Source: a virus. From it: DNA of 24,030 nt. Numbering within the stretch: position 1 is the first letter of the stretch; every line of letters starts with the position of its first letter. The notes beneath the pieces were generated by a model that made no database searches, was not told the origin of the DNA, and worked only from the letters and a program-made list of their open reading frames with translations. The stretch covers positions 1-24,030 of the IMG/VR virus record IMGVR_UViG_3300020451_000580. The stretch is one strand, 5' to 3'. This document shows positions 1 through 24,030 of the stretch, in pieces. Made by a program: the position numbers and the translations under genes.

Positions 1-102
1 AACACCGAACCTATGGTTTGGGCGTTGGTAAAATCGGTACAAGAACTATCAGAAAAGGTAGAATCACAACAAAAAGAGATAGAAGAATTAAAAAATAAAT
101 AG
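1..102 (+). CDS. C-terminal end of a tail fibre / S74-chaperone-like structural protein (partial)
   Basis: The first 33 codons are open in frame 1 and end at TAG (100-102); the start lies upstream of the window. The fragment holds a short segment, EPMVWALVKSVQELSEKVE, followed by a heptad-like Glu/Lys/Gln-rich helix ending KNK. This 'aWALVKaVQEL...' plus coiled coil is the usual last segment of phage proteins ending in an intramolecular chaperone (peptidase S74 / endosialidase type), where it forms a trimeric helical bundle. That assignment is family knowledge applied to a short tail, so the parent protein cannot be named. Its place just upstream of tail genes fits a fibre or other virion protein. 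Confidence 0.55.
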   Translation, partial: NTEPMVWALVKSVQELSEKVESQQKEIEELKNK

Positions 103-108
103 AAAAAG

Positions 109-144
109 TTGTATTTCATATATTTATACTATATTTATATATAG
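109..144 (+). promoter_or_regulatory. Candidate phage promoter upstream of the 102-aa gene
   Basis: TTGTAT lies at 109-114, a 15-base spacer follows, and TATATTTATATATAG lies at 130-144. The same spacing recurs at four other intergenic sites in this window. The second box includes TATATATA (136-143), aligned with an exact T4-late-type TATAAATA at the site before thyX. It sits 34 bases upstream of the start codon at 178, in a gap with no other gene. The role is inferred from position and recurrence. Confidence 0.5.
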
Positions 145-177
145 TTAATTAACAAACAATATTAAGGAGTTATTAAT

Positions 178-486
178 ATGGCTGAAGAAATTAAATTTTC
201 AGAAGAAGAGTTAAAATCTCTTAATGAATTAAGTCAAGGTTATCAAAGCATTCAATCTGCTTTTGGACAAGTTCGTGTTCAAAAAATTCTTAATCAACAA
301 CAAGCTGATGCTTTAGATGAAGCTGAAGTTAATTTAGAATCTGATTATTCTGATTTACAACAGAAAGAGCGTGATTTGGTAGCACAACTAAATGAAAAAT
401 ATGGTCCTGGTTCACTAGACCCTCAAACAGGCGTCTTTACACCAGCACCACAACCTGTACAAGAACAATCTGCTGAAGAATCTTAA
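178..486 (+). CDS. Small coiled-coil protein of unknown function in the tail region (102 aa)
   Basis: No known function is recognised. The start ATG follows a good ribosome site, AAGGAG at 164-169, with 8 bases between. The protein is acidic and Gln/Glu-rich, with no cysteine, signal peptide or membrane segment. Residues about 8-75 look helical and coiled-coil-like and end in LNEKYGPGSLDPQTG. A Pro/Gln/Glu-rich, probably disordered tail follows (PAPQPVQEQSAEES). It stands alone between two candidate promoters, just before the sheath gene, so it may be expressed late and in quantity. A small virion or tail-assembly protein is a reasonable guess from context only. Confidence 0.8.
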   Translation: MAEEIKFSEEELKSLNELSQGYQSIQSAFGQVRVQKILNQQQADALDEAEVNLESDYSDLQQKERDLVAQLNEKYGPGSLDPQTGVFTPAPQPVQEQSAEES

Positions 487-502
487 ATAAATCCTTAATC
501 GG

Positions 503-538
503 TTGTATTTTGAAAATTTTCGTTATATTTATATATAA
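503..538 (+). promoter_or_regulatory. Candidate phage promoter upstream of the tail sheath gene
   Basis: TTGTAT lies at 503-508, a 15-base spacer follows, and TATATTTATATATAA lies at 524-538. The downstream box is identical over 14 bases to the one at 130-143. It contains TATATATA (530-537), close to the T4 late box TATAAATA. It lies 41 bases upstream of the sheath start codon. A late-promoter role fits the gene it serves, but is inferred. Confidence 0.55.
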
Positions 539-579
539 TGAAATTTCGTATTAATTTTTAACCTCTAAGGAGAAAACAC

Positions 580-3078
580 ATGGCAGAGAGAATAGTTAGT
601 CCAGGTGTATTTACTCGTGAAAGGGATTTATCGTTTCTACCACAAGGAATTGGTGAGATAGGAGCGGCAATATTAGGACCTACACAACAAGGTCCTTCTT
701 TTGTTCCAACTGTAGTGACAAGCTTTCAAGACTTTGAAAGAATATTTGGCTCATACAGCACAAAGTATTATACACCCTATACTATAAGAGAATATTTAAG
801 ATCAGCTGGCTCAGTAACAGTTGTAAGAGTAGGCTATTTAGGTGGATATAAAGTAAGCAGTTTTAATTTATGTATTAGTGGTTCTGGTGCAAATAAAAAT
901 GTTGTAGCAACATTTTTACCCGCTTTAAATAATAGTAGTGGTGCTGGATCAGTAAGTGGTTCTTTAGCTGGGTTTGCATTAAATAATCTTGGTACAAATA
1001 ATACTGGTTCACAAGCAACTACTGTTAGTGCTAGTAATTTTACTTTAACACTAAATGGTGCAAATGCAACTGCTAGTGTTTCTGGATTATCTGTATTAGA
1101 AACAGGTGCTGGAACAAGTAATTTTATTGCACATCAATTACCAACAAATCCACAAGTAGACAAAATTGGTGCTACATCTGCTCCAGTTTATATGTATAAA
1201 CATTTTCGTAGTTCTATAAGTGCTTCATTTGCTAATGGCACATATGCTGTTGGTACTGCTAGTTTATTTATAGAAAATCACACTAATGGTGCTGACTTTG
1301 CTAGTGGTGCTGAAAGTGTTGATGGCACTACTTACATTTCTACAATAACTGGTAACTCAGATTCTGCGGCTGCCCGTACACCTTTCATTCAATCACAAAA
1401 GATTGGTGGGGCTGCTTCCGACTTGTTCAAAATTTACACAAGAGCTGACGGAACTGAAACCAATAATCATTTTATCGTTATCAGAGATGTGAAGAAACCA
1501 CAGAATTCAAATTCAAGTCCAGATTACGCTGAATTTGGTTTAGAACTTCGTGATTTAGATGGTAACCTGTTGGAATCATACAATAAATTGAATTTAGATC
1601 CTGATTCAACTGGATTTATAGCAAAAGTAATTGGTGACCAATTTCAAACAGTAAATAATGATGGTGAGATAACTGTATATGGTAATTATCCTAATTTATC
1701 AAAGTACATCCGTGTTGGTGATTATAAAGAGGATACGTTCTCAAGTAATAAATCACTACAACCTATGGGATATGCTTCTGTATTAGATCCTGTAAAAGCA
1801 TCTGTTGCAGTACCTACTGCTTCCTTTGCTAGAAAACAGGTAAACTCAACAGATACCTCAACGTATAAACCTGAAGTTCCTTATGGATTTAAGATTGGTT
1901 CACACTTTTTAGATTCTGAAATGCATACTAACAAAGCATATTTATCACCCGTACCTAAGAATGAAACTGCTGGTGGAAATGCTGCTTTTAATTTGGAAGA
2001 TATGTTAGGTTTCGGAACTTCTGCTTCATCAGAGGTCAGTAAATATACTAACTTTGCTATAGCAACACAGGGATTGAATATATCATCTTCTGTACAGCAG
2101 TTAAAATTTTCTGTTCCAATGCAACATGGATTTGATGGTAATAACCCAGCTGCTCCTTGTTTCGTAGGAAATGCGATAACTGCTGGGAACACCAGTGGGT
2201 TTGATTGTTCCTCTGCTAGTGCTAGTGGTTCTATTGCTTACAAAAGAGCTGTCAACGCGATAAGTAATCCTGATGAAATAGATATCAATATGTTAGTAAC
2301 TCCTGGTATTATTCACAAACTACATCCAGCAGTCACAAATCATGCTATGGATAAGATTGAGGATAGAGCTGATGCTTTTTATGTGATGGATAGCTCTACT
2401 TACAGTGATAACGTTGCAACAGCGGTAAACAATGTTTCTACATTAGATACTAACTTTGTAGCAACTTATTATCCTTGGGTTAAGATAGATGATCCTTCTA
2501 CAGGTCAGCCAGTTTGGGTCCCACCATCAGTTGTTATACCTGGTGTGATTGCTTTCACAGATAGAGTTGCTCATGAGTGGTTTGCTCCTGCTGGATTGAA
2601 TCGTGGTGGGTTAGCTTCTGTTAGGATGGCTAAGAAAAAACTAACTCACACAGAAAGAGACCAATTGTATGATGGTAGAGTGAATCCAATTGCTTCATTT
2701 CCTGGTCAAGGTGTTGTAGTATTTGGACAAAAGACGCTACAAGCTAAACCATCTGCTTTGGATAGAATCAATGTTCGTAGACTATTAATTAGATTGAAGA
2801 AGTTTATTGCTTCTTCAAGTAGATTCTTAGTATTTGAACAGAACGATTCATCTACAAGAGCTAGATTCTTAAATATTGTAAATCCATTCTTAGAATCAGT
2901 ACAATCCAATAGTGGGTTGAGTGCTTTTAAAGTTGTAATGGATGATTCCAACAACACACCTGATGTCATAGACAGAAATCAGTTGGTTGGACAGATATTC
3001 ATACAACCTACAAGAACTGCTGAGTTCATTGTATTGGACTTTACAGTATTACCTACGGGTGCTGCATTTCCTGAATAG
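580..3078 (+). CDS. 18: Tail sheath protein (gp18-like)
   Basis: This is the contractile sheath subunit that surrounds the tail tube and shortens during DNA injection. The protein begins MAERIVSPGVFTRERD, the usual N-terminal arm of myovirus sheaths. The C-terminal ~200 residues carry the conserved sheath core (WFAPAGLNRG, then a D...L...R.NPI stretch and a final segment ending VLPTGAAFPE). At 832 residues it is longer than T4 gp18 (659). The extra length fits a Gly/Ser/Ala/Asn/Thr-rich section at about residues 95-310, probably a surface-exposed insertion. The ATG follows AAGGAG at 567-572. An intrinsic terminator lies 18 bases after the stop, so the gene looks like its own late transcription unit. 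The family call is firm; the insertion role is inferred. Confidence 0.93.
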   Translation: MAERIVSPGVFTRERDLSFLPQGIGEIGAAILGPTQQGPSFVPTVVTSFQDFERIFGSYSTKYYTPYTIREYLRSAGSVTVVRVGYLGGYKVSSFNLCISGSGANKNVVATFLPALNNSSGAGSVSGSLAGFALNNLGTNNTGSQATTVSASNFTLTLNGANATASVSGLSVLETGAGTSNFIAHQLPTNPQVDKIGATSAPVYMYKHFRSSISASFANGTYAVGTASLFIENHTNGADFASGAESVDGTTYISTITGNSDSAAARTPFIQSQKIGGAASDLFKIYTRADGTETNNHFIVIRDVKKPQNSNSSPDYAEFGLELRDLDGNLLESYNKLNLDPDSTGFIAKVIGDQFQTVNNDGEITVYGNYPNLSKYIRVGDYKEDTFSSNKSLQPMGYASVLDPVKASVAVPTASFARKQVNSTDTSTYKPEVPYGFKIGSHFLDSEMHTNKAYLSPVPKNETAGGNAAFNLEDMLGFGTSASSEVSKYTNFAIATQGLNISSSVQQLKFSVPMQHGFDGNNPAAPCFVGNAITAGNTSGFDCSSASASGSIAYKRAVNAISNPDEIDINMLVTPGIIHKLHPAVTNHAMDKIEDRADAFYVMDSSTYSDNVATAVNNVSTLDTNFVATYYPWVKIDDPSTGQPVWVPPSVVIPGVIAFTDRVAHEWFAPAGLNRGGLASVRMAKKKLTHTERDQLYDGRVNPIASFPGQGVVVFGQKTLQAKPSALDRINVRRLLIRLKKFIASSSRFLVFEQNDSSTRARFLNIVNPFLESVQSNSGLSAFKVVMDDSNNTPDVIDRNQLVGQIFIQPTRTAEFIVLDFTVLPTGAAFPE

Positions 3079-3096
3079 TAAGGGGGTGTAAAAATT

Positions 3097-3127
3097 AAAG
3101 GGGAGTGATTACGCTCCCCTTTTTTTT
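3097..3127 (+). terminator. Intrinsic terminator after the tail sheath gene
   Basis: A hairpin with left arm 3097-3107 and right arm 3112-3122 closes an ATTA loop (3108-3111). Its core is GGGGAG/CTCCCC, extended by a T-G and a G-C pair on the loop side and A-T pairs at the base. The right arm runs straight into a T tract (3120-3127). It sits between the sheath stop and the next candidate promoter, as expected for a rho-independent terminator on the + strand. Confidence 0.9.
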
Positions 3128-3173
3128 ATTGTAAAAACTATGAAAAAACTATGAAATATTTGGTGTTTCTTTC

Positions 3174-3209
3174 TTATCGATTTTTTAGTTTGGTTATATT
3201 TATATATGA
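3174..3209 (+). promoter_or_regulatory. Candidate phage promoter upstream of the tail tube gene
   Basis: TATATTTATATATGA at 3195-3209 matches the downstream box of the sites before the 102-aa and sheath genes. The upstream box at the same 15-base distance is weak here, TTATCG at 3174-3179 (three of six matches to TTGTAT). It lies between the sheath terminator and the tube gene, where a new start of transcription is needed. Confidence 0.5.
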
Positions 3210-3237
3210 AGAATGAATTACTAATAGGAGAACTGAA

Positions 3238-3726
3238 ATGCCAGATTTAATAGATCCTTCAGAAATAATGTTCACTCCGTTTGAACCGAAAACGAAAAAT
3301 CGTTTCATTATGTATATCGAAGGAATTCCTGCCTATCTGATAAAGACAACTGGTCGTCCACAAATTACTTTTGAGGAAATTGAATTAGACCATATCAATG
3401 TAAAACGGTACGTGAAAGGTAAAGGTGCTTGGGATACTTTAGACGTAACTCTGTATGATCCGATTGTACCATCTGGCGCACAAGCGGTAATGGAGTGGGT
3501 TCGTTTACATAAAGAATCCGTTACTGGTAGAGATGGATATTCAGACTTCTATAAAAAAGATGTTACATTTAATGTGTTAGGTCCTGTAGGAGATAAAGTT
3601 GAAGAGTGGACACTAAAAGGTGCTATGATTCAGACTGCTAACTTTGGTGAGATGGATTGGAGTGTTAGTGAACCTGCAGAGATTAGTTTAACGCTACGTT
3701 ACGATTACGCTATCCTACAATTCTAA
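3238..3726 (+). CDS. 19: Tail tube protein (gp19-like)
   Basis: This is the major tube subunit through which DNA passes, stacked in rings inside the sheath. At 162 residues it matches T4 gp19 (163 aa). The sequence has the expected small beta-barrel make-up: PFEPKTKNRFIMYIEGIPAY near the start, 'TTGRPQITFEEIELDHINVKRY' in the middle, and a C-terminal strand 'SEPAEISLTLRYDYAI'. The start ATG follows TAGGAG (3225-3230). Its position after the sheath and before the chaperone and tape measure genes is the normal order in contractile-tail modules. Confidence 0.93.
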   Translation: MPDLIDPSEIMFTPFEPKTKNRFIMYIEGIPAYLIKTTGRPQITFEEIELDHINVKRYVKGKGAWDTLDVTLYDPIVPSGAQAVMEWVRLHKESVTGRDGYSDFYKKDVTFNVLGPVGDKVEEWTLKGAMIQTANFGEMDWSVSEPAEISLTLRYDYAILQF

Positions 3727-3735
3727 GGAGTTTAT

Positions 3736-3945
3736 ATGAGTTTTTTAAGAGAAATGCTTTCCAGTGATGCAAAGATTTCAAGTAAAAGGTTTGTCGGTTT
3801 TATGGCATTCTTTATGTTAATTTGTAGTTGGGGTGCAGACACCTTTTCTACATTTGAGGTAAAAGATAAAATACTAGAATGTTTTATGTATATCTCAGTA
3901 GTTGGACTAGGAGTTACAGCTGCAGAAAAATTTGGTAAAAAATAG
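3736..3945 (+). CDS. Small two-helix membrane protein, holin-like (69 aa)
   Basis: The ATG at 3736 follows AAGGAG (3725-3730), which overlaps the end of the tail tube gene. Two hydrophobic helices are visible, about residues 19-34 and 46-63. The N-terminus is polar and charged and the C-terminal end is basic (EKFGKK). This size and layout resemble small phage holins, which form pores in the inner membrane for lysis, but no lysin gene lies in the window and no family signature is certain. Its place inside the tail module is unusual for a lysis gene, so another membrane role is possible. The gene itself is well supported by its ribosome site and tight spacing. Confidence 0.7.
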   Translation: MSFLREMLSSDAKISSKRFVGFMAFFMLICSWGADTFSTFEVKDKILECFMYISVVGLGVTAAEKFGKK

Positions 3946-3979
3946 TTATAGTTCCAAAATAAAATCATAGGAGTCAGAT

Positions 3980-4738
3980 ATGGCTGAACACTCATTTCCA
4001 ACTGAGATGGTAGATTTACCGTCAAAGGGTTGGTTTTATGATAGTGACAACCCACTTTCAAGTGGTCAAGTTGAACTTAAATATATGACCGCTAAGGAAG
4101 AAGATATTTTAACATCCACAAACCTTATTAAAAAGGGTATTGTGTTCGATAGATTACTGCAAGCATTGATTGTTGATAAGAAAATCAAATATGAAGATAT
4201 TCTAATCGGTGATAAGAATGCAATAATGGTTGCTGCTCGTATATTGGGTTATGGTAAAGACTATCAAATTCAGTATCCACATCCAGATACGGATGAGCTG
4301 GAAGAGGTGATGGTTGATTTAACAAAACTAAAAGATAAGAAGATTAATCTCAAAGAGTACACTAAAGGTGTAAATGAATTTGAAATGTCATTACCAGCAT
4401 CTAAGAGAGTTATCACTTACAAACTACTGAGTCAGAGAGATGAAAGAATTATTGATGCTGAAGTAAAATCAATGAAGAAAATAAATCCTGATGTAGATCC
4501 AGATATCACTACAAGACTAAAGAAAACTATTCTTTCAGTAGATGGTGATAATAAAAAACAAACGATAAATCATTTTGTCGATAACGAATTTCTATCAAGA
4601 GATGCTCTTTACTTTCGTACAGAATTTGCTAAGATGACTCCTGATGTTGATATGACTACTGATGTTGTATTTTCAGATGGGTCAGAAAGGAGTATAGGCG
4701 TCCCGATGACGCCTGGGTTTTTTTGGCCTAACGGCTGA
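3980..4738 (+). CDS. 26: Baseplate hub / tail assembly protein, gp26-like (252 aa, zero frame)
   Basis: The ATG follows TAGGAG, 35 bases after the membrane protein. The segment near the N-terminus (LPSKGWFYDSDNPLSSG, then LKYMTAKEEDILTS) is typical of proteins annotated as gp26-like baseplate hub or assembly subunits in T4-type phages. The protein is soluble, charged and mostly helical. In the zero frame it stops at TGA 4736-4738, just after a TTTTTTT run. Downstream, a gp51-like frame continues without a start codon. The gene lies between the tube and tape measure genes, where tail assembly chaperones made by frameshifting sit in many phages. The gp26 family call is fairly firm; the chaperone role is inferred from layout. 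Confidence 0.8.
   Translation: MAEHSFPTEMVDLPSKGWFYDSDNPLSSGQVELKYMTAKEEDILTSTNLIKKGIVFDRLLQALIVDKKIKYEDILIGDKNAIMVAARILGYGKDYQIQYPHPDTDELEEVMVDLTKLKDKKINLKEYTKGVNEFEMSLPASKRVITYKLLSQRDERIIDAEVKSMKKINPDVDPDITTRLKKTILSVDGDNKKQTINHFVDNEFLSRDALYFRTEFAKMTPDVDMTTDVVFSDGSERSIGVPMTPGFFWPNG
4696..4724 (+). promoter_or_regulatory. Hairpin plus T7 run at the gp26/gp51 frame junction (slippery site or terminator-like)
   Basis: A perfect 7-bp stem, AGGCGTC (4696-4702) with GACGCCT (4708-4714), closes a CCGAT loop. GGG (4715-4717) and seven T (4718-4724) follow. The zero-frame codons across the run are GGG TTT TTT TGG. Moving +1 or -2 on the T run enters the downstream gp51-like frame. The same shape would also pass as an intrinsic terminator, or as a site for RNA polymerase slippage, which a preceding hairpin can promote. 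The sequence alone does not choose between these. Confidence 0.65.
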
Positions 4739-4958
4739 GTTCAAACCAGAAATTCACGAAGAAATATTTAATCTATTATATTACTCTAACGGCTCATTCA
4801 GCTTTAGAGATGTCTATAATCTTCCAGTTTATTTAAGAAAGTTTTATATGAAACGATTAATTAAGGAAAAGGAAACTGAGAAGAAACTCGCAGAAGAACA
4901 AACAAAAAAGATGAAATCTAAAAAAGGTATGTCTAGACCAGCAATAACTAAAAGATAA
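4710..4958 (+). CDS. 51: gp51-like baseplate hub assembly frame, probably expressed by +1/-2 frameshift from the gp26-like gene
   Basis: The frame opens after TGA at 4707-4709 and ends at TAA 4956-4958. The conserved part reads AEFKPEIHEEIFNLLYYS, then a short Gly/Ser stretch, then RDVYNLPVYLRKFYMKRL, and ends in a charged helix. This matches my memory of the gp51-type hub assembly catalyst in T4-like phages. No ATG, GTG or TTG occurs in the frame before or within the conserved block; the first ATG is at about 4848, after it. Independent initiation would therefore lose the recognisable domain. Joining at the T run gives a protein of about 325 residues (248 from the upstream frame plus 77). 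A homopolymer sequencing error that split one gene is the main alternative. Confidence 0.75.
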   Translation, partial: RLGFFGLTAEFKPEIHEEIFNLLYYSNGSFSFRDVYNLPVYLRKFYMKRLIKEKETEKKLAEEQTKKMKSKKGMSRPAITKR

Positions 4959-4972
4959 TTTTTAGATAAACT

Positions 4973-4987
4973 GATATTTATTATTGA
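4973..4987 (+). promoter_or_regulatory. Weak candidate promoter box upstream of the small basic protein
   Basis: GATATTTATTATTGA resembles the downstream box of the better sites in this window (TATATTTATATATrA). No TTGTAT-like box lies at the matching distance, because that position falls at the end of the gp51-like frame. It is listed only because it stands in the 67-base gap before the gene at 5026. It could be chance in AT-rich DNA. Confidence 0.2.
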
Positions 4988-5025
4988 TTAATCACATCTA
5001 ATATCAAAAGTATCGGGGAAACATT

Positions 5026-5259
5026 ATGGCTAAACGACAAGTTGTAAAAGAATTTTTAGGTAGTATCGTAAAAGCAATCGGAAAGAAAAAAGGTAGAAAA
5101 GCTGCTAAAAAATTCTTACAAAGTCCAGAAATGAAAAAACTAGCAAAGCAGAGTGCTGAAATTGCTACTGATATTGAGAAAAAAATGAAGAAGGATGCTG
5201 ATGCTGGTGACAGTACAGCAAAAGATGTTCTTGATGTTCTCAAACAAATGGGATACTAA
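5026..5259 (+). CDS. Small basic protein of unknown function in the tail module (77 aa)
   Basis: Not recognised. The protein is very lysine-rich in its first half (KAIGKKKGRKAAKKF) and more acidic at the end (DADAGDSTAKDVLDVLK). It has no cysteine and no membrane segment, and is probably helical throughout. The ATG has only a modest ribosome site (GGGGAA, 5015-5020). The next gene starts two bases after its stop, so the two are likely translated together. It sits directly before the tape measure gene; an assembly partner or small virion component is possible from position only. Confidence 0.7.
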   Translation: MAKRQVVKEFLGSIVKAIGKKKGRKAAKKFLQSPEMKKLAKQSAEIATDIEKKMKKDADAGDSTAKDVLDVLKQMGY

Positions 5260-5261
5260 AT

Positions 5262-7157
5262 ATGGCTTTATCACCAGAAGATGCTAAAAAGTTAAAAGAC
5301 CAGATAAAAGAGACTGAAGATTTAGCAAGTAAATTTGCTGGAGATATGAAAACAGTTGAAGCTCTTGTTAAAGGAACTGCTTCAAATTTTGGAAAAATTG
5401 TTGATTTAGCTGGTAAACTTGACTCTGCTTCAAAGAAAGAAAAAAAACTTCGTGAGGATATTAGAGATTTACAGAAAGAAGTACTAGAAAATGCAGAAAA
5501 TATAGGAACGGAAGAATTCAAATCATTAGATGTGGCTACTAAACTAGCAAAAGCTCGTAGAATGGGTGATAAAAGTTTAGTAAAACAATTAACTCATTTA
5601 AAAGACATAAATAAACTTCAACAACAACAAAATAAGCAGCTTACAGCAGCTGCTAATTTGATTAAAAAACCATTTGAAGCACTAGACTCTGCCATCCGAC
5701 AAATCCCTGTTATCGGTGAGCTATTAGGAGATGTTGCTGATTTTGGTGGATTGGGTGATAACATAGCTCAAGGAATGATAGAGGGGTTTACATCAGGTTT
5801 AGTAGAAACCAATTTTTCTAGAATGATGGCCACTACTTTTAACAGTGCTGGTAGACTCATTGACAGAGAGTCTGGACAATTTGTTAAACAAGGATTTTTT
5901 ATTATGATGATTACCAGAATCAGAGAGGGGTTAAATAGTTTAAGCGGTTCTTTTAGTAGCTTAACACTTTCTGGAAGAGCATTTACTGGAATTCTTGTTT
6001 TAGGAGCAGCTGCTTTAGTTAAGATGGTTGCTTCATCTGTAAAGTTTGCTAATGAAACAGGTTTGGCTTACAGTGACATGCTTCGTATGGGTCCTGCTCT
6101 ACTTTTTAATGCTGATGCTGTAAAATCATTTGCTGATGAACTTGGAACAGTAAATAATTTAACTGGAATGCAGGCTCTTAGATTACAACTTATAGAAAAA
6201 AGATTTGGATTGAGTGCTGAATCAGCTGCTAAATTATTTGCTGTACAGAGAGGTATTACTGGTGTAACTATGGACCAGTTTATATCACAACAAAAAACTG
6301 TTGGTTTGTTAGCTAGACAAGCAGGAGTTGCTCCTAAAGCAGTATTTGATGATATGGCTCAAAATGCTGAGTTTATTGCTAAATTTTCAGATGCTACAGG
6401 AGATAGTATGGCTAGAGCTGCTATTGAGGCTAGAAGAATGGGTATAAATTTAGGTAAGGTTGAAAGTATTGCCGAAGGATTATTAGACTTTGAAACTTCT
6501 ATAGAAAAACAAATGGAAGCTCAAGTTCTTTTAGGTAGGTCTATTAATTTAGATAAAGCTAGAGAATTATTTTTTAACAATAAGTCTGCTGAAGGACTTA
6601 GAGAAGTAGCTAATCAGCTTGGTGGTATAGGAAAGTTAAATGAGATGGACTTCGTACAGAGAAAAGCTATAGCAGATCTTTTGAATATTCAAGTAGGTGA
6701 TTTAGCTAAAGTAATGGGTGCTCAAGAAGGTGTAAATGAAGCCACAAAGAAAAGTGTTTCTGGAGCAGTAATGTTAGGTATTGGACTTGGAGCTGCGGCT
6801 GGTCTTGCTGCAGCAATAATTCCAGCTATGATTAGTACTATTCCTGGTTTACAAAAAGTTGGTATTAGACAATTAGGAAAGGGTTTGGCTGTGGTTGCTG
6901 GTGGTGCAGCAGCTGGTGGTGTTGCTGGTGGTATGATAGGCGGATTTATGACAGAATCTAAAGGAAAATTGCCAGAACTTGCTAGTGGTGGTGTAATAGT
7001 AGGAGAAAGAGGACCAGAGGTGGTTGCTCCATTACCAAATCAAGGTGTAAATGTAGATAATAGCGGTATGGAAAAAAGAATGGATATGTTAATGGAACAG
7101 AATCAAGTTTTAATGAGAAGATTAACTAACACAGTAGCTGATATGAAAATGGCATAG
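5262..7157 (+). CDS. Tape measure protein (gp29-like role)
   Basis: This protein would set tail length by extending inside the growing tube. Its layout fits the class: a charged coiled coil at about residues 5-135, long alanine-rich helices, hydrophobic stretches near residues 240-262, 502-526 and 540-563, and a C-terminal segment SGGVIVGERGPEVVAPLP close to the 'GEaGPEaV' motif common in tape measure proteins. A short helix ends it. At 631 residues it is near T4 gp29 (590), which suggests a tail of about T4 length. The ATG lacks a strong ribosome site and lies 2 bases after the preceding stop, so translation is probably coupled. The role rests on motif, composition and gene order. Confidence 0.85.
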   Translation: MALSPEDAKKLKDQIKETEDLASKFAGDMKTVEALVKGTASNFGKIVDLAGKLDSASKKEKKLREDIRDLQKEVLENAENIGTEEFKSLDVATKLAKARRMGDKSLVKQLTHLKDINKLQQQQNKQLTAAANLIKKPFEALDSAIRQIPVIGELLGDVADFGGLGDNIAQGMIEGFTSGLVETNFSRMMATTFNSAGRLIDRESGQFVKQGFFIMMITRIREGLNSLSGSFSSLTLSGRAFTGILVLGAAALVKMVASSVKFANETGLAYSDMLRMGPALLFNADAVKSFADELGTVNNLTGMQALRLQLIEKRFGLSAESAAKLFAVQRGITGVTMDQFISQQKTVGLLARQAGVAPKAVFDDMAQNAEFIAKFSDATGDSMARAAIEARRMGINLGKVESIAEGLLDFETSIEKQMEAQVLLGRSINLDKARELFFNNKSAEGLREVANQLGGIGKLNEMDFVQRKAIADLLNIQVGDLAKVMGAQEGVNEATKKSVSGAVMLGIGLGAAAGLAAAIIPAMISTIPGLQKVGIRQLGKGLAVVAGGAAAGGVAGGMIGGFMTESKGKLPELASGGVIVGERGPEVVAPLPNQGVNVDNSGMEKRMDMLMEQNQVLMRRLTNTVADMKMA

Positions 7158-7166
7158 GAGAATATA

Positions 7167-10100
7167 GTGGCATTAAAAGATTTAACATCGGATTTATCAA
7201 ATTTTAAGTATGGATTAACATCTCCTGATAAAATAGATAAGCAAATTGAAAAGGGAGTTGATTTCTTTCCTAATGATGATGCTGATGGGTTCACGCCTAA
7301 GACAGATTTAGAAAGTCGTTTTAAGAGAGTACCCACAGGTATAGATAAACAGATTGAAAATGGAGTAGATTTTTTTTCTAACAATGATGCTATAGGATTT
7401 GTTACAAATAATCCAAATTTACCATCAGATTTTCAATTACCCTCATCACCTAAGAGTGGGGATGTGGGAATTACAATAAATGACGGAGAATCTCCGGGTG
7501 AGATTGCTATTGGTACTGAAGCTGCTGGGGGTTCATTCTTTCATATGGTAAGGGATGGTGTTGTTGGTAAAAAATGGCCTGAAGCTGCTATATCATATGA
7601 TAAAGATAGATTTGGTTCATTTGATAAGTATAGTATTCCATCAAATTATGAGCAAAAAATGGTTGAGGAATTTGATACCTTCTACCCTACTTGGGAAAAC
7701 ACTACACAATTCACATCACCATTTATGACAACACCTTTATCAGACTATGTAAGTAGATATCCAACAAATCCCTCATTAACTTGGGGAGATGAAGATGGTA
7801 CTATGTTAGGTCCTGTTGGGTTGCGTATACAACCACAATTTACTTCACCATTTATGGCAACGCCAATTCTTGGTTATGAGAGTAGGTATGTGCCAGTAGG
7901 TAATGTAGACTTTTCTTTGACTTGGAATGAAGACCCTAGAGGAATTATGACAGGTCCTGTTGCTGGTGTACCAATTAGTTATGAAAAGACAAGAGATGTT
8001 TATCAACATCACTTTTTAGACTCACCATTTGAAAATATATCCTTAAATACTGATTTGTTCAGTCCTGTCGGTGGATGGAAGCTGGGTTCTATAAATATTT
8101 TTCCCAACGATGTAAAAGCACCGATAGGTAACGATAATTTGCTAGGAACAGACCTAAATAGAATTACAAGTCCCTCTACAAACTTTTTGAACCCTCTTAT
8201 AACTAATCCATCAGTATCAAGCACTTTGGCAGTAAATCCCATAAATTCTTCTCAACAACTTTCTGGTAGGATAACTGCTAAATCGGATTATACTGGTGCA
8301 AAGAATGTTGGACCTTTTATTTTTACTGGAGACAATGTGTTAGATTTGAACACAATGACTTCATCAGATAAAATAGCTAGTATTACAGAATTACATAGAT
8401 TTAGTAGTGAAAATGGTGGAACAAGACAATTCCTAAATGTGCCTGCTGGTTTAGACCCTAATATGAATTTAATAACTAAACCATATAGAGAGGTTTCTGA
8501 TCCTTTCAATATTGCTGGTTTCGCACAACCATTTATACTCAGACCATTTCCAGACGATGATGGGGTTGCAGGACCTGGTAATGGTAGATGGGGATTTGAT
8601 GCGATAACATCCGAAACAGGAATTGTTGGTACTCTTTTGGCTGGAGCAGATGGTTTATTGGGTGGTTTTTTTAGGGGCGCACCAACATTTACTGGTTTAA
8701 TTGAGAGAAATATTGTTGACAAAATAAGATTGGGTAAATTCTTATTGAGTCCTGCTGGTATAGGATTTTTAGGAAAACAGTTTGTTTTACAAGGACTTAA
8801 TCCTACCATAGAAAGTAAAGTTTACAATCCAATATCTGCTTTAAATATTCCTCTTGGTGTGATAACAGATCCAGAGGGTGCGGTACAGGCAGGTGGTGTT
8901 AGTGGACTTGCCGCACTGATTGCATCAGTAGCATTACCCATAGCACATACTGAAAGGCATTTAGGTGGTGCTAGATACGAAAGTATGATTTTAGGAACAG
9001 GTGGTAGCAGAATAGCAAATCAGGCAAGAGCTTTTTCTATCGGTAATGAAGTTATAGATGAAGTCACAAGTTTGATTCCATCTATTAACACAGGAATTTC
9101 ATTTTTTGATAATTTTGTTAATACAAATATTAATAATCTGATTTCTACATTGGATGCCGCTACAATTACACCTATATTTGGATTATCAAATCCTAACAAA
9201 TATGCTTTCCCATTTTCATCTGCCCCAAAGTCTGTTAAGGATGGTAATATTTCATTTTTCGGTTCAGCCGATCTTGCTCTAGCAGATGTTGAGTCTGCTC
9301 TTGGTAGAGTTGTACCTGGAACTACCAATGGTGGAACTTTTAATGATCAAACTGCTAATAATCTTCCTAATGATGAAGATGGATTAGTTAAAAGACATTC
9401 AACTTTAAGTTACAATGAATTGAATTCTAACAACAGTTATGGAACAAGTGTTCTTGTAAGCCCGTCAGAAAAAAAAGAACTAGAACTTGGCATTTATCCT
9501 GGCGGATTGGTAGCAGGTGCTGAAAATAGACTGAACACACGCTTAGAGGGAAAAGATAAAAATGATGATATAGGAAATCCAGCTTCACCTGCTCCCATAA
9601 TACTTGAAAAAGATCTGGGACTTATAAAAGGAGATACTAGGTCTGCTAATGTTGATGCTGTAAATATAACACCATATGCTGCTACAGTAGATGGTGAGAT
9701 TATACACCACAATTATAATAAGGGTGGTATAGAAACAAAAGATTTTATAAAATTTAGATTCAAAGATGTTGTAAATAATAAATATATTATATTTAGAGCA
9801 ATTCTTGATGGAATATCAGACACCATAACACCCGAATATGGTGAAGAAAGGTATATTGGTCGTCCAGATAAAGTGTATGTTTATCAAGGAACTGATAGGT
9901 CTGTGGCTTTTAACTTCAAAGTTTATCCGAAAACAAAACAAGAGATGCCAATTCTTTTAGAAAAAATGAATTATTTAGTTGGGTTGTGTTATCCATCATA
10001 CACAAAGGGTGAAAGAATGATAACACCATTTATGGAATTAACTATGGGTGATATGTTTGTTGATACACCTGGTTTAATGGAGAGTGTAACTGTTACTGTT

Positions 10101-10475
10101 GAAGATGCCACAACTTGGGAAATAGAAAATGGTTTACAATTCCCACATTTTATATCAGTTGCTTGTACGTTTAAACACATTGGAAAATATATATTAGCTG
10201 GTAAAGGTAAACACTATGATTTAGGTTGGTTGGCTGATGGCGCTGAAGGAACTCAAGAACAAAGATTTGGACCACAGATAGGTATAGGGTTTAATAATTT
10301 TCCAAATAGAACTAAGTATAGAGAATTATTTTCACAGTTTGGTCAGGCGGAGTATTATGATTTAGGTAATGATGGACAATACAAAAAGTGGGAAAACCCA
10401 AACAATAGTATTGCTGAAACTGTAACTGATGCTGCAGCTGGAATAGGTAGTTTTTTTAACCTTGGAGGCGATTAA
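7167..10475 (+). CDS. Large tail tube initiator / baseplate-tube junction protein (gp48/gp54-like C-terminus)
   Basis: The GTG start at 7167 follows TAGGAGA (7155-7161), which overlaps the stop of the tape measure gene. Residues about 835-1020 form a tube-like domain (FIKFRFKDVVNNKYIIFRAI, then ERYIGRPDKVYVY, YPKTKQEMP, LVGLCYPSY, then FKHIGKYI). That pattern is typical of the T4-like baseplate-tube junction proteins that start tube assembly. T4 gp48 and gp54 are about 320-364 residues, so most of this 1102-residue protein is a long extension. Its N-terminal third holds two pairs of short repeats; residues about 430-620 include Gly- and Leu-rich stretches. The junction role is well supported for the C-terminal part only; the extension is unrecognised. 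Confidence 0.75.
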   Translation: MALKDLTSDLSNFKYGLTSPDKIDKQIEKGVDFFPNDDADGFTPKTDLESRFKRVPTGIDKQIENGVDFFSNNDAIGFVTNNPNLPSDFQLPSSPKSGDVGITINDGESPGEIAIGTEAAGGSFFHMVRDGVVGKKWPEAAISYDKDRFGSFDKYSIPSNYEQKMVEEFDTFYPTWENTTQFTSPFMTTPLSDYVSRYPTNPSLTWGDEDGTMLGPVGLRIQPQFTSPFMATPILGYESRYVPVGNVDFSLTWNEDPRGIMTGPVAGVPISYEKTRDVYQHHFLDSPFENISLNTDLFSPVGGWKLGSINIFPNDVKAPIGNDNLLGTDLNRITSPSTNFLNPLITNPSVSSTLAVNPINSSQQLSGRITAKSDYTGAKNVGPFIFTGDNVLDLNTMTSSDKIASITELHRFSSENGGTRQFLNVPAGLDPNMNLITKPYREVSDPFNIAGFAQPFILRPFPDDDGVAGPGNGRWGFDAITSETGIVGTLLAGADGLLGGFFRGAPTFTGLIERNIVDKIRLGKFLLSPAGIGFLGKQFVLQGLNPTIESKVYNPISALNIPLGVITDPEGAVQAGGVSGLAALIASVALPIAHTERHLGGARYESMILGTGGSRIANQARAFSIGNEVIDEVTSLIPSINTGISFFDNFVNTNINNLISTLDAATITPIFGLSNPNKYAFPFSSAPKSVKDGNISFFGSADLALADVESALGRVVPGTTNGGTFNDQTANNLPNDEDGLVKRHSTLSYNELNSNNSYGTSVLVSPSEKKELELGIYPGGLVAGAENRLNTRLEGKDKNDDIGNPASPAPIILEKDLGLIKGDTRSANVDAVNITPYAATVDGEIIHHNYNKGGIETKDFIKFRFKDVVNNKYIIFRAILDGISDTITPEYGEERYIGRPDKVYVYQGTDRSVAFNFKVYPKTKQEMPILLEKMNYLVGLCYPSYTKGERMITPFMELTMGDMFVDTPGLMESVTVTVEDATTWEIENGLQFPHFISVACTFKHIGKYILAGKGKHYDLGWLADGAEGTQEQRFGPQIGIGFNNFPNRTKYRELFSQFGQAEYYDLGNDGQYKKWENPNNSIAETVTDAAAGIGSFFNLGGD
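7233..7400 (+). repeat. Two-copy in-frame repeat, 'IDKQIE.GVDFF..' module
   Basis: Two 60-base copies at 7233-7292 and 7341-7400 are offset by 108 bases. They encode IDKQIEKGVDFFPNDDADGF and IDKQIENGVDFFSNNDAIGF (residues 23-42 and 59-78). Most amino acids match while codons differ at many third positions, which points to an old duplication kept for protein sequence. The copies lie at the start of the 1102-residue tail protein. Confidence 0.85.
7707..7958 (+). repeat. Two-copy in-frame repeat, 'QFTSPFM.TP' module
   Basis: Copies start at residues 181 and 224 (bases 7707 and 7836), a period of 43 residues. Each reads QFTSPFMxTP, then a Tyr-x-Ser-Arg-Tyr segment, then SLTW, an acidic turn and a Met-x-Gly-Pro-Val end. 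A weaker third element, HHFLDSPFENI, follows at about base 8010. They look like short tandem structural modules in the N-terminal extension of the tail protein. Confidence 0.75.
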
Positions 10476-10768
10476 TGAGATATAAAGGGGTAAAATCAAA
10501 AAAAGATTTAGACGGAAATAGAGTTCTCAGTCCGTCTACAGTACCAAATATACCTATCAAAGATACAGATGTTTTTTTGTATCCTATATTTGGTGATAGA
10601 TTAGACACAATTGCACAAAGATTCTATGGTGATGCTAACCTATGGTGGATTATAGCAAAAGCTAATGAAATAGGTAAAGGTCAGATAGGACTTGACTTAG
10701 AAAAAAAACTTAGAATACCAACCGAAATAGGTGATATCATCGATTTGGTAGAAAACAACAATAGCTAA
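10475..10768 (+). CDS. 53: Baseplate wedge protein with LysM-like domain (gp53-like, 97 aa)
   Basis: The ATG overlaps the previous stop as TAATG, so translation is coupled. Residues about 33-84 form a LysM-like unit: LYPIFGDRLDTIAQRFYGD, then NLWWIIAKANEI and a final 'L.IPTEI' strand. In T4-like phages this domain marks the gp53-type wedge protein; in other contractile phages a LysM protein also lies between the tape measure and hub genes. The protein is shorter than T4 gp53 (196 aa), with just a short arm on each side of the domain. The family call is good and the T4 gene number is by analogy. Confidence 0.8.
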   Translation: MRYKGVKSKKDLDGNRVLSPSTVPNIPIKDTDVFLYPIFGDRLDTIAQRFYGDANLWWIIAKANEIGKGQIGLDLEKKLRIPTEIGDIIDLVENNNS

Positions 10769-10771
10769 AAA

Positions 10772-13700
10772 ATGTTCACAAAATTTGTAAGTAAAAAGAT
10801 TCAAGAAACTCTGAATGCTAAAGAAAGAGTCTTGTCAAGAAAAAATAATGGCACTTTTGTTAATAATCCAAGCGCTGACTCTTATAAAAAACTAAGAGAC
10901 ATATCTTCTAGAACACCATTTGTTCGTATGATTTCAAATAAGAAAAGAGTTAACAATATTGTTATATCAGGTGGCTTAAGGGATAAAGACGGAAATATGA
11001 GACATGGATTTGAAAAGGTATACAATCAAACCGAAAATTCTGGCATTAGACCAATAGCTGGAATTAAAGATGTTGAAATTTCTTACAAAGGTGGATTCAA
11101 AGCTATTAGGGAAACAACAGTAAATTGGACAATCGGTTCTTTAGAAGAGTTAGAAAATCTAACTCCGTACTTTCTAACTGCCGGAAAAACAGTCATGGTA
11201 GATTGGGGATGGGTTAATTCTGATAAGAGTATAGAACAACAATTTGGAAGCACTTACTTCAAAGATGGAAAAGTTGATTCAAGATTATTTACTGACCCAC
11301 AAACAAAAATTTTAAGTATTGGTGGGAACTACGGAGCAATAGGCGGAGTCATAAGTAATTTTGAATATCAACTAAGACAAGATGGTGGATTTGACTGCAC
11401 AACGAAGTTGATAAGTATTGGTTCAAATTTATTTAAAAAGCCAGTTGATAAAGGAAATTCAGAAAAGACTCTTGTAGGCTCTAGACAAGAAAGTAATCAA
11501 AGTAGAATTGGATTAGCACCAATGGATTCTCTTATGAGAACTTTGGTAAACTTAAAAGAGTATGTGATAGATACTTATTTTGTTGATTTGAACAGTCAAG
11601 CCGCGGGTTTGATAGACGCGACCTATGGTAAAACATTGGGTGGCTCTAACGATTTGGATAAAAAACTAGTTTCTATCGCAAGAGAAAATAAAAACGATGA
11701 AAAATATAGATTTATATGGAATGAAAGTGGAGATAAGAAATCTGGAGGAGCAACTGTCGAAGGAACTGGAGTTGGTGGTGGAATAGTAGTAGATAGAACA
11801 GAGAATGTTATTTGGTACTGTCCAGTCAATTCCTATCTCAGTAAAACAGCTGAAACTGTTTATGTTACTTGGGGTTGGTTGGAAGATAATTTGTTCAGTA
11901 GATATACTGCTTATGTTAGTGATGATGACAGTTTAAAGCTTACACTAAGAAGCGTAGACACTGTAGTAAATGAGGCAGGTGAACCAGAATTAAATGATGG
12001 TGATAATTTAACTTATGTTAAGAAAGAGTTAGTTAAAATTGGAAACCATCCCTTTCTACATGGAAAGAATCCAACTGCATTTTTATTATCTGGACAAAAC
12101 CCGTCAATAGACAAGTTTGCAATAGATGAGGGTTCTGCAAATGCTTCTGGTTTTCTTAGATCTGAATATGATGAAAAAAGAATGGGTAATAACTATCTAA
12201 AAGGAATCTTCAAAACACTCATTGAATACATTCCTGGTAGTGAGTATGATGATAATTCTGAAAAAATATTTGAAGTTGCTGGCACAAATAGATCTGAAGG
12301 ATATTTAAGAAATGTCTTAGTAAATATAGTAGAAGTGCAGAAAGCGTTTGGTATAAATGTTGGCGATGGACTAAAAATGGAAGCTAAAAAAGGTTTTTGG
12401 GATAAAAAGTGGAACTCTAGATCTGTAAGTATGGGTGATTTAAATCCACCCGCAACTATAGAAGCTGGTATTCAAAATTTACTCAATCAATTAAATGATA
12501 ACTTTTTTAATATTTGGGATTTCAAAATGACAAGTGATTCTTTTGATAGCACCAATATTAAAATAATTGATAATAAACAAGGTGTAAACTCAAATCCAAT
12601 TTACACCGACTTTAACCAAAATTCTGGTATATTAAAAAAAGAGGGTATTTATAAATTTCCATCGTTTAAAATGGGTAGTACAGTAAAAAGTCAAAATTTA
12701 GCTTTTAAGATACCTAATGCTATGGCATTGACTGCTATGTATGGTAGTAATAAAAATATAAAATCTATATCTGATGATTCTCAACATGACAATTCAGATT
12801 TAGCATCCGTCTTTGGAAAAGATAATGGACCTGAATATGATGACAATTATTTAAATGGACTTGAACCTATTCACAAAAAAGTTAATTGGGGTGTTAAAGA
12901 TATGGGAGAAGGAGTCTATATACCATCTGGAAATAGGGTTGGACCTACCAAAGTAGACCCAAATAATAGAATTGTTTCACAAGGAAATGGTTTGAGGATA
13001 AACCCTAACGCTTCTTGGAATCCAGTGACTATAGAAGATAGAGAACCATCGCCAAAATTTCCTAACACTTCAACAAAAGCAGGGGGTTCTCAGGCTCCTT
13101 GGTATGATTATAACAGTACTGTTGGAGACTATGGTGATATTATAAATGTTAAGCATTGGAATTGGGAAACTGAAACGAGTGGTGATGCTGTGTTTGTTGA
13201 TGAAATTTTCAGTAGATTTGATTATGATAGTAATAAAGAAGTTACAAAAATACCGGAATATGAAAAAAAACCGAATCCCGCGTACTACTACAATACTAAA
13301 CATATAGGAGGTAATTTTGCTATAAGTGGCGATGTTCTACCAATTATTAAAAGTGTTATAACTAATAACATTAGGAATATAAAAGATAGAGAAAACATCT
13401 ACAAGGGTGATTTTATCATACCAGCAGAATTGTCATTGGAAATTGATGGTATTGAGGGATTACTGCCAGGTGACATAATACATACTGATTATATACAACA
13501 TAAATATAATAAATCTGTGGTGCTTGAACAAACAGACTACGGTCCTTTTACATATTTTCAAATATTTGGTATAAATCATAAACTAGACTCTGGTGGATGG
13601 ACAACTGAACTTACAACAAAAATGAGAGTTAATGGAGAAGTTCTAAATAAAAATGCTCAAGAAGTTATAAATCAACTTACAACTGCAAAAGTAAACGATG

Positions 13701-14968
13701 AAGAAACTCCATCTGGAAATCAAGAGGTGCTAAACAATGCTGCTGAACAAGAAGTAGAAAATGCTATTAGTGACGCAGATGAACTGCAACAAGAAATTGA
13801 TGATGAACTCATACGGAATATGGCTAATCAGTTTTCTGTGACTACTACACAAGATGCTTACAGTTACTTAGATTCCTCAGATGTAGAAGATGATGAGATG
13901 TTGGGTATAGTTGAAGAGAACCAAGGAATTGGTTTGTGGTACACTAGTGCAGCTGGAACTCAAACATTAGATGAAACAGGTGCAAGAGGAACAAATAATA
14001 TCTACAATACATTACCTTTATCTGATAGTATTACTAGGGAATTAACAAACACCACATTGGAGACGGTTGACTCAGACAATACCAATACTTCTTTAGATGC
14101 GATGGGGTTTGTTAGTTTGCCACCATCACTTACTGGTCAAAACGCTGATACAGGAAACTTAACGGTTTCTGAAGGACAGGGGCCTGATGGTCAAGAAATA
14201 AAACAGGACTCTAATGGAACGATGTATTATGCTGAGGGAACTGAAGAAGCAACCACTGCTGTAAGAGATTGGATTCGTGGTGTAAATATGAAAGTAGATA
14301 AGAGCGGTGATGTTAAGCAGATAGAAACACATCATGATTCAAAGAAAGAAGCTGTATTAAAAAATAATTTACTTGAGATATCAGGAAATTCCGAAATTGC
14401 TCAGGTTGCTATTGGAGATCCTGGAACAACACCCGATCCAGGCGATGAAGCCTTTATAGGTCCTATGATGGCTCCTGTTACTGTAGAAGAAGTAGTAGGT
14501 GGTCTTATGTCTCCTGAAGAGGTAGAGAAAAAACAAGATGCTGTTGCTGATGGTGAAAATTTACAGATACTAGCAGATGAAGTTGCCAGAAAAGAAGAAT
14601 TGGCTAGATTAGCTGCTGAAGTTGCTGAACTTGACAGGAGAAAAGAACAAGCTAAAGCCGATAACGAACTTTATAAAGAGATTATTAAAATTGGTGAGTG
14701 GGTAAGCACAGGAAAAAGTGATCTGGAGGGTGCTGCTAATATGAGAGCAGATGGTAATAAATTACCAGCATTATTTCAAAAATTAGGAAGAGAGCAGATA
14801 CCTCTGTCATTAGGTATTGGTCTTATTAATATAGAACTTAGAGGAACTGAAATATTTGAATATGGTGAGGATGATCCAGAACCAAGATACTTGTATGAAA
14901 AGACTTGGGGAGTAGTTGATGATAGAGAAACTAAACTTTTCATAATGTATCCAGAATTAAGAGACTAA
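10772..14968 (+). CDS. Very large baseplate hub-like structural protein (1398 aa)
   Basis: The ATG lies 3 bases after the previous stop and has no clear ribosome site, so coupled translation is likely. Residues about 96-145 (GIRPIAGIKDVEISYKGGFK, then a Thr/Val-rich strand, LENLTPYFL and VMVDWGW) match a segment seen in hub-type proteins of marine myoviruses. Residues about 895-955 (LLPGDIIHTDYI ... FGINHKLDSGGWTTELTTKM) resemble the barrel region that closes gpD/gp27-like hubs. A Glu/Gln-rich stretch follows (about 975-1015), then an Ala/Glu coiled coil near 1255-1310 and a short terminal domain. No lysozyme or peptidase motif was seen. Hub identity is inferred from these two segments and the gene order; the rest is unassigned. 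Confidence 0.65.
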   Translation: MFTKFVSKKIQETLNAKERVLSRKNNGTFVNNPSADSYKKLRDISSRTPFVRMISNKKRVNNIVISGGLRDKDGNMRHGFEKVYNQTENSGIRPIAGIKDVEISYKGGFKAIRETTVNWTIGSLEELENLTPYFLTAGKTVMVDWGWVNSDKSIEQQFGSTYFKDGKVDSRLFTDPQTKILSIGGNYGAIGGVISNFEYQLRQDGGFDCTTKLISIGSNLFKKPVDKGNSEKTLVGSRQESNQSRIGLAPMDSLMRTLVNLKEYVIDTYFVDLNSQAAGLIDATYGKTLGGSNDLDKKLVSIARENKNDEKYRFIWNESGDKKSGGATVEGTGVGGGIVVDRTENVIWYCPVNSYLSKTAETVYVTWGWLEDNLFSRYTAYVSDDDSLKLTLRSVDTVVNEAGEPELNDGDNLTYVKKELVKIGNHPFLHGKNPTAFLLSGQNPSIDKFAIDEGSANASGFLRSEYDEKRMGNNYLKGIFKTLIEYIPGSEYDDNSEKIFEVAGTNRSEGYLRNVLVNIVEVQKAFGINVGDGLKMEAKKGFWDKKWNSRSVSMGDLNPPATIEAGIQNLLNQLNDNFFNIWDFKMTSDSFDSTNIKIIDNKQGVNSNPIYTDFNQNSGILKKEGIYKFPSFKMGSTVKSQNLAFKIPNAMALTAMYGSNKNIKSISDDSQHDNSDLASVFGKDNGPEYDDNYLNGLEPIHKKVNWGVKDMGEGVYIPSGNRVGPTKVDPNNRIVSQGNGLRINPNASWNPVTIEDREPSPKFPNTSTKAGGSQAPWYDYNSTVGDYGDIINVKHWNWETETSGDAVFVDEIFSRFDYDSNKEVTKIPEYEKKPNPAYYYNTKHIGGNFAISGDVLPIIKSVITNNIRNIKDRENIYKGDFIIPAELSLEIDGIEGLLPGDIIHTDYIQHKYNKSVVLEQTDYGPFTYFQIFGINHKLDSGGWTTELTTKMRVNGEVLNKNAQEVINQLTTAKVNDEETPSGNQEVLNNAAEQEVENAISDADELQQEIDDELIRNMANQFSVTTTQDAYSYLDSSDVEDDEMLGIVEENQGIGLWYTSAAGTQTLDETGARGTNNIYNTLPLSDSITRELTNTTLETVDSDNTNTSLDAMGFVSLPPSLTGQNADTGNLTVSEGQGPDGQEIKQDSNGTMYYAEGTEEATTAVRDWIRGVNMKVDKSGDVKQIETHHDSKKEAVLKNNLLEISGNSEIAQVAIGDPGTTPDPGDEAFIGPMMAPVTVEEVVGGLMSPEEVEKKQDAVADGENLQILADEVARKEELARLAAEVAELDRRKEQAKADNELYKEIIKIGEWVSTGKSDLEGAANMRADGNKLPALFQKLGREQIPLSLGIGLINIELRGTEIFEYGEDDPEPRYLYEKTWGVVDDRETKLFIMYPELRD

Positions 14969-14969
14969 T

Positions 14970-15740
14970 ATGAGCACAATACAACAACTTGACAAATTAA
15001 TTGCAGAAAGAAAGGGTAAGGGTCCTCGCGTAAATCCACAGATAAAGGCGATAAATGAAAGAACTGTTAGGGTGCTGAGAGATACTGAAAACTTTAATTC
15101 TAAGGAAGGTGAGTTTAGATATGAAGATGGTAAACCTGTAAAGGTTGGAGTTCCCTACCATATACATTACACTTCTGATATGAGTGAGGTTTATATGACA
15201 GAACACGAACATGTAGCAGAGACAAGTAGAATTATTTACCCAAATGGGATAAAGACAGATTTTCAATATTACAATACATTAAACAAACAAGAAAGTTTGA
15301 AAATAGAGGGACAACAATCGATACCAAATGATAAAGCATATCAAAGAGGATTCTACTTTAGATATTTTGCTAGGCAAGCAAACGACAATGGGTCTCCACC
15401 ATTTGAAATTCAGATAAGTGATTATGAAAAATCTTCATTGTATGTTTACGCTAGAGTAAAGTTTTATATCTCTGGTGATGAAAATAATGTTGCTGTTAAG
15501 AATAGAGCACAATTGCTTTCTGCTAGTACGAAAGTTCCTGGTTTATCTAAAGCAGTTTATCCATTACAACATTACAGGTACGATAGAAACTTAAATCTAA
15601 ATGATACTATTAAGGAGAGGTTGGGTATCTATGAGTCTACAGCCGTAGTTTCCACAAGAACCACTACTGATATTACACAAGAAAGCGGAACAACAAGTGA
15701 TGCTTCAAGCACTAGCACCGGAGGAAGTGGCGCATATTAA
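14970..15740 (+). CDS. Unrecognised tail-region structural protein (256 aa)
   Basis: The ATG lies one base after the upstream stop, so it is coupled to the hub-like gene. No family is recognised. Residues 1-35 are helical and basic. The central part is rich in Tyr and Phe with beta-like alternation (RGFYFRYFARQ, then FEIQISDYEKSSLYVYARVKFYI). The last ~35 residues are a Ser/Thr/Gly-rich tail ending GGSGAY, probably disordered. It is the last gene before the thyX promoter, so it closes the tail operon. A baseplate or fibre-attachment protein would suit the position, but nothing in the sequence proves it. Confidence 0.7.
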   Translation: MSTIQQLDKLIAERKGKGPRVNPQIKAINERTVRVLRDTENFNSKEGEFRYEDGKPVKVGVPYHIHYTSDMSEVYMTEHEHVAETSRIIYPNGIKTDFQYYNTLNKQESLKIEGQQSIPNDKAYQRGFYFRYFARQANDNGSPPFEIQISDYEKSSLYVYARVKFYISGDENNVAVKNRAQLLSASTKVPGLSKAVYPLQHYRYDRNLNLNDTIKERLGIYESTAVVSTRTTTDITQESGTTSDASSTSTGGSGAY

Positions 15741-15742
15741 TT

Positions 15743-15778
15743 TTGTATTTGGGATTTTTAAATAATATTTATAAATAA
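15743..15778 (+). promoter_or_regulatory. Candidate phage promoter upstream of thyX, with exact T4-late-type box
   Basis: TTGTAT lies at 15743-15748, a 15-base spacer follows, and AATATTTATAAATAA lies at 15764-15778. It contains TATAAATA at 15770-15777, the T4 late promoter consensus. The start codon of thyX is 14 bases further on, so any leader would be very short. It marks the border between the tail genes and the nucleotide/replication genes. Confidence 0.5.
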
Positions 15779-15792
15779 ATTAAGGTTACAAT

Positions 15793-16485
15793 ATGAAAAG
15801 TCAAGTCTTAGATAAAGGCTTTATTGAGGTTGTTGATTCATTAGGAAATGATTTAACAGTCGTCAATTCAGCTCGAGTATCATTCGGTAAAAGAAAAAAA
15901 TATTGGGATAAGTCAGATGAAAGGTTAGTTCGCTATCTGGCAAAATACAAACACTATTCCCCTTTCAGACATTTACAGGTTCAGTTTCATATCAAAGCAC
16001 CTGAGTTTGTTATGAGACAGTGGTATAAGCATGTAGTAGGTATTGAGACTACATCAAATAGTTCTACCAAAGATCATGCTTGGAATGAGATTAGTGGTAG
16101 GTATGTTGTTGTTGAGGATTTTTACACACCAGAAGTATTTAGAAAACAATCAGAAGATAACAAACAAGCAACAGAGGGAGCGGTTGAAGAACAAGATGTT
16201 GCAAGACATCATTGGGAAACTGCTATGTTTCATATCGATACACAATATAAAAAGCTACTACAGATGGGTGTAGGTAAAGAACAAGCAAGAGCTATCTTAC
16301 CATTGAATCAATACACAGAGGTTTATTGGACAGCATCGTTTCAAGCCGTTATGAATTTTATAGAGTTACGAAATGAGAAAACATCTCAATGGGAAATACA
16401 AGAATATGCCAGAGTTATGTTAGATTTAATGAAAGAGACATTTCCAAAGATAACTAAAATATGGAGTGAAGCACACAATTGGTAA
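15793..16485 (+). CDS. thyX: Flavin-dependent thymidylate synthase ThyX
   Basis: ThyX methylates dUMP to dTMP with methylene-tetrahydrofolate, FAD and NADPH, feeding dTTP to phage replication. At 230 residues the length is typical. Visible signatures are HYSPFRHLQVQFHIKAP (54-70), the substrate-binding region from R75 to Y104 ending in AWNEISGRY (the ThyX 'RHR...S.NE.S.RY' motif, here RQWYKH with a longer spacer), and ARAILPLNQYTEVYWTAS (165-182). The start ATG has only a weak ribosome site (TAAGGTT upstream). It heads a tight operon with the polymerase gene, whose start overlaps its end. The call is firm. Confidence 0.93.
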   Translation: MKSQVLDKGFIEVVDSLGNDLTVVNSARVSFGKRKKYWDKSDERLVRYLAKYKHYSPFRHLQVQFHIKAPEFVMRQWYKHVVGIETTSNSSTKDHAWNEISGRYVVVEDFYTPEVFRKQSEDNKQATEGAVEEQDVARHHWETAMFHIDTQYKKLLQMGVGKEQARAILPLNQYTEVYWTASFQAVMNFIELRNEKTSQWEIQEYARVMLDLMKETFPKITKIWSEAHNW

Positions 16486-17780
16486 TAGTTGAATCTCATA
16501 AAGAATGGGAAAAGTTTATAAAAGAGTTTAGAAAAGAAAATTCTATTGTGATTCCTATCCAATGTGATAAAAACAAGCACCCGTTGGATACAAAATTGTG
16601 CCTGTTGTATGTTAAGCTATTAGATGGTGATCTTGAAGAGTACATTCTCCCCTTCAGACACTCAGATGCTACAAACCTAAAAGATAAGTACATTAAAAAG
16701 ACCTCCACAAAAAAAGATGTGTTTACATATGATAAAAAGAAATTACTTCATTTTGTAAAATGGGAAAATATAACAGACATGCAGATGTATTACTATATGA
16801 TAAAAAATGAACCATTACTCGTTGATGATGTAACCACTAATGCTCATGAATATTTTTACAGAACACATTATAAAACTAAGAACATTAATTGTGTAATTCC
16901 AATGATGAAGCATATAGAATGGTGTAGAAAATTAGTTGATGTTCTGAAATTAACTGTACTTTTAAAACCAAGTAGTGCTAGTGTATTTAAAATTTACAAT
17001 GATGATGTAATTGGCAATTTACAATACATAGAACGGAGTGGATTAAAAACCGATAATGGAATGGTGTATTCAGAATACAATCCCTACACTGCTACTGGTC
17101 GTCCGTCTAATAGATTTGGCGGATTGAACTTTGCTGCTCTAAACAAAAAAGATGGAAGTCGTAAACAATTTATTAGTAGATTTGGTAAGGACGGTATGTT
17201 GGTTGAGATGGATTATGATGCTTATCATTTAAGGTTAATCGGTGATGCAATAGATTATAAGTTTCCAAATGGTTCTGTACATAAACATATGGCTAAATTG
17301 TACAAAGTAAATTATGATGAAGCAAAATCACTATCATTCCAATATTTGTACGGACACATACCTAGTGATGTGTTAAGAAAAAATCCCTTTTTCAAAAGAG
17401 TTCAAACATACATAGATGCCATTTGGAGTGACTATAAATCATCAAATTCCATAAAGTCTGATATTTATAATAAATGGATAAGAAAAGAAAATTTGTCCAA
17501 TATGAATAAGAATAAGTTATTTAACTATCTTATTCAACTAGCAGAAACAGAAAGTAATATGAGGATGCTTACAAAGCTAATACCTAAAATAGATGGTTAC
17601 AAAAGTAAATTAATTTTGTATAGCTATGATTCTTTTTTATTTGACTTTTATATGCCAGATGGTTTAGATTTCATACATAAAATGAAAAAAATCATTGAAC
17701 AAGGTGGTAAGTTTCCTGTAAAGGTAGGTAAGGGTTGGAACTACCACGAAATGAAAGACATAACGGAGAAATTTAAATGA
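16479..17780 (+). CDS. Compact divergent family A DNA polymerase (433 aa)
   Basis: A likely TTG start at 16479 overlaps the thyX stop by 7 bases; no in-frame ATG occurs until codon 101. The polymerase core is clear: TATGRPSNR (204-212), motif A VEMDYDAYH (242-250, Asp245), motif B EAKSLSFQYLYG (281-292, Lys283), and motif C SYDSF (382-386, Asp384). Both catalytic Asp are kept. Compared with E. coli Pol I, the motif A Glu710 position is His250, the paired Arg before motif B is lost, and His-Asp-Glu of motif C is Tyr-Asp-Ser. The N-terminal part (about 1-130) resembles a 3'-5' exonuclease fold but lacks the Asp-x-Glu of motif I. Classic T4 uses a family B enzyme; the far-T4 phage RM378 is known for a separate family A polymerase domain. 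Confidence 0.85.
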   Translation: MVIVESHKEWEKFIKEFRKENSIVIPIQCDKNKHPLDTKLCLLYVKLLDGDLEEYILPFRHSDATNLKDKYIKKTSTKKDVFTYDKKKLLHFVKWENITDMQMYYYMIKNEPLLVDDVTTNAHEYFYRTHYKTKNINCVIPMMKHIEWCRKLVDVLKLTVLLKPSSASVFKIYNDDVIGNLQYIERSGLKTDNGMVYSEYNPYTATGRPSNRFGGLNFAALNKKDGSRKQFISRFGKDGMLVEMDYDAYHLRLIGDAIDYKFPNGSVHKHMAKLYKVNYDEAKSLSFQYLYGHIPSDVLRKNPFFKRVQTYIDAIWSDYKSSNSIKSDIYNKWIRKENLSNMNKNKLFNYLIQLAETESNMRMLTKLIPKIDGYKSKLILYSYDSFLFDFYMPDGLDFIHKMKKIIEQGGKFPVKVGKGWNYHEMKDITEKFK

Positions 17781-19627
17781 TTGCAGATTTAAAAAAAGTA
17801 TTAAGTGAATGGGCATATCGTACTAAAAGTGGAAAACCTAATCCAAAGAGTATGGCACATCAAATAATACTTGAAGGTGTACTGAAAGATTTTGGGTGGG
17901 ACTCAGAGGAAAGAAATGAACTTTTAAGTAGCCCTTCATTCTTAATTGAAACAGACATCGTTAAAAACAAAAAAAGTGGTAATACCTATGTCGTACAAAA
18001 GCATAATCCTGACACTCAAAGTTTAGTTAAAAAGGATGCTTCTAAAGATGATATTAAAAAGGTAGAAAAGGATAAGAATGGAGAAGAACCAGAAGAAAAG
18101 AAAACAGCCCAATTAAATGGATACATCGGAGATAAAGATAAATCCGTATCAGAGGGAGATCCTTCAGAATCGGAAGAGTATCAGAAAGACCATGAACCTG
18201 ATGACGAAGAGTTTGAGAGTAAGAATGAAAAACATAAAAATCCTGAACCACCACCACCCTTGAGTTTAGATGGGGTGATAGAGAATCCAAAGTTTCCAAA
18301 AAGGTATATAAAAATGTTAGAGAGGATGGCTAATTCTAGACTAACAACCAAAACTAAAAAGTGGGAACACTTTTCTGATATACCAGGCGGCGCAGGTCAA
18401 ATTAAAGCTCAAGCTGGTGAATTAATGACTATGATTGGTAGCAGTTTAGATGACAAAGAATTTGATAGTTTGATGAATGCTCTTGAAGAACATGAAGAAA
18501 GGTTGAAGAAAGATAATGTTGGTTCAGACGGTAAGCCTGGTATTTTTCAAAAAGTTACAGGAGGTCGTGTGATAGATAATCCTGGTTCAAGAATAATAGA
18601 TAAGACTTGGATACAGTCAGCTAGAAATAATAGAAAGGCTATTTTAGATAGACTTCAAAAACAATATGGAGAGGGAACGAAAATAATAGGTGCTGCTTGG
18701 GATGCTAAAGATGAAGTGGAAGCTATGGGTTTAAGTGATTACGAAAACAACAAAGGGTTTTCAACCGATTGTTATTTTAAAGTAGAAAAGCCAAATGGTG
18801 AACAAGTGGTAGATGAAGTTTCTTTAAAAAAATCTACAAAGGTTAACTTCTTAAATTCAGGTGCTGGTGACTTTGAAAATTGGGATCCTGATCTACCAGA
18901 TGAGATAAATCAAAAAGTTTATAGAGCAAAAGCTAGAAAACGAAACATAGATTTTATAGAACAAAATAAAAGTAAAGTCGATGAACTATTAAATTCTTCT
19001 AAAGGTGAAAAAGTAAGAAAGCTGATGAAGTCAAAGAAAATAACTTTTGAACAGGCATTACAAGGTAACAGTAGAGATAAACAAAATGTTTTATATAGTG
19101 TTATAAAAGAATTAAGATTACAGGGAGATGAAGAAGCTAATAAAATTGTTGAACAAGATGCCGAAGAACATAAAGAATTTGTAGAACAATCAGTTAAGGC
19201 AATTACTGAAAATGATAAAATGAGAGATGGGATGTTAAGTACAATCCGTTCTGAGTTTCCACTAAAAGCTGTATCTGACGGTGAGGAAACGATGGCAATA
19301 GGTCCTAATTCGTTAGACAAAGAAACTATGAAAGCTATTTTTGGTACAGACAACTACGATGAAATCAAAGAAAAATTAGTAGCTAGACCACCAAAACCAA
19401 TTTTGGATAAAGATGGTAAGGAAGTAAAAGATAAAGATGGTAACATAAAAATGTCTCCACCATTCATAGGATATAATGTTGAGGCAACAGGTGAGGTTTT
19501 TCCTGTAGCCGAAGTAAAAATAAGAGAAGATGGTAGAGGATATGGTGGTCAGTTTAAGTTTGAGATGGTATTACATAAAGACTTTGCTCCAAGATTAGAA
19601 AGTGCACAGAAAGAGATATACGGATAA
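17777..19627 (+). CDS. Unknown 616-aa protein in the replication operon, possible nuclease-like core
   Basis: The ATG overlaps the polymerase stop as ATGA. No family is recognised with confidence. Three parts are visible: an N-terminal region (1-75) with a 'KSGKPNPKSMAHQIILEGVLKDFGW' type segment; a very charged, Pro-rich and probably disordered linker (about 85-160); and a folded C-terminal part to residue 616. Around Asp331 and Glu347 the sequence runs TDCYFKV ... DEVSLKKSTK, which looks like the strand-turn-strand of PD-(D/E)xK nucleases with Lys351, though the second acidic position of the motif is Ser. A second charged domain with basic helices follows. Nuclease activity is a low-confidence inference; the placement between polymerase and single-strand binding genes suggests a DNA role. 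Confidence 0.75.
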   Translation: MIADLKKVLSEWAYRTKSGKPNPKSMAHQIILEGVLKDFGWDSEERNELLSSPSFLIETDIVKNKKSGNTYVVQKHNPDTQSLVKKDASKDDIKKVEKDKNGEEPEEKKTAQLNGYIGDKDKSVSEGDPSESEEYQKDHEPDDEEFESKNEKHKNPEPPPPLSLDGVIENPKFPKRYIKMLERMANSRLTTKTKKWEHFSDIPGGAGQIKAQAGELMTMIGSSLDDKEFDSLMNALEEHEERLKKDNVGSDGKPGIFQKVTGGRVIDNPGSRIIDKTWIQSARNNRKAILDRLQKQYGEGTKIIGAAWDAKDEVEAMGLSDYENNKGFSTDCYFKVEKPNGEQVVDEVSLKKSTKVNFLNSGAGDFENWDPDLPDEINQKVYRAKARKRNIDFIEQNKSKVDELLNSSKGEKVRKLMKSKKITFEQALQGNSRDKQNVLYSVIKELRLQGDEEANKIVEQDAEEHKEFVEQSVKAITENDKMRDGMLSTIRSEFPLKAVSDGEETMAIGPNSLDKETMKAIFGTDNYDEIKEKLVARPPKPILDKDGKEVKDKDGNIKMSPPFIGYNVEATGEVFPVAEVKIREDGRGYGGQFKFEMVLHKDFAPRLESAQKEIYG

Positions 19628-20040
19628 TGAAAACGCAACTACTCTGTACATTCACACCAAAAAATCGTTTAGACGATGTATTAGAACTTATCATAGAGTG
19701 TAATGATATACTTTATGATAAGGTATATGTCTTTCAAAATGGTAATGATTCAAGTCAATTAATCTGTACATATAATGTGGAGTACGATGGTGAAAATCAT
19801 CCTGAAGATATACCGAATACTATCTCACTACATAGAAAGAAACAGAGCAATACACTTTACACAATCAACGCATTAAACGAAGTTATCAGAGAACTTAATG
19901 GTGGAGTATTAGATAAAAGATTTCCTATTCCGTGGGATGATTACCATAACTCATTATTGTTGACTAATGATGCGGGTCTTAATAAAATACCTACAAAGAT
20001 TCATTCAATAATTAATATAAAAGAGTGGAAAATAGATTAA
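19627..20040 (+). CDS. Conserved small protein of unknown function in the replication operon (137 aa)
   Basis: The ATG overlaps the previous stop as TAATG. The protein starts KTQLLCTFTPKNRLDDVLELI, has an apparent alpha/beta pattern, and includes ISLHRKKQSNTLYTINALNE and FPIPWDDYHNSLLLTNDA. I recall similar small proteins in T4-like marine phages near DNA metabolism genes, but no function. There is no membrane segment; two cysteines lie near residues 7 and 25 and another in LICTY. It is the last gene before the promoter of the single-strand binding protein gene. Confidence 0.8.
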   Translation: MKTQLLCTFTPKNRLDDVLELIIECNDILYDKVYVFQNGNDSSQLICTYNVEYDGENHPEDIPNTISLHRKKQSNTLYTINALNEVIRELNGGVLDKRFPIPWDDYHNSLLLTNDAGLNKIPTKIHSIINIKEWKID

Positions 20041-20047
20041 AATAAAT

Positions 20048-20083
20048 TTGTATTTTGCCAAAAAGCATTATACTTATTACTAT
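20048..20083 (+). promoter_or_regulatory. Candidate promoter upstream of the gp32-like gene
   Basis: TTGTAT lies at 20048-20053, exactly 15 bases follow, and TATACT lies at 20069-20074, continuing TATTACTAT. The first two boxes keep the same layout as the sites before the tail genes, but the T4-late-like TATAwATA extension is absent here. This could mark a different temporal class or a host-sigma-type promoter. It opens a 97-base leader, about 55 bases of which follow the box. Confidence 0.5.
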
Positions 20084-20137
20084 GAATGGTTACACAGTAA
20101 CTAATAAATGAATATTAAATAATAAGGAGAATAACAA

Positions 20138-20899
20138 ATGGATATTAATTCAATTCGTAAGCGTCTTAATCAACTTCAAACAACAAACAATAGGACTTCA
20201 AACCTATGGAAACCTCAACCAGGAAAACAAGTAATTAGAGTTTTACCTTATAAACATAATAAGGATAATCCTTTTATTGAATTGTTCTTTCATTTTGGTT
20301 TGAATAATAAAACCTATCTTTCACCAATCACATTTGGTCGTCCTGACCCAATTGAAGAGTTTGCTCAAAAACTTAAAACAAGTGGGAACAGAGAAGAGTA
20401 TCAGATGGCTCGTAAATTGGAATCAAAGATGAGAACCTTTGCTCCAGTTATCGTTCGTGGTGAGGAAACTCAAGGTGTTCGTTTTTGGGGATTTGGTAAG
20501 ACTGTCTATCAAGAACTACTTTCTGTAATTGCAGATCCAGACTATGGTGATATCACAGACGCTGTAAGTGGTCGTGATGTATCAGTAGAGTTTATTACTG
20601 CTGAAGAAAGTGGTGCTTCTTTTCCTAAAACTTCTATTCGTGTCAAACCTAATCAAACTCCAATCGTAGGAGATAAGGCACAGTTAGAAAATATGTTGGA
20701 TAATCAAAAAGACATTACTGAATTATATCAGGAACTATCGTATGAAGAGCTCACAGATGTTTTGAATCAATGGTTGAATCCTGAAGCGTCAGATGATGAC
20801 ACTAAGGAAGAGACTGCTCCAGTATCAGCCGTTGCTGCTGAATCAGCAAATACTGTTGAGGATGCTAGTGCAGCATTTGATGACCTTTTCAATAAGTAA
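20138..20899 (+). CDS. 32: Single-stranded DNA-binding protein (gp32-like)
   Basis: It coats single-stranded DNA during replication and recombination and works with UvsX, encoded next. The start has the typical gp32 N-terminus (DINSIRKRLNQLQ, then SNLWKPQPGKQVIRVLPYKH). The middle has the OB-fold region FFHFGLNNKTYLSP and TFAPVIVRGEETQGVRFWGFGK. The C-terminus is an acidic, flexible tail ending AAFDDLFNK, used in this family to recruit replication partners. The protein has no cysteine, so the zinc site of T4 gp32 (His plus three Cys) is absent. Length is 253 against 301 in T4. The ATG follows AAGGAGA (20124-20130). Confidence 0.93.
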   Translation: MDINSIRKRLNQLQTTNNRTSNLWKPQPGKQVIRVLPYKHNKDNPFIELFFHFGLNNKTYLSPITFGRPDPIEEFAQKLKTSGNREEYQMARKLESKMRTFAPVIVRGEETQGVRFWGFGKTVYQELLSVIADPDYGDITDAVSGRDVSVEFITAEESGASFPKTSIRVKPNQTPIVGDKAQLENMLDNQKDITELYQELSYEELTDVLNQWLNPEASDDDTKEETAPVSAVAAESANTVEDASAAFDDLFNK

Positions 20900-21001
20900 A
20901 TAAAGTGTAGTGGGTGTTGAAGCCAACACTAATAAAACCGAGTGTGTGCAAAGGATTCTTTACAAAGCCGGACACACCCACTATTTAATTAGGAGAATTA
21001 T
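20900..21001 (+). promoter_or_regulatory. Structured leader between the gp32-like gene and uvsX
   Basis: A perfect 10-bp stem can form between 20908-20917 (TAGTGGGTGT) and 20974-20983 (ACACCCACTA). A 6-bp hairpin, GTGTTG (20914-20919) with CAACAC (20924-20929) around an AAGC loop, uses part of the same left arm, so the two cannot form together. GTGTGT (20942-20947) could also pair with ACACAC (20972-20977), competing with the outer stem's right arm. The ribosome site AGGAGAA (20991-20997) lies 8 bases beyond. No T run follows, so it is not an ordinary terminator, and it does not fold as a tRNA. An RNA element acting on uvsX, or a processing site, is possible. Confidence 0.5.
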
Positions 21002-22099
21002 ATGTCAGTTAAAGATGACTTAGCTGGAGTACTAGCCGACTCTCTAAATAAGAAATTCAAAGACTACAAAGTTGCATATTTTTTAGATGGTGCGAACCCG
21101 ACACCTACAGACATAAAAGAATTTATATCTACAGGTTCAACAATGTTAGACTTAGCAATTTCCAACCGTCCTGACGGTGGTATCGCAGTTGGTAGAATTA
21201 CAGAACTGAATGGATTGGAAAGTAGTGGTAAATCTTTAGTAGGTGCTCATTTACTCGCAGAAACTCAGAAGAAAGGTGGTGTCGCTGTCTACATAGATAC
21301 TGAAACTGCCGTTAGTGAAGATTTTCTTGAGGTGATAGGTGTGGATATTAGTAAAATGTTATATCTACATTTAGAAACTGTTGAGGATATTTTTGAGGCT
21401 ATCGAAGAGATTGTAACTAAGGTTAGAGAATCAGATAAAGATAAGTTAGTAACTATATTGGTTGATTCGTTGGCTGCTTCTACAACTAAAGTTGAGTTGA
21501 ATGCAGACTACGACAAAGATGGTTGGGCTACAAGTAAAGCCATTATCATTTCTAAAGCTATGAGAAAGATTACTCAGATGATTGGTAGACAGAGGGTAGC
21601 TTTGGTATTCACCAATCAACTCAGACAAAAGTTGGGTGTAATGTTTGGAGACCCGTGGACTACTTCAGGTGGTAAGGCTCTTCCATTTCACGCATCGACT
21701 CGTATCAGATTAAAGAACAAAGGTCAGATTAAAGACAATAAAAAGAATGTTATTGGTATGACTATTCTGGCACAGGTAATTAAGAATCGTTTGGGTCCTC
21801 CACTTAGAAAAGCTGAGTTTCCACTCTACTTTGAAAGTGGTGTAGATGATGAAGGAAGTTGGTTACAAGTTCTCAAAGACCACAACTTAGTTAAAGTTGG
21901 TGGTGCTTGGTATACTATGAAAGACCACAATGGTGAAGAGATTAAGTTTCAATCTAAGGATTGGGCTGGAAAGTTGGAAGATGAAGAGTTCAAATCTTAC
22001 TGCTATCAACTTATATGTGATAAAGTAATACTCAAATACAATAAGGCTGAAATCGGTATAGATGATGTAGAAGTTACTGAAGAGGCATTAGGTGACTAA
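21002..22099 (+). CDS. uvsX: UvsX/RecA-type recombinase
   Basis: This is the strand-exchange ATPase of recombination-dependent replication and repair. Key segments are Walker A GLESSGKS (71-78), VYIDTET (97-102, with the catalytic Glu101), Walker B TILVDSLAAS (151-160), and a DNA-binding loop region VFTNQLRQKLG ... TTSGGKALPFHAS (202-232). At 365 residues it is near T4 UvsX (391). The ATG follows AGGAGAA and a leader with competing stems. The next gene starts 8 bases before its stop, so this gene and the exonuclease form one operon. It probably acts on DNA coated with the gp32-like protein encoded just upstream. Confidence 0.93.
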   Translation: MSVKDDLAGVLADSLNKKFKDYKVAYFLDGANPTPTDIKEFISTGSTMLDLAISNRPDGGIAVGRITELNGLESSGKSLVGAHLLAETQKKGGVAVYIDTETAVSEDFLEVIGVDISKMLYLHLETVEDIFEAIEEIVTKVRESDKDKLVTILVDSLAASTTKVELNADYDKDGWATSKAIIISKAMRKITQMIGRQRVALVFTNQLRQKLGVMFGDPWTTSGGKALPFHASTRIRLKNKGQIKDNKKNVIGMTILAQVIKNRLGPPLRKAEFPLYFESGVDDEGSWLQVLKDHNLVKVGGAWYTMKDHNGEEIKFQSKDWAGKLEDEEFKSYCYQLICDKVILKYNKAEIGIDDVEVTEEALGD

Positions 22100-23117
22100 T
22101 GCTAAGTATCTTTCGATACTTGAAGAGATAAAAAACAAAGGCGGTAATTTAGACTCAGGTGAACCCAATGATAAGGTATTGATTATAGATGGCTTGAATA
22201 CATTCATAAGATGTTTCAGCGCTATACCAACTCTCAATGATGACGGTGCTCACGTTGGAGGAATAGTTGGTTTTCTAAGGTCAATCGGTTATGCTATACG
22301 AACAATTAGACCTACTCGGACTGTCATAGTATTTGATGGTAAGGGTGGGTCTAACCGCCGTAGAAAACTATTTCCAGAGTATAAGGCTAATAGGAATATG
22401 TCAGAGAGATTGAATCGTTCATATGATTTTAATACTAAAGAAGATGAACATCAATCTATGATTATGCAATTAACCAGAGTCATTGACTATTTAGATTATT
22501 TGCCAATCACTACAATTACTATTGAGAACATAGAAGCTGATGACACAATGGCTTACATTAGTAAGCAGATTCTAAAAACATCTAAAATAGTATTAATGTC
22601 TACAGATAAAGACTTCTTACAATTGGTAAATCATAGGGTATCGGTTTGGTCTCCTACAAAAAAGAAAATGTATGATCCTCCGAAAGTATTAGAGGATTAT
22701 GGGATGCCATCTCATAACTTTGCAGTATATAGAGCAATAGATGGTGATAAATCTGATAACATAGATGGTGTTCGTGGTTGGGGATTGAAAACTATTCAAA
22801 AAAAATTACCACTTTTACTGGAAGATAAGATACTTAATATAGACGATATAATTAATGAAGATGAAAAGCTCAAAGAGAGTGAGGAGTTATTGAAGAGAAA
22901 CTATATGTTGATGCAGTTGGATGAAGTAGACATCAGCGCTTCTGCTAAAACAAAAATATTAGACAAGATTCGTGAACCAATCAATAAACTAAATAAGTTA
23001 CAATTCCAAAAGAGGTTCATAGAAGATAGGTTATTTGCCACACTACCAAATATGGATAGTTGGTTAGTTCAATGTTTTGCAACTTTAGACCAAATGGCAA
23101 AAAAGTCAGATGGGTAG
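22092..23117 (+). CDS. rnh: 5'-3' exonuclease of the T4 RNase H / FEN family
   Basis: This nuclease family removes RNA primers and 5' flaps during lagging-strand synthesis. Acidic active-site segments are visible in order: LIIDGLNTFIR (30-40, Asp33), VIVFDGKGGSNRRR (78-91, Asp82), IEADDTMAY (147-155, Glu148, Asp150, Asp151), MSTDKDFLQLV (169-179, Asp172, Asp174) and DGDKSDNIDGVRGWG (217-231), which leads into the helix-hairpin-helix. At 341 residues it is somewhat longer than T4 RNase H (305). The likely start is GTG at 22092, overlapping the uvsX stop by 8 bases, with a weak GAAGAGG ribosome site. In a phage whose polymerase lacks this domain, a separate exonuclease is expected. Confidence 0.9.
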   Translation: MTNAKYLSILEEIKNKGGNLDSGEPNDKVLIIDGLNTFIRCFSAIPTLNDDGAHVGGIVGFLRSIGYAIRTIRPTRTVIVFDGKGGSNRRRKLFPEYKANRNMSERLNRSYDFNTKEDEHQSMIMQLTRVIDYLDYLPITTITIENIEADDTMAYISKQILKTSKIVLMSTDKDFLQLVNHRVSVWSPTKKKMYDPPKVLEDYGMPSHNFAVYRAIDGDKSDNIDGVRGWGLKTIQKKLPLLLEDKILNIDDIINEDEKLKESEELLKRNYMLMQLDEVDISASAKTKILDKIREPINKLNKLQFQKRFIEDRLFATLPNMDSWLVQCFATLDQMAKKSDG

Positions 23118-23289
23118 ACAAAAAAAATATAACTCAGAAGAAGAAAAAAAAGCTGCACAGAGAAAGTGGTCTATGGAATACTATTATAGAAATAGAGCAA
23201 TTCTTCAAGCAAAAGCCCGTGAAAGGTATCGTAGAAAAAAACAAATGGAAATAAAAGAAAAGCAGAGAAAAGAATTATATGGTGAATGA
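23110..23289 (+). CDS. Small basic helical protein of unknown function (59 aa)
   Basis: An open frame of 59 codons starts at ATG 23110, overlaps the exonuclease stop by 8 bases and ends at TGA 23287-23289. It starts MGRQKKYNSEEEKKAAQRKW and is rich in Lys, Arg and Glu, with a Tyr-Tyr-Tyr-Arg-Asn-Arg core and a KARERYRRKK helix. That 'W...YY.RN...AKARERYR' pattern recurs in short phage proteins, sometimes beside HNH nucleases, but no Zn or HNH residues are seen here. The gene overlaps at both ends (next GTG at 23282), so it is coupled within the operon. DNA or RNA binding is possible from charge alone. Confidence 0.65.
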   Translation: MGRQKKYNSEEEKKAAQRKWSMEYYYRNRAILQAKARERYRRKKQMEIKEKQRKELYGE

Positions 23290-24030
23290 AAATTTTAATC
23301 AGTTTGGTCCTACATTCCAAGCAAAGATAATATCCTCTTTATTATCAGATAATAAATTTATTCAAACAATTAGTGATATCTTAGAACCAAAGTATTTTGA
23401 TTCGGATGCCAACAAGTGGTTAACTAAGGAGATAGCTGAATATTTTATGGAGTTCAGAAAAGCTCCTACACTAGAAGTGTTGAAAATAAAGATTACACAG
23501 ATGGATGATGAGATTCTTAAAGTGTCTGTAATAGAAAACTTAAAAGATGCTTGGAGAAACATTGAGGCTACTGACTTAGAATTTGTAAAACAGGAGACTT
23601 TAGATTTCTGTAAGAATCAGGTATTAAAGGCTGCTATTGTAGAGGCTGTGGATTTGTTAGAACAGAAAAAGTATGATGAGATAAAAACTATAGTTGACGC
23701 AGCTATGAAAGCTGGTAGTGAAAGAGATTTGGGTCATGATTACATTATATCATTGGAAGATAGACTTACAGAATCGGTTAGAGAAACTTTACCAACACCG
23801 TGGGATGCTGTAACTGGCGTAATGGATGGTGGATTAGCTGGTGGTGAGTTAGGTGTCTTAGTTGCTCCTGCTGGTATTGGTAAGACTTGGTGTTTACAGG
23901 CTCTTGCTGCTCACTTAGTTAGAGAAGGTAAAACCGTAGTTCATTATACATTGGAGTTGAATGAAGCTTATGTTGGTTTAAGATACGATACAGTATTTAG
24001 TGGAACACCAACTGCTAACATTAAGTTCTA
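23282..24030 (+). CDS. 41: Replicative DNA helicase, DnaB/gp41 type (partial, 3' end outside the window)
   Basis: The frame stays open from GTG 23282 to the window end, 249 codons so far. It would unwind the replication fork as a hexamer. An N-terminal helical domain (about 1-165) contains FGPTFQAKIISSLLSDN and ILEPKYFDSDANKWL, typical of DnaB/gp41. The RecA-like motor then starts: GVMDGGLAGGELGVLVAPAG (179-198), Walker A APAGIGKT (195-202), and HYTLELNE (221-228), the region of the catalytic Glu. The GTG start overlaps the 59-residue gene by 8 bases; the nearby ATG at 23286 is in another frame that stops after 14 codons. The family call is firm and the T4 number is by analogy. Confidence 0.9.
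   Translation, partial: MNENFNQFGPTFQAKIISSLLSDNKFIQTISDILEPKYFDSDANKWLTKEIAEYFMEFRKAPTLEVLKIKITQMDDEILKVSVIENLKDAWRNIEATDLEFVKQETLDFCKNQVLKAAIVEAVDLLEQKKYDEIKTIVDAAMKAGSERDLGHDYIISLEDRLTESVRETLPTPWDAVTGVMDGGLAGGELGVLVAPAGIGKTWCLQALAAHLVREGKTVVHYTLELNEAYVGLRYDTVFSGTPTANIKF

Follow-up and report, generated by a model that had tools for sequence, protein, structure and literature searches.

Positions 4718 to 4726 of the window, the 24,030-base viral contig IMGVR_UViG_3300020451_000580 (positions 1 to 24,030) that carries T4-type tail genes, probably constitute a programmed +1 ribosomal frameshift site, and gp26 and its frameshifted product gp26-51 would correspond, in the T4 superfamily, to gpG and gpGT of lambda; from comparison of sequences, we put the probability of this reading at roughly five in six. 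An earlier note, made from the letters of the window, had proposed a frameshift at this junction, and this interpretation is supported by the site, the frame, and the extension all being kept in relatives; the chaperone role that it gave the two products we infer from gene position, homology, and predicted fold, as set out below. No prior report of frameshifting between gp26 and gp51 was found in the open-access literature searched.

The gp26-gp51 junction in the window and its relatives

In the window, the gp26-like gene ends just past GGG TTT TTT TGG CCT, with a run of 7 T at 4718-4724 (Table 1). A second frame, +1 (equivalently −2) relative to gp26, is open from 4710 to 4958 and closed upstream by a TGA at 4707-4709. 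It holds no ATG, GTG, or TTG before or inside the conserved block, its first in-frame ATG coming after the block, and its near-cognate codons are CTG at 4713 and ACG at 4731. The ORF reading thus agrees with the frame layout described in the earlier note, the TGA at 4736-4738 and the missing start included, and its product sizes, 252 residues for gp26 and 325 for the gp26-51 fusion, were also correct.

Table 1. Features of the gp26-gp51 region of the window
Feature	Positions	Strand	Remarks
Tail tube protein gp19	3238..3726	+	phrog_4542 3.9e-29; upstream landmark
gp26-like gene	3980..4738	+	252 aa ORF, end VPMTPGFFWPNG (...GFFWPNG); body, short form of proposed tail assembly chaperone
Shine-Dalgarno-like AGGAG, candidate stimulator	4688..4692	+	30 nt 5' of T run
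Upstream hairpin TAGGCGTC-CCGAT-GACGCCTG, candidate +1 stimulator	4695..4715	+	8 bp; ends just 5' of slip site
Proposed shift site TTT TTT TGG	4718..4726	+	P-site UUU 4721-4723 would re-pair at 4722-4724; then GGC 4725-4727
+1 frame extension, gp51-like C-terminal domain	4725..4958	+	77 residues post-shift, GLTAEFKPEIHEEIF...YNLPVYLRKFY...
Zero-frame stop TGA	4736..4738	+	shortly 3' of P-site codon
Probable tail tape measure protein	5262..7157	+	631 aa; by position and size; same-place gene annotated tape measure in immuto and LIS04

We infer that the shift occurs in cells, with an efficiency such that most ribosomes would terminate at 4736-4738 and release the 252-aa gp26. Some would pause with peptidyl-tRNA on UUU 4721-4723 and UGG in the A site, slip forward by one base onto UUU 4722-4724, and continue with GGC CUA ACG to yield the 325-residue gp26-51. 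At a +1 junction of this kind, FF or FL would be followed directly by GL, and the window product would read ...PGFFGLTAEFK... (SIGVPMTPGFFGLTAEFK).

Relatives of this junction were taken from IMG/VR as loci confirmed by tblastn (the best 80 of 599 candidates, with 3 more obtained via the extension), and a later round added more distant loci, most of which carry TTC TTT TGG; annotated isolate genomes were also read at the gp26-gp51 junction. The site tally comprises 102 sites, the window included, the other 101 coming from relatives in which the motif was located. Because similarity of gp26 guided the choice of loci, some of which are closely similar, counts are also given for a non-redundant set of 66 sequences sharing <80% identity.

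Three features, the +1 relation, a stop close by, and the extension, were kept in 101/101 relatives with a located motif. In far-T4-type loci, gp26 ends in an FF[WYF]P-like motif written TTT TTT TGG CCT or a close variant of it, and the zero-frame stop follows 3 to 6 codons past the two shift-site codons in 66/66 non-redundant sequences. The +1 frame is open for 62 to 114 codons at the junction in every far-T4-type locus (62 to 113 in the 66 sequences); inside the gp26 genes of the 66 sequences, only 0.075% of positions open a +1 frame of at least 60 codons. The sites were TTT TTT TGG in 70 of the 102 cases, TTC TTT TGG in 14, TTT CTT TGG in 9, and TTT TTT TAC in 6, with TTT TTA TGG, TTT CTA TGG, and TTT CTA TTC occurring once each. 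The shift codons therefore have the form YUU-U(GG/AC), that is, [TTT/TTC][TTT/CTT]T and then GG or AC, in 99/102 sites, and the other three (TTA TGG, CTA TGG, and CTA TTC) re-pair poorly in +1. The isolates Flavobacterium phage immuto and Microcystis phage Mel-JY01 keep both the T run and the frame relation. Of these two elements of the earlier note, the frame relation is general among relatives, and the seven-T run is not the conserved core, since TTTCTTTGG and TTCTTTTGG also occur.

The codons at the site are biased in the 66 sequences: Phe is written TTT 124 times and TTC 0 times, compared with 513:120 (81% TTT) in the remainder of these genes, and Pro is CCT in 64/66, compared with a wobble T of 40% elsewhere, comparisons that are naive in that the sequences share ancestry. 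Dual coding explains the Pro bias, because the wobble position of this codon serves as the second base of a Leu codon in the +1 frame. Read in this frame, the extension showed dN/dS values of 0.06 to 0.32 in the eight closest pairs (dS <0.5), with a median of 0.57 over the full set of 416 pairs, which are mostly distant ones. ATG, GTG, and TTG were absent from 32/66 sequences over the stretch that begins at the upstream stop and reaches 14 codons into the extension, and in the others of this set start codons held no conserved position; the first +1 codons across relatives are mostly GGC, followed by CTA, CTG, or CTT. By these measures, the extension is under purifying selection at the protein level and lacks a conserved start codon of its own.

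The +1 layout is also kept in Bacillus phage SP-15 (L087:4605-4925), Listeria phage LIS04 (L088:4611-4916), and Streptococcus phage GXN1 (L089:4629-4994), where the junction takes a different form, NCC CGA TTY, compatible with NCC CGA or TTT C as the shift codon; in these three phages the extension is unannotated or annotated only as a fragment.

Two distant relatives among 104, L191 (2180-2560) and L196 (2180-2520), have a gp51-like gene with its own start, and in both the slip site is gone: L191 has TTC TTG TAT, and L196 has TTC CTT TGG CCA with the +1 frame closing at once. Their gp51-like domain lies in another frame as a separate gene that starts at an ATG of its own and has extra N-terminal sequence. 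This pattern is what would be expected if the site serves only for reaching the extension, and it shows that the fusion is not universally needed and that the domain can function unfused. Altogether, the sequence comparisons confirm that the layout of the gp26-gp51 junction is real and more than a product of chance.

Candidate stimulators and other routes to the extension

The hairpin region of the window folds with a z of −3.0. In relatives, a hairpin is formed at this place by differing sequences with partial compensatory changes and is strong in only part of them; a strict single register showed weak covariation, with one wobble pair at p about 0.01, and a general test of 5' structure was used in its place. 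Of the stretches sampled across relatives between −300 and +134, the interval from −30 to −1 had the most structure (mean −5.7 kcal/mol), with the lowest mean z near it (−0.76 to −1.04, elsewhere about −0.6 to 0.1). GGAG, GAGG, or AGGA was present at −36 to −16 in 46/66 sequences, compared with 20.7 ± 3.1 expected from resampling of synonymous codons. No conserved hairpin or pseudoknot was found downstream across relatives (mean z −0.35). On bacterial 70S ribosomes, a hairpin adjoining the E site promotes +1 shifting at CUUUGA, much as the internal Shine-Dalgarno sequence of prfB does (PMC6321510). In the window, the hairpin re-forming behind the ribosome, perhaps together with the upstream Shine-Dalgarno-like motif, would probably favor the forward slip.

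The extension could also be reached by a −2 ribosomal frameshift as in Mu, leading to the same frame with one extra Phe (junction PGFFFGLTAEFK); the Mu precedent speaks for this, as does the fact that on TTT TTT TGG the P-site tRNA could re-pair at −2 too. The variant sites make it quite improbable. On TTC TTT TGG and TTT CTT TGG the P-site tRNA would re-pair in +1 (UUU to UUU and CUU to UUU, respectively), whereas a −2 slip would place it on UCU and UUC, with poor pairing, and yet each of the 23 loci with these forms keeps the frame; in addition, 3' structure is not conserved, and the signals that we found fit +1 shifting. Because these two sites re-pair only in +1, we favor that direction, and of the "+1/−2" extension of the earlier note we retain the +1 and drop the −2. 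The same variants bear on slippage of the RNA polymerase, in which the T7 run, aided by a terminator-like hairpin, would give mRNAs with 6 or 9 U. T7 preceded by a GC hairpin does resemble an intrinsic terminator, a known aid to slippage, but TTTCTTTGG (9 loci) and TTCTTTTGG (14 loci) keep the frame relation with runs of 3 to 4 T, which argues against both transcriptional slippage and a homopolymer sequencing error, and we regard the former as very unlikely. As for the latter, by which the T run would be misread or misassembled and the locus would truly be one in-frame fused gene, homopolymers are error-prone, but the same relation recurs in the isolates immuto and Mel-JY01, in about 100 contigs, and in forms without a long T run; these comparisons refute such an error as an explanation for the whole family, and its chance of being correct is negligible. 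As a separate observation, the hairpin and T7 of the window (4695-4726) score as intrinsic-terminator-like within the tail operon (1 found, 0.6 expected).

A different possibility is that a separate gp51-like protein is initiated at a non-AUG codon (ACG at 4731 or CTN at 4728) coupled to gp26 termination, with the Shine-Dalgarno-like motif and the hairpin acting as an initiation signal. Both elements are present, L191 and L196 indeed encode the domain in a gene of its own with an ATG, and in some cyanophages an ATG lies just past the gp26 stop. Against it stand the absence of ATG, GTG, and TTG from 32/66 sequences, the lack of a conserved start position in the rest, and first +1 codons that are mostly GGC and then CTA, CTG, or CTT; moreover, it leaves the conserved wobble bases of YUU-U without a reason, and T4 gp51 corresponds to the full-length fusion. 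Separate initiation therefore has little chance of being the right explanation, and +1 frameshifting at 4718-4726 is the reading carried forward.

Relationship to gp26 and gp51 of T4 and cyanophages

The body of the window's gp26-like protein matched the baseplate hub family phrog_150 (3.8e-7), as did 61/63 sequences; its match to PF12322 (3e-4) lies under the gathering cut-off, that of SP-15 above it. T4 gp26 and gp51 both match PF12322 over its full length, and comparison of the gp51 profile with that of gp26 gave an E of 2.5e-20; by this measure the two T4 proteins are paralogues, and their genes (L091:5303-6729) are separate and divergent. When cyanophage gp26 and gp51 were joined at T_TTT_TTC, the fusion aligned with T4 gp51 from residue 7 to the end (E 2e-18), and the far-T4 fusion aligned with the cyanophage fusion with an E of 1.2e-7 over 272 columns, extension included. 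The link from far-T4 phages to T4 gp51 goes through the cyanophages because the direct profile match is weak (E 0.11). T4 gp26 stops at the position of the slip site (GLKEFFELL beside cyanophage GLQSFFA), and gp51 continues through it. The "gp51-like protein" of the earlier note is thus indeed gp51-like but amounts to the C-terminal domain only, profile comparison placing full-length T4 gp51 opposite the whole gp26-51 fusion.

All 80 of the 80 cyanophage-type loci have their gp51 in the −1 frame and carry T_TTT_TTC at the gp26 end. These loci (L092:11160-11364, L093-L172) mostly have a Shine-Dalgarno-like motif (GGAGGG) about 10 nt upstream, a start codon is sometimes absent, and in the S-PM2 annotation gp51 is a separate short ORF beginning inside the end of gp26. 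The cyanophage junction looks like a dnaX-style −1 frameshift. Sullivan et al. (2010) described cyanophage gp51 as being without the first ~200 residues of T4 gp51 and did not mention a frameshift (PMC3037559); the proposed −1 frameshift would account for the missing residues.

Extensions of the relatives matched weakly the tail assembly chaperone family phrog_32580 and the gp51 family phrog_634. Weak matches to DUF6760 (PF20546) were seen for 9/63 extensions (best 1.5e-4), and control genomes gave nothing above the cut-off. A search for relatives of SP-15 gp26 in bacterial genomes found none.

Frameshifting in tail chaperones was described in a 2016 review as widely conserved "except T4" (PMC5009743). 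The homology above makes it likely that the T4 superfamily is no exception to this rule, with gp26/gp51 corresponding to G/GT and far-T4 phages reaching the long form with a +1 shift, cyanophages with a −1 shift, and T4 with two genes after duplication, gp51 being the long chaperone. If so, gp26-51 would be the missing T4-superfamily version of a product held to be near-universal in long-tailed phages, and T4 gp51, a "hub assembly catalyst" of unknown function, would gain a proposed function as a long tail assembly chaperone. Annotation is also corrected, as the isolate genomes that we read miss the extension or list it as a small separate gene.

Proposed chaperone role and comparison with known systems

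The gp26-like gene sits between gp19 and the probable tape measure gene, with ORFs of 69 and 77 aa intervening. The tube-to-tape measure placement claimed in the earlier note was thereby borne out, upstream by the gp19 match and downstream by position and by the immuto and LIS04 annotation, the tape measure candidate having no family match of its own. The 69-aa ORF (3736-3945), between the tail tube and gp26 genes, has hydrophobic stretches and no PHROG match. Elsewhere in the window, a GTG-start protein of 1102 aa (7167-10475) carries N-terminal repeats of an IDKQIE.GVDFF motif, and a 433-aa ORF after ThyX (16479-17780) looks by eye like a family A DNA polymerase fragment; neither has a Pfam match.

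Every relative that has the site also has a gene layout for a short and a long form with a common N-terminal body. The body and the extension of the window's protein were modelled separately. For the body, AlphaFold gave a model (pLDDT 92) that matched the predicted baseplate hub of SP-15 and models of T4-like gp26/gp51 in BFVD (best E 8.5e-20); the extension model is helical (pLDDT 86), with fold matches that are weak and unrelated. Among solved folds, the top two of 519 chains for the body were YqbN (3KLU, Z 5.4), which we take to belong to the tail assembly chaperone class, and the HK97 tail assembly chaperone (2OB9, Z 4.0), both Z scores being low. Searching by sequence found no solved structure of T4 gp51. 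T4 gp26 and gp51 have been listed as hub assembly chaperones, with gp51 needed yet absent from the particle (PMC3004832). On the best reading of these observations, gp26 is the short tail assembly chaperone and gp26-51 the long one, and they would bind the tape measure protein and recruit the tube protein during tail assembly.

In this, they resemble the lambda G/GT type of tail assembly chaperone, reportedly described by Levin in 1993 and Xu in 2004 and reviewed in PMC5009743, in the placement between tube and tape measure genes, in the pairing of a short protein with a rarer, C-terminally extended form, and in a shift near the zero-frame stop. Lambda, however, shifts −1 on a heptamer, whereas the window would shift +1 at YUU-U with an upstream hairpin and within the T4 gp26/gp51 family. 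At the +1 sites of prfB (CUU U) and influenza PA-X (UUU C), the P-site tRNA re-pairs one base forward, and an upstream duplex stimulates the prfB shift. The window site would share this re-pairing, but the slow step in those cases is a stop or rare codon, and the far-T4 sites have UGG or UAC.

Closer by descent, T4 gp26 (baseplate hub subunit) and gp51 (hub assembly catalyst) belong to the same family but are encoded by two divergent genes with no frameshift needed, and cyanophage gp26 and "short" gp51 are the same gene pair in the same place but with a −1 shift at the invariant, dnaX-like T_TTT_TTC. One gene pair realized through a +1 shift, a −1 shift, or duplication in related phages would offer a natural experiment on the evolution of frameshifting. 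The HF1-group haloviruses and HSTV-2 likewise have tail chaperone genes in a +1 relation, placed between those for tube and tape measure, and a TTT-CGC shift site has been proposed for the HF1 group (PMC7230728); these are archaeal viruses represented by few genomes, and the likeness noted here is one of gene layout. Finally, gp143 and gp144 of phage 0305phi8-36 present G and GT as two genes through duplication (PMC2147016), the form that we propose for T4, although that phage is of another lineage and its proteins are small, helical, and lambda G-like.
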